In this document: piece after piece, positions 1 through 64,000 of the stretch
Layout: the number at the start of each line of letters is the position of its first letter
Position numbering within the stretch: the stretch's first letter is position 1
DNA from: an uncultured Roseovarius sp.
Lineage (GTDB): Bacteria > Pseudomonadota > Alphaproteobacteria > Rhodobacterales > Rhodobacteraceae
Reading direction: 5' to 3'
Length of the DNA stretch: 64,000 nucleotides
Assembly (NCBI GenBank): GCA_951812895.1
Contig: OX638333.1
Location: forward strand, 1,292,366-1,356,365
Notes under the pieces: generated by a model
Seen by the model: only the letters and a program-made list of their open reading frames with translations
Databases searched by the model: none
What the model was told of the DNA's origin: nothing
Made by a program: the position numbers and the translations under genes

Positions 1-29
1 TAGCATCGAGAACGGGATTTAGGGGGCCC

Positions 30-815
30 ATGAAAATCAGATTGCTGAACGAGAACCTAGTTTCAGACCTTTGCTGGCTAGCCGAATATGGATTTTCAGC
101 CTGGATTGAATACAACGGTAAGAAGATAGTCTTCGACACTGGCTGGTCGGACGTTTGGTGCCGAAATGCCGAGACGGCCAAGATCGATTTGGCGTCAGCG
201 GATGTGATTGCACTTTCTCATTTTCATAGTGATCACTCCCGAGGCCTCCTGTTCCATCCATTTACAGAAAGGAAGAAACTGGTCGTCCATCCGCGCGCCC
301 TTTCGGCCATGCTGAACCCATTTATCGAGCCGCCAGACCGCCATTTTCCCCACAACTATGCCGAAATAGAACAAAAGATCCGGTCTGATTTTGAGATCGT
401 GGAAGCAGCCGACCCGCACGAGCTTACATCTGGTGCATTTTTCTTAGGCGAAATCCCTCGGGTCGTCCCGTTTGAACGCGGTTATTACTATGAAGATCCA
501 ATGCCCGACGACACCGCCCTAGCGTTTCGCACGGACAAGGGGGCTGTGATCGTGACCGGTTGTTCACACAGTGGAATATGTAACATCTGCACATACGCCA
601 AAGAGGTCACAGGACAAGAGATTCATGCCGTTATCGGTGGTTTCCACTTGGTAAACCCCGAAAAGCCTGCAGTGAACGAAACAATTGAGTGGTTCAGGTC
701 TGAGAACATCCCACGGCTTCTGCCAGTACATTGTGTATCCTTCGACATTCAGGCCCGACTGCAAACCGAGTTTGGCTATGATCGACCTGGTGCAGGTTCG
801 TTGATCGAGTTGTAG
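30..815 (+). CDS. MBL-fold metal-dependent hydrolase (COG1237-like)
   Basis: A 261-aa single-domain metallo-beta-lactamase fold protein. The metal site is clear: HFHSDH at residues 64-69, followed later by a GCSHSGICN segment and a GGFHL segment near residue 205. The GCSH-x-GI/V-N pattern is typical of the COG1237 branch, often named after dihydropterin ribofuranosyl-aminobenzene phosphate synthase; that name is a family label, and the substrate is not known here. No signal peptide, so probably cytosolic. The ATG is preceded by a purine-rich AGGGGG. It faces the deformylase pair convergently, so it is probably a separate transcription unit. Confidence 0.8.
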   Translation: MKIRLLNENLVSDLCWLAEYGFSAWIEYNGKKIVFDTGWSDVWCRNAETAKIDLASADVIALSHFHSDHSRGLLFHPFTERKKLVVHPRALSAMLNPFIEPPDRHFPHNYAEIEQKIRSDFEIVEAADPHELTSGAFFLGEIPRVVPFERGYYYEDPMPDDTALAFRTDKGAVIVTGCSHSGICNICTYAKEVTGQEIHAVIGGFHLVNPEKPAVNETIEWFRSENIPRLLPVHCVSFDIQARLQTEFGYDRPGAGSLIEL

Positions 816-886
816 TTCTCCAATGGCCGTTCTAGGCTCAATGCAGGCCTAACACGCCCCTGGTGGCCTCTCCGCAAAACACCGCT

Positions 887-1384
887 TTACCCCACCACCT
901 TCCGTGCTTTCCTGAGCAGCATATCCCGTTTCACCTTGGAAAGCCGGTCGAAATACATCCGGCCATTCAGATGGTCGACCTGATGCTGCACGCTTGTGGC
1001 CCAAAGGCCAACAAAATCCCGCTCTTCCACCTCACCGGCATCATTCAGAAACCGCACCGTCACCGCCCGTGGCCGCGACAGTTTTGCCGACACACCAGGT
1101 AAATTCGGGCTGGCCTCTTCATGATCCCGCATTTTCACCGAGGCGTGCAGAATTTCCGGATTTGCCATACGCACGGCCTGCCCGCGTTCAGTACTGGCAT
1201 CCACCACTGCAAGGCGCTGCATAACACCAATCTGATTGGCGGCAAGTCCAACCCCAGGCATCGCCTCCATCGTGTCGATCATATCGGCCCAGATTGCGCG
1301 TATTTCATCGGTAATCTCTGTCACCGATGTCGCAGGGCTACGCAGCCGCTTATCGGGCCAGGGCAGACAGTGGCGCACCGCCAC
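887..1384 (-). CDS. Degenerate peptide deformylase paralogue (probably inactive)
   Basis: A 165-aa protein of the peptide deformylase family. Motif I is intact (GVGLAANQIG, 44-53). Motif II, normally EGCLS, reads EASPN at 90-94, so the metal-binding cysteine is replaced by Ser92. Motif III, normally HExxH, reads HQVDH at 134-138, so the catalytic glutamate is Gln. Loss of both implies no deformylase activity; this is inference from family knowledge. It starts 5 nt after the intact def gene and is surely cotranscribed. It could be a structural or regulatory partner. Methionyl-tRNA formyltransferase (fmt), which commonly follows such pairs, is absent here. Confidence 0.85.
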   Translation of the reverse strand: MAVRHCLPWPDKRLRSPATSVTEITDEIRAIWADMIDTMEAMPGVGLAANQIGVMQRLAVVDASTERGQAVRMANPEILHASVKMRDHEEASPNLPGVSAKLSRPRAVTVRFLNDAGEVEERDFVGLWATSVQHQVDHLNGRMYFDRLSKVKRDMLLRKARKVVG

Positions 1385-1389
1385 CGTGC

Positions 1390-1908
1390 TCAGACCCTCG
1401 CCTTTTCGCGCTTCAGCTTGACCATCCGCCGCGTGATCATCTGCCGCTTCATTGCCCCCAGATAGTCAATGAAAAGCTTGCCGTTCAGATGATCGATCTC
1501 ATGTTGCACACAAGTGGCCCACAGGCCGTCAAAGGTCTCTTTCTGAAATTTGCCATCGCGATCGATCCAGCTCACATCAACCGCCTTGGGTCGGGTCACT
1601 TCGGCAAACTGATCCGGGATGGAAAGACATCCTTCTTCATAGACATTCTTTTCGTCAGAAGAGGCCACGATCTCAGGATTGAACATCACCAACGGGCGCG
1701 GTTCCTCGCCTTCTTCCTTGATGCAATCCACCACGATCAGACGGCTCAGCACGCCAACCTGCGGCGCCGCCAGCCCAATGCCCGGCGCGTCATACATGGT
1801 TTCCAGCATATCATCGGCCAGCACACGCAGCTCATCCGTCAGATCATTGACAGGATCGCAGACCTTTTTAAGACGCGGGTCGGGGTGGATAAGAATAGGC
1901 CGTTTCAT
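1390..1908 (-). CDS. def: Peptide deformylase
   Basis: Removes the N-formyl group from nascent proteins in the cytosol. The 172-aa protein has all three family motifs intact: GIGLAAPQVG (43-52), EGCLS (92-96, metal ligand Cys94) and HEIDH (136-140, two metal-ligand histidines and the catalytic Glu). Length matches the type I bacterial family. It is the first gene of a two-gene unit with the degenerate paralogue just downstream. The upstream spacer (1909-2006) is shared with the divergent PatB/MalY gene. Confidence 0.95.
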   Translation of the reverse strand: MKRPILIHPDPRLKKVCDPVNDLTDELRVLADDMLETMYDAPGIGLAAPQVGVLSRLIVVDCIKEEGEEPRPLVMFNPEIVASSDEKNVYEEGCLSIPDQFAEVTRPKAVDVSWIDRDGKFQKETFDGLWATCVQHEIDHLNGKLFIDYLGAMKRQMITRRMVKLKREKARV

Positions 1909-2006
1909 GCCGCTTCATTTAGGGCAAGGTAACAGGTTCCGCAACGCCTCTTGTACCCGTCTCTCAATTCGTTAGTTTGCCGCCGACTATTCCCGGGAGA
2001 GCCCAT

Positions 2007-3179
2007 ATGAGTTTCGACGAAATCATCGACCGCCGCGACACCAACAGTTCAAAATGGGACAAGATGGAGCGCGCTACAGGCGTTTCCGCGCCTGATGCCA
2101 TTGCCATGTGGATTGCCGACATGGATTTTCGCGCGCCAGAGTTTCTTCAGGACGGCGTGCGCGGCCTGATGGAAAAGGCCAACTACGGCTATTTCGCCGG
2201 CGATGATAAGATGTGCGAGGCAGTTTCCTGGTGGATGTCAGAACGTCACGGATGGGAAGTTGATCCCGGCTGGATGTCCAGCACAGGTGGGCTTGGCCAT
2301 GCCATCGCGCTGCTACTGGAGACCTTTACCGATCCCGGTGACGAGGTAATCATCTTCACACCGGTGTATCACGAATTTGCGTTTAAGATAACAAAGGCAA
2401 ATCGCGTCGTCCACGAATCCCCCTTGGTGATCCGTGACGGCGTTTATCACATGGATCTCGAGGCGCTCGAAGCTGGACTGACAGGTCGCGAAAAGGCGAT
2501 GCTCATCTCATCGCCGCACAACCCGGCAGGTCGGATCTGGACCCCGGATGAGCTGCGTGCACTTGCCGAATTCTGCGAACGCCACGATCTGCTGATGATT
2601 GCAGACGAAATCCACCACGATCTGGTCTACCCTGGTCAAATCTACACGCCCTTCCTTGTCGCGGCTCCCGAAGCCGCTGACCGGTCGATCATAATCACTG
2701 CGGCCTCCAAAACCTTCAACATTGCAGGCGCGCGCCTTGGCACGGCCACCATCCCTAACGCTGAAAAGCGCAACGTCTTTCGCCACGCTTTAATGGTGCA
2801 TCAGACGCAGCCCAACATTCTGGGTGTAGAGCTGACACGCGCGGCCTACTCGCCAGCCGGTGCAGCGTGGGCAGATGAACTGGCTGACTATATTGACGGC
2901 AATCATCGGCTGTTCCTCGACGGCATGGCACAAATCTCCGGGGTGGTACCGATGCCAATGCAATCGACATACCTCACGTGGATTGATTTCTCTAATACCG
3001 GCATGGAAATGCCAGACGTGATCCGCCGTGTCAAAACCGACGCGCGCATTGCCCCAAGCGTTGGGTCAGACTTTGGCACCGGCGGCGAGACCTTCCTGCG
3101 TTTCAATATCGGAACACCCCGGCCCCGCCTGGAAGAGGCACTGTCCCGGCTTCAGGATGCCTTTTCAGACCTGCAATGA
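2007..3179 (+). CDS. PLP-dependent aminotransferase / cystathionine beta-lyase, MalY-PatB family
   Basis: A 390-aa fold-type I PLP enzyme. The cofactor lysine is Lys235 in SKTFN. Asp200 in ADEIHHDL and Asn172 in SPHNPAGR are the usual cofactor-binding residues. The MalY/PatB subfamily has C-S beta-lyase activity on cystathionine-like substrates, so the likely reaction is release of a thiol, pyruvate and ammonia; the exact substrate is open. The ATG at 2007 was preferred over an earlier in-frame start because CGGGAGA lies at suitable spacing and the family begins with MSFDEIIDR-like residues. Its stop overlaps the next gene by 4 nt. Confidence 0.88.
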   Translation: MSFDEIIDRRDTNSSKWDKMERATGVSAPDAIAMWIADMDFRAPEFLQDGVRGLMEKANYGYFAGDDKMCEAVSWWMSERHGWEVDPGWMSSTGGLGHAIALLLETFTDPGDEVIIFTPVYHEFAFKITKANRVVHESPLVIRDGVYHMDLEALEAGLTGREKAMLISSPHNPAGRIWTPDELRALAEFCERHDLLMIADEIHHDLVYPGQIYTPFLVAAPEAADRSIIITAASKTFNIAGARLGTATIPNAEKRNVFRHALMVHQTQPNILGVELTRAAYSPAGAAWADELADYIDGNHRLFLDGMAQISGVVPMPMQSTYLTWIDFSNTGMEMPDVIRRVKTDARIAPSVGSDFGTGGETFLRFNIGTPRPRLEEALSRLQDAFSDLQ

Positions 3180-3709
3180 AACGTTGGCTGATCTCGGGTG
3201 TTGTCACAGTCGTCCTGATCCTGCTGGCCGTGGTGATCTGGGACCGTTACGGCCCGCGCCCATCTGCGCCACCCCTTGCCCCATTGGCCGAGCGCATTGA
3301 CCGGATCGAAATCGACAAATCCGACCGCCGCTTAACCGTATTTCGTAACGGTACGGCTTTTCGCAGCTATAACATCGCCCTGGGTTTCTCACCCGAAGGG
3401 GATAAAACCCGCGAAGGCGACGGCAAAACACCCGAAGGGCGATTTGTGATCGACCGCCGCAATCCGCAAAGCGCGTTTCACCTGTCGCTTGGCATCAACT
3501 ACCCGCAACCCGAAGATATCGAGCGCGCAGCAGCCGAAGGCGTCTCACCCGGTGGCGACATTTTCATCCATGGCCAGCCCAACGGAACCGCCTCGCTGTT
3601 GAAGCTACGCGGGGATTGGACTGCAGGTTGTATCGCCCTTTCCAATTCCGAAATGGAAGAACTCTGGCGCGTCACCGCCAACGGCACCGAAGTGATCATC
3701 CAACCTTAA
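3176..3709 (+). CDS. L,D-transpeptidase family protein (YkuD domain)
   Basis: A 177-aa envelope protein with an N-terminal membrane anchor (residues 4-22) and a YkuD catalytic domain. The active site shows as His132 in the IHGQP segment and Cys152 in TAGCIALSN, a variant of the usual SHGC-R motif. The family cross-links or modifies peptidoglycan, acting outside the inner membrane. The start overlaps the preceding stop (ATGA), so the two genes are translationally coupled, although no functional link to the aminotransferase is obvious. Confidence 0.88.
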   Translation: MKRWLISGVVTVVLILLAVVIWDRYGPRPSAPPLAPLAERIDRIEIDKSDRRLTVFRNGTAFRSYNIALGFSPEGDKTREGDGKTPEGRFVIDRRNPQSAFHLSLGINYPQPEDIERAAAEGVSPGGDIFIHGQPNGTASLLKLRGDWTAGCIALSNSEMEELWRVTANGTEVIIQP

Positions 3710-3733
3710 TCATTTCATTAATTGTTAGATCTC

Positions 3734-3834
3734 AGGGGCTCTGCCCCTCTTGGCCTTTGGCCAATTCACCCTGGGGTATCTCTGGCAAGAAAGAACCACT
3801 TGTTAAATCCCGCTTCTTTCTTGCTTAAATACCC
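3734..3834. repeat. Intergenic multi-hairpin element (Rhodobacterales REP-like)
   Basis: Three hairpins in tandem: AGGGGC/GCCCCT with a 3-nt loop (3734-3748), TTGGCC/GGCCAA with a 3-nt loop (3750-3764), and an 11-bp perfect stem GCAAGAAAGAA/TTCTTTCTTGC (3785-3795 with 3814-3824) flanked by a further GGGTAT/ATACCC pair (3774-3779, 3829-3834). The same GGG-TAT-(5-6 nt)-GCAA-AAAGAA core recurs near 24.9 kb. It may act as a bidirectional terminator between the transpeptidase gene and the convergent gene. The remaining bases to 3916 show nothing. Confidence 0.6.
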
Positions 3835-3916
3835 AAATCACAACGCTCATAAGCTTAGTGCCCGCGGCGTGCAATGGCGCAGCCCAAGACCTGTCCAACT
3901 CCTGCAAAATGAGTGA

Positions 3917-4267
3917 CTACTTGCTGCCTATTAAGGCCACTGGTGCATCCGGCGCCCGGTAAAAGTCAAGCGGCTGCGTGTCCGTCGCCTCGGTCATACG
4001 CTTATATTCAAAGCGCATTTCATCACCATCTTCTTCGGCGGCTATGATCAGGCAATGTGATATCAGGCGCGTCCCGTCATACAACGCCACTCGTCCCCGC
4101 AGATGCGCGGCAAATTCTGCATCCAGCGCAAATCCGTCTTCCCAGGCTTTCAGCACGTGGTAGACGTCATCGCCAGCCCTCACGCGCAGGCGCGACGACT
4201 TTTTCAATGCCGCCTTGCGGGCCTGATCCAGCCCATCCTGCACTTCCTTTGGCAAATACCCGGTCAT
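3917..4267 (-). CDS. Conserved-looking hypothetical protein (116 aa)
   Basis: I do not recognise a family. The protein begins MTGYLPKEVQDGLDQARKAA, has a basic, helical N-terminus and then a beta-rich segment (VALYDGTRLISHCLIIAAE) suggesting a small alpha/beta fold. There is no signal peptide, membrane helix or metal motif. Base composition and codon use look native. It lies on the same strand as, and about 85 nt upstream of nothing in, the cobalamin operon: cobM ends at 4352, so read-through from that operon is possible. Confidence 0.6.
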   Translation of the reverse strand: MTGYLPKEVQDGLDQARKAALKKSSRLRVRAGDDVYHVLKAWEDGFALDAEFAAHLRGRVALYDGTRLISHCLIIAAEEDGDEMRFEYKRMTEATDTQPLDFYRAPDAPVALIGSK

Positions 4268-4351
4268 CGCTGATGCCTTTCGTTGGCATTCAGGATTACC
4301 AGAGCCTTCTCAAAGTCAAGTTAATCACCGACAATCACTGCGATTTTTCCG

Positions 4352-5143
4352 TCAGGTGTTGTGTTCTTCGACCAGGTCAACACCGACAACCGGGCGCAGC
4401 ACATGGGGCTTTACCGGATCATATAACGCTGAATCCTTGAAGTCCTGCGCTTCTTTCAACGCGGGTCCAACCATGATCAATGCCGTACGGGTTATTTTCT
4501 CGGCCCGGATCTTTTTGCGAATATCGCTCAGCGTTCCGCGGATCAGCATCTGATCAGGCCATCCCACGCGATACCCCACGACAACAGGGCAATCCGCGCC
4601 ATAATACGGTACCAGTACGCGCTCGATCTCGCGCATGTTCCGCACCGCCAAATGAATGGCCAGCGTTGCGCCGGTCTTCGCAAAGTTTTCCAGAGTTTCG
4701 CCTTCGGGCATCGATGTCGATTGCATCGACATCCGCGTCAGTACGATGGATTGCGCAATTTCAGGGATCGTCAGCTCCTGCTTCATTTCAGCCGCCATAG
4801 CAGCATAGGCCGGCACGCCGGGAATGATCTGATAATCGATCCCCTCGGCCCGCAACCGCCGGATCTGCTCTGCAATCGCACCATAAAGTGACGGATCACC
4901 AGAATGCACCCGCGCCACGTCCTGCCCGCGCGCGTGCGCTGCAACAATCTCGGCATGGGTGTCATCCAGCGTCATCACCGCCGTGTCCATCACCTTGGCA
5001 CCCGCGGGTGCACAGCCCACCACCTCTGGCGGCACCAGCGATCCGGCATAAAGACATACCGGACATTCGCCAATGACGCGCTCCGCCTTTTTGGTCAACA
5101 ACTCCGGATCGCCCGGCCCGGCCCCGATAAAATAAACCGTCAT
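4352..5143 (-). CDS. cobM: Precorrin-4 C11-methyltransferase
   Basis: S-adenosylmethionine-dependent methylation at C11 of the corrin precursor in cobalamin synthesis. The 263-aa protein has the class III methyltransferase signature GAGPGDPELLT (7-17) and the HSGDPSLYG loop (80-88). Segments such as IPGVPAYAAMAAE and LTRMS are typical of CobM/CbiF. It is the last gene of the operon; its start overlaps the preceding DUF6882-like gene by 4 nt. Confidence 0.95.
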   Translation of the reverse strand: MTVYFIGAGPGDPELLTKKAERVIGECPVCLYAGSLVPPEVVGCAPAGAKVMDTAVMTLDDTHAEIVAAHARGQDVARVHSGDPSLYGAIAEQIRRLRAEGIDYQIIPGVPAYAAMAAEMKQELTIPEIAQSIVLTRMSMQSTSMPEGETLENFAKTGATLAIHLAVRNMREIERVLVPYYGADCPVVVGYRVGWPDQMLIRGTLSDIRKKIRAEKITRTALIMVGPALKEAQDFKDSALYDPVKPHVLRPVVGVDLVEEHNT

Positions 5144-5670
5144 GTGCCCAATAGCCCCTTTAACTGGTCATTAAGATAGTAACAGACGCACACCTTGCCG
5201 CCTGCCCCGTGCGCGCCCAAGAACACACCATCTGCGTCCGAGATATAGGCGCAGATCGCTACAAAATCGTTCAACCGCGCCTCGTCCACCGGCCCGCCCC
5301 GGCTCAGCAATTCTTCGATTTCCTGACGCTCGCCAAACTGCTGCACTGCCCAGGCCGCCTGTTGCATCGCGGCCTCGACATCCGGATGACCCCAACCCCA
5401 CATCCAGGTGCCGTCATCAGAATAGGTGCCCGCAATCTGGGCATCGGCAGAAACTTCGCTCGCATCCGGAAACACCAAGGTAATGCGGCCCTTTTTAATG
5501 TTGAGCCGGTAATCCGAAACCTCTCCCAAACGTTTCCCTGTATCACTGCCCGCCAGACGCGTCTTAAGGTGAAACTGCGCGTTTGTGGCCAGCTGTCGAA
5601 AGCTCTCGGGCAACTGCGTCGCCCCGGCGTCGGCCATGCGACCAGCAAATTCCAACAGAATTTCGTTCAT
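5140..5670 (-). CDS. DUF6882-like protein within the cobalamin operon
   Basis: A 176-aa protein of unknown function. A tryptophan-rich patch (WMWGWGHPDVE, near residue 90) followed by a helical stretch resembles the DUF6882 family. No signal peptide or membrane segment. It overlaps cbiG-cobJ upstream and cobM downstream by 4 nt each, so it is translationally coupled to both. That position suggests a stable operon member, not a chance insertion, but a role in corrin synthesis is only inference. Confidence 0.75.
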   Translation of the reverse strand: MNEILLEFAGRMADAGATQLPESFRQLATNAQFHLKTRLAGSDTGKRLGEVSDYRLNIKKGRITLVFPDASEVSADAQIAGTYSDDGTWMWGWGHPDVEAAMQQAAWAVQQFGERQEIEELLSRGGPVDEARLNDFVAICAYISDADGVFLGAHGAGGKVCVCYYLNDQLKGLLGT

Positions 5671-7460
5671 ACTGCCAAATCCCCGTCAATCTTGCGCGCA
5701 TAACCACGTGGAGTGAACATTCGTGGTCCCTCGCCCAATTGGGCAAGCCGTGAATTCGACGACCCGATCAGAACCACGGTCAGCATATCCACCTCATCCA
5801 CTTCCAGCTTGTCCAGTCGCCGGTACCGAACCTGTTCCTCCGGCCGGCCCAGATTGCTGGCCAGCATCACAGGCGTGTCGCCGGGGCGATGCTGCAGCAA
5901 AATCTCCCGTGCCTCGGCCAGCAAGGTACGCCGGGTTTTGGACACCGGATTGTAAAAGGCGATCACGAAATCCCCCTCTGCTGCCGCCCGCAGGCGCCGC
6001 AGGATATCCGCCCGCGGTGTTAGCAGGTCCGACAGGCTGATCGTGCAAAAATCATGCCCCAACGGCGCCCCTGCCCGCGCTGCAGCACCCTGCAACGCCG
6101 AAACCCCCGGACTACACACCACTTCAATCCGGTGAGCTGCATCAGATACGCCATGCTCATCCGGACCACGATCCAGCAGTTCAAACACCAGCGCGCCCAT
6201 CGCGTATATTCCGGCATCTCCTGAACAAACCAGCGCCACGTTCTTACCCAAAGCCGCCTGTTCCAGTGCATAGCGGCACCGCGCCTCTTCCCCGCCTAGC
6301 GGAAAGTCAGACCGCTGCTTGCCCGCGGCCAGCGGGCCCAGCAGATCGATATAGAGCCCATAGCCAACCAGCTCTTCGGCATCAGCCACCAGCTTGGACA
6401 CTTCCGGTGTTCGCCAGCTTGCCTGCCCCGGACCAATGCCCACAACACTCAAACGTCCGCGCGCACGCCCCGGCATATCGACTATCGGTTGCGCGGCACG
6501 GGCCACCGCACAGGTGACATTCGCCGTCTTCCGCTTTTCTACAACCAGATCACCACCACAGGCCAATGCCGCACCTTCGCTCACGCCGTGACACCCAACT
6601 TCGGCAAATACCACCTCTGATGGATTGGCCAGCCCCTCGGCGTGCTGTTCCAGCTCTTCCGCCGTGAATAGCCGAAGCGGAACATCCAGTCGCCGCGCCA
6701 CTTCGTTCATCGCCGGCTCATCGGCCTTCAGGTCGATCGACGCGATACAGGCCACAGCCCCGGGGGCGATTTCAGCCTGGCCCAGCGTCTCCACGACCAA
6801 TGTCCACAACTCTTCGGGATCGGCATTCCGTGCGCAACCCACACCTAGTGCAAACCGCTGGGGATGATAGACCAGCCGCGTTTCACCCGCCTCAGCAGGC
6901 GCTTCGGTGACACAAAGCTCTACCGCCCCGCCATCGCTTTCGATCTCAAAAATGTTTTCGCCGCTGACAGATATGCCCGCGCCCGACAACATCGTTGCCA
7001 TCGCCGCTTTGGCGTCGTCCGGATTGGCCAGGCGATACCCGACGGGGGGCGAATCAAGGGCCACGCCCATCGCCACATCACCCGCCGTTGTCACCGCGGC
7101 CACGGCCTGAAACTCTTCGGCAATCTCAGCCGCCAGCCTGTTGGCGCCCCGGTGCCCGCCCAGCAGGGGCACAACCACGCCACCGTCATCGCTGACCGAA
7201 ACCACCGGCGGCTCCACCCTCTTGTCACCCAAAAGCGGCGCAACTGCCCGGATCAGAATGCCAGAGGCACAAACCCCCACGACGGGCACGCCGGCCGCAA
7301 ACAGATCACGCGCATGATCCAGCGCATTGGGAAAAAACGCATCCGCCTTTTCCACGCGCCCCTCACGCCCATGCACAGCGCAATCCAAAAGTGCCGCCAC
7401 GCGATGCGCCACATCTTCACCCGAGCGCGACAGCGCCAGTACAACAGGTTTCACAGCCAC
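5667..7460 (-). CDS. cobJ: CbiG-CobJ fusion: cobalt-precorrin-5A hydrolase / precorrin-3B C17-methyltransferase
   Basis: About 597 aa from the chosen GTG. The N-terminal third is CbiG-like (LLGGHRGAN around 100-108), the middle is the CbiG C-terminal domain (GVGCARN around 207-213), and from about residue 336 a CobJ/CbiH methyltransferase follows (GIGPGQ at 341-346, later LVCSGDAGIYAMGAL). CbiG opens the delta-lactone and CobJ performs C17 methylation with ring contraction. The GTG at 7460 has AGGGGG about 7 nt upstream; another GTG at 7454 would overlap the cobI stop as GTGA. An ATG at 7532 would give a long overlap with cobI and is less likely. Confidence 0.9.
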   Translation of the reverse strand: MAVKPVVLALSRSGEDVAHRVAALLDCAVHGREGRVEKADAFFPNALDHARDLFAAGVPVVGVCASGILIRAVAPLLGDKRVEPPVVSVSDDGGVVVPLLGGHRGANRLAAEIAEEFQAVAAVTTAGDVAMGVALDSPPVGYRLANPDDAKAAMATMLSGAGISVSGENIFEIESDGGAVELCVTEAPAEAGETRLVYHPQRFALGVGCARNADPEELWTLVVETLGQAEIAPGAVACIASIDLKADEPAMNEVARRLDVPLRLFTAEELEQHAEGLANPSEVVFAEVGCHGVSEGAALACGGDLVVEKRKTANVTCAVARAAQPIVDMPGRARGRLSVVGIGPGQASWRTPEVSKLVADAEELVGYGLYIDLLGPLAAGKQRSDFPLGGEEARCRYALEQAALGKNVALVCSGDAGIYAMGALVFELLDRGPDEHGVSDAAHRIEVVCSPGVSALQGAAARAGAPLGHDFCTISLSDLLTPRADILRRLRAAAEGDFVIAFYNPVSKTRRTLLAEAREILLQHRPGDTPVMLASNLGRPEEQVRYRRLDKLEVDEVDMLTVVLIGSSNSRLAQLGEGPRMFTPRGYARKIDGDLAV

Positions 7461-8155
7461 GGATCGGCCCCCTTGGTCAGCAATATCATGGAAAAATATG
7501 GCGCCTTCTCCGGCGCCTCGGCTAGTGGACAAACCACCTCATCCGGCAGGCTCGCCCGCTCAACATAGGTCGCCTGCGCGGTAAAACCTAACGCATCAAT
7601 CACGGTGCGGATCTTCGGCAAATGCCGCCCCACCTTCATGATGGCCACACTTTCCGCACCTTCAATCCTGGCCCGTAGTTCCGCCTCGGGCAACGGTCCG
7701 GGAAGCACAGTCAGACGCTCGTTTCGTGCAGCCAGCGGCATGCCCGCACGCGCCGCACATGTGGTGACAGAGGTCACACCGGGCACCACCTGCACATCAA
7801 ACCGCTCTGACAAGCGGGCAAAGATATACATAAATGAGCCATAGAAAAACGGATCACCCTCACACAGGCACACGACGTCCCGGCCCGCCTCCAGCGCCTC
7901 GGCAATCTCAGCAGCGCCAGTATCATAGGCCGCCTGCGCAGGTTCCCGCGCTGTGGTCATCGGCACATCCATGACAATCTCGCGCGCACCCTCTGGGATG
8001 ACATCCGCCGCTATCGCCCGGGCAAAGCTTTCCCCGCCCGCCAGCGTCGGATAGGCCACCACGTCAGCACCAGAGATCAGCCGATGCGCCCGCAGCGTCA
8101 TCAGCTCAGGATCACCAGGGCCAAGCCCTACGCCATAAAGCTTACCCACCATCAC
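7451..8155 (-). CDS. cobI: Precorrin-2 C20-methyltransferase
   Basis: Methylates C20 of precorrin-2 with S-adenosylmethionine, an early committed step to the corrin ring. The 234-aa protein has GLGPGDPELMT (10-20) and CEGDPFFYG (98-106), with the PGVTSVTTCAA segment usual for CobI/CbiL. The N-terminus has two adjacent Met codons, so the start could be 3 nt later. The 48-nt gap to cobL is the only real spacer inside the operon; the stop overlaps the cbiG-cobJ start region. Confidence 0.95.
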   Translation of the reverse strand: MMVGKLYGVGLGPGDPELMTLRAHRLISGADVVAYPTLAGGESFARAIAADVIPEGAREIVMDVPMTTAREPAQAAYDTGAAEIAEALEAGRDVVCLCEGDPFFYGSFMYIFARLSERFDVQVVPGVTSVTTCAARAGMPLAARNERLTVLPGPLPEAELRARIEGAESVAIMKVGRHLPKIRTVIDALGFTAQATYVERASLPDEVVCPLAEAPEKAPYFSMILLTKGADPWL

Positions 8156-8203
8156 TGAACCCGGCTTTCATTGTTCTGAAAATACTCAATCGCCACGGCC
8201 CAA

Positions 8204-9406
8204 TCATCGCTTTACCAGGCTCCACTGTGTAACCGGCATCAACGGGCGCCAGCCGGTGCGCGGACCAATCGCCTCGGCCCGGGTGATACTCAGCTTCACT
8301 AGCTGCCCGCCATGTTCCTTGTGCAGCTCCAGCAACAGCGCTTCGCTTTCAAGCGTCACGGCATTACATACCATCCGCCCTAACGGGCGCAGCGCATGCC
8401 AGGTGGCCTCAAATGTCTCACGGCTCAGCCCGCCGCCGATGAACACCGCGTCCGGCGACTCCAGCCCGGTCAGTGCCTCGGGCACCTGCCCCTCGATCAA
8501 TTGCAGCTTTGGCACACCCAGCGCCAGAGCATTGGCCGCTGCCATCGCCCTGCGATCTGCCCTTGGCTCAATCCCAATCGCACGGGCATAGCGCGCACCG
8601 CGCATCCATTCGACCGCCACAGACCCGCAACCGGTCCCGATATCCCACAACAACGCACCCCGCATCGGCATCAGCTTGGCCAGCGTGGCCGCGCGCACCT
8701 CTTGCTTGGTCATCGTTCCATCGTGTGAAAACAGCTCATCCGCCAGCCCCGGCACCCGCGGTAAAAGTGCGGCATCGGGTGCGGCCACACATTCCACCGC
8801 CAGCGTGTTGAACGCAGGCACCACGTGGTCCCAGCTTTCAGCAATCCCGTCAAAACGGGCCTCATCGGCCCCGCCCATCGCGGCCAGAACAGTCATTTTT
8901 GACCCGCCAAAGCCCCGCTCCGACAAAAATTTCGCAATCTGACCCGGCGTCTCTGCCCCGGTGGTCAAAACCAACAGACGCACATCCGGCTGGATAAAGG
9001 CGATCATCTGCTCAACCGGCCGGCCATGCACCGTCAGCGTTTCCAGATCAGCCATAGACCAGCCCATCCGCGCCGCCGCCAATTGGAACGCTCCAATCTG
9101 GGGATGATAGACAATTTCACCGGGATCAATCGCCCGGCCTATCCGCGCGCCCACCGAAAACCAAAGCGGGTCGCCCGTGGCCAGAACCACAACCCGGCGG
9201 CCCCGCATCCCGTCCAGCAGGCCAATCAGCGCATCAAACGGCGACGGCCACGCCACCCGCTCTGCGCAAACCGCGTCCGATAGTTTGTGATGGCGATCCC
9301 CGCCAACAATCACCTCGGCAGCCTCTACCACGGCGCGCGTGGCTGGCAACAACCCGTCCATTCCGTCTTCGCCAATGCCGACGATGTGCAGCCAGGGGTC
9401 AGCCAT
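8204..9406 (-). CDS. cobL: Precorrin-6Y C5,15-methyltransferase (decarboxylating)
   Basis: A 400-aa two-domain enzyme: a CbiE-like methyltransferase domain (about 1-205) and a CbiT-like Rossmann domain (about 210-400) with the SAM site DIGTGCGSVAVEW (255-267). It methylates C5 and C15 and removes the acetate carboxyl at C12. The ATG at 9406 was chosen over one 33 nt upstream because MADPWLHIVGIGEDG matches the family start and the extra residues are an arginine-rich run. It overlaps the cobH stop by 8 nt. Confidence 0.95.
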   Translation of the reverse strand: MADPWLHIVGIGEDGMDGLLPATRAVVEAAEVIVGGDRHHKLSDAVCAERVAWPSPFDALIGLLDGMRGRRVVVLATGDPLWFSVGARIGRAIDPGEIVYHPQIGAFQLAAARMGWSMADLETLTVHGRPVEQMIAFIQPDVRLLVLTTGAETPGQIAKFLSERGFGGSKMTVLAAMGGADEARFDGIAESWDHVVPAFNTLAVECVAAPDAALLPRVPGLADELFSHDGTMTKQEVRAATLAKLMPMRGALLWDIGTGCGSVAVEWMRGARYARAIGIEPRADRRAMAAANALALGVPKLQLIEGQVPEALTGLESPDAVFIGGGLSRETFEATWHALRPLGRMVCNAVTLESEALLLELHKEHGGQLVKLSITRAEAIGPRTGWRPLMPVTQWSLVKR

Positions 9407-10055
9407 GCGCCACCTCCGGCAATCCCGCCGCCAGCGCATTTACGGCAGCCGATGCAATCGCCGATCCGCCCCGGCGTCCACGTAGCGCAACAAACTCGCA
9501 CCCGCGTGGGCGCTCGGCCAGCTCGGCCTTGCTTTCCGCCGCGCCTACAAATCCCACTGGAAATCCAAGGATCACTGCCGGTTTCGGCGCGCCCTGATCC
9601 AGCAGCTCCAGCAAATGGAAAAGGGCGGTCGGCGCATTGCCAATGGCCACGACTGCGCCGTCCAGATGCTCAGCCCACAGCTCCACCGCCGCTGCGGACC
9701 GCGTATTCCCGATCCCGGCTGCTATCCCAGGCACCGCGGGATTGTTCAGCGTCACAATGACTTTGTTATCCGCAGGCAGATACCGCCGGATGATCCCGGC
9801 CCCCACCATCTCGCAATCGCACAATACCGGCGCGCCAGCTTTCAGCGCTTCATGCCCAGCCTCGTAGGCCCCATCGGAAAACGCCAGCCGGTCCGCCACC
9901 TCGACCATGCCACAAGCATGGATCAGGCGAATGGCAACCGCTTCCATCCCCGGGCCAAACCGCTCCAGCCGTGCCTCACGGCGCACCGTGGCAAAGCTTT
10001 CGGCATAAATCGCCGATGGGTTTTTCTCATAGGGGCGCATCACTGTGACATTCAC
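9399..10055 (-). CDS. cobH: Precorrin-8X methylmutase
   Basis: Moves the C11 methyl group to C12, giving hydrogenobyrinate (or its cobalt form). The 218-aa protein contains RLIHACGMVE, where His46 corresponds to the catalytic histidine of CobH/CbiC. CDCEMVGAGI and GFPVGFVGAAESK also fit the family. A second in-frame Met at residue 6 (MRPYEKNP) is an equally plausible start. It overlaps cbiX by 4 nt. Confidence 0.95.
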   Translation of the reverse strand: MNVTVMRPYEKNPSAIYAESFATVRREARLERFGPGMEAVAIRLIHACGMVEVADRLAFSDGAYEAGHEALKAGAPVLCDCEMVGAGIIRRYLPADNKVIVTLNNPAVPGIAAGIGNTRSAAAVELWAEHLDGAVVAIGNAPTALFHLLELLDQGAPKPAVILGFPVGFVGAAESKAELAERPRGCEFVALRGRRGGSAIASAAVNALAAGLPEVAHG

Positions 10056-11317
10056 GCTTTGGCTTTTCGCGCGCTTTCCGGCCCGTGCGGGTGGTCGGCA
10101 TGCGGATAAACCGCGTGGTGATGGTCGTGATCTTGATGATGGTGATGGTCATGACTGTGGCTGTGATCGTGATGATGATCATGGTGGTGATGATGATTGT
10201 GATGATCCGCCATCTCCAACCGGCACATGCCCGTACAGAAGGCATCACACAGCTTGCAATCCTCAACGTTTGACCCCGGCGCAGACGCCCCCTGCCCCTC
10301 GACATGGTGGTGATGGCTTTCCTGAACCGCACCAACCTCGGCCTCAAAACCCAGAACCTGCGTGCGGTATTTACACATCACGCATGTGGGTGGTGGCACA
10401 TCGCCAAAGGCCGGATGCCCGGCCCCTTTTTCCGCCGCCAGAATCGCGCGTTCCGCAGGCGAGATATGCTGAACATCTTGCCCCTCAATCGCCAAAACCT
10501 GCGTCCGGTACTGACAAGTGCCGCAATTGGGCGGTGGCACCGCACCAACCTGTTCGCTGACCCGCTCTGCAAAGGTCTGCAACACTTGTGGGTGATCTCC
10601 CAGATATCCTGCTTTCACGAACTGAATATCCGGGTGCCCTGCGGCAACCTGATCGGTGAAGCCGTAAATCCGGTCAATCAGAATGCCCGAGAACAGAAAA
10701 TAGGGGAAAACCACGACCCGTTTATAGCCCAGCTTCACCACGTGGTTCAGACAAGGCTCTACCAGCGGGAAGGTCACGCCGGAATACCCCACCTCACACC
10801 AGCCAAAGCCCATGCCTTCCTGCAACATCCGGGCGATCTTGCTGACGTTTCCATTGGCATCCGGGTCCGAGGCACCCCGCCCGATCACAACCAGACAGGT
10901 ATCATGCAGGCTCACCTCACCATGCGTGGCATTGGCGGTTGCAACGGCCTCCTGCACCCGCGCACCGGCGGCGGCGATCATCTTTGGATCCACGCCCAGT
11001 TCGCGGCCATAACGCACATCAATCCCGTGCTTCGCGGCATAGGTGTTCAGCACGGTTGGAATGTCATTCTTTGAATGCATCGCGGCAAATAGCATGCCCG
11101 GCACCGCCAGAATACGCTCACAGCCCTTTGCGCGCAGCTTGTCCAACCCGTCGCGGATCACCGGATTTGCAAATTCCAGATAACCGTACTCCATCTCCCA
11201 CTCATCGGGCAGCAACGGCGGCAGCTTTTCCGCCAGCGTGGCAAATTCATCAACCGCCGACTGGCTGCGAGAGCCATGACCACAGATCATTACACCGGTT
11301 TTGACCATATCGTTCAT
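10052..11317 (-). CDS. cbiX: CbiX-type sirohydrochlorin cobaltochelatase with Cys pairs and a His-rich tail
   Basis: A 421-aa long-form CbiX: two chelatase half-domains in tandem (about 1-125 and 140-260). The first opens with MICGHGSRS, with metal-ligand His14, and the second with VVIGRGASD. A cysteine-rich region follows. The motif PPPxCxxCxYRTQVL occurs twice (261-275, 308-322), and Cys354, Cys357, Cys361 and Cys365 form a CxxCxxxCxxxC cluster. The tail 372-412 is largely His and Asp. Long CbiX proteins can hold an Fe-S cluster and use the His tail to handle metal; both are inferred here. Insertion of Co into sirohydrochlorin implies an early-cobalt route, although several neighbours carry Cob names. 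Confidence 0.92.
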   Translation of the reverse strand: MNDMVKTGVMICGHGSRSQSAVDEFATLAEKLPPLLPDEWEMEYGYLEFANPVIRDGLDKLRAKGCERILAVPGMLFAAMHSKNDIPTVLNTYAAKHGIDVRYGRELGVDPKMIAAAGARVQEAVATANATHGEVSLHDTCLVVIGRGASDPDANGNVSKIARMLQEGMGFGWCEVGYSGVTFPLVEPCLNHVVKLGYKRVVVFPYFLFSGILIDRIYGFTDQVAAGHPDIQFVKAGYLGDHPQVLQTFAERVSEQVGAVPPPNCGTCQYRTQVLAIEGQDVQHISPAERAILAAEKGAGHPAFGDVPPPTCVMCKYRTQVLGFEAEVGAVQESHHHHVEGQGASAPGSNVEDCKLCDAFCTGMCRLEMADHHNHHHHHDHHHDHSHSHDHHHHQDHDHHHAVYPHADHPHGPESARKAKA

Positions 11318-11541
11318 GCCTCCTGAAGCTCTTCTTCACCAGCCTCTTCGCGGGCCTCTGCCTCGGCATCACGCGGCTTTTGCCGGTCTTTCAGGGAAGC
11401 CCACAACCCAATCGCAATCGCCGCACCAATCGCGGCGGCCCCCAGCCAATGGCCATGCCCGGCCACTTCTGCCAGATGACCGGGATGTGCCGCCGCAACC
11501 CCTGCAGCAAAGATCATCGAAATCGCGATGGTGTATTTCAT
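11314..11541 (-). CDS. Small HPGH-containing membrane protein at the head of the cobalamin operon
   Basis: A 75-aa protein with an N-terminal signal or anchor helix (residues 3-18), an AHPGHLAEVAGHGHW histidine motif right after it, a second hydrophobic helix (about 33-49) and a charged, acidic tail. The His motif just outside the first helix suggests divalent metal binding, consistent with a cobalt uptake or handling role next to cbiX; that is inference from context. It overlaps the cbiX start by 4 nt (ATGA) and is the first gene of the unit. Confidence 0.7.
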   Translation of the reverse strand: MKYTIAISMIFAAGVAAAHPGHLAEVAGHGHWLGAAAIGAAIAIGLWASLKDRQKPRDAEAEAREEAGEEELQEA

Positions 11542-11860
11542 GTGGCTGGCCCCTTCTCTTCATCTCATCAAGGCCCGAAAACCTGCCGAAAAGGAGAAGC
11601 ACACCTCGCTAAAGAGGTCTCCGACGATACAAGATCCCGGCCCCCTGATTGGGTCAGCCATCACCCGTACACCTTTCCGGCCCGCATCCGGGGCTCGTCA
11701 TTCCTGCCTCTATACGGCGCGGGCTTCGCCCATGCAAACTGGGAATCGCCGCGCCCTGTGCGGAATGCGACATACACAGACTCGCAAGCGCACTCACCGG
11801 TCAAATTGAAAATTTCACACTTTTGCGATAAGCTCCCTGAACCACATACCGTCAACGGAG
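11542..11860 (-). promoter_or_regulatory. Long structured leader upstream of the cobalamin operon
   Basis: About 320 nt lie between the first operon gene and the divergent Sel1 gene. Read on the minus strand it can form several GC-rich helices, for example GGCGCGG with CCGCGCC (bases 11749-11755 with 11716-11722) and a CCCG/CGGG hairpin near 11685. A GTCGGAGACCTC stretch (about 11611-11622) resembles the 3' B12-box element. I could not find the other invariant parts of the adenosylcobalamin riboswitch (GGGAA, GGTG, GCCACTG), so a classical riboswitch is not supported, and another cobalt or B12 sensing leader is possible. Confidence 0.35.
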
Positions 11861-11867
11861 GAATTGT

Positions 11868-13582
11868 ATGAAACCGTTGCTGAGTGCCTGTTGTGCCATC
11901 GCCCTGTCTGCCAACACTGGTCTGGCGCAGGAAACGACTTCTAACAAAGCGGCCACACCAAAAGCGGAACACCTGAATCCGACACCGGGCAGGCAGCCCT
12001 CGACCCATCGCTTCAGGCCTTTCTCGACGCCGGAACCGATGTCGATAAACTGCGACAGGTTGTTGTGGCGTTCGGCGAAAACTCTGATGGCGGAGGCCGG
12101 GCCAAAGAACTGGTCGCGATACTGGACCCGGGTGGCGGTCAGGGTGTCATCGAACAAACTGGCGTAGATGGAAGCCAGTACGGGATTGACCCATCAGAAT
12201 ACCCGGAGGCAATCGCCAAACTTGCTGTCGAGGCGCTGTCGACCAGCGATGCCGCTCAGATGGTGAAGATTGGTGATCGATTTGACTATGCGGACGGGGT
12301 TGAGGAAGACGATGCAGAAGCGGTGAAATGGTACCGCATCGCTGCCGCACAGGGCTATTCAACGGGGCAATTTAATCTCGGGCATATGAACCAACATGGC
12401 TTCGGGGTCGCGCAGGACTATGCAGAAGCCCTGAAATGGTACCGGCTCGCGGCCGCGCAAGGTCTCGCGAAAGGGCAGAACCAGGTCGGGTATTTTCACC
12501 AACACGGCTTCGGGGTCGCGCAGAACCATGCAGAAGCGGTGAAATGGTACCGCATCGCTGCCGCACAGGGCTATTCAACGGGGCAATATAATCTCGGGTA
12601 TATGTACCAAGATGGCCTGGGGGTTGCACAGAACTATGCAGAGGCCCTGAACTGGTACCGCCTCGCGGCTGAGCAGGGCCTTGCGGCGGGACAATACAAT
12701 CTCGGGACTATGTACCAAGATGGCCTGGGGGTCGCGCAGGACTATGCAGAAGCCCTGAAATGGTACCGCCTCTCTGCTGAACAGGACGACGAGTTTGCGC
12801 AGAATTATCTCGGGTATATGTACGACAATGGCCACGGGGTCACACAGAACTATGCCGAGGCTGTGAAATGGTACCGGCTCGCAGCCGCGCAGGGCCTTGC
12901 GGCGGGACAATTCAATCTCGGGACTATGTACCAAGATGGCCTGGGGGTTGCACAGAACTATGCAGAGGCTCTGAACTGGTACCGCCTCGCGGCTGAGCAG
13001 GGTCAGGCAGCGGCGCAGCACCGTCTCGGGTTTATGTACGACAGTGGCCTGGGGGTCACGCAAGATTATGCAGAAGCTGTGAAGTGGTTCCGCCTCGCAG
13101 CCGCACAGGAGTACGCAGCGGCGCAGAATTATCTCGGGTATATGTACGACAATGGCCACGGGGTCGCGCAGGACTATGCCGAGGCTCTGAAATGGCTCCG
13201 CCTCGCGGCCGCACAGGGTCACGCATCAGGTCAGAACAATCTCGCGCATATGTATTTTAATGGCAATGGCGTTCCAGAGGACAAAGCCGAAGCCGCCAGA
13301 TTATTTCGCGAATCGGCCAATCAGGGCAATGCCTCCGCGCAATATTCCCTCGCATATATATTGGAGATCGGAAGCGGTTCTGCCCGTAATGATGCCGAAG
13401 CCGCATATTGGTACATTGAGGCGCTCAAAAACGGGATGGAACGGGTCCTGACCGATAAATTCGCTCGCAGCACCGCGCGTGAAATTCAAAAGATTCTTCG
13501 CGATCTGAACCTTTACTCAGGTGCCATCGACGGCTCCATTGGCCCGAAAACACGCGAGGCGATGAAACAACTTCTGCCCTGA
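11868..13582 (+). pseudogene. Secreted Sel1-repeat protein with C-terminal peptidoglycan-binding module, frameshifted
   Basis: A strong GGAGGAATTGT precedes an ATG at 11868 that encodes a signal peptide (MKPLLSACCAIALSANTGLA). This frame is interrupted by a shift between about 11943 and 11990. After that the coding signal continues one base back in another frame (ALDPSLQAFLDAGTDVDKLRQ) to 13582. The body has eleven Sel1-like repeats with AEAxxWYRxAA cores, then a C-terminal peptidoglycan-binding-like segment (EIQKILRDLNLYSGAIDGSIGPKTREAMKQ). A GTG at 12065 could start a version without a signal. Either a real 1-nt deletion, a sequencing error, or -1 slippage at the AAAA near 11960 explains it. 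Confidence 0.8.
12290..13420 (+). repeat. Tandem 108-nt coding repeats (Sel1 units)
   Basis: Eleven units of 36 codons encoding the Sel1-like helix pairs. Several units are nearly identical at DNA level: the GACTATGCAGAAGCCCTGAA and GGTACCGCCTC stretches recur at 108-nt spacing. Such identity points to recent internal duplication or conversion and could allow copy-number change. Confidence 0.85.
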
Positions 13583-13690
13583 AATTCTCCTTTGGATACG
13601 ACCTGTGCAATCCTGCACGGTCAATGCGCAGTGTTTGGGGTTTTCACGTATGGCAGAGCGCACTACCTCTGATCCAAAGGAGAGGGCGTC

Positions 13691-14674
13691 ATGGGACAAC
13701 TCGTAAACGGCATCTGGCACGACGACGGCTATGACACCAGCAAAACCGGCGGTGCATTCGTGCGCTCCACTGCAACTTTCCGCAACTGGATCACTCCTGA
13801 TGGCAGCGCCGGCCCCTCGGGCGAAGGGGGCTTTACCGCGCAAAGCGCGCGATACCACCTCTACGTCTCGCTTGCCTGCCCATGGGCGCACCGCACCCTG
13901 ATTTTCCGCGCCCTCAAGGGCCTGACAGACCATATCGGCGTCTCCGTCGTGCACCCGGACGCCGCCGAAGATGGGTGGACATTCGGCACCGACTACCCTG
14001 CCGCCACCGGCGATCAGCTTTACGGCATGCCCTTCGCCCGCGACATCTACCTGCGCGCCGACCCGCAAATATCAGGCCGGGTCACGGTGCCAATCCTTTG
14101 GGACAGTGAACGCGAAACCATCGTTTCCAACGAAAGCTCTGAAATCATCCGCATGTTCAATTCGGCCTTTGACGGGCTGACCGGCAATACTGACGATTAC
14201 TGGCCAGAACCACTCCACGACGATATCGAGACTGTTAACTCCCGCATCTATGACACCCTCAACAATGGTGTCTACAGAGCTGGCTTTGCCACCACGCAAA
14301 ACGCCTATGACGCTGCCATTGGCCCGCTCTTTGACACGCTCGACTGGCTAGAGGCGCATCTGGCCGAGATCCGCTATCTCCTCGGCAACCGTATGACCGA
14401 GGCCGACTGGAGGCTTTTCACCACGCTCATCCGGTTCGACCCGGTCTATCACGTGCATTTCAAATGGAGCCGCGCCCGGATTGTCGATTATCCCAACCTC
14501 TGGGCTTACACCCGCGCGCTTTATCAATGGCCCGGTGTGCGCGAGACGGTGAACTTCGATCACATCATCCGGCACTATTACTTCAGCCATGCAAACGTGA
14601 ACCCGAACCGCATCGTGCCCGTCACACCAGTGCTGAACTATGATGCCGCTCACGGCAGAGGGTCAACGCAATAA
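13691..14674 (+). CDS. Glutathione S-transferase family, glutathionyl-hydroquinone reductase-like
   Basis: A 327-aa protein of the Xi-class GST / YqjG-ECM4 type, longer than ordinary GSTs. The catalytic cysteine is Cys63 in the LACPWAHRT motif; the C-terminal helical domain runs from about residue 170. The family reduces glutathionylated hydroquinones in the cytosol. The ATG follows an AAAGGAG ribosome-binding site. It stands alone between the Sel1 gene and the TetR gene. Confidence 0.88.
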   Translation: MGQLVNGIWHDDGYDTSKTGGAFVRSTATFRNWITPDGSAGPSGEGGFTAQSARYHLYVSLACPWAHRTLIFRALKGLTDHIGVSVVHPDAAEDGWTFGTDYPAATGDQLYGMPFARDIYLRADPQISGRVTVPILWDSERETIVSNESSEIIRMFNSAFDGLTGNTDDYWPEPLHDDIETVNSRIYDTLNNGVYRAGFATTQNAYDAAIGPLFDTLDWLEAHLAEIRYLLGNRMTEADWRLFTTLIRFDPVYHVHFKWSRARIVDYPNLWAYTRALYQWPGVRETVNFDHIIRHYYFSHANVNPNRIVPVTPVLNYDAAHGRGSTQ

Positions 14675-14708
14675 CATGTATACTTGGCTAGATGCGACCT
14701 GAGTGCCT

Positions 14709-15335
14709 TCACTCATATTGTGAAGGCAGCCCCAGAATGAATGCAGAAACAAGGCTCGCGATGTCTTGCACACGTGCTTCGTCCGTTTCTCGCCTGTTCA
14801 ACCAAGTCATGCTCAGCAAGGTAAACACCATTGCCCGGTGGCAGGTGGCGATTTCGCCCAACCTGCGCCGTCCCAGTTTCCCAAGGCCCAGATGATCAGC
14901 CAGCAACGCAGATTCGAGGTCTAGAATTCGAATAATCTGAGCCTCATTCACATCAAAGGCGTTTGGGACCTGCTCATGCACTTCCGCGAAATCATTCAGC
15001 GAAAGCCTGACGATCCCTTTGCGGGCTGAAAAATAACGCGTTGTTCGCAAAATTAGCTCTCGGATCGCCGCCTCTCCCCGCATCTCAGAAGGTAGGGTTA
15101 ATAACTCTTCTTCTTCCGCAAGGGATTCATTGATCAGGGTAGATAATACGCCCCCAAGCCCCTGAAAATGATTGTAAATAGAGGCTGGTTCGATCCCCAC
15201 ACGCCGTGCAATTTCGCGCAGCTTGAACCCCGACGGGCCCTGTTCGCCACACAGCTCTTCAGCAGCGATCAGGATCGCATCCCGCGTCGAATACTCTGCA
15301 AATTCTGCTGCAATTTTCCTGGGCCTGCCTGCCAT
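14709..15335 (-). CDS. TetR family transcriptional regulator
   Basis: 208 aa, with an N-terminal TetR helix-turn-helix (SGFKLREIARRVGIEPASIYNHFQG) and a divergent C-terminal ligand domain. The start at 15335 (MAGRPRKIAAEF) is preferred to one 75 nt upstream because TetR proteins usually begin with a short basic arm. It is divergent from the MBL-fold gene at 15432, and the spacer holds a palindrome, so it probably represses that gene and itself. Confidence 0.9.
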   Translation of the reverse strand: MAGRPRKIAAEFAEYSTRDAILIAAEELCGEQGPSGFKLREIARRVGIEPASIYNHFQGLGGVLSTLINESLAEEEELLTLPSEMRGEAAIRELILRTTRYFSARKGIVRLSLNDFAEVHEQVPNAFDVNEAQIIRILDLESALLADHLGLGKLGRRRLGEIATCHRAMVFTLLSMTWLNRRETDEARVQDIASLVSAFILGLPSQYE

Positions 15336-15372
15336 GCTCGCACACCTGTGATGAACTGCTGTTGATTTTGGT

Positions 15373-15416
15373 TTGACATCATTGCTAACAGTGTTAGTTA
15401 AAACTATCAACGTTAG
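15373..15416 (+). promoter_or_regulatory. Promoter with overlapping TetR-type operator
   Basis: TTGACA (15373-15378) and TAGTTA (15395-15400) are separated by 16 nt. Between them lies a perfect 13-bp palindrome CTAACAGTGTTAG (15385-15397). A second, partial AACTA/TAGTT inverted repeat follows (15402-15418). This layout fits repression of the MBL gene by the neighbouring TetR protein, which would occlude the promoter. Confidence 0.6.
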
Positions 15417-15431
15417 TTTTGGAGAATCAAA

Positions 15432-16298
15432 ATGAAATCCTACACCCCTCTGATCACCGCCGCTCTGCTATCGCTCGGCACAACCGCACAAGCACAGGAC
15501 AAGCCATTGACCGAAGTCGCGGATGGCGTGTTTCACTTCTTCGCGATGGGATACTCCAGCATGGTCGTCATCGGCGACAACGGCGTGCTGATCACGGACC
15601 CGTCCTTCACACCCCGCGCTGAACTTCTCAAAGCAGAACTGGCGAATGTAACCGACAAGCCAGTTACGCATGTGGCGCTCAGCCATGAGCATTTTGACCA
15701 TGTAGGCGGCACAGAAATCTTCGAAGATGCCGAGATTATCATGCAGGAAAACGGCATCGACGTGCTGAAACTGTCCCCCCTGATGCCAGTGCCCGTTGTC
15801 AACGCCACGTTCGACGAAATCTCGACCATTGATCTTGGCGGCCAGACCGTGGAACTGCACCATCTTGCGGTTGCAGACGGCGTCGCCACCACAGTCGCCC
15901 GTGTCACTGAAAGCAATGTTGTCTTTTCGGCCGACCTCTACATGCCCCAAGAACTTTCCCCACATGAGTTCAAAGAAGACACAAACTTTGTCGGCACCAG
16001 CATCACACTGAACACTATGGTCGACTGGGCCCCGTCCTACGCGATTAATGGTCATTCAAGTGGCAACAGCGTCGATGCCCTGAAAGAGAATGCCGAATTC
16101 TTGAACGCATTACAGACCGAGGTCGAGGATCGCTTTAAAACGGCCTTCGCAAGCGGCGATCCGGCGGCCCCCTGGAACCTACTCTTCTCAATTTCGGGAG
16201 AGGTTGAAATGCAGGAATATTCAGACTGGAAAAACTACGAAACAGCATTTCCTGGTTATGTGCGGCGTATGGCCCTGTCGGTTCTGCACGGCGGCTGA
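15432..16298 (+). CDS. Exported MBL-fold metallohydrolase
   Basis: A 288-aa MBL-fold protein with an N-terminal signal peptide (cleavage likely after TTAQA, residue 21), so probably periplasmic. The metal motif HEHFDH lies at 85-90 and a later NGHSSGN histidine near residue 200. The substrate is unknown. It is transcribed away from the TetR regulator and likely induced by that regulator's ligand. RBS GGAG lies 9 nt before the ATG. Confidence 0.85.
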   Translation: MKSYTPLITAALLSLGTTAQAQDKPLTEVADGVFHFFAMGYSSMVVIGDNGVLITDPSFTPRAELLKAELANVTDKPVTHVALSHEHFDHVGGTEIFEDAEIIMQENGIDVLKLSPLMPVPVVNATFDEISTIDLGGQTVELHHLAVADGVATTVARVTESNVVFSADLYMPQELSPHEFKEDTNFVGTSITLNTMVDWAPSYAINGHSSGNSVDALKENAEFLNALQTEVEDRFKTAFASGDPAAPWNLLFSISGEVEMQEYSDWKNYETAFPGYVRRMALSVLHGG

Positions 16299-16314
16299 TG
16301 TCCCATGCTCCTTT

Positions 16315-16341
16315 GGCTCCGCCCGGATGATGGGCGGGGCC
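16315..16341 (+). terminator. Hairpin after the exported MBL gene
   Basis: GGCTCCGCCC (16315-16324) pairs with GGGCGGGGCC (16332-16341) with one G-U pair and a 7-nt loop, 17 nt after the stop. There is no run of T behind it, so it is a weak or factor-assisted terminator, or an RNA-stabilising hairpin. Confidence 0.5.
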
Positions 16342-16517
16342 AAATTTGGTTTGCACAAAACCCGCTCCTTGGATTACGCGTGCCAAACCCAAACGCGGCA
16401 ATCCACCAATTTAAATTTGATGGCATCCATTCCAAAAGATCATCCTGCGAGCGGTTTCAACTCTCCCCTTTACCGGCTACGGCTTAGGCCAAATCACTGC
16501 GTGAAAGCGGCCGAACC

Positions 16518-17399
16518 GTGTTCAACCTATTTCTTTACCTGACCACCATCGCCATCTGGGGTTCGACCTGGATTCTGGCTAAATTTCAGGTGGATGAGGT
16601 CAGCGCTCTTCAATCCGTGCTCTTTCGCTACATTATTGCGGCCCTTCTGCTGCAAGGCGCGCTCACTCTCATGCGCAGCCGCAACCGCCATTCGCTGCAC
16701 ACGCATGTCCGGTTCCTCCTGCTCGGCACATTTCTGTTCTGCTGGAACTATGTGCTGTTTTACACGGCCACCGATATGGGGCTGACCACCGGCCTGATCG
16801 CGGTGATCTTCTCACTCATCATCACCATGAACATGGCCAACAATGCCTTGTTCTTTGGCGAACGACCCGAACGCAGTACTGTTTTGGGTGCGGCGATTGG
16901 ACTGATCGGTATTTCGATGGTGTTCGCTGAAGATATCAACGCCCTGCGCGGTCAGGGACTGTTTCTGGCGGTCATCTTATGTGTTGTGGCAACCTACCTC
17001 GCATCGCTGGGCAACATGATGTCAAAATGGCTTCAGCGCGACGGCATCTCTGTCACCGGGGCAAACAGCTGGGGCATGACCTACGGCGCTCTGATCCTTT
17101 TGGCGGTGGTCGTGCTGTTTGACGATCCGATGCGCGTGCCCACAACGGTGCCGTTTTTGTCGAGCCTGTTGTTTCTCGCCATCATCGGATCCATCGTCGC
17201 ATTCTGGAGCTACCTCACCCTTCTCGGTCGCGTCGGTGCCGACAAGGCAGCCTATGCCATGATCGTCTTCCCGATCTGGTCACTAGTGCTTTCGTGGATG
17301 TACGAAGGGTTTGAATGGACGGCATTCAAGATCCTAGGGATCGGCGTTATCCTGATCGGCAACGCCTTCATCGTGGGGCGCCGTCGAAAAACAGCGTAA
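16518..17399 (+). CDS. EamA/DMT-family transporter
   Basis: A 293-aa inner-membrane protein with about ten hydrophobic helices and the duplicated EamA domain, starting MFNLFLYLTTIAIWGSTW. The IWGSTW motif near residue 12 is usual in this family of metabolite exporters. The start is GTG. Substrate cannot be told from sequence. Confidence 0.87.
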   Translation: MFNLFLYLTTIAIWGSTWILAKFQVDEVSALQSVLFRYIIAALLLQGALTLMRSRNRHSLHTHVRFLLLGTFLFCWNYVLFYTATDMGLTTGLIAVIFSLIITMNMANNALFFGERPERSTVLGAAIGLIGISMVFAEDINALRGQGLFLAVILCVVATYLASLGNMMSKWLQRDGISVTGANSWGMTYGALILLAVVVLFDDPMRVPTTVPFLSSLLFLAIIGSIVAFWSYLTLLGRVGADKAAYAMIVFPIWSLVLSWMYEGFEWTAFKILGIGVILIGNAFIVGRRRKTA

Positions 17400-17497
17400 A
17401 GAGTTAAGGGGAGCTCAGCACCAAGCAGCGCGGGTGTCAGGCCGCGGACTGGCGACTATCATCAGGCGCGGCGTGCATTATCCCAATTCCCCTTCAC

Positions 17498-17941
17498 CTA
17501 ATCAGCAATATCCTCTGCCCATAACTCCGGCTTTTCATCGATAAAACGCTTCATCAACGCGATGCAGTCAGGATCATCCGCCACGATCACCTCAACCCCC
17601 TTGGAACGCAGAAAATCTTCATTCCCACCAAAGTTCTTGTTTTCCCCAACTACAACCCGCGGGATACCAAACTGGATAATCGTACCGGTGCACATCATGC
17701 AGGGGCTAAGCGAGGTATAAAGCGTCGTATCGCGATAGGTTTTCTGACGGCCCGCTTTGCGCAGCGCGTCCATTTCCCCATGCGCAATCGGATCACCCTT
17801 CTGAACACGCTGATTACGCCCCTGTGCGACAACCTCGCCATCCCGCGCAAGAACGGACCCAATCGGGCAACCCCCTTCGTCAAACCCGGCTTTCGCCTCT
17901 TCAAAGGCAATGCGCAATAGTCGTTGGTCATCAGCTTCCAT
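17498..17941 (-). CDS. Nucleoside/cytosine deaminase (FCY1-like)
   Basis: A 147-aa zinc deaminase. His54 and Glu56 (HGE) and Cys81/Cys84 (PCMMC) form the zinc and catalytic site. The C-terminus, with VVVGENKNFGGNEDFLRSKG and FIDEKPELWAEDI, closely resembles yeast-type cytosine deaminase more than TadA. Likely converts cytosine to uracil for pyrimidine salvage, in the cytosol. Guanine deaminase is the main alternative. Confidence 0.82.
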   Translation of the reverse strand: MEADDQRLLRIAFEEAKAGFDEGGCPIGSVLARDGEVVAQGRNQRVQKGDPIAHGEMDALRKAGRQKTYRDTTLYTSLSPCMMCTGTIIQFGIPRVVVGENKNFGGNEDFLRSKGVEVIVADDPDCIALMKRFIDEKPELWAEDIAD

Positions 17942-18123
17942 GTTTCTGTGTCCTTTTGGTCGGTCCCGCTTCAGTCATCAAAATCAAAATTGATGCCTGA
18001 AACGCAATTGGTCTGCAACATGTACTCAGGTCTCCGCCACAGGCCCGCATTTTATACAAACCATATGTGAAAATTGTACAAATGTGCAAATTTGCCTCAG
18101 GCAATATTCGCGCCCCGAATCCC

Positions 18124-18152
18124 TTGACGCGCCCCGGCTTTGGGCCTAAAGA
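18124..18152 (+). promoter_or_regulatory. Predicted housekeeping promoter of rpmB
   Basis: TTGACG (18124-18129) and TAAAGA (18147-18152) with 17-nt spacing, close to sigma-70 consensus, about 90 nt before rpmB. The rest of the 17942-18241 spacer shows a GGCGCTGCC/GGCGGTGCC-type hairpin region in the leader but no gene. Confidence 0.65.
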
Positions 18153-18241
18153 CCCCAGACGGAATTCAGGGCGCTGCCACCGGCGGTGCCCATTTGTATT
18201 GAGAGGGCCGCACGGGCCCACCCCAAGACGAGGATAAGCCC

Positions 18242-18532
18242 ATGTCGCGCCGCTGCGAACTGACCGGAAAAGGCCCGATGGTTGGCAATAACTCCAGCCA
18301 CGCCAACAACAAAACCAGACGTCGGTATCTGCCGAACCTGAATGATGTGACCCTGCAGTCGGAAACCCTGAACCGAGGCATCAAGCTGCGGATCACGGCA
18401 GCCGCCCTGCGCAGCGTTGATCACCGCGGTGGTCTGGATGCGTTCCTGGCAAAAGCCAAAGATGCAGAGCTTTCGGGCAATGCATTGAAAGTGAAAAAAG
18501 AAATCGCCAAGGCACAGGCCGCAAACGCCTGA
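18242..18532 (+). CDS. rpmB: 50S ribosomal protein L28
   Basis: A 96-aa protein beginning [34 protein letters not shown], the family signature. Length fits the alphaproteobacterial L28. Monocistronic: its own promoter upstream, a strong terminator downstream. Confidence 0.97.
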
Positions 18533-18555
18533 GCCAACGCTTTTCTGACGATTTT

Positions 18556-18589
18556 ACGGCCCTGCCAATTTGGCGGGGCCGTTTCGTTT
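18556..18589 (+). terminator. Intrinsic terminator of rpmB
   Basis: ACGGCCCTGCC (18556-18566) pairs with GGCGGGGCCGT (18572-18582) through 11 bp including one G-U, with a 5-nt loop. A T-rich TTCGTTT follows. Confidence 0.85.
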
Positions 18590-18614
18590 GAATCCGCTTG
18601 TGACTCCGATTTTC

Positions 18615-19493
18615 TTAGACGGTACGTACGCGCCTTCGGCGCCCACCAGCCACAGCTTGTGCTGCCACCGCAATCAGCACCACAACCCCGCCAAATATCT
18701 CCGTGAACGTCATCGCCTCATTCACAAACACCCAGACCCAAACCGGCCCAAGCACGCTTTCCAACAAAACCAACAGGCTTACCTCAGCAGCCGGCACATA
18801 GGGTGTACCCCAAGTGACAAAGGCGACCCCAATGCCAATGGTAAAGCCGCCCATGAACAAACTAAGCCAGAAATCATAAGCGCTTACCGACAAACCAGTA
18901 CCAATCGTGAGCGAGCAGATCACCCCGATCACGAGGCAAAACACCCCGCCCAGAAAGGTACCACCCAGCACATCCGTCTTCCGCGATCTCCGCGCCAGGG
19001 TCAGCATGACGGCAAAAGCTGCCGCAGAGATAAAGGCATAGATGTTCCCTGTCGTCCTGCCGAGGTCTATCCCGCCCTGAACCATCACCCCTACACCGAC
19101 GACAGCCAACCCCATCGCGGCAAGCGTCGTTTTCGTGGGGCGTTCCCCGATCCAGACCCACGCCAGGATGGCCGCGCAAAGCGGTGAAATTGATAGAATG
19201 AACAAGGCAGACGCAACCGATGTGTTTAGCATCGCAAAAACATATGCGGTGAAAGCCACTGACAATGTCAGCCCCATCGCAAGGTCATTTAAATCAAGGC
19301 TTTTCAGTAGCTTGAGAGGTAATACCTTCCTCCTTAGGCAGATAACCAATGCAACAATACCGGCAAGAGAGATTGAGCGGTAGGCAAGGATCTGAAACCC
19401 GTCGGCATGCTCGATCAGCCGCATCAGCAGGCCAACAAAGCTCATGAAAGTTGCCCCAAAAAGGATCAGCGCCATTGCCTGCGGTTTCGTCAT
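18615..19493 (-). CDS. EamA/DMT-family transporter
   Basis: A 292-aa inner-membrane protein with about ten helices, starting MTKPQAMALILFGATFMSF. An upstream in-frame extension to 19856 is rejected because it is arginine-rich and overlaps the sirtuin gene. It ends close to the rpmB terminator, convergent to it. Likely a small-molecule exporter; substrate unknown. Confidence 0.87.
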   Translation of the reverse strand: MTKPQAMALILFGATFMSFVGLLMRLIEHADGFQILAYRSISLAGIVALVICLRRKVLPLKLLKSLDLNDLAMGLTLSVAFTAYVFAMLNTSVASALFILSISPLCAAILAWVWIGERPTKTTLAAMGLAVVGVGVMVQGGIDLGRTTGNIYAFISAAAFAVMLTLARRSRKTDVLGGTFLGGVFCLVIGVICSLTIGTGLSVSAYDFWLSLFMGGFTIGIGVAFVTWGTPYVPAAEVSLLVLLESVLGPVWVWVFVNEAMTFTEIFGGVVVLIAVAAQAVAGGRRRRVRTV

Positions 19494-19566
19494 GTTCGCA
19501 CCTGAATAATTCCTCAACCCGCTTAGCGGTGTTGGCATGATCCGTCTATACGCTATCCCGACGAAA

Positions 19567-20265
19567 TCAGGTCTGATCGCGCAGCAATTCCTCAACCCAC
19601 TCGGGCACAATCTCACTCGCCGGCCCGTGCCGAAGCTCCTTAAAATCCCGCGACGCTGCCGAAGGTTCAAGATTGAGCTCGACGGTATGCGCCCCCAAAC
19701 GGCGGGCATGCTGACCATAGGCCGCCGCCGGAAAAACATTGCCGGATGTGCCAATTGCGGCAAACAGATCGGCCGCTGCCAATGCCGGATCAATCGCGTG
19801 CATGCCATACGGGATTTCCCCGAACCAAACCACATCAGGCCGCGTTGTGGTCTCATAGCATGCCGGGCATTGATCGGTCGGAGTCATTTCTAACGGCGCT
19901 TCCCACCGATGTTCACAAGCATGACAAAGCGCCCCGTTCAGACGACCGTGCATATGGATAACGTTCCTGCTTCCGCCAGCCTCATGCAAACTGTCCACAT
20001 TTTGCGTGATGATCAGAACCTCACCACGATGCTCCTGCTCCAACCGGGCCAATGCCTTGTGGGCAGCATTGGGCTTTGCCTTTGCCGCCTGCGCACGTCT
20101 TGCGTTGTAGAAACCATGCACGAGCAAGGGATTTCGCTCAAACCCGTCGGGTGTTGCCACATCATCAATTGCGTGCTGCGCCCACAGTCCCTCTTCATCG
20201 CGGAATGTCCCCAAACCGCTTTCTGCAGAAATTCCCGCACCTGTCAGGATGACAATCTTTTCCAT
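19567..20265 (-). CDS. cobB: Sir2-family NAD-dependent protein deacylase
   Basis: 232 aa. GAGISAESG (9-17) and TQNVD (87-91) bind NAD, His106 is the catalytic base, and Cys114/Cys117/Cys133/Cys136 bind zinc. Tyr53 and Arg56 (FYNARR) form the class III motif linked with removal of succinyl groups as well as acetyl. The start MEKIVILTGAG is chosen over a much longer upstream extension. The end precedes the EamA gene by 73 nt. Confidence 0.93.
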   Translation of the reverse strand: MEKIVILTGAGISAESGLGTFRDEEGLWAQHAIDDVATPDGFERNPLLVHGFYNARRAQAAKAKPNAAHKALARLEQEHRGEVLIITQNVDSLHEAGGSRNVIHMHGRLNGALCHACEHRWEAPLEMTPTDQCPACYETTTRPDVVWFGEIPYGMHAIDPALAAADLFAAIGTSGNVFPAAAYGQHARRLGAHTVELNLEPSAASRDFKELRHGPASEIVPEWVEELLRDQT

Positions 20266-20307
20266 CGGGCTGTCATAGCCTATTCCTTTACGTGAATGGA
20301 GTCTCGA

Positions 20308-20745
20308 ATGCCCAAACGTATCCTGTTTGTCTGTCTCGGAAACATCTGCCGATCTCCTGCCGCTGAAGGCGTGTTTCGCACCCTGGCACCGCAGGTTGAA
20401 ACCGACAGCGCAGGCACCGGCGGTTGGCATGTGGGCGAAGCACCTTATGGCCCGATGCAGAACGCCGCCCTCGCCCGGGGATATGACCTGTCTGACTTGC
20501 GCGCACGGCAATTTACAGCTGATGACTTCAGCCTGTTCGACTTGATCATCGCGATGGATTCCCAAAATCTCTCTGATATCGAGGCACAACGCCCGCGCGC
20601 GAACCAGACGCCAGTACACCTGTTCACAGACTATGCTTCAAGACCCGACACGGATCACGTGCCTGACCCCTACTACGCACGTGATTTCGACGGCGCTCTC
20701 GACCTGATCGAAAATGCCGCTCGCGGATTGTGCAACAGTCTCTGA
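20308..20745 (+). CDS. Low-molecular-weight protein tyrosine phosphatase
   Basis: 145 aa with the phosphatase loop CLGNICRS (Cys9 to Arg15) and the acid motif DPYY (Asp120). Length is typical. The ATG at 20308 has GGAG 7 nt upstream and gives the standard KRILFVCLGN start. Divergent from the sirtuin gene. Cytosolic phosphatase; substrate unknown. Confidence 0.92.
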   Translation: MPKRILFVCLGNICRSPAAEGVFRTLAPQVETDSAGTGGWHVGEAPYGPMQNAALARGYDLSDLRARQFTADDFSLFDLIIAMDSQNLSDIEAQRPRANQTPVHLFTDYASRPDTDHVPDPYYARDFDGALDLIENAARGLCNSL

Positions 20746-20883
20746 ACCGCTCGGGGGCTGCCAACGCTTTTCGGGATTTCTGAAGCTCCTTTTTAGGCGA
20801 AGAAAAAACAGCCGCTTAGCCCCCTCAAATTTCTTGCTCAAAGACCAGATTCCCCCCAATTGGGACGTGAAGGAGACCCCGCC

Positions 20884-22185
20884 ATGCCCATCACGCCCCT
20901 GAAATCCGCCCGCGGAGACGCCCCGCAATCCAGCGCCGATGTCGCGGATACGGTGCAAATCATGCTGAAACGGCTGAAAGAAGGTGGCGCTCAGGTCGCA
21001 CTCGAATACGCGCGACAACTGGATGGCTGGCAAGGCGAGATCACGGTCAGCTCGGATCAGATAGAGGCCGCAATCAGTACCGTTCCGCAAAGCATGCGGG
21101 ATGACATTCGTTGGGCGCATGACAATATCTCTCGTTTCGCCGCGGCACAGCGCGCCACCGCCCAGGATATGCAGATTGAACTCCGCCCCGGCCTGATTGC
21201 CGGACAAAAGCAAATCCCTGTATCGGCGGCAGGCTGTTATGTTCCGGGCGGGCGTTACACCCACATCGCCTCTGCCCTGATGTCCATCGCCACGGCACGA
21301 GAGGCCGGAGTGCAGGACATCACCGCTGTTTCCCCGCCTAACGGATCAGAGGGCATTCCCGCGCCAATGCTCTTTGCCATGCAATTGGCAGGCGCCACGC
21401 GTATTCTGACAATCGGCGGCGTGCAGGGTATTGCCGCGATGGCCTTTGGCATGTTTGGTGCACCCTCCGCGGATATCCTCGTAGGCCCCGGCAATGCCTA
21501 TGTGGCAGAGGCCAAGCGACAGCTTTTTGGCCCGGTTGGCATCGACATGTTTGCCGGTCCCACCGACAGCCTTGTTCTTGCTGATGACAGCGCCGATCCT
21601 GAAACCGTCGCCACGGACCTGATGAGCCAGGCCGAACACGGCCACACGTCACCTGTCTGGCTCGCCACCACAGATCGCACATTGGCTGACTTTGTCATGA
21701 CACGCGTCCCCGAAATGATCGCCACCCTGCCGGAACCAAACCAGGGTGCTGCCCGGGCAGCTTGGGACGATTTCGCAGAAGTCGTGTTGTGCGGCACGCG
21801 CGAAGACATGGCGCAATATGCCGACATGAAAGCCGCAGAACACCTGCATGTACAGACCCGAGACCTTGGCTGGTGGCGCGACCGCCTGCGCGCCTATGGC
21901 TCGCTCTTTCTGGGTGAAAACACCACCGTTTCCTTTGGCGACAAATCTGCAGGGCCCAACCATGTCCTGCCTACGTCTGGCGCCGCCCGTTACACAGGCG
22001 GCCTGTCGGTGCACAAGTTTCTCAAAACCGTCACCTGGCAAGAGGTTGATGAACGCGCCCTGCCCGACCTCGCCCGCGTCACCGCTGCAATCAGCCGCGA
22101 AGAACGGATGGAAGGGCATGCCCGTGCGGCTGATATCCGGCTGGATAAGCTGTCCACCCCCATTGGTGTCGCTGCCAACACCTGA
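20884..22185 (+). CDS. hpsN: Histidinol-dehydrogenase superfamily, HpsN-like sulfopropanediol dehydrogenase
   Basis: 433 aa, HisD fold. All catalytic and zinc residues are kept: Gln249 and His252 (SQAEHG), Glu319-His320, Asp353 and His412. It carries the GCYVPGGRYTHIASALMS version of the substrate region and NHVLPTxxAARYTGGLSVHKFLK, as in HpsN proteins, not the HisD version. HpsN oxidises (R)-2,3-dihydroxypropane-1-sulfonate to (R)-sulfolactate with NAD. The neighbouring cuyA supports a C3-sulfonate role. A true HisD would normally sit with his genes, none of which are present. AAGGAG precedes the ATG. Confidence 0.72.
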   Translation: MPITPLKSARGDAPQSSADVADTVQIMLKRLKEGGAQVALEYARQLDGWQGEITVSSDQIEAAISTVPQSMRDDIRWAHDNISRFAAAQRATAQDMQIELRPGLIAGQKQIPVSAAGCYVPGGRYTHIASALMSIATAREAGVQDITAVSPPNGSEGIPAPMLFAMQLAGATRILTIGGVQGIAAMAFGMFGAPSADILVGPGNAYVAEAKRQLFGPVGIDMFAGPTDSLVLADDSADPETVATDLMSQAEHGHTSPVWLATTDRTLADFVMTRVPEMIATLPEPNQGAARAAWDDFAEVVLCGTREDMAQYADMKAAEHLHVQTRDLGWWRDRLRAYGSLFLGENTTVSFGDKSAGPNHVLPTSGAARYTGGLSVHKFLKTVTWQEVDERALPDLARVTAAISREERMEGHARAADIRLDKLSTPIGVAANT

Positions 22186-22195
22186 CTCCGACAGG

Positions 22196-23116
22196 TTACC
22201 CCGGCGGCGGCCCCATACCATCCACGCTGATCGTCGATGCTTGTTCGCGCAACCGAATCCACGCCGCGTTCATAAATGCGCTACTATCAGTTCGGGTTCG
22301 AAGGATATTCACATTCAGCGTGGTCGCGGGCAGATACGGGCGTAAATCCTGTAATTCCCCCCGCGCCATCGCCTCATGAGCAACTGACTCCGGCAACCAT
22401 CCAATGCCGAGCCCCTGCCGGATGAATTGCAGAACTGCCGGCGTCAGCCCGGTTTCAGCAACCCGATGCGTCGCAAGATCTGATGGCAAATTGGGCAATA
22501 CCAAACGCCTCAATACCTCACCGAGGTAAATTGCCGGAGGGTACACAATCAGCGGCAGGTTCCCACGGTCGGATAACTTGCCGAAGTCTTCACGTGCCAC
22601 TGGTAAAAACGCATCAACGCCCAGCGCAACCTTCTCAAACAACCCGGGATCAAACTGAAACGAATCCTCAGCTGTCTCATAGATCAACGCAAAATCAATC
22701 TCTTGCCGCAGCAACATCAGATGGCATTCGCTTCGCGTGCCAGACCGAATTCGCATCTCCACCTCGCCATCCTGTACCAACGCCTGCGCCAGCCGCGGCG
22801 AAACCATGGTGGTCAATGCATGTTGGCAACCAAGGGTAAGACGGTTTGCGTTTTGCGCACCTCTCTCTGACAATCCAATGCGCAGCTCGCGAAACCGCCG
22901 CACGGCGTCGCGCAAATCCGGTTCTAACAGTTGCACATGCGGCAACAGTGTGACTGGCTTTCGACCCCGGTCAAATAAATCGGACCCAAGCGCCTCTTCC
23001 ATCACCCTGATCCGGCGGGTAAAGGCCGAAGGCGTCAAATATCGTCGCTCTGCCGCCGCAGAAAACGATCCGGTGTCCAGCACCGCCAGAATATCTTCAA
23101 GCCAGTCGAGCCTCAT
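22196..23116 (-). CDS. LysR-family regulator of the sulfonate locus
   Basis: 306 aa with an N-terminal winged helix-turn-helix (LEDILAVLDTGSFSAAAERRYLTPSAFTRRIRVMEE) and a periplasmic-binding-like effector domain. It is convergent with the HpsN-like gene (10 nt apart) and divergent from cuyA, with an LTTR-type box between. By position it probably activates cuyA and its racemase partner, with a sulfonate or amino-acid co-inducer; that is inference. Confidence 0.9.
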   Translation of the reverse strand: MRLDWLEDILAVLDTGSFSAAAERRYLTPSAFTRRIRVMEEALGSDLFDRGRKPVTLLPHVQLLEPDLRDAVRRFRELRIGLSERGAQNANRLTLGCQHALTTMVSPRLAQALVQDGEVEMRIRSGTRSECHLMLLRQEIDFALIYETAEDSFQFDPGLFEKVALGVDAFLPVAREDFGKLSDRGNLPLIVYPPAIYLGEVLRRLVLPNLPSDLATHRVAETGLTPAVLQFIRQGLGIGWLPESVAHEAMARGELQDLRPYLPATTLNVNILRTRTDSSAFMNAAWIRLREQASTISVDGMGPPPG

Positions 23117-23130
23117 CGCAGGACCATAAC

Positions 23131-23145
23131 TTGCAAAAATTGCAA
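23131..23145. promoter_or_regulatory. LysR-type operator between the regulator and cuyA
   Basis: TTGCA-N5-TGCAA (23131-23145) matches the T-N11-A inverted-repeat form of LysR binding sites and lies 15 nt before the regulator start and about 78 nt before cuyA. A further CGAATTTCG palindrome (23155-23163) could be the activation half-site. Confidence 0.55.
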
Positions 23146-23222
23146 TTTAAACCGCGAATTTCGAATTTGAAACCTATTCCAGCCTGTGGTTTCTTTCCGG
23201 AAACGACAATTTGGAGCCGATC

Positions 23223-24227
23223 ATGAACCTAGCCCAGTTTCCCCGAGTCAATCTCGCCCATCTGCCCACACCGCTAGAGCCGCTGCCGCGCCTATCCGCC
23301 TTTCTTGGCGGACCAGAGATCTGGATCAAGCGCGATGATTGCACCGGGCTTTCGACAGGCGGCAACAAAACCCGCAAACTGGAATTCCTGATGGCCGAGG
23401 CACAGGCGCAGGGCGCTGACATCGTGCTGACCCAAGGCGCGACCCAGTCGAACCATGCGCGCCAAACTGCTGCTGCTGCCGCACGCCTTGGAATGGATTG
23501 CCATATCCTGCTCGAGGATCGCACCGGCTATAACTACGACAACTACAAATACAACGGCAACGTCCTGCTTGATCACCTGCATGGTGCCACCATCGAACAC
23601 CGCGGTCCTGATCTCGATATGAACGCGGAAATGGAGGCGGTCGCCGATAAATTCCGTGCCGACGGTCGCAATGCCTATACCATCCCGGGTGGCGGCTCGA
23701 ACGCAACCGGCGCACTTGGCTATGTGAATTGTGCGCTTGAAATGCTGAACCAGTTCGTGACCACCGGTCTGAACGTTGATCACATCGTGCACGCAACCGG
23801 CTCTGCCGGAACCCAAGCTGGCCTGATCACTGGCCTGCGCGCCATGAATGCAAACATCCCGCTTCTGGGCATCGGGGTTCGAGCACCCAAGGCCAAGCAG
23901 GAAGAGAACGTATACAACCTCGCCGTCAAAACCGCCGAGAAACTCGGCTGTCCCGGCGTTGTTGCGCGCGAAGACGTTGTGGCCAACACCGATTACGTTG
24001 GCCCCGGTTACGGAGTTCCCGCCGAAGACACGCTCGAAGCCATCGACATCTTTGCCCGGTACGAGGCGATCCTGCTCGATCCGGTTTATTCTGCCAAAGG
24101 TGGCGCCGGTCTCATTGACCTGATCCGCAAGCGCCATTTCAAAGCAGGCGAAAAGGTTGTGTTCCTGCACACTGGTGGTGCGATCGGCCTCACCGGATAC
24201 AGCCACTGCTTTAACGTCGCCGGATGA
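23223..24227 (+). CDS. cuyA: L-cysteate sulfo-lyase (D-cysteine desulfhydrase family)
   Basis: 334 aa, fold-type II PLP enzyme. Lys49 in [11 protein letters not shown] binds PLP, and GATQSNHAR (72-80) is the substrate/phosphate loop. Close in sequence to CuyA of roseobacters, which splits L-cysteate to pyruvate, ammonium and sulfite; D-cysteine desulfhydrase and ACC deaminase are the alternative family members. The ATG at 23223 has GGAG 7 nt upstream. The stop overlaps the racemase-family gene as ATGA, so they are coupled. Confidence 0.82.
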
Positions 24228-24901
24228 AGCCGGTCGGCATTCTTGGGGGGATGGGGCCAGAGGCCACCATCCTCCTGATGCAAAAGGTGTTGGCCTGCGT
24301 ACAGGCGGGGGACGATGCTGATCATATCCCGCTCATCGTGCACCAGAACCCACAGGTTCCCTCGCGCATTGCCGCTCTGATCGACGGCACTGGTCCTGAT
24401 CCCGCGCCTGCCCTGCGCCGGATGGCGCTTGATCTGGAAGCAGCAGGCGCACAGGCCCTCGCCATGCCCTGCAACACGGCCCATCACTATGCCCAAGTCG
24501 TGGACAGCGCCAACAGCCTGCCCTTTCTAAACATGCTCGACCTGACGGCCCGGCATCTTGCCGCGAAAGGCGCAAAAAATATCGGAATGCTCGCCTCACC
24601 AGCCACCCGTCTGACCGGCGTTTTCAATGACGCCTTTACCGCAAACGGCCTTACCCCGGTCTGGCGCGATGGCAACGAATTGCTGTCCATTATCCGCGCG
24701 GTCAAAGCAGGGGCAGATTCCGCTTCTATCGCTCCACGCATCACAACCGAAGCACAGAGCCTGATCCGCTCCGGTGCGGACCACCTTTTAATCGCCTGCA
24801 CCGAACTATCGCTCTTCACCCACGCCCTGCCGAATGATGTGCGCTGGACCGACAGCCTCGACTGTCTCGTAACCGCTATCGCTGGGTTCGCACGGGGATA
24901 A
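24224..24901 (+). CDS. Aspartate/glutamate racemase-family protein (possible cysteate racemase)
   Basis: 225 aa, cofactor-independent racemase fold with both catalytic cysteines: Cys83 in MPCNTAH and Cys192 in IACTELS; N-terminus [11 protein letters not shown]. These two thiols interconvert D and L amino acids. Coupling to cuyA, which acts on L-cysteate, makes D-cysteate the attractive substrate, since cysteate is a close analogue of aspartate. The activity is inferred from context only. Confidence 0.85.
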
Positions 24902-24912
24902 GCACACAAAGC

Positions 24913-24943
24913 CCTTTCTTTTTGCCCAAAATATCCCTGCCGG
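24913..24943 (-). repeat. Second copy of the Rhodobacterales intergenic motif
   Basis: On the minus strand it reads CCGGCAGGGATATTTTGGGC then AAAAAGAAAGG, matching the GGGTAT-GCAAGAAAGAA core of the element near 3.8 kb. It sits between the convergent racemase-family and GcvT-like genes. It lacks the inverted partner arm. Confidence 0.5.
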
Positions 24944-24963
24944 AGGCTAAAATCTCTTAATCT

Positions 24964-26055
24964 TCAGGCATGCGTTCGCGATTTCTGCGGATCATAGAAC
25001 GGCAATGCCCGCACTTCGGCCGTGGTCTCAATTCCGTCACCTGACACCTGCAACTGCACACCGTCGGCCACACCGGGCGCCACATGCCCCAAGGCCAGCG
25101 ACAGGCCTAACCGGTGCGAAAAACAGGGGCTGTTGACCAAACCCACCTTCTTACCATCCAGCAACAGATCCTCGCCCCCGTTCACCATGTCATCGTGATC
25201 CACCACCAGGCCCACGTTGCGCAGGTTCTCTTTGCCCTCTGCAGCCATCAAGGCATCGCGGCCCCGAAAATTCTCTTTGCTCCGGCTCACTGTAAAGCCC
25301 AGGCCAACTTCCCACGGTGTGTGCTCGGCATTCATATCGTAGTCATAAAACAGCAACCCCGCTTCGATCCGCACCTTGTCGAGTGATGTGAACGAACACG
25401 GCATAACACCCGCCGCGGCCAGCTGATCCCAGATATCAACGACCACCGATTGATCTGCGAACACCTCATAGCCGCGCTCGCCCGAGTACCCGGTCCGTGA
25501 AATCCTGCATGGGCGGCCAAACAGAGTGGCTTCAGCATGATTAAAATAGGCCATCGAGGCCAAGTCTATCGAACAATTGACATTCAGGATATCCAGCGCC
25601 CCGGGTCCCTGCACCGAAATGTCATGAAAGTTATCGTTCAGCGTGATGTCTACATCCCGTCCCTCGGCTGAGGCCTGCAACATCGCCATTGTCTGGCCAG
25701 ACCCATGCACGATCATCCACTCATCGTCCCCATTGTTTGACACAATCGCATCATCGGCCAACGTCCCGCTTTCCGTCAGAACAGACAGATAGGCCGCCTG
25801 ACCAGGCGCCAACCGCGTCAGGTCGCGCGATGTCGCATGATCCAGCACCGCCATCGCATCAGGGCCCCGCACAAACACCTTTTTCAACGGCGACATGTCA
25901 AACATGCCGGCTCGCTCACGCACCGCGTCATGTTCATCATTGGGATCACTGTCATAGCTCCACGCCGTACCCATTCCGTTCCAGTCTTCCAGCCCCGACC
26001 CCAACGCGCGGTGCCGCTCTGCCAGTGCCGATGTCCGGCTTAGTTCTTCTGTCAT
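24964..26055 (-). CDS. GcvT-like aminomethyltransferase-family protein
   Basis: 363 aa with the GcvT/T-protein fold: TSRDLTRLAPGQAAYLSVLTESGT (folate-domain region), RTGYSGERGYEVF and the C-terminal barrel (GLVNSPCFSHRLGLSLALGHV). The family moves C1 units onto tetrahydrofolate. It is not the DMSP demethylase DmdA by eye. It follows the MttB-family gene by 22 nt, so the pair may form a two-component demethylase: MttB removes methyl from a quaternary amine and this protein transfers it to folate. GGGAGAA before 26055 supports this start; the upstream ATG at 26091 overlaps mttB. Confidence 0.82.
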   Translation of the reverse strand: MTEELSRTSALAERHRALGSGLEDWNGMGTAWSYDSDPNDEHDAVRERAGMFDMSPLKKVFVRGPDAMAVLDHATSRDLTRLAPGQAAYLSVLTESGTLADDAIVSNNGDDEWMIVHGSGQTMAMLQASAEGRDVDITLNDNFHDISVQGPGALDILNVNCSIDLASMAYFNHAEATLFGRPCRISRTGYSGERGYEVFADQSVVVDIWDQLAAAGVMPCSFTSLDKVRIEAGLLFYDYDMNAEHTPWEVGLGFTVSRSKENFRGRDALMAAEGKENLRNVGLVVDHDDMVNGGEDLLLDGKKVGLVNSPCFSHRLGLSLALGHVAPGVADGVQLQVSGDGIETTAEVRALPFYDPQKSRTHA

Positions 26056-26077
26056 GCAAATTTCTCCCTTGATCTCT

Positions 26078-27640
26078 TCAATACCATTCATCTTCCATTC
26101 CGGACTTCCGGCGCTCTACAAATGCCATCAATTCGGAATATGTATCGGTGCTCATCTCCGGCGGCTCGTATCGGGCCAGCATGTCTTTCCACCGGCCAGT
26201 CGCCCGCTCTGCCGCGCTCAGGCTGCCTTGCTCAACCCAGGTTTCAAAAGGACCGGGTTCGGGAATGTCCGAAATGTAATTGGCAGTCGCGTAGTGACGC
26301 ATCGTATGCCCGGTAGAGAGGAAATTTTGTCCCGGCCCGGCCTCTGCATAAGCATCCCGCGCCAGCGCCTCGTCATCCACATCCATCCCGCCCAGCATCT
26401 TGAGCAACATGCCGCAGTGATCAACATCCATCACGAATTTCTCATAAGACATGGTCAGCCCGCCTTCCAGCCAACCCGCCGCATGCCAGACCTGATGCGT
26501 GCCCGACATCAATGTGGCCCACATAGCAGCAGCACTATCCTGCATCGCCTGTCCGTCGGGCGCATTGGATGCAGTGACCTGACCACCACCGGAACGCACC
26601 GGAATGCCCAACCGCCGCACCAGCTGCGCCAGCGCAAATGTCACCAGATTGGCCTCGGGCGAGCCAAAGGTCAGCGCACCGGATTTAAGGCTCATGGTCG
26701 AATGGAATGAGCCAAGGATACAGGGGCACCCGGGCCTCACCAACTGGGCAAGGGCAACGCCCACCATACCCTCGGCCAATGTCTGAGCAGCCATTGCAGC
26801 CGGGCTAAGCGGCCCCATTGCCCCGCCAAATATCGCAGGCGAAACCGCCACGCACTGCCCCTCTGCCGCATAGATCCGCAAGGCACCCGACATCACATTA
26901 TCAAAGACCAACGGCGAATTGACGTTGATGTTCCCCTGCATGACCGCATGCTTCGCCATGAGGTCAGTGCCGAACACAATCCGCGCCATATCAATCGAAT
27001 CCTGTGCACGTTCCGGCGAAGTAACCCCGCCCATGAACGGCTTGCTCGACAACGTCAGATGCGCCAGCACCATGTCCAGATGTCGTTTGTTAACCGCAAC
27101 ATCGCAGGGTTCGCAGACAGTTCCACCCGAATGGTGCAACCAAGGCGACAAATAGGCCAGCTTCACGAAATTCTGAAAATCCTCCAACGTTCCATAGCGC
27201 CGCCCGTTTTGCAGGTCAGTCACAAAAGGCGACCCATAGCCTGGCATCAGCACCAGATGATCACCTCCCAAAGTCACGGTGTGCTCTGGCACCCGTGAAT
27301 GCAGCTGAAACTCAGCCGGTGCCGTTGCGCAAAGCGCGCGCACATGCCCGGGTTCAAACCTGACCCGTTCACCATCCACCCGAGCGCCGGCTTTGGCGAA
27401 GAACGACAGCGCCTCGGCATCTCCGCGAAACTCTACGCCGACCTTGTCGAGTATCCAATCAGCCTGTTGTTCAATCCGTGTGAGCGCGACCTCATCCAAC
27501 AGGCTATAGGCTGGAATGCGTCGTACAAACGGTCCTGCCTGAGGCGCAGGAGCGGCTTGGCCTCTGCGTACCCGGCGCGGCCGTCCAAGGGCCGGCCTTG
27601 AGGCGCGATCACGGGTTATGCGATGACTGTTGGCGTTCAA
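26078..27640 (-). CDS. MttB-family (trimethylamine/glycine-betaine-type) methyltransferase, non-pyrrolysine
   Basis: 520 aa covering the full MttB TIM-barrel family, with no in-frame TAG, so pyrrolysine is not used. That places it with MtgB-like enzymes acting on quaternary amines instead of trimethylamine. Recognisable segments are MPGYGSPFVTDLQNGRRYG, GGTVCEPCDVAVNKRHL, FGGAMGPLSPAA and GIPVRSGGGQVTASNAPDGQA. A basic N-terminal tail of about 35 residues precedes the core. First gene of a two-gene unit with the GcvT-like gene; no corrinoid protein (MttC-like) is in the window. Divergent from a LysR regulator. Confidence 0.88.
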   Translation of the reverse strand: MNANSHRITRDRASRPALGRPRRVRRGQAAPAPQAGPFVRRIPAYSLLDEVALTRIEQQADWILDKVGVEFRGDAEALSFFAKAGARVDGERVRFEPGHVRALCATAPAEFQLHSRVPEHTVTLGGDHLVLMPGYGSPFVTDLQNGRRYGTLEDFQNFVKLAYLSPWLHHSGGTVCEPCDVAVNKRHLDMVLAHLTLSSKPFMGGVTSPERAQDSIDMARIVFGTDLMAKHAVMQGNINVNSPLVFDNVMSGALRIYAAEGQCVAVSPAIFGGAMGPLSPAAMAAQTLAEGMVGVALAQLVRPGCPCILGSFHSTMSLKSGALTFGSPEANLVTFALAQLVRRLGIPVRSGGGQVTASNAPDGQAMQDSAAAMWATLMSGTHQVWHAAGWLEGGLTMSYEKFVMDVDHCGMLLKMLGGMDVDDEALARDAYAEAGPGQNFLSTGHTMRHYATANYISDIPEPGPFETWVEQGSLSAAERATGRWKDMLARYEPPEMSTDTYSELMAFVERRKSGMEDEWY

Positions 27641-27667
27641 AAATTCTGACCTGAAACATGGGTGATC

Positions 27668-27683
27668 CGCGCGTATACGCGCG
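27668..27683. promoter_or_regulatory. 16-bp perfect palindrome between mttB-like and lysR genes
   Basis: CGCGCGTATACGCGCG, perfectly symmetric, 28 nt upstream of the MttB-family start. A second symmetric site CAAATAATTTG lies at 27722-27732. Both fall in the 124-nt divergent spacer, so one or both are probable operators for the neighbouring LysR protein. Confidence 0.5.
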
Positions 27684-27764
27684 ATACACTATGTTTCTTG
27701 AAAATCATCCACATCACAAATCAAATAATTTGCCCGAACAGTGCAATAATTTTATACGGTAAGC

Positions 27765-28631
27765 ATGCGTTTCCAACACTTCGATTCCCTGCGTGTCTTC
27801 ACACTCACCGCCAAGACCCGGAGTTTTTCGGCGGCTGCAGACCAGCTCAATCTGACCAAGGGCGCGGTCAGCTATCAGATCAGACAGCTCGAAGATCAGC
27901 TTGGCTTTGCCCTCTTTGACCGCCTGCCACGCGGCATAGCGCTCACACCCAAGGGGCATGGACTTTTACAAAGTGCCGAGGCCGGGTTTGACAGTATTGA
28001 GCGCGCCATCGCCGCGCTTCAGCGCAAAGATCAGCGTCGGTTAACAATCGGGCTGTCCACCTATTTTGCCTCTCGCTGGCTATCGCCGCGGCTGATGACT
28101 TTCATGGCCACGCACCCGGATATCCGATTGCGCCTGCAGCCGACTGTCGACCCAAGAGCGCTTGATGACGAAGAAATTGACCTCGCCATCCGATGGGGCA
28201 ACGGGGACTGGAGCGACGTGCCAATCAGGCAAATCTTTCCCTGCCCGGCATGGCCCTGCGGCAATGCACAAGCTGCGGCACTGGTGCAGCAACTCGGGCT
28301 CGCGCAGGCGCTGCCCATGCTGACACTTCTGTCAGACCGCGAAGACAGCTCCGCCTGGTCGGAATGGTTTGCCGCCGCGAATCTGGGGCAAGCCCCGGAA
28401 ACCGGCGCGCTTACAATTCCGGATCCAAACGTGCGTGTGCAGGCTGTCATCGACGGGCAAGGCATCGCTTTGAACGACGATCTGATCGGGGATGAGATCG
28501 CTGCTGGTCGGTTGTTTCGCCTGTCCGATGTAACACTGGAACACTACGGTTACTTCCTGGCCTGCCGCCCCGGTGCAGAGGGTGCCCCGGTGGTCGCCGA
28601 TTTTGCCGAATGGATTACAAGTGTTGTTTGA
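27765..28631 (+). CDS. LysR-family regulator (GcvA-like)
   Basis: 288 aa with the N-terminal helix-turn-helix (LRVFTLTAKTRSFSAAADQLNLTKGAVSYQIRQLEDQLG) and an effector domain whose LTIGLSTYFASRWLSPRL start resembles the GcvA branch. It is divergent from the MttB/GcvT-like unit and probably regulates it in response to the methylated substrate or a breakdown product. The 100 nt after it (28632-28731) show nothing. Confidence 0.9.
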   Translation: MRFQHFDSLRVFTLTAKTRSFSAAADQLNLTKGAVSYQIRQLEDQLGFALFDRLPRGIALTPKGHGLLQSAEAGFDSIERAIAALQRKDQRRLTIGLSTYFASRWLSPRLMTFMATHPDIRLRLQPTVDPRALDDEEIDLAIRWGNGDWSDVPIRQIFPCPAWPCGNAQAAALVQQLGLAQALPMLTLLSDREDSSAWSEWFAAANLGQAPETGALTIPDPNVRVQAVIDGQGIALNDDLIGDEIAAGRLFRLSDVTLEHYGYFLACRPGAEGAPVVADFAEWITSVV

Positions 28632-28731
28632 GTATTACAGAGGTAAGTTTCGGGATCGTCACAAAATGTACTTCGTCGGCGAATAGAGGACATCCCGAAA
28701 TAACACCTCGCGCGGAATCAGGAACGAACCC

Positions 28732-29052
28732 CTAACTGCTCCGTTCCAGCTCATTCCGCAGCATCTCGGTTTCATGCCGCGCCTCACGCAGGCCTTCCAT
28801 CGTCGCTGACAGTTCTGCTTCGGTCTGGCTCAGCTGGTTGGTCAGCTCGGCCTCACGTTGCTGCAGATAGGTAATTGCCTGATCCCGGGTCTCTTCCGCC
28901 TCGTGCAATTCCTGCGCCAAACGCTCCAACTCACCGACATCAGACTGTGCCACACGGATAAACTTGTGGATCAGCCAGTTCGCAAACCAGCCCATGCAAA
29001 AGGCGACAAAAAGAACAATAGCCGTAGCGATGATGAACTCAGTTCTGTTCAT
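28732..29052 (-). CDS. Membrane-anchored coiled-coil protein
   Basis: 106 aa: a transmembrane helix (residues 6-27, FIIATAIVLFVAFCMGWFANWL), then a long coiled coil rich in Glu, Gln, Leu and Arg to the C-terminus. Topology suggests a single-pass inner-membrane protein. The start at 29052 overlaps the OmpA-family gene by 14 nt, so it is its cotranscribed partner. Function unknown. Confidence 0.75.
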   Translation of the reverse strand: MNRTEFIIATAIVLFVAFCMGWFANWLIHKFIRVAQSDVGELERLAQELHEAEETRDQAITYLQQREAELTNQLSQTEAELSATMEGLREARHETEMLRNELERSS

Positions 29053-30955
29053 TCGGCGATTCTTCCTGCTCTTGTCCCGTGCCTGTGGCTTCTTTTTCTG
29101 CTTGTTCCGCGAGGCTTTCAAGTGTTGTTTCCGCCTCGGCCGTCGTTTCGGGCCGGATTACACGAAACTCAATGCGTCTGTTGGCCTCCCTGCCCGCTTC
29201 GGTTCCGTTATCGGCAATCGGCTGGCTTTCGCCGTAACCATTGGCGCTAATTGACGCCGTCAAAACCCGCCGCATCCGCAATTCGCTAAGCACTGTATTG
29301 GCTCGCGCCTGGCTCAGCTGTTGGTTCATAACCTCACGGCCCTGACTGTCCGTATGCCCGCCAATTTCCATCCGGATCTCACCGCAGGTTTTCAACAGCT
29401 CGGCGATGTCATCCATGATCCCGGCCCCGCTCGCATCCATATTGGGCGAGCCGGGTTCGAAACTGATTTTCCGAACGGCCTGAATGGCAACAATTCCATC
29501 CTCGCATTCGTCCAGCGTGGGCTGGCTGGCCACAGGGTCCAGCACTTCGAGATAAGAAACATCAATCGAGAACTGCGACCCTTCTCCCAGCTTGTCGGAC
29601 AGGAACCCGGATATCATAGCACTGGCATCCTTGCGGCCCGTCGCGCCAGACACATCCAGTGTATCAGGTGTCACCATGATCGCCCCGTTCGACAGGTAGG
29701 ACAGCGCCTCTAGTGCGGTCAGCACCCGCATTGTCCAGCCATTAGGCAATCCTTCCACGACCCGCGCTGTGGTGTGCACGGTGTCCGACGTGAAACGCGC
29801 CTTGGCAAAACTGTCCACCAGATCCCGCGACTGTTCACTATCTAGCCGCCCACGCAGCTGAATCAGGCCTTCGGGCGACAGTGTCGCAACGAATTCTGGT
29901 GTATCCGGTGTGGTATCGTCCGGTGGTTCAGGCAACACAGCATGTAACGCAAACACTTCCGGCAACGACGTCTCTAACCGCCCGACAACATCATCAAATT
30001 GCCCTTGCGGTGTGCCCAACACGGCCAGCAAAGAGATGTCAGCGTCCGAAAACGTAACAACGCCTCCACCCAGCTCAGCAACCGCCGATATCGCCAGGCT
30101 TGCAGCATCCGCCCAATGCGGGGACGGCACGCCCAGGCCAAGCGTGCATTCCGCCCCGCCTCGCAGACCAGCAGCATTTGCCGCGCCCAGGATTTGTTGC
30201 CGCGCCGCTTCGGTATCAGCGGAACAGGCATCAAACCTCGCATCCCCTTTTTCGATCAGAAATCTGAGTGTAAAGGGCGTGATCACCGGGCGCGGTGCGG
30301 AGATATCGAGCGCAATGCGAATATCTTCGGGCACACGGCGGTTCAGCTCGCTTTCAATGCGGACTTTGTCCTCCAGACTTTCCGCCGTTGCGGTAACCTC
30401 AACCCGGCTGGCATCCACCGAAATTTTGGTCCGCTCCAGATGCCGCAATGACCGAACGGCATAGCCCACCGCCCCATCCCATCCGGCTGGAGCGGGATAA
30501 TCGGCCAGTTCCAGAAAATCACTGACCGTGCCGTCACCTGCGGCCTTCGCAACCTCAGCAACAAATCCCTCACGATCCATCGCGGCGGGTGCCAGACCAA
30601 TCAGCGAAACGGTCGCATCGTTGCGCAGAATTTCGATGGAAAACCGCGGCGGGGCCAGTGCAGCAGTGTCTTCCACCAGCATCTGGTCAATCACCCGGGC
30701 CGCATCCACCACCGTGCCGGCCACCGACAGCGCCTTGAACCGCGTGGCCTCTGTCGGGGCGGTTCCGGCCAGAAAAACCTGAAGCCCGTCGGCGTCCACC
30801 TCGGTCCAGGTCATACCCTGCAGGTCAAGTGTATTGCGCACCGCATGACGGGTGTTTTCTTCGATCGCGACCACCGCAAATCGCGCCCCGATCAGGCAAA
30901 TCACTGCCGCAGCAGCAAAAGTTCCGGCAATGGCAAATATCGAAGAAAGTCGCAT
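29039..30955 (-). CDS. OmpA-family protein with repeated BON-like domains
   Basis: 638 aa. N-terminal hydrophobic segment (5-26) as a signal or anchor, several BON-like alpha/beta units across 50-330, and a C-terminal OmpA peptidoglycan-binding domain (about 500-605) with IGGHTDSQGREVMNQQLSQARANTVLSEL. The tail is acidic, Glu/Thr-rich. It probably sits in the periplasm attached to peptidoglycan. First gene of a unit with the coiled-coil protein. Confidence 0.87.
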   Translation of the reverse strand: MRLSSIFAIAGTFAAAAVICLIGARFAVVAIEENTRHAVRNTLDLQGMTWTEVDADGLQVFLAGTAPTEATRFKALSVAGTVVDAARVIDQMLVEDTAALAPPRFSIEILRNDATVSLIGLAPAAMDREGFVAEVAKAAGDGTVSDFLELADYPAPAGWDGAVGYAVRSLRHLERTKISVDASRVEVTATAESLEDKVRIESELNRRVPEDIRIALDISAPRPVITPFTLRFLIEKGDARFDACSADTEAARQQILGAANAAGLRGGAECTLGLGVPSPHWADAASLAISAVAELGGGVVTFSDADISLLAVLGTPQGQFDDVVGRLETSLPEVFALHAVLPEPPDDTTPDTPEFVATLSPEGLIQLRGRLDSEQSRDLVDSFAKARFTSDTVHTTARVVEGLPNGWTMRVLTALEALSYLSNGAIMVTPDTLDVSGATGRKDASAMISGFLSDKLGEGSQFSIDVSYLEVLDPVASQPTLDECEDGIVAIQAVRKISFEPGSPNMDASGAGIMDDIAELLKTCGEIRMEIGGHTDSQGREVMNQQLSQARANTVLSELRMRRVLTASISANGYGESQPIADNGTEAGREANRRIEFRVIRPETTAEAETTLESLAEQAEKEATGTGQEQEESPNEQN

Positions 30956-31014
30956 ATCGTCCCGGCAGCTAGGGTCACTGGCCTGTGTTTAGGGCCAGTG
31001 CGGCCCAAGTTCAA

Positions 31015-31980
31015 TCACAGGAACAGCGCAACGGCAAAAAATGGCAAGGGCAGCAATCCGGCATCCCGGTTCGACCGGAACAGCATAAGCAACCGGTCGT
31101 TGTCTTCCATGTCAAATCTGCCCAGTTGCCAGTGCAGATGCCAACCCATGGCCCAGGGTCCGAAAATGGCCAAGAGTACAGCCATCGGCGACGCTCCGAT
31201 CGCGGCCAAAATCACGGCGAAGGCCTGCAACGACACCGCCGCCACAAGAAAACGCCGTAGCCACATCCCCGTGCGTGCGCCAAACAAACGCGCTGTTGAT
31301 TTCACCCCGATCAGGGCATCATCTTCTGCGTCCTGATGGGCATAAATCGTGTCATAAAACAACGTCCAAGCTATCCCCGAGGCATATAAAACCACCGCCG
31401 GCCAGCCAAGCGAACCCGTATGCGCCGTCCAGGCCAGTAACGCCCCCCAGTTAAACGCAAGCCCCAAAAACGCCTGCGGCCACCACGTGAACCGCTTGGC
31501 ATAGGGGTAAATCGCGACGGGGATAAGAGACAGAACGCCAAGCAAGATCGCGGCAGAATTGAAACTGAACAGGATCAGCGCAGAAACCCCGGCCTGTAAC
31601 GCCAACCACAACAGCGCCCCTTTGACACTCGCCTGACCCGACGGGATCGGGCGTGATGCCGTGCGCTCTACCTGCCCGTCAATATGCCGGTCGGTGATGT
31701 CGTTCCATGTACACCCCGCGCCGCGCATCAGGAATGCGCCTATGGCACAGCCTGCAAATATCCACAGATCGTGCCATCCCGCTCGCCCGTCATAAAGCAT
31801 GGAAAGCAACAAACCCCACCAACAGGGTAACAACAACAGCCATGTCCCAATCGGCCGGTCTGCCCGGCTCAGCCGCAGATAGGGCCGCAATCCGGGTGGA
31901 GCATAGCGATCCACCCAATTGCCTTTCACTGCGTCGGCCACCTGTCCCACGGGCTCTGGCATCTGGTCATTCCCGGTCAT
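31015..31980 (-). CDS. ubiA: 4-hydroxybenzoate polyprenyltransferase
   Basis: A 321-aa inner-membrane enzyme with eight or nine helices. The first Asp-rich motif NDITDRHID (93-101) and the second YDTIYAHQDAEDD bind Mg-diphosphate. It attaches the isoprenoid chain to 4-hydroxybenzoate in ubiquinone synthesis. Divergent from rsmE with only 11 nt between the starts, so promoters must lie inside the opposing coding regions. Confidence 0.94.
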   Translation of the reverse strand: MTGNDQMPEPVGQVADAVKGNWVDRYAPPGLRPYLRLSRADRPIGTWLLLLPCWWGLLLSMLYDGRAGWHDLWIFAGCAIGAFLMRGAGCTWNDITDRHIDGQVERTASRPIPSGQASVKGALLWLALQAGVSALILFSFNSAAILLGVLSLIPVAIYPYAKRFTWWPQAFLGLAFNWGALLAWTAHTGSLGWPAVVLYASGIAWTLFYDTIYAHQDAEDDALIGVKSTARLFGARTGMWLRRFLVAAVSLQAFAVILAAIGASPMAVLLAIFGPWAMGWHLHWQLGRFDMEDNDRLLMLFRSNRDAGLLPLPFFAVALFL

Positions 31981-31991
31981 ATGTTGGCCTC

Positions 31992-32717
31992 ATGAGTGTT
32001 GCAAAGATCAGATTGTATGTAGAGCACCCTTTGGGCCAAGGGCAATCGGTTCCGTTGTCGCGGGATCAGGCGCATTACCTGTTTGGTGTCATGCGCCTTG
32101 GTCTGGGCGATCAGGTTCTGCTGTTTAACGGACAGAATGGCGAATGGCGTGCCTCTGTGGCCGAGGCAGGCAAACGCGGCGGAACGCTTGAGATTCTGGA
32201 ACAAACCGCTGCACAAAGAATGCCGCCCGACCTCTGGCTGCTCTTTGCGCCAATCAAAAAGGCGCGCACTGATTTCATTGTTGAAAAAGCGGCCGAAATG
32301 GGTGCGGCCCGCATCTGCCCGGTCCAGACCGAGTTCACCAATGCAGAACGTATCAGGAGGGACCGGCTCCAGTCTCATGCGGTCGAAGCTGCCGAACAAT
32401 GTGGTGGCACGTTCGTGCCCGCGGTTTGCGAACTACAACGCCTCGACCGGCTGCTGGCGGACTGGCCTGACGATCGACAGCTGATGTTCTGCGATGAAGC
32501 ACTTGCAGGCGCGTCCGAAACCCTAGGTTCTGCAGGTGGCAGCAAATGGGCCATCCTCATCGGCCCCGAAGGTGGGTTTTCCCCCGCCGAACGCACACGG
32601 CTCCAGTCGCTTGACTTCGCCCACCCCGTCAGCCTCGGCCCCCGCATCCTGCGCGCCGACACCGCCGCAGTGGTCGCATTGACCGTCTGGCAGCAGGTAC
32701 TGGGAGATTGGTCGTGA
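31992..32717 (+). CDS. rsmE: 16S rRNA m3U1498 methyltransferase
   Basis: 241 aa with an N-terminal PUA-like domain and a C-terminal SPOUT domain; the SAM knot shows as LIGPEGGFSPAE and SLGPRILRADTAAVVAL. The start MSVAKIRLYVEHPLG is chosen over a long upstream extension that would run through ubiA. Its stop overlaps the next gene as GTGA. Confidence 0.94.
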   Translation: MSVAKIRLYVEHPLGQGQSVPLSRDQAHYLFGVMRLGLGDQVLLFNGQNGEWRASVAEAGKRGGTLEILEQTAAQRMPPDLWLLFAPIKKARTDFIVEKAAEMGAARICPVQTEFTNAERIRRDRLQSHAVEAAEQCGGTFVPAVCELQRLDRLLADWPDDRQLMFCDEALAGASETLGSAGGSKWAILIGPEGGFSPAERTRLQSLDFAHPVSLGPRILRADTAAVVALTVWQQVLGDWS

Positions 32718-33562
32718 CTGCACCCAGATTACATGTGATCCTGTCGCGCGAAGCTCAGACCGGGTTGGTCATCCGCCGCGGGCCGAGTAAACAGGTTCTT
32801 CTAGTCGGTTGGAACCGAAAAACCGACAGCTTCATTCCGGGGCAGTGGTTAAAAGGGCGCATTTACGAACGCCGCTGCGACCTGTCTCCTGACGGCCGCC
32901 ACCTGATCTATTTCGCGATGAATGGTAAATGGAAAGGTGAAATGGGCGGTTCATGGACAGCAGTCAGCCGTCCGCCTTGGTTGACCGCCCTGCATATCTA
33001 CGGATGGGGTGATTGCTGGAACGGCGGCGGGCTATTCACCTCTAACACCTCCTACTGGCTCAACGGCTCGGGTGGATCAGAATTACCGGTCAAACTTTTA
33101 GATTGCGGCCTGTATCGGCAAAACCAACCACCTCCCGGCGTCACCCCCGGGATGGGGGAGGATCCAGTCATCTATTTTCCAAAACTGCTGCGCGATGGCT
33201 GGAAAGTTGATGAAACGAAAGTGGATCAACCCGACAATACCACCGTATTTACCAAACTCATTCGTCCCGGCTGGAACTTGTCTAAAACTTTTCACAGCGG
33301 CGTGGGAACCGGCCCGCTGCGGCAGTGCTATTGGGAGACCCATTCCTTGATGGGGCCAGGTGGTGTGCTCGAGGCCGAGGGTTGGGAATGGGCCGACACC
33401 GATGGTCACGATGTGGTCTTTGCCAGAAAAGGGGCGCTGTGGCGCATGCGGATTCACGCCAATTCCGCCGACACGCCACGGATGCTTCATGACTTCACCC
33501 ATATGGCCTTTGAACAAAAAGAAGCACCTTATTGCGGCATCTCACAACGAGGTCGCGAATGA
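32714..33562 (+). CDS. Hypothetical protein, possible beta-propeller fragment
   Basis: 282 aa from a GTG overlapping the rsmE stop. I do not recognise a family. One stretch (CDLSPDGRHLIYFAMN, residues 57-72) looks like a TolB-type propeller blade, and Trp/Gly-rich turns recur (YGWGDCWNGGGLF, EGWEWADTDGHDVVFARKG), consistent with a beta-rich fold. No signal peptide. It overlaps the next gene by 4 nt, making a three-gene coupled unit with rsmE. Confidence 0.75.
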   Translation: MTAPRLHVILSREAQTGLVIRRGPSKQVLLVGWNRKTDSFIPGQWLKGRIYERRCDLSPDGRHLIYFAMNGKWKGEMGGSWTAVSRPPWLTALHIYGWGDCWNGGGLFTSNTSYWLNGSGGSELPVKLLDCGLYRQNQPPPGVTPGMGEDPVIYFPKLLRDGWKVDETKVDQPDNTTVFTKLIRPGWNLSKTFHSGVGTGPLRQCYWETHSLMGPGGVLEAEGWEWADTDGHDVVFARKGALWRMRIHANSADTPRMLHDFTHMAFEQKEAPYCGISQRGRE

Positions 33563-34083
33563 GTTTCATCCGCCCCGAAGCGCGCGCCGGGATCTGGCGC
33601 TGGCGCGAACTGCTGACCGGCCTTGCGGTCACCGCATTAGGGGGCTGGTGGGGCTTTGGCACCGGCGGATTGCTGCACTGGGTGGGCTTTGCCGTCATCG
33701 CCATCGGCGCGGCCCTGATCTTTGTCGGATTTCAACGCGCCCGCTTTCGTACCGGCACAGGCGGGCCCGGCATTGTGAGGATTGACGAAGGGGTAATCGC
33801 TTATTTTGGCCCGCTCACTGGCGGTGCCGCAGCTCTTGGGGAACTCACCGCACTGTCACTCGATTCCACGGCTCATCCGGCCCATTGGGTGCTGTCACAA
33901 CCCGGCCAGCCCGACCTTTTGATCCCCGTCTCGGCTGAAGGCTCCGAAGCGCTCTTTGATGCCTTTGCCAGCCTGCCGGGTTTACGGATGGAACATATGC
34001 TTGCGCAGAAAAACCGGGGCACAAATGAACTGGTTAACATTTGGCAACGCCCGGACGGCAATGTGTCCGGGCGTCTGAATTAA
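33559..34083 (+). CDS. Two-helix membrane protein of unknown function
   Basis: 174 aa. Two hydrophobic helices at about 17-33 and 38-54 are followed by a soluble beta-rich domain with VRIDEGVIAYFGPLTGG. Resembles small inner-membrane proteins with a PH-like cytosolic domain, but I cannot name it. Starts inside the stop of the preceding gene (ATGA). Last gene of the rsmE unit. Confidence 0.75.
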   Translation: MSFIRPEARAGIWRWRELLTGLAVTALGGWWGFGTGGLLHWVGFAVIAIGAALIFVGFQRARFRTGTGGPGIVRIDEGVIAYFGPLTGGAAALGELTALSLDSTAHPAHWVLSQPGQPDLLIPVSAEGSEALFDAFASLPGLRMEHMLAQKNRGTNELVNIWQRPDGNVSGRLN

Positions 34084-34097
34084 AGACTGGCTTAGGG

Positions 34098-34631
34098 TCA
34101 GTATCTGATGTTCAACATGCCTTCACGCGGTCTTTGGTGCCAATACCTAACGCCCAGATAGAAATTCTCGCGTTTCCAGCGGTTATTGGGTGATCCGGAA
34201 AAATCGGATAACGACTGTGCTGCCTCGTCTACAGCTTGTTTAAGAATATTCCGACGGTTCCGCCTCCTGTTTTCCGCCTGAACAGCCCGGAACAGCTCCC
34301 TGGCCAGTCGAAGCTGAGCCTGACCCATTTTGAAGAGATGGATCGACATAGCCAGCGAGAAACCATTAACAACAGCAGCACCCGGCATCCTTGCATAATT
34401 TCCCATTCGGCGACTGGAAAAACCAAGATATTGCAATTGCGTATAGATATGTATCGCATCGTCTTCATCAACTAAATCATCGTCATAAAGCTCTATCGGA
34501 AACCTTGGGGTTAAATCCTGACCACCGTCTGCAAAAAGCTTGGTTCCGGAAACCGAAAACCCCGCCGCCCCGGCAAGCATCAGGGCAAAATTTCTCCGGT
34601 TCATTTCTGAATTTGAAAGTGAATGCGTCAT
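34098..34631 (-). CDS. Hypothetical protein with Tat-like signal
   Basis: 177 aa. The N-terminus contains MNRRNFALMLAGAAGFSVSG, a twin-arginine-like signal, preceded by a short extension; a strong GGAGG lies 7 nt before the chosen ATG at 34631. The mature part is helical and acidic near its start (YDDDLVDEDDA), then basic. Probably exported. No family recognised. A start at the inner MNRRNF (34604) is possible. Confidence 0.65.
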   Translation of the reverse strand: MTHSLSNSEMNRRNFALMLAGAAGFSVSGTKLFADGGQDLTPRFPIELYDDDLVDEDDAIHIYTQLQYLGFSSRRMGNYARMPGAAVVNGFSLAMSIHLFKMGQAQLRLARELFRAVQAENRRRNRRNILKQAVDEAAQSLSDFSGSPNNRWKRENFYLGVRYWHQRPREGMLNIRY

Positions 34632-34754
34632 GTCCAATCCTCCTGTTTGCAACAACTGAGTGCCGTCTATCAAATAGGGTACCACGTCATTCCCGCCGTG
34701 CCGTAGTCAGGAAAAACATACCTTTCCATCTACACTTTTCTAACCCTGCCGAAC

Positions 34755-35018
34755 CTACTGACCTCGGGTTCCCTCCATAAGACTATGCCGCCAGGCCTCG
34801 ACCGTTTCGAGATACGGACCTTCGCGGTTAAGGCCATTAAGGGCCTCAACGAATGCATCGCTCTGCCCCTGTGTCCGGTTTTTTATCTTAACCAACTTTT
34901 CATATGACGCCCGATACGCAGCAAGGTTCCTCTTAACCTGACGGATTTCCTCATCGAGCAGCTTGATCCGGCCCTTACGATCAGGCGTCCGTGCCATAGC
35001 CTTAAGCAGCCGCTGCAT
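34755..35018 (-). CDS. Small basic coiled-coil-like hypothetical protein
   Basis: 87 aa, mostly helical and charged (KLLDEEIRQVKRNLAAYRASYEKLVKIKNRT), with no membrane segment. A weak AAGG lies upstream. It could be a real small gene or the remains of a larger one; nothing around it defines a role. Confidence 0.45.
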   Translation of the reverse strand: MQRLLKAMARTPDRKGRIKLLDEEIRQVKRNLAAYRASYEKLVKIKNRTQGQSDAFVEALNGLNREGPYLETVEAWRHSLMEGTRGQ

Positions 35019-35475
35019 CCGTCGCCTTTTAAAAATAAACCCTCTGAAAATCCATGAAACCGTGTTTTTCGAGAATCCCGGAACAATTACTTTGCGTCGT
35101 CAACCTTGTAGTTCAAAAGGTCGATCTCGCTGGACGATAGTCGCACAAGATCTTTTTGCGGGATAATCGTATTGCCCTTGGCGTCCTTCTACCCGTCATA
35201 AACTGACGGTCGCTATGACTGATTCTTCGGATCACGCCCTCCGCCGGCTATGGCAATTTCCGGAAGGCAAATCGCAGAAAACCCACCTGACAAAACGTCG
35301 CGCCGTGATTTGTAAAACATTGCCATTTTGTCCCCCTCGGGTGTTGCTCCTACATACTACAAAACGGCGCTCTCACAAAATCACTATAATTTCACCGGCA
35401 TTCCCACATTGACACCCGCGGTATTTGTAGCCACTTGTTCTGTCTCAATGGCGCGCCGAAACAGGAGGCCCGAAC
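35019..35475. other. Gene-poor spacer upstream of gshA
   Basis: 457 nt with no full-length gene. On the minus strand, about 35090-35190, a stop-to-stop frame reads KDAKGNTIIPQKDLVRLSSS and then EIDLLNYKVDDAK, which looks protein-like but has no start codon, so it may be a gene remnant. A TTGACA at 35409-35414 is a possible -35 of gshA, but no convincing -10 follows. Confidence 0.4.
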
Positions 35476-36846
35476 ATGTCCATTCCCCAGTCCGGCGGCG
35501 GTCCGATCGAACATCATTCTCAGATGGCCGGTTATCTAGAGGCTGGCTGTAAGCCACGCGACGCGTGGCGCATCGGTACCGAACACGAGAAATTCGGCTA
35601 TTGCAAAGATACGCTGGAACCCCTGCCCTATGCGGGTGAGCGCAGCATTCTCGCCATGCTCGAAGGGTTGCGTGACGGTCATGGCTGGGCCCCGGTTGAA
35701 GAAGCGGGAAACCTCATCGGCCTTGAAAAAGACGGCGCCAATGTCAGCCTCGAACCCGGTGGCCAGCTGGAGCTTTCGGGCGCGCCGCTGGAAACCATCC
35801 ACGAAACCTGTGACGAGGTGAATGCCCACCTGTCTGACGTCAAAAGCATCGCCGACAAGGTTGGCGTTGGCTTCATTGGCCTCGGTGCGGCGCCCATTTG
35901 GGCACATGAAGACATGCCGATGATGCCCAAGGGTCGTTACAAGCTGATGACCGACTACATGGACCGGGTCGGCACCATGGGAAAATCCATGATGTACCGC
36001 ACCTGCACGGTACAGGTGAACCTCGATTTCGGGTCCGAGGCCGACATGGTGCAAAAGCTGCGGGTTGCGCTGGCGTTGCAACCGGTCGCGACCGCTCTTT
36101 TCGCCAATTCGCCCTTCTTTGACGGCAAACCCAACGGCCATAAATCCTGGCGAAGCCGGGTCTGGCGTGATCTCGACGCAGATCGCACAGGCATGCTGCC
36201 GTTTGTGTTCGAAGACGGCTTCGGGTTCGAAGCATGGGCTGACTATGCGCTCGATGTGCCGATGTATTTTGTCTACCGTGACGGCAAATATATCGACGCA
36301 CTTGGCCAGTCATTCCGCGATTTTCTAAAGGGCCAGCTACCCGCCCTGCCCGGTGAAACACCAACATTGTCCGACTGGGCCGATCACCTGACCACCGCCT
36401 TTCCTGAGGCGCGGATCAAGAAATTCATGGAAATGCGCGGCGCCGACGGCGGCCCTTGGCGCAGGCTCTGCGCTCTGCCCGCCTTCTGGACCGGGCTGAT
36501 GTATGACCAGAGCACGCTCGATGCCGCCTGGGACCTGGTCAAAGGCTGGGATTCTGAGACCCGTGAAGAGCTGCGCATTGCCGCCAGCAAGGATGCACTG
36601 CAGGCACAGGTCGGCAATATCAAAATGCATGATCTGGCCCGTGAAGTGTTGTCACTTTCAGAAGCCGGCCTTGCCGCACGTGCCCGTCCGGGCGCAGGTG
36701 GGCTTGTCCCGGATGAGACTCATTTCCTCAACGCCCTGATGGAAAGCATCGACAGCGGGCAGGTCCCGGCAGATGAGTTGCTGGAACGCTACCACGACAC
36801 CTGGAACGGTGATCTGACGCGGATTTATGCGGAATACAGCTACTGA
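35476..36846 (+). CDS. gshA: Glutamate-cysteine ligase (plant/alphaproteobacterial type)
   Basis: First step of glutathione synthesis: ATP-dependent ligation of Glu and Cys. The 456-aa protein belongs to the GCS2 class, with WRIGTEHEKFG, SLEPGGQLELSGAPL and MYRTCTVQVNLDF segments. AACAGGAGG lies before the ATG. Transcribed alone and convergent with the 85-aa gene downstream. Confidence 0.95.
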   Translation: MSIPQSGGGPIEHHSQMAGYLEAGCKPRDAWRIGTEHEKFGYCKDTLEPLPYAGERSILAMLEGLRDGHGWAPVEEAGNLIGLEKDGANVSLEPGGQLELSGAPLETIHETCDEVNAHLSDVKSIADKVGVGFIGLGAAPIWAHEDMPMMPKGRYKLMTDYMDRVGTMGKSMMYRTCTVQVNLDFGSEADMVQKLRVALALQPVATALFANSPFFDGKPNGHKSWRSRVWRDLDADRTGMLPFVFEDGFGFEAWADYALDVPMYFVYRDGKYIDALGQSFRDFLKGQLPALPGETPTLSDWADHLTTAFPEARIKKFMEMRGADGGPWRRLCALPAFWTGLMYDQSTLDAAWDLVKGWDSETREELRIAASKDALQAQVGNIKMHDLAREVLSLSEAGLAARARPGAGGLVPDETHFLNALMESIDSGQVPADELLERYHDTWNGDLTRIYAEYSY

Positions 36847-36883
36847 CGGCACAGTCTGTTTCTCATGCGAACTTGAACGAATA

Positions 36884-37141
36884 CTAACCTGAACGCCCAA
36901 CCCCATCCGGGTGCAGGTTCAGTACAAACTGGGTCACCTTCTCCGCTGGCATCTCACAAGGTTTCAGCACTGCCCCTGATGCAAGCCGGTACAGATTCAT
37001 ACTGATGTAATCCCCGCCGCCCAACTCTTCAGCCACCAGTTTCTGGCTCTGTCCACCGGCAAAGTCCTGGCGGGTCACAACATACCTTCGCCCATCCGCA
37101 ATGCCTGTAAATTCACCCAAGGGGAGCGCGTCAAACGCCAC
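36884..37141 (-). CDS. Conserved-looking small hypothetical protein (85 aa)
   Basis: Soluble, no signal, with Gly-rich and beta-forming stretches (GIADGRRYVVTRQDF, GGGDYISMNLYRLASGAVLKPCEMP). No family recognised. 13 nt after plsY on the same strand, so it is the last gene of the pyrB-plsY unit. Confidence 0.65.
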   Translation of the reverse strand: MAFDALPLGEFTGIADGRRYVVTRQDFAGGQSQKLVAEELGGGDYISMNLYRLASGAVLKPCEMPAEKVTQFVLNLHPDGVGRSG

Positions 37142-37154
37142 CAGAAACCAAGCG

Positions 37155-37763
37155 TCACTTTTGCCCGATCTTCGGCTCGGTTCCGGCCTTCAAACGCCGG
37201 ATATTCCCGGCATGCCGGACAAAAACCAGCAGGGTCAGGATCGCGGTCAGCAGGAAAACAGTCCCACCACCCAAAACCAGAACCCAGATCGTCGAAAACG
37301 CCGCCGCCATGATCGCGGCCAGCGACGAAATGCGCGAAAACAACGCCGTCACCAACCATGTCAGACAACTCGCAACCCCCACTGGCCAGGCAAGCGCCAG
37401 CATCAGGCCCAGGAATGTCGCCACGCCTTTGCCGCCCCGAAAGCCCAGCCAGACAGGGAAACAATGGCCCAGAAACGCGCAGAGCCCGGCCAGCTGTGCC
37501 GCATCTTCTCCGGTCACCGCTCGTGCCAGCAACACCACCACCACACCTTTGGCTCCGTCCAGCAAAACCGTGCCCGCAGCAGCAGCCTTGTTACCGGTCC
37601 GCAAAACATTGGTCGCACCGATATTGCCCGACCCGATTTCGCGCAGGTTTCCCAGCTTCAGAACCTTGGCCAGAACCATCCCATAGGACACAGACCCCAT
37701 CAGATAGCCAATCACAGCCCACAGGATAAGCAGGGTTGCAGATGTCTCAATTGCTGGCATCAC
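37155..37763 (-). CDS. plsY: Acyl-phosphate glycerol-3-phosphate acyltransferase
   Basis: A 202-aa inner-membrane enzyme with five or more helices. Motifs GSVSYGMVLAK, GSGNIGATNVLRTG and FRGGKGVAT are diagnostic of PlsY. It makes lysophosphatidic acid from acyl-phosphate and glycerol-3-phosphate. Overlaps pyrC' by 4 nt. Confidence 0.95.
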   Translation of the reverse strand: MMPAIETSATLLILWAVIGYLMGSVSYGMVLAKVLKLGNLREIGSGNIGATNVLRTGNKAAAAGTVLLDGAKGVVVVLLARAVTGEDAAQLAGLCAFLGHCFPVWLGFRGGKGVATFLGLMLALAWPVGVASCLTWLVTALFSRISSLAAIMAAAFSTIWVLVLGGGTVFLLTAILTLLVFVRHAGNIRRLKAGTEPKIGQK

Positions 37764-39037
37764 GCCGCCTCGTAAACCGGTTTTCCACCCACATAGGTTG
37801 CAAGTACCCTACCTTGCATCCGCGCTCCGTCAAACGGGGTATTCTTGGACTTTGACAAAAGCTTTTCACGATCCAAAACAAATGGCCTGTCCGGATCAAA
37901 AAGCACCAGATCCGCAGGGGCGCCTGCGCTCAACCGGCCACATTCCAGCCCCAGCCGTTTTGCCGGGTTAAGCGCCAGTGCCTTGAACAAAACAGGCAGC
38001 TCCAGATCCCCTTCATGATACAGCCGCATCGCCGCTGGCAACAATGTGTCCAGACCCACCGCCCCGCTTGCAGCTTCTTCAAACGGCAGGCGTTTGGATT
38101 CTTCATCCTGCGGCGTGTGCATCGAACTGATCGTATCAATCAGCCCCTCACGCACCGCCTCGACCACGGCCTGACGGTCTTCTTCCGACCTGAGCGGCGG
38201 CTTGACCTTAAAGAACGTGCGGTAATCTGCAACATCCAGTTCGTTCAGCGTCAGATGGTGAATCGATGTGCCTGCGGTGATATCAAACCCATTGGCCTTG
38301 GCCCGCGCCAGCGCGGGCAGCGCACGGGCGGTGGTGATCTGGTCGGCATGATAGCGCACACCGGTCATTTCGATCAGCGCGATATCGCGATCAATCCCCA
38401 TACGCTCCGCCATCGCCGTCACCGCGGGCAATCCGCGCAGGCTGGCAAACTTGCCGCTTGTGGCCGCAGCCCCCGACGACAGACCGGGGTCCTGCGGATG
38501 CCCCACCACCAAGGCACCTAATGACCGCGCATAACTCAGCGCACGGGTCAGAACCTTGGTATCTCCAACCACCTTGTCACAATCGGTAAAGGCCACGGCA
38601 CCGGCATCCAGCAGAAAGCCGATCTCGGTCATCTCCCGGCCTTCGCGCCCCTTGGTCAGGGCCGCCATCTGCAATACATTAACCGGTGCCGCCTCGTTGG
38701 CGCGCCGCGTGGCGAATTCCAGTGTCTCGGGCGTGTCCACCGCTGGCACCGTATCGGGCCGTGTCACCATCGTGGTCACACCGCCCGCAGCCGCCGCCAT
38801 CCCGGCAGAGCGATAGCTTTCCTTGTGCCGTTCACCGGGTTCACAGACCTTCACGCCGATATCGACGATCCCCGGTGCCAGGCATTTGCCGCCGCAATCC
38901 ACCCGGGCGTCCGCCGCAGGAACGTCGCCCCCCGCGCCCGTCGCCAGAATGGCCCCATCTTCCACCAGCAGCCAGCCGGGCGCATCTGTGCCCTGCTCCG
39001 GGTCAATCAGGCGGGCATTGGCGAACAGCATCTTCAT
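37760..39037 (-). CDS. pyrC: Dihydroorotase-like protein PyrC' (metal site lost)
   Basis: 425 aa, amidohydrolase fold. The canonical D-x-H-x-H-x-R-E-P-G metal motif reads DIGVKVCEPG at 59-68: both histidines are Gly61 and Lys63 and the Arg is Cys65. The later catalytic Asp of the T-D-H-A-P-H motif is Met306. One histidine (His180) remains. Activity is therefore unlikely. Such pseudo-dihydroorotases are known to assemble with aspartate carbamoyltransferase, and pyrB lies upstream in this unit, so a structural role in that complex is the best reading. A working dihydroorotase must be elsewhere. Confidence 0.88.
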   Translation of the reverse strand: MKMLFANARLIDPEQGTDAPGWLLVEDGAILATGAGGDVPAADARVDCGGKCLAPGIVDIGVKVCEPGERHKESYRSAGMAAAAGGVTTMVTRPDTVPAVDTPETLEFATRRANEAAPVNVLQMAALTKGREGREMTEIGFLLDAGAVAFTDCDKVVGDTKVLTRALSYARSLGALVVGHPQDPGLSSGAAATSGKFASLRGLPAVTAMAERMGIDRDIALIEMTGVRYHADQITTARALPALARAKANGFDITAGTSIHHLTLNELDVADYRTFFKVKPPLRSEEDRQAVVEAVREGLIDTISSMHTPQDEESKRLPFEEAASGAVGLDTLLPAAMRLYHEGDLELPVLFKALALNPAKRLGLECGRLSAGAPADLVLFDPDRPFVLDREKLLSKSKNTPFDGARMQGRVLATYVGGKPVYEAA

Positions 39038-39579
39038 TCTTGTTTCAACTCCTGTATCTCCCGCATCATCCGGTACACCTCTGGTGCATCTGCGATCCGT
39101 TCAAAACCGACCTGCGCCTCGTAACTACCGTTTCGCCCCCGCCGCATCTCACGTGCGAACATGATCGATGCAGGATCATCGCTGACAAAATCCAGCGTCG
39201 TCGCCGCCGTGATCGGATAGCTTTTCAGGCTCCGACCCTTGAACGGAATATCCGTCGCAATAAACGCCCGCCGATCGGTCAGCGTGTACCAGCTGTGCCG
39301 CCGTTTCCATGCGCCCCAGAACACAGAGCCAAAGGCGATTCCAAGGCCCACAAAAAAGTGCAGCAGACCAAACATCCAGAAAAACCCACCTGCCATCGAA
39401 GCCATAATCATCCAGAACAGGGCAAACCCGGCAAAAAACAGCCCGAACACAGCGCCAACAGCGTTCCCGATCCGGAACTCGAAACCGCCCCCGGGCCGAC
39501 CCTGCCAGATGATCCGCTCATCCTTATCCAGCAAGCCCTCCCAGCCGTCCGGCAACTGACCTGTCGCTAAATCTGTCAT
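39034..39579 (-). CDS. Membrane protein with PH-like segment, pyrB-pyrC' operon
   Basis: 181 aa. Two or three hydrophobic helices at about 37-88, then a soluble part with HSWYTLTDRRAFIAT typical of bacterial PH-like domains. Function unknown. Coupled by 4-nt overlap to both neighbours, between pyrB and pyrC'. Confidence 0.75.
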   Translation of the reverse strand: MTDLATGQLPDGWEGLLDKDERIIWQGRPGGGFEFRIGNAVGAVFGLFFAGFALFWMIMASMAGGFFWMFGLLHFFVGLGIAFGSVFWGAWKRRHSWYTLTDRRAFIATDIPFKGRSLKSYPITAATTLDFVSDDPASIMFAREMRRGRNGSYEAQVGFERIADAPEVYRMMREIQELKQE

Positions 39580-40133
39580 TTCAACACCACCGCCATGCCA
39601 ATCAGAAGAACGATAACAATGCCTACCACGACCAACAGACTCCCCCGCCCCCGGTGCGCCGGAACTGTGGCCTGCCCGCCAGTAACTTCACCCCGGGCGG
39701 CTTCAGAGCTCAGAGGCTCAAACGTCACCGGTGCTGTTTCTTCCACATAGGTGCCAACCCACCGCAGCGGCGCGCGCGGGCGCAGCGTATCCGCAAACCC
39801 GCCAAATGCACTGGAAAACACAAACAACAGATGCCCCTTCAAGCCTTCCAGCCGTGCGCGATCCTGATCAACATCCGCCTCGGCAATACCCAGCCCTTCG
39901 GTCATATAACCGGTCAGGCCTAGCCCGGTCAGATCCTCAACCGGAAACAGCTCCACAAAATCTTCATCCAGATACGTCACACCCAGCGCGTCCTGCAGCG
40001 GCCAGGGCGGATCATCCACATCTGCCTCATAATCACGCTCGGCGAAGCGCTCGATCTCTTGCGCCGGCAGGTCAACAGCAAACAGGCGCACAATTCCGCG
40101 CTCGTTCTCTTTGACCTCAAACCGTTCGCTCAA
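39576..40133 (-). CDS. C-terminally anchored hypothetical protein, pyrB operon
   Basis: 185 aa. A soluble, acidic N-terminal domain ([31 protein letters not shown]), a Pro/Ala linker, then a C-terminal membrane helix (about 165-183, [19 protein letters not shown]). A tail-anchored topology is likely, with the bulk in the cytosol. Function unknown. Overlaps pyrB by 4 nt. Confidence 0.75.
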
Positions 40134-41092
40134 ACCGCAACCTCATTCGCCCCTTCGGCACGCCGCGCCCGCAGATTACGGGCCAGCAGATCCATCACCG
40201 CCATACGCACGGCCACGCCCATCTCGACCTGTTCCTGAATAACCGACCGGGCGATGTCGTCGGCAATATCACCGTCAATTTCGACCCCGCGGTTCATCGG
40301 CCCGGGATGCATGACAATGGCGTCCGGCTTGGCATGGGCCAGCTTGGCGGCATCCAGACCATACCGGTGATAATACTCGCGTTCCGACGGGATAAACCCG
40401 CCATCCATCCGCTCGCGTTGCAGCCGCAGCATCATCACCACGTCGACGTCCTGCAACCCCTCGACCATGTTATCAAAGACCTCGACCCCAAAGGCCTCAA
40501 TCCCCGATGGCATCAACGTCGGCGGCCCGATCAGCCGCACCCGGTTCTCCGTCTTCCCCAGCAGCATGATGTTGGACCGGGCGACCCGGCTGTGGGCAAT
40601 GTCACCACAGATGGCGATGCTGAGACGATGCAACCGGCCTTTCGCCCGCCGGATCGTCAGCGCATCCAGCAGGGCCTGCGTCGGATGCTCATGTCGCCCG
40701 TCGCCTGCGTTCAGCACCGCGCAGTTCACCTTTTGCGACAACAGATCAACCGCACCGGAATGCGGGTGCCGCACCACCAGCAGATCGGGATGCATCGCGT
40801 TCAGGGTCAGTGCCGTGTCAATCAGGGTCTCGCCCTTTTTCACCGAACTGGCCTGCATGGCCATGTTCATCACATCCGCCCGCAACCGCTTGCCCGCCAG
40901 CTCAAAACTCGCCTGCGTCCGGGTCGAGTTTTCAAAGAACATGTTGATCTGCGTCAGGCCAGCCAGCGCATCGCTGTGCTTTACATCGCGCCGGTTCAGA
41001 TCAACATACTGATCTGCCAGGTCAAGAATGGTGGTAATATCTGCAGGAAGAAGGGGCTCGATCCCCAGAAGATGGGCATGTGAAAATGTCAT
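40130..41092 (-). CDS. pyrB: Aspartate carbamoyltransferase catalytic subunit
   Basis: Makes carbamoyl-aspartate for UMP synthesis. 320 aa with FFENSTRTQ (52-60, carbamoyl-phosphate loop), [10 protein letters not shown] and [11 protein letters not shown]. The start [12 protein letters not shown] is chosen over a 76-residue extension with no family similarity. First gene of the unit pyrB - two membrane proteins - pyrC' - plsY - 85-aa gene. No pyrI regulatory subunit is present. Confidence 0.95.
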
Positions 41093-41341
41093 CCGCCGCT
41101 CCTGTCCCGGAATTTTCACGCTTATAGGGGGGGACCGGCCCCTTGGGCAAGAGGCCGTATTCCTGATATCCGCGCGCTCAACCGTCTGATACCGCAAAAC
41201 AGTAAATGTCAACGGCGCCCCAACAGTCGGTTGCTCGGGCGAACGAAGGTCTGGAATCCAAAAAGAGGGCTTGTCGCCACACAGAAACCGTGAGCAGTCG
41301 TCAAGATGCCGGCCGTTCAATTATATTATCTGAGCGTACTT

Positions 41342-41380
41342 AATTCCTGGCGAAATTTTCTGTCAATTCCGCCAGGAATT
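41342..41380. terminator. 11-bp inverted repeat after the solute-binding protein gene
   Basis: AATTCCTGGCG (41342-41352) pairs perfectly with CGCCAGGAATT (41370-41380), with a 17-nt loop, about 47 nt beyond the stop at 41427 on the minus strand. T-rich bases flank both sides, so it may end transcripts in either direction. The remaining spacer 41093-41341 holds a G7 run near 41126-41133 but no gene. Confidence 0.5.
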
Positions 41381-41426
41381 TTAGTCTGAGTGGGCACTGA
41401 CGCTCAATGCCCGGAGCTAACTGATA

Positions 41427-43034
41427 TCAGCTCTCGAACCACCAACGGCTGCAGTGGCGATAACCATCCATCTGCCAACTCGGCGCTACCTGTCCGCTGT
41501 GGCGGCAGTTCTTCCGACGACCGTAGACGAAGTTCGGGAAGTAAGGAATTACTGTGCCACCTTCGTCTCGGGCAATCATTGCCATGTCACGGTAGATTTC
41601 TTTGCGAACGCCATCATCAAGCTCAGCTTTGCCCTGAAGCAGCAGCTTGTTGAAACCCGGATGCTTCCAGTGTGACTCGTTCCAGGCCGCATCATCCTTG
41701 TAGGCAAGGCTGTACATGACGTCCGGCGTTGGACGAGCACCCCAGGTCACCATACACCAAGGCTTGACCAGCCAGACATCAGACCAATAGCCATCGTTTG
41801 GCTCGCGCACGACCTTGATGTCGATGCCCGCGGCCTTGGCGTGTTCCGCATAGAGTATAGCCGCATCAACAGCACCTGTTGTGATCGATTCAGCCGTCGA
41901 GAAGCTGACACTCAGACTATCCATCCCAGCCTTCTTCAGATGGTGCTTTGCTTTGTCCGGATCATACGCGCGCTGCGGAATATCTTCTGGCCAGTATGGC
42001 ATGGCAGGTGAATGATGGAAGTCGTTACCAACCGTTGCAGCGCCGAATGTGATCTTCTCGACAAGTTCTTCGCGATTGATCGCATATTTCAACGCAAGGC
42101 GAACGTCATTGTTATCAAACGGCGCCGCGTCTACGTGCATCGGCATGGTGATACATTGCGCAGACGAAATGTTATCGACCTCGATATTGGGATCACGCGC
42201 CAACAGACTCAGTGTTTTGTTTTCGAGCAGGCTGGCCGAGTCAACATCTCCGGTCACAAGCGAGGTCTGGCGCGCGTTGGGATCGTTGATAACAAGCATC
42301 TGCACTTCATCAAAATATGCGCCTTCGCCGTGCCAGTCTTCATGCCGGACAAAACGACCGCCAACACCAAATTCAAGCTCTACCGCTTTGTAAGGCCCGC
42401 AGCCGATGCCGGATTGCCAGTTTGCAGTACCGTCTTCGTTCGCCGGTAGAATGGTAAGGTGATAGTCGGGCATAATCCATGGCATGTCCGCATTTGGAGA
42501 ACCCAGTTTGAATGTGACGGAACCATCGCCGTTATCAACGATTTCTTGCACGTCCGCCAAAAGCGCTTTAGCCGCTGAAGTGGACCCGTCACCACGATGA
42601 TGGTTCATCGATGCGACAACATCGGCGGTGGTTACTTTTTTGCCGTCATGGAATGTTGCACGTTCATCCAGGACAAAGGTCCACTCGGTCGCATCAGGGG
42701 ATGCTGACCATTCCTTGGCCACATCCGGACCAAGCGTGCCGTCGGCGTTGATCATGGTCAGATAGGCGCGAACGGTATGACCATAGGCAATCTCGAAATT
42801 GGATTGATACTGACCTGGATCATGTTGGTCCGAGGTGTTGCCATCATGCTGCGCTACACGGAAGGTTCCGCCGCGTTGAGGTGCCGCTTTGGCCGTTGTG
42901 CCCCATAGCCCTGTGGCCGCAGCCGTCGTCATCCCGGCCGCGAGTGAATAATTCATAAACGAACGTCGCGATATTCTACCCTGGCGGGCAGCATCAGCAA
43001 GACGGTCGATCAACAGTTGGTCTCTGATTGTCAT
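41427..43034 (-). CDS. ABC transporter solute-binding protein, family 5 (peptide/nickel type)
   Basis: 535 aa with a twin-arginine-like signal (RISRRSFMNYSLAAGMTTAAATG, residues about 28-50) and the SBP_bac_5 fold: DVAKEWSASPDATEWTFVLDERATFHDGK and LALKYAINREELVEKI. It likely binds a peptide, opine or similar solute in the periplasm. GGGAGA precedes the ATG at 43034. No permease or ATPase gene adjoins it, so it is orphaned or serves a remote transporter. Confidence 0.88.
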   Translation of the reverse strand: MTIRDQLLIDRLADAARQGRISRRSFMNYSLAAGMTTAAATGLWGTTAKAAPQRGGTFRVAQHDGNTSDQHDPGQYQSNFEIAYGHTVRAYLTMINADGTLGPDVAKEWSASPDATEWTFVLDERATFHDGKKVTTADVVASMNHHRGDGSTSAAKALLADVQEIVDNGDGSVTFKLGSPNADMPWIMPDYHLTILPANEDGTANWQSGIGCGPYKAVELEFGVGGRFVRHEDWHGEGAYFDEVQMLVINDPNARQTSLVTGDVDSASLLENKTLSLLARDPNIEVDNISSAQCITMPMHVDAAPFDNNDVRLALKYAINREELVEKITFGAATVGNDFHHSPAMPYWPEDIPQRAYDPDKAKHHLKKAGMDSLSVSFSTAESITTGAVDAAILYAEHAKAAGIDIKVVREPNDGYWSDVWLVKPWCMVTWGARPTPDVMYSLAYKDDAAWNESHWKHPGFNKLLLQGKAELDDGVRKEIYRDMAMIARDEGGTVIPYFPNFVYGRRKNCRHSGQVAPSWQMDGYRHCSRWWFES

Positions 43035-43828
43035 CGTAGTCTCTCCCTTGGTTTTCATTATTATAGCACAACTTTGGGCGGCTTACGGCCAGTTGAGCTT
43101 CCGTGCTGTTTACAATATTGCACTGGATACGCAGATTTTGGAGCGGCTGAACTAAAATAGCTGCCAAATTACGTCTCCTGCACACACATTTGCGACTTTA
43201 CGGAAATGGCAAGAGTGGAACAAACAATCAAGGTCGCGCAATCAGAGATCCAGAAACCATCAAATTGGCGTTCGGCCTCGGCTTGGTACTTCAGTTTAGA
43301 AAAGCCGTGGCCGTGTCGCAAGTGGGCAAGTATTTAGCCGAGATCACTTGTAAACTTTTAGTTGAGTTATGCGTTTTATCAGAGATAGAGCTCATGATCA
43401 CTTCCTAAACTGCCGGTGTTTTCCCAAACGGTTTACGCCGGCATTTTTGTAGTGATCGGTCGTTCTGACGTAGGGCCATTTCCCCAAGAAAACACACTGC
43501 AGCCCGGACAGCGTCTACATTGCCGACATTGACGCAATTGCTATGAATTACAAATTTCACCCGCGATGAATCAAATTCAGAGGCTTTCCGCGTTGCCATC
43601 GGTTTCACATCTCTGATTTTTACTTGTCTGTTTAAAACGTTCTGGTGCGGCACGTCATAATCAACACTCCGTCTTTCCAAAATGATTAAAGTTTTGCGGC
43701 TACCCGTTGAATCCTCAGGAAATTGTTGCAGTTAGCCGCACATGCATCAAAGGCTGCTTTCGATATATTGTAACAGCTGTAAGCGGTTGGCACCTGTTCT
43801 CAGTTTGAGCCCTCAACCATTGTGCCCA
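43035..43828. other. Gene-poor, A+T-richer stretch
   Basis: About 790 nt without a gene I can support. The longest minus-strand frame (43405-43680, 91 aa, starting MERRSVDYDVPHQNV) and a plus-strand frame (43190-43408) match no family I know and lack good ribosome-binding sites. Composition differs from the surrounding GC-rich genes, in keeping with an accessory insert. Confidence 0.4.
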
Positions 43829-45136
43829 CTACTCCCTAAACGCCCTTGTGAAGTAGTCCGCCAGTGGCTTTACAAGATACGCAATTGGCGTCCGGTCTGA
43901 GGTTTTGATGAAGGCTTCGACGGGCATGCCGGGGATGAGGGTGGTGTTTTCGGGCAGGCGGGCGCGTTCTGTTTCGCTGAGGGTGATTTCTGCGCGGTAG
44001 TAGGTCAGTTGGGTGGCGTCGTCCTGGAAGGCGTCGGCCGAGACCTGCGCCACATGGCCGGTCAGTTCCGGGGTTTCGCGCTGGTCAAGCGCGGAGAAGC
44101 GCAGCGTGACCTCCTGACCCACATGCAGCTGGTCAATATGGATTGGGTCCACCTGTGCATTGATCACCAACGGGCGGTCCTGCGGGATGATGTAGAGCAC
44201 CGGATCGGCTGGGCGCAGCACGGAACGGGGCGCATAGACTTGCAGGCCGTAAACCACGCCGGATACAGGTGCCACGATCTCAAGGCGGCTGAGTTGCTCA
44301 ATCAGAGACAGGCGGTTTTCCCGCAGCTCCAGCTCGCGATATTGCAGATCACGTAAGGTGGTAATGGCTTCCTCACGACGGCTGGCCGTCAGTTGCAGAA
44401 GCTCTATCTCTATCTCGGTGATCCGGCCCTCGGCCTGGGCTTTCTGCGCGCTCAGTTCGCCCAACGTGCCTGCGAGCCGCGCCTCTTCCCGTTGCAGGGC
44501 CAGAACGCGGGAGGCCTGGGCGAGACCCTTTTCCAGTAATACCTGCTGGTCACTGAGTTCCTGACCGATCAGTTCGATCTGTTGGGCGAGTGAGTCCTGT
44601 TGTGCCACAATGCCAATGATCTGATCGACGATCTGCCCGCGGCGTTTCCCAAGTTGTTCCACCTCATTGGCGGTGGTGGTCCGGCGCGCTTGCAGCAATC
44701 TATGCTGACCTTCCATCAGGTCACGGGCTTTCTCACTCTCCGGCGCAATCTCAGTCAGCAGCGGATCAAATGTGATGCCTTCCAGATCATCCCGCTCTGC
44801 CTCCAGCCGTCCACGGCGCGCGACAAGCTCAAAGAGCTGGCTTTCAGTGATGGCAAGTTGGGAAGAGAGGAGCATCGGATCAAGCTGCAACAGGACCTGA
44901 CCTGCCTCCACAACCTCGCCTTCATCCACCACAATGGCTGCAACCACACCGCCATCGGGGTGTTGGACCACCTGACGGTTCTGATCGACCTCAATCCTCC
45001 CGCTGGCAATCACAGCCCCGGCGATATTGGCCATCGCTGCCCAGGTGCCAAAGCCGCCCACCAGCAGCAGCGTGCCAATGAGCCCGATCAGGATCGGGCG
45101 GGTTGCAGACCATGTGGGTTGTTTGGGGTTATCCAT
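43829..45136 (-). CDS. Type I secretion periplasmic adaptor (HlyD family)
   Basis: 435 aa: an N-terminal membrane helix (about 14-38, [22 protein letters not shown]), lipoyl half-motif ([20 protein letters not shown]), a long coiled-coil hairpin (about 100-270), and the C-terminal barrel with [22 protein letters not shown]. It bridges the ABC exporter to an outer-membrane TolC-like channel. The ATG at 45136 overlaps the exporter stop as ATGA. Confidence 0.92.
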
Positions 45137-46860
45137 CACCGGACCCCTCCCTGTCCGACAGACTGCACAATCTGGGTGCGGTTCTTCACAACCTCGCGCA
45201 GCACCTTGTCCTTGGGCCCAAAGGCACGCACCGTGCCTTGTTCCAGCATCAACAGCATATCGCATTCCTGAATGGCAGACGGACGGTGCGCCATGATCAG
45301 GATCGACTTGCCAGCTTCCTTAAAGCCCCGGATGGCGGTGTTCACCGCTTCGCTGCCTTCATTGTCGAGATTGGAATTGGGTTCATCCAGCACCAGCAGC
45401 ACCGGATCGCCATACATTGCACGCGCCAGGCCAATCCGCTGCATCTGCCCTCCCGAGAGCCGCCCGCCATTGGCACTGACGGGCGTGTCATAGCCTTTGG
45501 GTAGGTTCAGGATCATCTCATGGGCATCGGCCTTCCTGGCTGCATCAACCACCATTGCGGCATCGGGGGACATAGAGAGCTTGGCAATGTTCTCTGCAAT
45601 GGTGCCATCAAAAAGCTGCACGCGCTGCGGCAGATAGCCGATGTGCTGACCTAAGACAGCGGGCGCAAACTGATCGAGCGTAGCACCGCCCAAACGAACT
45701 TGCCCGGCAGCGGGTCGCCAGACACCGGTGATAACGCGCGCCAATGTGGACTTGCCGGAACCGGAGGAGCCAATGACACCTACCGCCTGTCCCGGCTCGA
45801 CGATAAAACTGACAGATTTCAGCGCAGCTTGCTGTTCCCCGGGGGGTACAACGGTGATCTGCTGCAACGCGAGCTTCGCCTGTGGCTTCGGCAACTCCGT
45901 CCTTGGCGCTTCCGGCGGCACCTGTTCCAGCAGCTGTCCAAGATTGGACCAGCCCTTCATGGCGCGTTGAATGAGCGCCCATTGTCCAATCGTTTGCTCA
46001 ATCGGCGCCAGCGCCCGGCCCAGCAGGATTGAGCCAGCAATCATCGCACCGGGGGTAAGCTGGCCCTGCAGGACCAGATAGGCCCCAAGGCCCAGCATCG
46101 CCGATTGCAGAAAGAGCCGGAAGGTTTTGGTCGATGTGGTGAACGTCCCGCCCAGATCAGCCGAGCTGATCTGTTCTTGTAAGGCCCGCTCCCGCGCCAC
46201 CTGCCAGCGGTCAAAGGCGGCCTCGCGCATTCCAATGGCTTCGACCATCTCTGCCTCTGACCGGATCTGGCCCGCCATCGCATCGGCCTGCTGTGCGGCC
46301 CCTCCCGCTTTGGCCACGGGGCCTCGGGTGACCAACTGATTGATCAGTGTTACAAGGATGAGCAGACCGCCACCTGCCAGTGCCAGCATCCCCAGCCAGG
46401 GGTGGAAAATCCAGATGCCCGCCAGAAAGACCGGTGTCCACGGGATATCAAAGGCAGAGGTCAGCACTGGCGAGGTCATCAAACGCTGCACCGATTCCAG
46501 ATCACTGAGCCCGCTGGCTGACCGCGCATCCGGCGCCACAGCCGACTTCCGCACCACCGCCTCAAATACCCTTGCATCCAGCCGCGCCTGAAACCGCGCG
46601 CCCACCCGGCCCATCACCCGGCCTCGTGCGTAATCCAGCAGGCCCATCATCCCATAGAGAAACGCCACCAACCCACTGAGCGCCAACAACGTCTCCACCG
46701 ACCCGCTCCCCAACACACGGTCATACACCTGCAACATATAGAGCGGCCCCGTCAGCATCAGCAGGTTCACCAACACACTGAACAGCGCCACGAACCAGTA
46801 CAGCCGACGCGATTCTCGACGGGCCGCGCGGAGTTCGGGGAAGCCGGGGGATGAGGTCAT
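45136..46860 (-). CDS. Type I secretion ABC transporter (PrtD-like permease/ATPase)
   Basis: 574 aa: six-helix membrane domain (about 20-300) and an ATPase domain with Walker [10 protein letters not shown] (364-372), signature LSGGQ (468-472) and Walker B LLVLDEP (488-494). The family exports RTX proteins lacking an N-terminal signal in one step. The natural substrate is probably the RTX-like protein whose tail survives just upstream. No outer-membrane partner gene is present. Confidence 0.93.
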
Positions 46861-46949
46861 GACATGGTGCTCTCGCTGTAGTGCTAAAAAATACGCTCTG
46901 CCCGACGTTATAAGCGCCGGGCAGTAAAGAACGCTTTTATGCGTTGGAT

Positions 46950-47057
46950 TTATACGAACTCAAAGTCATCCTGTGTGAGCGCAGCACTGGAGATATTCGC
47001 TACACGAATGAGGTCGCAATCGGAATAGGCCACCAACACATCTGCTCCATCTTGAGT
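46950..47057 (-). pseudogene. C-terminal remnant of an RTX-like secreted protein
   Basis: A frame of about 35 codons reads DGADVLVAYSDCDLIRVANI and then SSAALTQDDFEFV before TAA at 46950-46952. The DLIRVANISSAALTQDDFEFV pattern is like the C-terminal export end of RTX/type I substrates (acidic, ending in hydrophobic DFxFV). Its 5' part is lost at the IS boundary at 47057/47058, and no more of it occurs before rpoC. It sits about 90 nt upstream of the exporter gene and on the same strand. Confidence 0.6.
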
Positions 47058-47375
47058 TGTCTAGCCCCAGTTTCAGTACCAGTGATTTGAGGGTTCTCTG
47101 ATAAGGTTTCAGGCACTGGTGGACGCATGTTTAAAAGCATGATGAGGCCTGACCTGGTTATATTTTCTAAGCTAAACATTGATCGCGACCTGCGCCTGCC
47201 TAGTACTGTGGAACCACTCGGCATTCAGGACTTCTCGTCTCAGCGTTCCGTTGGATCTTTCGTTGTATCCGTTCTGCCAAGGGCTCCCGGGGCAGATTTG
47301 CATCGGCTGGACCCAGCATTTTCAGTCAATCCTGGAGATGAACAGCAATAAACTCTGGATCGTAACACCTTTGGA
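47058..47375 (-). pseudogene. IS3-family transposase OrfB, 3' remnant
   Basis: Translated pieces DPEFIAVHLQD, PGSPWQNGYNERSNGTLRRE, VLNAEWFHSTRQAQVAIN, LRKYNQVRPHHA and LNMRPPVPETL are the C-terminal integrase-core end of IS3-type OrfB. There are at least two frameshifts (near 47320 and 47135) and a TAG replacing the Trp codon before LRKYN. Non-functional. Confidence 0.8.
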
Positions 47376-47499
47376 ATGACGTTGAATGAGAGGCTATGTT
47401 TGCCTGCGCAGCCGCCAAATAGCGCAGCAGGTGATTATAGCCGGGTCTCAGGTCCCTACAGTGGTTATGCAACAAACCACACCGCAAGGGAGACCGACT

Positions 47500-47668
47500 A
47501 TGACCGACACCAATATGGCACAGGCTGAGCCTGTTTTGGTTGCGATTCCGGGTTAGAAAGTGTCGTCGCCGTCTAACTGTTCTGAACCAACTCGACGATT
47601 TCAATCGATTGATAGCAACGCTCTCGGATTATGGCCGCCCCGTACGCGAGGCCTTTGAAGCCACCGGT
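47500..47668 (+). pseudogene. IS110-family transposase, 5' remnant
   Basis: MTDTNMAQAEPVLVAI is followed by a deletion and stop, then in another frame RRRLTVLNQLDDFNRLIATL and SDYGRPVREAFEATG, the N-terminal DEDD-transposase region of IS110-type elements. It faces opposite to the IS3 pieces and is broken at about 47668, where orfA sequence begins. Confidence 0.7.
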
Positions 47669-47793
47669 ATAGATCTTGTCCGAAATCCCCCCTTCCGGTA
47701 CGCACTCACGACATCAAGCCCATCATGCAGATGCACGTCTATCTCGCGCAACAATCTCAGCGCGTCCTCATCCGATTGCCGCTTTCGAGCCAT
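47660..47793 (-). pseudogene. IS3-family transposase OrfA, 5' remnant
   Basis: From ATG at 47793: MARKRQSDEDA, then after a shift LRLLREIDVHLHDGLDVVSA and a disturbed RKGG-IS-DK segment, the helix-turn-helix of IS3-type OrfA. Truncated at about 47665. Confidence 0.65.
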
Positions 47794-47892
47794 CCCTCAT
47801 TTTTCCAACGCCAGACAATTAGTGGCACAGTTTTACGGGACTACGACACAGCATCCTTCAGTTTGGGCCTAAAGCTGCCAATCACTCAAAAA

Positions 47893-47920
47893 CAAAAAAA
47901 GCCCCGCTAATTGCGGAGCT
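47893..47920 (-). terminator. Intrinsic terminator of rpoC
   Basis: On the minus strand AGCTCCGC (47920-47913) pairs with GCGGGGCT (47907-47900), one G-U pair, 5-nt loop, followed by seven T. It lies 26 nt after the rpoC stop. Confidence 0.9.
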
Positions 47921-47945
47921 TTTTCTGTCATTTTCCGGCGAAGGA

Positions 47946-50900
47946 TCAATCCTCGCGGCTGTCATCCGTGCTGTCGACGAAGGTGTCGAACACATCCCCG
48001 CCCACGACATCATCCGCTTCCGGAGCAGCAAGGGCTGCGGCGGCTTCGGCCTCTTCGCGGCGCGCTTCGATCACCACGTTGTCACGTGACTGGGCAATCT
48101 GGCGCATTTGCAGAGTGGCCCCGCCTGTGCCCGCCGGGATCAGGCGGCCAACGATTACGTTCTCTTTGAGACCAACCAGTTTATCGCGTTTGCCCTGAAC
48201 CGAGGCTTCGGTCAGAACGCGGGTTGTTTCCTGGAACGACGCCGCAGAGATGAACGACCGGGTTTGCAGCGAAGCCTTGGTGATCCCCAAAAGGATCGGT
48301 TCACCCTGTGCCGGGCGGCCGCCTTTGGAGATCGACTTTTCATTGGCTGCGTCGAACTCTGCCTTGTCGACATGTTCACCCTTGAGCAGCGTGGTATCGC
48401 CACTGTCGAGGATTTCCCATTTCTGCAGCATCTGGCGCACGATCACTTCGATATGCTTGTCGTTGATCTTCACGCCCTGCAGACGGTACACATCCTGCAC
48501 CTCGTCGATCATGTAGTTGGCCAGCGCCTCGACACCCATGATGGACAGGATGTCATGTGGTGCCGGGTTGCCGTCCATGATGTAGTCACCCTTTTGGACG
48601 AAATCGCCTTCCTGAACAGGAATGTGTTTGCCCTTGGGGACCATGTATTCGACGGGATCCATCGACTCGTCCGCTGGTTCGATCGAGATACGGCGCTTGT
48701 TTTTGTAGTCGCGACCGTAGCGAACGTAACCGTCGATTTCTGCGATGATGGCGTTGTCTTTGGGGCGACGTGCCTCAAAGAGTTCGGCCACACGTGGCAG
48801 ACCACCGGTGATGTCCTTGGTTTTGGCGCCTTCACGCGGGATACGCGCAACAACGTCACCAGCGTGAACGTCCGAGCCTTCTTCGATCGAGAGGATCGCG
48901 TCCACCGACATCGGATAGGTCACCGGGTTGCCCGCATCGTTGCGGACCGGCTCGCCATCTTTGCCGATGATCAGGATTTCCGGCTTCAGTTCGTTGCCCT
49001 TGGGTGCTGCGCGCCAGTCGGTCACGATCTTCTGGGACATGCCTGTGGCATCGTCGGTCACATCGCGGACAGAGACGCCCACGGTGAGATCAACGAATTT
49101 CGCAGCACCGCTTTTTTCTGCCAGGATGGGCAGAGTGTAAGGATCCCACTCGAACAACTTGTCGCCACGGCCAACCTTGCCGCCATCTTTGACGAACAGT
49201 TTGGAACCATAGCCAACCTTGTGGCTGGCCAGTTCCGCGTCGTTTTCACCCATGATCAAAAGCTTCATGTTACGGCCCATGACAAGCGTGTCACCCGCCG
49301 CATTTTCAAGCGTCTGCGCATTTTCGAAAACGACTTTGCCTTCCTGGCTGGCCTCGAGGAACGACTGCTGACCACCTTGTGCAACGCCGCCGATGTGGAA
49401 GGTCCGCATCGTCAGCTGTGTGCCAGGCTCACCAATCGACTGGGCCGCGATAATGCCCACGGCTTCGCCGGTGTTCACCATTGTACCGCGCGCCAGGTCA
49501 CGACCGTAGCACATGGCGCAGACGCCATCATCTGCCTCACATGTCAGCGGAGAGCGGATGCGCGCGGTTTGAACTGCGCCTTTGTCCATGGCATCGGCCA
49601 GATGCTCGTCAATCAGGGTTCCGTTGGCGACGATCACCTCTCCGGTGGCCGGATCAATGATATCCTCGGCCGCGACACGACCCAGGGCACGCTCTGCCAG
49701 AGAGGCGACAACCTCACCGTCATTGACCGCAGCCTCGACCGTGATTGCACGGTCTGTGCCACAATCAAAGTCGCGAACGATGCAGTCCTGAGCAACATCT
49801 ACCAGACGGCGGGTCAGATAACCGGAGTTCGCTGTTTTAAGCGCAGTATCAGACAGACCCTTACGGGCGCCGTGGGTCGAGTTGAAGTATTCAAGAACGG
49901 TCAGACCTTCCTTGAAGTTCGAGATGATCGGCGTCTCAATGATGTCGCCGTTTGGCTTGGCCATCAGGCCGCGCATGCCACCCAGCTGTTTCATCTGAGT
50001 AACCGAGCCACGCGCACCGGAGTGAGCCATCATGTAAACGCTGTTGGGTTCCTGAACCGCGCCGGCCTCGTCTGTGACATCGGCCGAAATAGTGCCCATC
50101 ATCGCATCGGTGACCTGATCGTTACACTTGGACCAGGCATCAACAACTTTGTTATATTTCTCGCCTTGAGTGATCAGGCCGTCCATATATTGCTGTTCAA
50201 AGCCTTTGACCTGTGTGCGGGTCTCATCAACGATCGACCATTTGCTGTCAGGGATAACCATGTCATCCTTGCCAAAGCTGATCCCGGCGCGGAATGCCTC
50301 TTTGAAGCCCATACCCATGATCTGATCACAGAAGATAACGCTCTCCTTCTGACCGCAGTAACGGTAGACGGTGTCGATGACCTGTTGCACTTCTTTCTTG
50401 CGCAGCAGTTTGTTCACAAGGGCGAATGGCGCCTTGTTGTTCATCGGCAAAAGCGCCCCGATCCGAATGCGGCCCGGGGTGGTTTCAAAGCGCTGAAGCT
50501 CTTCATTACCTTCGGCGTCAACCTGCATCAGGCGCGCGGTGATTTTGGCGTGCAGATGCACTTCGCCTGCGTCAAGCGCGTGCTGAACTTCTTCAACGGA
50601 AGAGAAGATCATGCCTTCGCCCTTCATACCTTCACGCATGATCGAGGTGTAGTAGAGACCCAGAACCATGTCCTGCGAAGGAACAATGATCGGCGCGCCG
50701 TTGGCGGGTGACAGAACGTTGTTTGTCGACATCATCAGCACCCGCGCCTCAAGCTGGGCTTCCAGCGACAGAGGAACGTGAACCGCCATCTGGTCACCGT
50801 CAAAGTCAGCGTTGAAGGCCGAGCAGACCAGCGGGTGAAGCTGGATTGCTTTACCTTCGATCAGCACGGGTTCAAACGCCTGAATGCCCAGACGGTGCAG

Positions 50901-52193
50901 TGTAGGCGCGCGGTTGAGCATGACAGGGTGTTCCCGGATGACTTCATCCAGAATGTCCCAAACCTCGGGGCGTTCTTTTTCCACCAGTTTCTTGGCTTGC
51001 TTCACGGTGGAAGACATGCCTTTGGCTTCGAGACGAGAATAGATGAACGGCTTGAACAGTTCGAGCGCCATCTTTTTCGGCAGACCACATTGGTGCAGCT
51101 TTAGCTCCGGGCCGGTCACGATGACCGAACGGCCGGAGAAGTCGACGCGTTTCCCCAGAAGGTTCTGACGGAAGCGACCCTGCTTACCTTTCAGCATATC
51201 CGAAAGCGATTTCAGCGGGCGTTTGTTGGCACCGGTAATAACACGGCCACGACGACCGTTGTCGAAAAGCGCATCAACAGATTCCTGCAACATCCGCTTT
51301 TCGTTGCGGACGATGATGTCAGGTGCGCGCAGTTCGATCAGACGCTTCAGACGGTTGTTCCGGTAGATCACACGACGGTAAAGGTCGTTAAGATCCGACG
51401 TCGCGAAACGACCACCATCCAGAGGCACCAGCGGGCGCAGTTCTGGCGGGATCACAGGGATCACGGTCAGAACCATCCATTCCGGGCGGTTGCCGGATTC
51501 GATGAAGCTTTCCACGACTTTCAGACGTTTGATGATCTTCTTAGGTTTCAGCTCACCTGTTGCTTCGGCCAGATCGGCGCGCAGCTGCTCGGCCTCGGAT
51601 TCGAGGTCGATATTCTGCAGCATCTCACGGATGGCTTCGGCACCGATATTGGCAGTAAAGGCGTCCATGCCATAAGCATCCTGGGCGTCCATAAACTCTT
51701 CTTCGCTGAGCATCTGGCCATAGGTCAGGTCAGTGAGACCGGGTTCGATCACCACATAGTTTTCGAAATACAGCACACGCTCAAGATCACGCAGAGTCAT
51801 GTCCAGCATCAAGCCGATGCGCGACGGCAGCGACTTTAGAAACCAGATATGGGCGCAGGGTGCAGCCAGTTCGATATGGCCCATACGCTCACGGCGAACC
51901 TTTTGCAGGGTGACTTCCACACCACATTTTTCGCAGACAACGCCGCGATATTTCATGCGCTTATATTTACCGCACAGGCATTCGTAATCTTTGATCGGGC
52001 CAAAAATACGGGCGCAGAACAGACCGTCACGCTCGGGTTTGAACGTCCGGTAGTTGATGGTTTCCGGTTTTTTGATTTCCCCGTAGGACCACGAAAGAAT
52101 ACGCTCGGGCGAGGCCAGAGAGACCTTGATCTCGTCAAAAACCTTGGCGGGGGCGTTCGGGTTGAACGGGTTGTTTGTCAGTTCCTGGTTCAT
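47946..52193 (-). CDS. rpoC: DNA-directed RNA polymerase beta' subunit
   Basis: 1415 aa, full length for alphaproteobacteria. The N-terminal zinc site is Cys72, Cys74, Cys87 and Cys90; the catalytic [12 protein letters not shown] motif and the [11 protein letters not shown]/RTFHIGG regions are present. 80 nt separate it from rpoB. Its downstream neighbour is IS debris, not the usual rpsL-rpsG-fusA genes. Confidence 0.98.
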
Positions 52194-52273
52194 TTTCAGT
52201 TCCTTAAAACAGAGGTGTTAGAGGGGCCGGGGTGAAACCCGGCCTACGGGGGTGTGAGGCGGGAGCTAACCCG

Positions 52274-56413
<4,140 letters not shown>

Positions 56414-56550
56414 GTGTCTGGTCACCTTTCATTTCTCACTGGCTGCGCCTGCCGTCGGGCCCGGCAACGCATCCATCCGAGATGGCGGATTCTATCGATC
56501 AATTCCCGGTCTCTGTCCCACCAGAGACCTCCCGATCGTATGAACCACAC

Positions 56551-56632
56551 CTTAGAAAGGGCTTTTACAGCGTCGGGCAAAAGCCCTTTCTAAGACAGGT
56601 TCGGCTGGACCCGGGAAAACCCGGATCCAGCC
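56551..56632 (-). promoter_or_regulatory. Two strong hairpins between rplL and rpoB
   Basis: A 16-bp perfect stem CTTAGAAAGGGCTTTT (56551-56566) with its complement (56579-56594), 12-nt loop. A 13-bp stem with one mismatch joins GGCTGGACCCGGG (56603-56615) to CCCGGATCCAGCC (56620-56632). Neither is followed by a T run on the coding strand, so an RNA-processing or partial-attenuation site is more likely than a full terminator, as known between rplL and rpoB in other bacteria. Confidence 0.65.
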
Positions 56633-56663
56633 TTGAAAATCACCCGGGTTGCCCCGGACGTGA

Positions 56664-57044
56664 TTACTTGAGTTCGACCTCTGCGCCAGCTGCTTCCAGC
56701 TTGCCTTTGATCTCTTCGGCTTCGTCTTTAGAAACCTGCTCTTTAACAGCTTTGTCGCCTGCTTCGACCAGGTCTTTGGCTTCTTTCAGGCCAAGACCGG
56801 TGATTGCGCGAACCTCTTTGATGACGTTGATCTTGGAGGCGCCAGGCGACTTCAGGATTACGTCGAATTCGGTTTGCTCTTCAGCTGCGTCGCCACCGGC
56901 ATCGCCAGCAGGACCGGCCATCATTACAGCGCCACCAGCGGCGGGCTCGATGCCGTACTCGTCTTTCAGAATAGTTTTCAGTTCTTGTGCTTCGAGAAGC
57001 GTCAGACCAACGATCTCTTCTGCCAGTTTTTTCAGATCAGCCAT
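56664..57044 (-). CDS. rplL: 50S ribosomal protein L7/L12
   Basis: 126 aa: N-terminal dimerisation helices ([23 protein letters not shown]), Ala/Gly hinge (about 36-53) and the C-terminal factor-binding domain ([15 protein letters not shown]). The start at 57044 discards an upstream extension. Confidence 0.98.
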
Positions 57045-57121
57045 TTTATCAGCTCTTTCCGTTTCAAGTTTGTGTTCCAACGTCGGGTCGCAACCCACAC
57101 GCGGTTCTGTCAGTTGCCCGC

Positions 57122-57640
57122 TTACGCGGCTTCCGCCTTCTCTTCGATGGTCGAAAGGATGCTCGCGATGTTAGAAGCAGGTGCGCCAATGGCTCCGGCG
57201 ATGTTCGAGGCAGGTGCGCCGATACAGCCGACGATGGAGGCAATAAGCTCATCGCGCGACGGCATTTTCGACACGGCTTCGACACCGGACCGGTCCAGAG
57301 CGTTCTCACCCATAGCACCGCCGAGGATTTCAAATTTCTTGTTATCCTTGGCGAAACCCTCAGCGACCTTGGCAGCAGCCACAGGATCTTCTGAGAAAGT
57401 GAGTACGGTCATACCCGAGAGGTAGTCGGCAATGCTTGCGCATGGCTTACCCTCAAGGGCGATCTTGGCGAGCCTGTTCTTGGCGACGCGAACGGATGCT
57501 TCGGCTTCGCGTGCACGCGAACGAAGATCCTGCATCTCGGCAACTGTAAGACCCGCGTAGTGTGCTACCACTACGACGCCAGAGCTTTCGAAGATCTGGC
57601 CGAGTTCGTCGACCACTTTCTCTTTCTGGGCTCTATCCAC
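57122..57640 (-). CDS. rplJ: 50S ribosomal protein L10
   Basis: 172 aa, starting [17 protein letters not shown], with the C-terminal L12-binding helix region. Two near-identical [11 protein letters not shown] repeats stand before the C-terminus. Forms the stalk with L12; precedes rplL by 77 nt. Confidence 0.97.
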
Positions 57641-57890
57641 AGTTTCACTCCAATTGTGGGGGTTTCCCCCCGGCTCAAGTTTGGCGGGTTACCCCGCCGT
57701 TCGGGTCCAATTTCAGGATCCCGAGGCCAAAACCACTCGAAGGAAAACCTTCGTGAAATTCTCTTCTCGTTCACCATCTCAGGAAGGAATTATTCTAGGG
57801 GAAATCCCCGCGAACCCTCCATCTCGGACAGGACTGGGCCAATTAAGGCCCCGCCATTCGCCCCGACCCCGAAGGACCGGAGGCAAATTC
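57641..57890 (-). promoter_or_regulatory. rplJ leader, probable L10-stalk autoregulatory region
   Basis: 250 nt without a gene between rplA and rplJ. It can fold several hairpins: GGGGG/CCCCC with a TTT loop (57658-57670), GGCGGG/CCCGCC (57683-57698) and CGAAGG/CCTTCG. In many bacteria this leader binds the L10-L12 complex. The specific kink-turn was not verified here. Confidence 0.45.
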
Positions 57891-58589
57891 TTATTCAGAC
57901 GCGGCTTTTTCCACGTCGATGCTGACGCCCGGACCCATGGTCGAGCTCAGCGATACCTTTTTCATGTATGTGCCTTTGGCACCGGCCGGTTTGGCACGGG
58001 CAACGGCAGATACAAAGGCACGGACGTTTTCGACCAGCTTGCCTTCGTCAAATGAGGCTTTGCCTACACCGGCATGCACAACACCCGCTTTTTCAGCCTT
58101 GAACTGTACTTCGCCGCCTTTGGCGTTTTTGACAGCTTCGGCCACATCCATGGTCACTGTACCAACCTTGGGGTTCGGCATCAGGTTACGTGGGCCAAGA
58201 ACCTTACCCAGACGACCAACAACAGGCATCATGTCCGGCGTTGCAATGCAGCGATCGAATTCGATCTTACCGCCCTGCACGATTTCCATCAGATCCTCTG
58301 CGCCAACGATATCGGCGCCGGCCTCTTTGGCTTCATCCGCCTTGGGACCACGTGCAAACACAGCGACGCGGACGTCTTTACCGGTGCCGTTAGGCAGGCC
58401 AACAACGCCGCGAACCATCTGGTCCGCATGACGAGGGTCAACGCCAAGGTTCAGCGAAATCTCAACAGTTTCGTCAAATTTTGCAGTTGCGTGGCTTTTG
58501 ACCAGTGCAACGGCGTCCTCAACAGAAAGGTTTTCTTTGCCAGCAAACGCTTCGCGAGAAGCGCGGGTACGTTTTCCAAGTTTTGCCAT
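57891..58589 (-). CDS. rplA: 50S ribosomal protein L1
   Basis: 232 aa with [24 protein letters not shown] and [14 protein letters not shown] motifs. Starts 1 nt after the rplK stop, so they are coupled. In other bacteria L1 represses its own operon through the rplK leader. Confidence 0.98.
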
Positions 58590-58590
58590 C

Positions 58591-59016
58591 TTACTTTACC
58601 TCGATGCCCATGGAGCGTGCGCTGCCCTGAATAATTTTCATTGCGGCTTCTACGTCGTTTGCGTTCAGGTCTTTCCATTTAGCTTCGGCGATTTCGCGAA
58701 GTTGCTTGGGGCTGACCGAGGCGATGGTTTCGCGACCCGGGGTTTTTGAGCCGGATTTCAGCTTGGCCGCTTTTCTCAGGTAATAAGACGCAGGCGGCGT
58801 CTTGATGTCCATTTCAAAGGACTTGTCCTGATAATAAGTGATCACGGTCGGGCACGGTGCGCCGGGCTCCATATCCTGAGTCTTGGCGTTGAACGCCTTG
58901 CAGAATTCCATGATGTTGATTCCACGCTGACCAAGCGCCGGACCCACCGGTGGGGACGGGTTCGCCTGACCTGCAGGGACCTGCAGTTTCATCTTACCTG
59001 CGAGTTTCTTGGCCAT
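58591..59016 (-). CDS. rplK: 50S ribosomal protein L11
   Basis: 141 aa with [34 protein letters not shown], the conserved N-terminal domain, and a [26 protein letters not shown] tail. GGAGAGG precedes the ATG at 59016. Confidence 0.98.
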
Positions 59017-59125
59017 GAGGCCTCTCCTTCTTTCCAACACCGTCGGGGCGCGCCCCTTGGGTTCTTAGTTGCTGTGGTCCGGTTTGGGTGCCGCGGCCCC
59101 TCGCCTCCCACATGAGACACTCAGA
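59017..59125 (-). promoter_or_regulatory. rplK leader
   Basis: 109 nt between nusG and rplK, with a GGGAGGCGAGGGGCCGCGGC and ACCGGACCACAGCAACTAAG segment on the minus strand. By position it is the probable L1-binding autoregulatory leader of rplKA; I could not confirm the binding-site fold. Confidence 0.4.
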
Positions 59126-59659
59126 TCAGATCTGTTTAGTGACCTGCGTGTATTCCAGTTCGACCGGGGTTTCCCGGCCAAAGATTGACACCGTCACCTT
59201 GAGGCGCTGGTTGTCATCATCTACTTCCTCGACCATGCCGTCGAAATCTTCGAACGGGCCGTCATTGACTTTGACCTTCTCACCCACTTCAAAGTGGATC
59301 AGTGTGCGCGGCGCTTCTTCGCCTTCCTGCACACGGTTCAGAATTACATTCACCTCGGCATCGCGCATCGGCATCGGGCGGCCCTGTGGGCCCAGAAATC
59401 CGGTGACGCGGTTAATCGAGTTGATCAGGTGATACCCCTGATCGGACATTTCCATATGCACCAGGACATAGCCGGGCATGAAACGGCGCTCTGCGGTTAC
59501 TTTCTTGCCGCGGCGGATCTCGATCACCTCTTCGGTGGGCACCAGAACTTCGTCAATCTCTTCTTCAAGAGCTTGTTCAGCAACGGACTGTCTGATCTGC
59601 TCGGCAATCTTCTTCTCGAAATTCGAGAGAACGCTCACCGAGTACCACCGTTTTGCCAT
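59126..59659 (-). CDS. nusG: Transcription termination/antitermination protein NusG
   Basis: 177 aa with the NGN domain (WYSVSVLSNFEKKIAEQI, FMPGYVLVHM, FLGPQGRPMPM) and a C-terminal KOW domain (VGEKVKVNDGPFEDFDGMVEEVDD). Couples RNA polymerase to Rho and ribosomes. Separated from secE by an attenuator-like hairpin. Confidence 0.97.
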   Translation of the reverse strand: MAKRWYSVSVLSNFEKKIAEQIRQSVAEQALEEEIDEVLVPTEEVIEIRRGKKVTAERRFMPGYVLVHMEMSDQGYHLINSINRVTGFLGPQGRPMPMRDAEVNVILNRVQEGEEAPRTLIHFEVGEKVKVNDGPFEDFDGMVEEVDDDNQRLKVTVSIFGRETPVELEYTQVTKQI

Positions 59660-59737
59660 GTTGATCCAAATCCTGTCACGCCGACGAAACTGTCGGAATT
59701 CGTTTTAGTTTCAGGCGTTTAGCCCGGTGTCTCCGAA

Positions 59738-59773
59738 ACAAAAATCGGCGCGCAACCCGAATCGCCGCGCGCC
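59738..59773 (-). terminator. Terminator/attenuator between secE and nusG
   Basis: On the minus strand GGCGCGC (59773-59767) pairs with GCGCGCC (59753-59747), 13-nt loop, followed by GATTTTTGTTT. Probably a partial terminator, separating secE from the nusG-ribosomal protein unit. Confidence 0.7.
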
Positions 59774-59846
59774 ATGTTCTGAAGTGAGCTGTCACCTACC
59801 CCTGTTTGCCTTTAAATTCAAGGGTCAGACGGCGTTTTTTTGAGGC

Positions 59847-60044
59847 TCAGCCGAAGAGGCCAAGAACGCCCTGAAGGCCACTACGGATCAAAAGATCGAC
59901 CAGCGCAAAAAAGATCGCGGTCAACGTCGCCATGATAAAGACCATCACTGTGGTCAAAAGCACCTCGCGCCGGGTAGGCCAGACAACTTTGCTGACTTCT
60001 GAGCGGACCTGCTGAATAAACTGAAGCGGATTGGTGCGTACCAT
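59847..60044 (-). CDS. secE: Preprotein translocase subunit SecE
   Basis: 65 aa: amphipathic helix FIQQVRSEVSKVVWPTRREV followed by one membrane helix (about 29-55). This short single-helix form is the usual one outside enterobacteria. The start MVRTNPLQF discards a 21-residue extension. Confidence 0.93.
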   Translation of the reverse strand: MVRTNPLQFIQQVRSEVSKVVWPTRREVLLTTVMVFIMATLTAIFFALVDLLIRSGLQGVLGLFG

Positions 60045-60107
60045 TGGCGCTGATTTCTCCGTGAACCTTAACGGAGGCGACATACGCGGGACCGGATGTA
60101 AATTCAA

Positions 60108-60138
60108 GGGCCGAAGCAGTCTTGCGACGCTTCGGCCC
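60108..60138 (-). terminator. Perfect 10-bp inverted repeat upstream of secE
   Basis: GGGCCGAAGC (60108-60117) pairs with GCTTCGGCCC (60129-60138), 11-nt loop, between the 140-aa gene and secE. On the minus strand TTGAATTT follows, so it may end transcription from the upstream gene. Confidence 0.6.
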
Positions 60139-60170
60139 GGGAATTGTGATGAATCGAAAGAATGTCGCGT

Positions 60171-60593
60171 TCAGCTGCGATGATGTTCCTGCTTCAGGCG
60201 GGCAAACGGATCAGAAGCATCTGCATAGTTTGCTTCTACGCCCACTGGCTGAGAAAAATCGGGCAACGCCAGCCGATCGGCCCATTGACCGGGCAGCCAA
60301 TCAAGTGCTGCTTCAATGCACAAAGCCACTTTATCTGCGCAAATACGCAATTGCTCTGCACTCTCAGGCGACCGGGCCGCGAATTTTTCCCAGTACCCTG
60401 AAATCAGGCCAGATGCCCGATCAGGGCCCAGACTCAACCAGATGATCAATGCAACCCAACCCAGAAGAAACACAGCTGCGAATACATAGAGCGGCCAAAC
60501 AATCGTCATCAGGACAGCAAGACCAACAACACCGTGAATTGGGCGCAGGTCCTGACCTGTGAAAAACTGGCTGACACTTGTCCAACGGCGCAT
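60171..60593 (-). CDS. Hypothetical membrane protein (140 aa)
   Basis: Two hydrophobic segments at about 20-54 (HGVVGLAVLMTIVWPLYVFAAV, FLLGWVALIIWLSL) and a soluble C-terminal part. No family recognised. A hairpin follows its end. 30 nt downstream of the 100-aa gene, so probably cotranscribed. Confidence 0.65.
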   Translation of the reverse strand: MRRWTSVSQFFTGQDLRPIHGVVGLAVLMTIVWPLYVFAAVFLLGWVALIIWLSLGPDRASGLISGYWEKFAARSPESAEQLRICADKVALCIEAALDWLPGQWADRLALPDFSQPVGVEANYADASDPFARLKQEHHRS

Positions 60594-60622
60594 GACTAAA
60601 GCCCGCGCGCCATTGAGAAATT

Positions 60623-60925
60623 TTAAACTAACTGACCACCGATTTGCGGGAGACGGGCGGCCAGCAACCGCTTTTTTACCGAACGCGCCGGACGAACAGG
60701 CATAGGCGCCTGTTCAACCGGGGCCAATTCTGGCAGGCGATCACGGCGCTCACGCTTTTCTTCGGCCTCAATCAGCTCACGCACGTTAAGGTCGGCATTA
60801 CGCTCAGCAATGTCAGTGGTTGCAGCGTCTGCGGGCGGTGTGCCCGGCATCTCTTCTGTTGTCAGAAGAAAGTCAAACTGTGGTTTGGGGCTATGCCCTT
60901 TATATTGCATCATGGCAGCACTCAT
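60623..60925 (-). CDS. Small hypothetical protein (100 aa)
   Basis: No membrane helix or signal; proline-rich centre with EAEEKRERRDRLPELAPVEQ and a basic C-terminus (SVKKRLLAARLPQ). Looks largely disordered. The N-terminus has two nearby Met codons. Function unknown. Confidence 0.55.
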   Translation of the reverse strand: MSAAMMQYKGHSPKPQFDFLLTTEEMPGTPPADAATTDIAERNADLNVRELIEAEEKRERRDRLPELAPVEQAPMPVRPARSVKKRLLAARLPQIGGQLV

Positions 60926-61164
60926 AAACTAAATGTTCCGCGCCCCCACACGGGTTCGTCAGAGCCGGCAGATTCGGAATAGCGAACATGGTTTTGATAC
61001 GGCGCAAATGTGGCGCAATTGTGGCAAAGTGACGTCAAAAATTTGTCAGACACTGCCTGATGTCCATGACATTCGGCACCTGTCGCGCAAATATAGAACA
61101 CTTTAATTTCATTCTAAGAGATGGTATTTCTGTTTAATAACAACAAACTATCAATATCACTTGT

Positions 61165-61247
61165 GCCCAAATGGACGAACATTCAGTTCCAAAATGCCCA
61201 AATTTTCAACTTTGAGGCAATTTGGGCAAAAATTGCCACATTTGGGC
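61165..61247. promoter_or_regulatory. Nested GCCCAAAT inverted-repeat cluster
   Basis: Four copies of one 8-mer: GCCCAAAT at 61165 and 61196 and its complement ATTTGGGC at 61220 and 61240. They form an inner 10-bp pair (61195-61204 with 61219-61228) and an outer 9-bp pair (61165-61173 with 61239-61247). It lies in a 565-nt A+T-rich spacer (60926-61490) that otherwise holds only a doubtful 92-codon frame (61121-61399). Probably a multi-site operator for the downstream monooxygenase gene. Confidence 0.5.
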
Positions 61248-61490
61248 GGCGGCGAACAGAATCAGGGCAATTTCATGTCACGAGAAAATTTATCACAACA
61301 TGGAATCAGCGGGCTAAGGCGTCATTTTGGCAACTTCGAAATGGCATAATCCTTCTAACTGTCGGATCGCCTATACTTTTGCTTGGCGGTACGCTGTGAG
61401 GCGCGCGGATTATGCGGGCTTTGGTGTCGCATATACAGCCCAAACCAGCTGAGCTACTATTCGCCAGCAGAAGAATAAGGCGAGGTTCAG

Positions 61491-62690
61491 GTGGCTAATA
61501 CAGGCTTCAAAATTGGCATTGCCGGGGCCGGAATTGGCGGGCTGGCGGCTGTGGCGGCGTTGGCCGGAGCCGGTCACGATGTTGAAGTTTTTGACCAGTT
61601 TGACGCGCCGCGCCCTGTTGGGTCGGGCCTTGTTATCCAACCTGTCGGTCAGGTGGTGCTGGCGCATATTGGTGCCGGTGAAGATGCCCATAGAATGGGA
61701 CGAAAGGTCAGCCAACTGACCGGGGTTGAGGCTGGCAAAGGACGTGAAATTCTTGACGTGTCCTATGCCCATACCGGTCAGAACAAGCGGTATGGTCTGG
61801 CCATTCACCGGGCGGCTTTATTTCAAACGGTTCTTGGCGCGGCAATACGTGCCGGAGCGGTAATCTTTCCTGATCACAAAGTGCACGGCGTGTCGGATGA
61901 CCCCTTACGGAAGCTCAGTTTCACCAGCGGCAAACAAAGCCGGGCCTATGATCTGGTGATTGACGCCTGTGGGACGGGATCACCGCTTTCACCGCTAAAG
62001 GCACGTGATCTGACTTATGGTGCAATCTGGGGAACGGTTGGTTGGCCTAAAGAAAGCGTTCTGCCCGATGACCGGCTATCACAGCGGTACGAGCGCGCGT
62101 CGAAAATGGCTGGCGTGCTACCTGTGGGCCAGATTCCGGGTAAGGTAGAGGATCAAACGGCTATATTCTGGTCTTTGACGCACGATGGTCTTCGGCAGTG
62201 GCGCGAAACGCCTATTGAGGTGTGGAAATCCGAGATTGCACAGTTCTGGCCCGAAATGGTGCCGTTTCTCGCACCGATCACGGAACACGCCCAAATGACA
62301 TCTGCATTCTACTCCCACGGCACGTTGCGCAAACCAGTCGCACCTGGGTTGTTGCATCTGGGTGATGCCGCGCACAGGGCCAGCCCGCAGCTTGGACAAG
62401 GGGCGAACATGGCGTTGTTGGATGCATGGGCATTGGCCGTGACGCTGCGTGAAACGACAGATGTGGCCACAGCGTTGCAACGTTATGTCGCGTTACGGCA
62501 GCGGCACCTGAGGGTTTATCAGACGATGAGCGCGCTTTTTACCCCGCTTTACCAATCTGACAGCCGCTTGTTACCGATATTGCGTGATCATGTGCTGACA
62601 CCCCTGTCCAAAATCCCGCCAGTGCCGCGCATTTTATCCCGTATCGTGTGCGGTGACCTGGTGTCCCCCTTGCACAAAATGCGCCTCTGA
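61491..62690 (+). CDS. FAD-dependent monooxygenase (PHBH/UbiH fold)
   Basis: 399 aa: FAD-binding GAGIGG (12-17) and HLGDAAHRASPQLGQGANMALLDAWAL, the second FAD motif, with a substrate barrel between. Likely a soluble aromatic-type hydroxylase; substrate unknown. The GTG start is preceded by AGG. Followed by the globin gene with a 14-nt gap, so they form a unit. Confidence 0.88.
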   Translation: MANTGFKIGIAGAGIGGLAAVAALAGAGHDVEVFDQFDAPRPVGSGLVIQPVGQVVLAHIGAGEDAHRMGRKVSQLTGVEAGKGREILDVSYAHTGQNKRYGLAIHRAALFQTVLGAAIRAGAVIFPDHKVHGVSDDPLRKLSFTSGKQSRAYDLVIDACGTGSPLSPLKARDLTYGAIWGTVGWPKESVLPDDRLSQRYERASKMAGVLPVGQIPGKVEDQTAIFWSLTHDGLRQWRETPIEVWKSEIAQFWPEMVPFLAPITEHAQMTSAFYSHGTLRKPVAPGLLHLGDAAHRASPQLGQGANMALLDAWALAVTLRETTDVATALQRYVALRQRHLRVYQTMSALFTPLYQSDSRLLPILRDHVLTPLSKIPPVPRILSRIVCGDLVSPLHKMRL

Positions 62691-62704
62691 CGCATGTCTT
62701 GAGA

Positions 62705-63115
62705 ATGACCACCGCTCTGCCCCCACGTTTTGATATCACACGCTCAGAGATTGAGCGGGTAGTGACAACGTTCTACGCCGAAATTCGGCGACACTCTATG
62801 TTGGGGCCTGTTTTTGCGGCCCATGTAACCGACTGGCCGCCGCATGAAGCAAAGGTGGCTGACTTTTGGGCCAACACGATCCTGCACGAGCGGAGCTATG
62901 ATGGCAGCCCGGTGAACGCCCATGTCCAGGCGGGTAATGTCCGGCCGGGAATGTTTTCCGCCTGGCTCGATCTGTTCGACAGGGTGCTGGCAGAGGAATT
63001 GTCTCTGGATCAGGCCGCGGCATGGTCGGCGCTGGCACACCGGATCGGGCGGTCGCTACGTGCGGCTGTTGTTGATCGCGATACATTACCTGGTGGTGTG
63101 CCGAACCTGCGCTGA
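62705..63115 (+). CDS. Group III truncated hemoglobin
   Basis: 136 aa, 2/2 globin. VADFWANTILHERSYDGSPVNAHV carries the FW motif and the proximal haem histidine His73; the later MFSAWLDLFD matches the family. Binds O2 or NO; role unclear but cotranscription with an FAD monooxygenase is suggestive. An upstream TTG adds two residues and is less likely. Confidence 0.88.
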   Translation: MTTALPPRFDITRSEIERVVTTFYAEIRRHSMLGPVFAAHVTDWPPHEAKVADFWANTILHERSYDGSPVNAHVQAGNVRPGMFSAWLDLFDRVLAEELSLDQAAAWSALAHRIGRSLRAAVVDRDTLPGGVPNLR

Positions 63116-63286
63116 AAAATATGTTCGAAAGAGATTTCCGTCTCTGGCGCGGGTATTTTTGTAAATTTGAAACATAGTCAAAGCGCACTTAGAGACTGAG
63201 CATTTTGCTTGCTTAGCCATCCTGCGATTGACGCAAGCCGTGGCTCAGCCTTACCCTGAACTATCGGACGTGCCGGGGGAACACTG

Positions 63287-64000
63287 ATGTCGCGACTTAC
63301 TGTGCTTTTGTCATTTTTGCTGTGGCCGTTGATCGCCTTTGGCCAAAGTGAAGAAGAAGACATTTTTGTCGAGGCCAATATCCTTGGGATTTTCTATCAT
63401 GAACTAGGGCACGCCGTAATTGACATCGAACAATTGCCGATCTTTGCTCAGGAAGAAGATGCAGCAGATGTGTTTTCAATCTACCTGATCGATACGCTTT
63501 ATGAAGAGGAAAGCGCGCTGGCGCTGGCTTATGAAGCGTCACTTGGGTTTCTGGCCGAGGCCGATCTGCGAGAGCAGGCGGCTGAAGAAGTGGCCTGGTG
63601 GGACACGCATGGCCCGGATGAACAGCGTTTCTTTAACACGGTTTGCATTTTCTACGGGGCCAGCCCCGAAACCCGAGAGGATTTTGCAACTGATATGGGT
63701 CTTCCCGAGGAGAGGTCGGAGTATTGCCCGGATGAATTCTGGCAGGCAGATGACAGCTGGGGGTACACGCTGGACGAGATGATCGAGCGTGGCAGCGGTG
63801 AAACGTTGGTATTCAAGGCACCTGACGAGTCCCTGACATCTGAAATTTTGACCCATGAAGTTGCGCAGTTGAATAATGAAATGCAATTGAGAGAACCACT
63901 GGAAATCACGGTGGAAAGCTGTGGGCAGGCAAATGCGTTTTATGATCCGCAGGAGGTCAAAGTGATTTTTTGCACTGAGTTTGAAGGGCATCTGCGCGAT
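63287..64000 (+). CDS. DUF4344-like metallopeptidase, exported (runs off window)
   Basis: Open for 238 codons from ATG at 63287 to the window edge, so the 3' end is missing. A signal peptide (MSRLTVLLSFLLWPLIAFG) is followed by a HELGH zinc site (His38 to His42) and an acidic, glutamate-rich body. The HELGH-x-VIDIEQLPIFAQEEDAAD pattern is typical of DUF4344 proteins, presumed periplasmic metallopeptidases. The 170-nt spacer before it shows nothing. Confidence 0.82.
   Translation, partial: MSRLTVLLSFLLWPLIAFGQSEEEDIFVEANILGIFYHELGHAVIDIEQLPIFAQEEDAADVFSIYLIDTLYEEESALALAYEASLGFLAEADLREQAAEEVAWWDTHGPDEQRFFNTVCIFYGASPETREDFATDMGLPEERSEYCPDEFWQADDSWGYTLDEMIERGSGETLVFKAPDESLTSEILTHEVAQLNNEMQLREPLEITVESCGQANAFYDPQEVKVIFCTEFEGHLRD

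Follow-up and report, generated by a model that had tools for sequence, protein, structure and literature searches.

The closest described system is the CuyA-CuyB route of cysteate dissimilation (Liu et al., 2024, J Biol Chem 300:107371, as cited in PMC11382572). In the excerpts of the citing 2024 paper that we used, CuyB interconverts L- and D-cysteate and CuyA prefers D-cysteate as substrate (PMC11382572), which the literature has it convert to pyruvate, ammonium and sulfite; a cysteate-racemase role beside CuyA is already published and is not new here. The second point of reference is HpsN, the DHPS dehydrogenase of C. pinatubonensis (PDB 8v35; also 8wwe), which belongs to the same family as the histidinol dehydrogenase HisD. 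A further C3 sulfonate, cysteinolic acid, is reported to occur widely among marine microalgae as a solute (excerpts of PMC8703288) and to form the head group of a roseobacter lipid (excerpts of PMC11631085), and in the literature excerpts retrieved by the compound's name we found no bacterial enzyme that starts its breakdown.

In the window (the whole 64,000-nucleotide stretch of DNA analysed here), the four-gene locus that the initial annotation had placed at 20884..24901 was recovered as four open reading frames at these coordinates, all with Pfam assignments above the gathering score. An HpsN-like dehydrogenase of the HisD fold (P0001; 20884..22185, plus strand, 433 aa; PF00815, 417.8 bits) has AAGGAGACC just 5' of its ATG at 20884 and is followed by a LysR-type regulator (22196..23116, minus strand, 306 aa; PF00126 and PF03466). 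Beyond it lie cuyA, for a PLP-dependent D-cysteate sulfo-lyase (23223..24227, plus strand, 334 aa; PF00291), and cuyB, for a cysteate racemase (24224..24901, plus strand, 225 aa; PF01177), which overlap, as had been noted, here by four bases (ATGA). The HpsN-like gene and lysR point towards each other, so that the dehydrogenase cannot here be transcribed from the same start as cuyAB; in the close relatives L014, L016, L019 and L022, dehydrogenase, cuyA and cuyB are contiguous on a single strand.

CuyA passes the curated model NF052482 ("D-cysteate sulfo-lyase") with 545.8 bits against a cut-off of 450 and is 81% identical to R. pomeroyi CuyA, and CuyB passes NF052483 ("cysteate racemase") with 266.4 bits (cut-off 190), the only match over the cut-off in the genome. 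By family membership, then, CuyA is assigned the cleavage of D-cysteate and CuyB the racemisation of cysteate. The two catalytic cysteines predicted earlier for the racemase are present, in PCNTAHH and AC[TS]E, and both are kept in all six aligned CuyB sequences, the window's included. The initial annotation had the racemase convert D- to L-cysteate for CuyA; the coupling of a cysteate racemase to CuyA stands by NF052483, but the direction is the reverse in the excerpts of PMC11382572. The window pair resembles the known system in being adjacent, in having both members by these two models and in its predicted route, which turns L-cysteate into D-cysteate and this into pyruvate, ammonia and sulfite, and differs from it by the addition of a HisD-fold dehydrogenase.

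The best PDB matches of this dehydrogenase are 8wwe, "(R)-DHPS dehydrogenase" (E 6.9e-153), and 8v35, "Sulfopropanediol 3-dehydrogenase" (E 6.1e-146). When checked against the residues of C. pinatubonensis HpsN named in excerpts of PMC11382572, it keeps H126, Q248, H251, E318, H319, D352, K353, H359 and H411; Ser226 is Thr, as in 148 of the 151 rows of the tree described below. It shares with HpsN the fold family, the zinc ligands, the catalytic Glu/His and the sulfonate-binding His126 (HpsN-specific) and Lys353, which bears out the earlier statement that all HisD-type catalytic residues are present. It departs from HpsN in several respects: (i) it is 53% identical to that of C. pinatubonensis strain HN-2 and 57% identical to a second HpsN encoded in its own genome just outside the window; (ii) the published motif GRY[AS]H reads GRYTH, with the His kept and position 125 different, and Phe205 at the NAD site is Tyr; (iii) its gene lies beside cuyA/cuyB rather than hpsO/hpsP, and outside the hps-operon clade. 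The second HpsN does have hpsO and hpsP neighbours, in an operon reading LacI-TRAP-HpsN-HpsO-HpsP-Usp-ComDE-SlcD. Histidinol dehydrogenase, too, acts on an amino alcohol, by the type of reaction that we propose for the window enzyme; the HisD of this genome is encoded separately, shares 35% identity with the window protein and carries Tyr at the position of His126.

The neighbours of the family were surveyed in 198 genomes, which hold 113 HpsN-family genes at least 52% identical to P0001 (a group at 42-45% identity and unlisted weaker matches lie outside this set), a neighbour being a gene within 6 kb. Neighbours were identified by tblastn with annotated reference proteins, since naive longest-ORF neighbourhoods gave too much noise; the rows used comprise 46 of 51 CuyB and 67 of 68 CuyA (over the cut-off), 56 of 56 HpsO and 68 of 69 HpsP. 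Twenty-four genes were near CuyA/B, 61 near HpsO/P, 28 near neither and none near both (Fisher p 2e-10, a value that ignores kinship). Among the 33 genes at least 62% identical to P0001, 19 were Cuy-linked, none HpsO/P-linked and 14 neither. One genome (G036) has a cut dehydrogenase copy beside CuyA/CuyB (seen in L222), which is not among the 113, and an HpsP elsewhere. At P0001-like copies lacking Cuy neighbours, five adjacent genes were scanned; all encoded LysR regulators, four divergent and one on the same strand, and gave no clue to the substrate.

A tree of 151 rows plus HisD (53 Cuy-linked, 70 Hps-linked and 28 unlinked, some of the last with short flanks, e.g. L009, L032 and L217) was built after setting aside four identical rows and five fragments (L036, the second pieces of L038 and L218, and L222 and L160, these two from Cuy contexts). 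Its plasmid loci L130-L135, L158 and L159 had been picked for co-occurrence of CuyA and the dehydrogenase, so that the genome survey, not the tree, gives the unbiased count. The window gene falls in a clade of 57 rows, 40 Cuy-linked, 17 linked to neither and none Hps-linked, apart from the hps-operon clade (SH-aLRT 92, no bootstrap). In 10 of the 53 Cuy-linked rows the dehydrogenase is paired directly with CuyB with no CuyA nearby; in all seven of these whose genome was searched (G024 included) CuyA is encoded elsewhere, in one case by a gene with an internal stop. Three unlinked rows (L008, L011 and L012) likewise have CuyA elsewhere in the genome. As a guide to substrate the active site was of no use: one aberrant row apart, Cuy- and Hps-linked proteins do not differ at the substrate or zinc positions, and their sequence hence does not tell which substrate is used. 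The columns that do differ between the groups include no known substrate contact. Examples are 142, 321, 336 and two positions of the NAD site, 45 and 205 (at 205, 37 of the 53 Cuy rows have Tyr and 67 of the 70 Hps rows have Phe); at 321, C. pinatubonensis HpsN has Glu and 62 of the 70 Hps rows have Thr. Transporter type was also dropped as an argument. TrapM is near 35 of 70 Hps rows and none of the 53 Cuy rows, and TauA near none and eight, respectively, but the TauA loci are mostly the co-occurrence-picked plasmids (the genome survey has 1 of 24), and both R. pomeroyi and a Pseudomonas operon have annotated TRAP genes next to cuyA.

In light of these neighbourhoods, we propose, at about even chances, that the locus serves cysteate catabolism and also encodes the enzyme that supplies the cysteate: the HpsN-like protein, a paralogue of DHPS dehydrogenase, would act on the amino analogue cysteinolate (2-amino-3-hydroxypropanesulfonate). 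An NAD-dependent, zinc-centred four-electron oxidation, the same as that of HpsN, would yield cysteate in one step, with neither a sulfolactate dehydrogenase nor a transaminase, and CuyB and then CuyA would finish its conversion to pyruvate, ammonium and sulfite. In favour we count that L-cysteate stands in for the product in crystals of CpHpsN (excerpts of PMC11382572); if the stereochemistry of HpsN is kept, the product would be L-cysteate, so that a racemase is needed ahead of the D-specific CuyA. More broadly, and with the odds equally balanced, the HisD/HpsN family may include cysteinolate dehydrogenases as a branch of their own, encoded in operons with CuyA and CuyB, the three genes together taking cysteinolic acid to pyruvate, ammonium and sulfite. 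Several observations count against cysteinolate. Cuy-linked proteins form a grade rather than a single clade; 10 of the 33 closest genes are in genomes without a CuyA over the cut-off, where cysteate would need another outlet; and one of the 33 (G188:C35) adjoins ComDE and falls in the hps clade. The natural compound is moreover called D in an older title (in the reference list of PMC8703288), and oxidation of a D substrate would lead straight to D-cysteate, leaving CuyB without a purpose. If the proposal is true, the branch would be the enzyme that starts bacterial cysteinolic acid breakdown. Its members now carry the annotation histidinol dehydrogenase or would pass for DHPS enzymes, and any tally of DHPS degraders based on HpsN homologues would then need splitting (24 of 113 in Cuy context, 61 of 113 in HpsO/P context).

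A rather unlikely alternative is that the protein is a second R-DHPS dehydrogenase, whose R-sulfolactate would pass through sulfopyruvate to transamination into L-cysteate for CuyB and CuyA. This reading draws on the 57% identity and shared residues with HpsN, on the SlcD and HpsO/P of the genome's own hps operon and on a described CuyA branch of DHPS degradation, with CuyA among HpsN neighbours (excerpts of PMC11382572); the DHPS role given in the initial annotation is nonetheless the less likely one after the neighbourhood survey, in which no gene lies near both Cuy and HpsO/P. It also sits poorly with the genomes concerned, whose gene content we count in favour of cysteinolate. In 21 of the 24 genomes that carry a Cuy-linked dehydrogenase, no HpsO/HpsP match at E 1e-80 was found (for HpsO, with 13 of up to 100 first-look candidates scored per genome). 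Among these 21, SlcD at 60% or more occurs once, SuyB above 35% not at all (comparison genomes: 4 of 10, at 66-68%), and the ComC family PF02615 has no match at E 1e-20 in 11; SlcD homologues at 32-49% in 16 of them speak against the cysteinolate reading. Nor is an alpha-hydroxy-acid oxidase or a malate, lactate or sulfolactate dehydrogenase among the genes listed, in an incomplete table, for eight annotated plasmid regions picked for CuyA and the dehydrogenase. With no SuyB orthologue and one clear SlcD, sulfolactate would have no recognised outlet in most of the 21; the search covered SlcD, SuyB and the ComC family, and SlcC or unrecognised sulfolactate dehydrogenases may still serve. An aminotransferase is near 15 of the 53 Cuy-linked tree rows (5 of 24 counting the genome survey alone), but a Pfam scan of one such enzyme from an operon, the only one scanned, placed it in the DegT family (PF01041). 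That family is best known for keto-sugars.

We consider it improbable that the dehydrogenase acts instead on another C3 aminosulfonate alcohol or aldehyde, e.g. cysteinolate bearing an N-methyl or N-acyl group, and that cysteate arises at a later step. An alpha/beta hydrolase is near 4 of the 53 Cuy-linked tree rows, and demethylation-type genes (MttB, DMGDH-like, Rieske or ferredoxin reductase), counted post hoc from the listing, are near 8 of the 53 Cuy rows, 2 of the 70 Hps rows and 2 of the 28 unlinked ones; such neighbours are few, however, MttB matches outside the window are just 25-39% identical, and the window's MttB/GcvT pair lies on the other strand. That the racemase is a general Asp/Glu racemase next to cuyA by chance is very hard to credit: it has the PF01177 domain, aspartate racemases as nearest solved relatives by sequence and a pass in the broad subfamily model TIGR00035, but it reaches 46.6 bits where the equivalog model for Asp/Glu racemase asks for 417, while passing that of CuyB, and 39 of the 46 CuyB genes of the 198-genome survey are within 6 kb of a CuyA, answering the question of whether cuyA ever accompanies this gene elsewhere.

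The LysR protein is 42% identical to the LysR encoded divergently from R. pomeroyi cuyA and probably regulates cuyAB. The lysR-cuyA gap holds a predicted box (23131..23169, no strand assigned), TTGCA-n4-TTGCA followed by ATTTCGAATTTG, which is a probable operator through which LysR probably turns cuyAB on; no TTGCA box was found 5' of the dehydrogenase (20746-20883). The shorter pattern TGC-n6-TGCA, which was picked only after viewing the alignment and has 13 further matches within the window, is present in 25 of 28 distinct lysR-cuyA gaps, against a mean of 0.17 of 28 in 500 letter shuffles.

The four genes of the locus lie at the coordinates given in the initial annotation: the HpsN-like (HisD-fold) dehydrogenase P0001 (20884-22185, + strand), the LysR regulator P0002 (22196-23116, - strand), cuyA (23223-24227, + strand) and the racemase gene, cuyB (24224-24901, + strand), which overlaps cuyA by four bases. 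They belong to a 4.54 Mb genome in one contig, and the nearest kin of P0001 among named genomes come from Roseovarius and from Rhodobacteraceae or Alphaproteobacteria MAGs (75-83% identity). Directly past cuyB, on the - strand, are genes encoding a GcvT-like protein and a member of the trimethylamine methyltransferase family (MttB) (24964-27640), and a further gene of the CuyA/D-cysteine desulfhydrase family, with 42% identity to CuyA, is found at 2121596-2122570 of the same contig (L007/L040).

Curated NCBIfam models settle the family of both CuyA (NF052482, 'D-cysteate sulfo-lyase', 545.8 bits for a cut-off of 450) and CuyB (NF052483, 'cysteate racemase', 266.4 bits for a cut-off of 190). 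According to PMC11382572, which refers to Denger et al. (2009) and Liu et al. (2024, J Biol Chem 300:107371), the L and D forms of cysteate are interconverted by CuyB, and CuyA prefers D-cysteate. The suggestion that a racemase brings D-cysteate into CuyA was therefore right about the enzyme and wrong about the direction, and by that account it was already in print. With the racemase already known, the analysis leaves a clear division of the HpsN family according to gene context, along with a candidate substrate for the Cuy-linked branch. Across 198 genomes from the family to which the window belongs, CuyB scored over the cut-off 46 times, with CuyA no more than 6 kb away in 39 cases; since 23 of these cuyB genes lack a neighbour from the HpsN family (22 when a cut copy in G036, seen in locus L222, is counted), the dehydrogenase is an optional partner of CuyB.

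The coordinates of P0001, CuyA, CuyB, HpsO and HpsP matches were compared across these 198 genomes, with genes no more than 6 kb apart taken as neighbours. The HpsN family splits clearly by gene context: of the 113 members that share 52% identity or more with P0001, 24 lie by CuyA or CuyB ('Cuy-linked'), 61 by HpsO or HpsP ('Hps-linked'), none by both and 28 by neither. At 62% identity or more, 33 genes remain, 19 of them Cuy-linked, none next to HpsO/HpsP or to both, and 14 next to neither, including one (G188:C35) that adjoins ComD and ComE. A phylogeny of HisD and 151 other proteins (IQ-TREE quick search, SH-aLRT support only), for which Hps linkage was also assigned by ComDE, SlcD or TrapM, held 53 Cuy-linked, 70 Hps-linked and 28 unlinked rows, with none double-labelled; the Cuy/Hps label needs three changes over the whole tree, and the clade of the window gene (57 rows, support 92) comprises 40 Cuy-linked, 17 unlinked and no Hps-linked rows.

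The window's own genome holds three HisD-fold matches, namely P0001, a copy at C1:1365701-1366942 (57% identity to P0001) and HisD (35%). This second HpsN copy, ~9 kb past the window end, sits in a DHPS operon, LacI-TRAP-HpsN-HpsO-HpsP-Usp-ComDE-SlcD (L039; SlcD at C1:1361280 through to roughly 1371500, some 5-15 kb past the right end of the window), and P0001 is thus not the evident DHPS dehydrogenase of the genome. Every DHPS reference gene sought was present in the operon (LacI, TrapP, TrapM, HpsN, HpsO, HpsP, Usp, ComD, ComE and SlcD), the position of LacI being deduced from the ORF list.

In most genomes with a Cuy-linked copy, sulfolactate, the product of HpsN, would have no recognised outlet. 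HpsO/HpsP matches at E 1e-80 were absent from 21 of these 24 genomes, five of the 21 being below 90% complete (G035, G047, G092, G110 and G180), and were present in G000, the window's genome, G155 and G207. Within the 21, SlcD of at least 60% identity was found once (G119), with 49% in G047 and at most 44% or no match in the others; SuyB of at least 60% was found in none (best 35%), as compared to 66-68% in four of the ten comparison genomes; and 11 lacked any match to the ComC family (PF02615) at E 1e-20. This pattern argues that the product of the Cuy-linked dehydrogenase is not sulfolactate, although SlcC or unknown enzymes could serve as outlets.

HpsN oxidises a C3 alcohol to the acid next to a zinc-bound C2 substituent, the reaction that HisD performs on an amino alcohol; L-cysteate is the R form. 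An HpsN paralogue could accept cysteinolate and convert it directly to cysteate. With HpsN-like stereochemistry the product would be L-cysteate, and CuyB would then be needed ahead of CuyA, which would fit the direct pairing of dehydrogenase and CuyB, CuyA not being alongside, in 10 of the 53 Cuy-linked rows (CuyA is encoded elsewhere in the genome in all seven of these that were searched). PMC11382572 describes C. pinatubonensis HpsN crystallised with L-cysteate standing in for R-sulfolactate; as a caveat to an L-product, natural cysteinolic acid is named D in an older title in the reference list of PMC8703288. Substrate and zinc residues are alike in the Cuy and Hps groups and do not separate them, so the proposal rests on context: the data establish gene context and family membership, and cysteinolate is an inferred candidate substrate of P0001. 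The step may already be proposed in Liu et al. (2024) or in the 2022 cysteinolic acid review by Burchill and Williams. Counting against the cysteinolate proposal, of the 33 genes that reach 62% identity, 10 lie in genomes without CuyA over the cut-off, including G067, whose matching MAG, L030, likewise gave no CuyA. The optional partnership of the dehydrogenase with CuyB, and its separate promoter in the window, also count against it.

P0001-like genes that have neither CuyA nor CuyB close by were also seen at loci L090-L095, L107-L109, L116 and L117, and CuyA over the cut-off was absent from 8 of these 11 genomes. Five genes adjoining P0001-like genes without Cuy neighbours were scanned, and all five encode LysR regulators, four of them divergent. 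In the window, lysR lies between the dehydrogenase gene and cuyA on the opposite strand, and the dehydrogenase must therefore have its own promoter. P0002 has 42% identity to the LysR-type regulator divergent from R. pomeroyi cuyA, and the lysR-cuyA gap contains TTGCA-n4-TTGCA (23131-23144) and ATTTCGAATTTG (23158-23169). TGC-n6-TGCA, a motif picked after the alignment had been viewed, occurs in 25 of 28 distinct lysR-cuyA gaps, against an average of 0.17 when the letters are shuffled; the short pattern is also present at 13 other sites in the window.

Fuller operons are found on annotated plasmids, chosen because CuyA and the dehydrogenase co-occur on them: six of six (Ensifer, Mesorhizobium, Ancylobacter, Leisingera and two Paracoccus) carry cuyA, an aminotransferase gene, cuyB and the dehydrogenase gene, with TauABC between the latter two in four and a gene annotated as sulfate/sulfite-exporter-family in three. 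In Ruegeria sp. SCSIO 43209 the order is cuyA-cuyB-dehydrogenase and the aminotransferase is absent, and plasmids of Pseudomonas (with TRAP genes) and Polaromonas have the genes in a different order, cuyA and the dehydrogenase each being matched in two pieces in Polaromonas. Identified by similarity, such aminotransferase genes lie at L131:4287-5495, L130:6093-7298 and 13 more Cuy-linked loci. The L131 protein, the sole one scanned with Pfam, belongs to the DegT/DnrJ/EryC1 family, and both it and the L130 protein gave sugar-aminotransferase NCBIfam matches under the cut-off; the enzyme could act between cysteinolate and its ketone instead of between sulfopyruvate and cysteate. Genes of demethylation type (MttB, DMGDH-like, Rieske, ferredoxin reductase), counted post hoc, lie near 8 of 53 Cuy-linked, 2 of 70 Hps-linked and 2 of 28 unlinked rows, and given such neighbours the pathway might be fed by N-methylated aminosulfonates.
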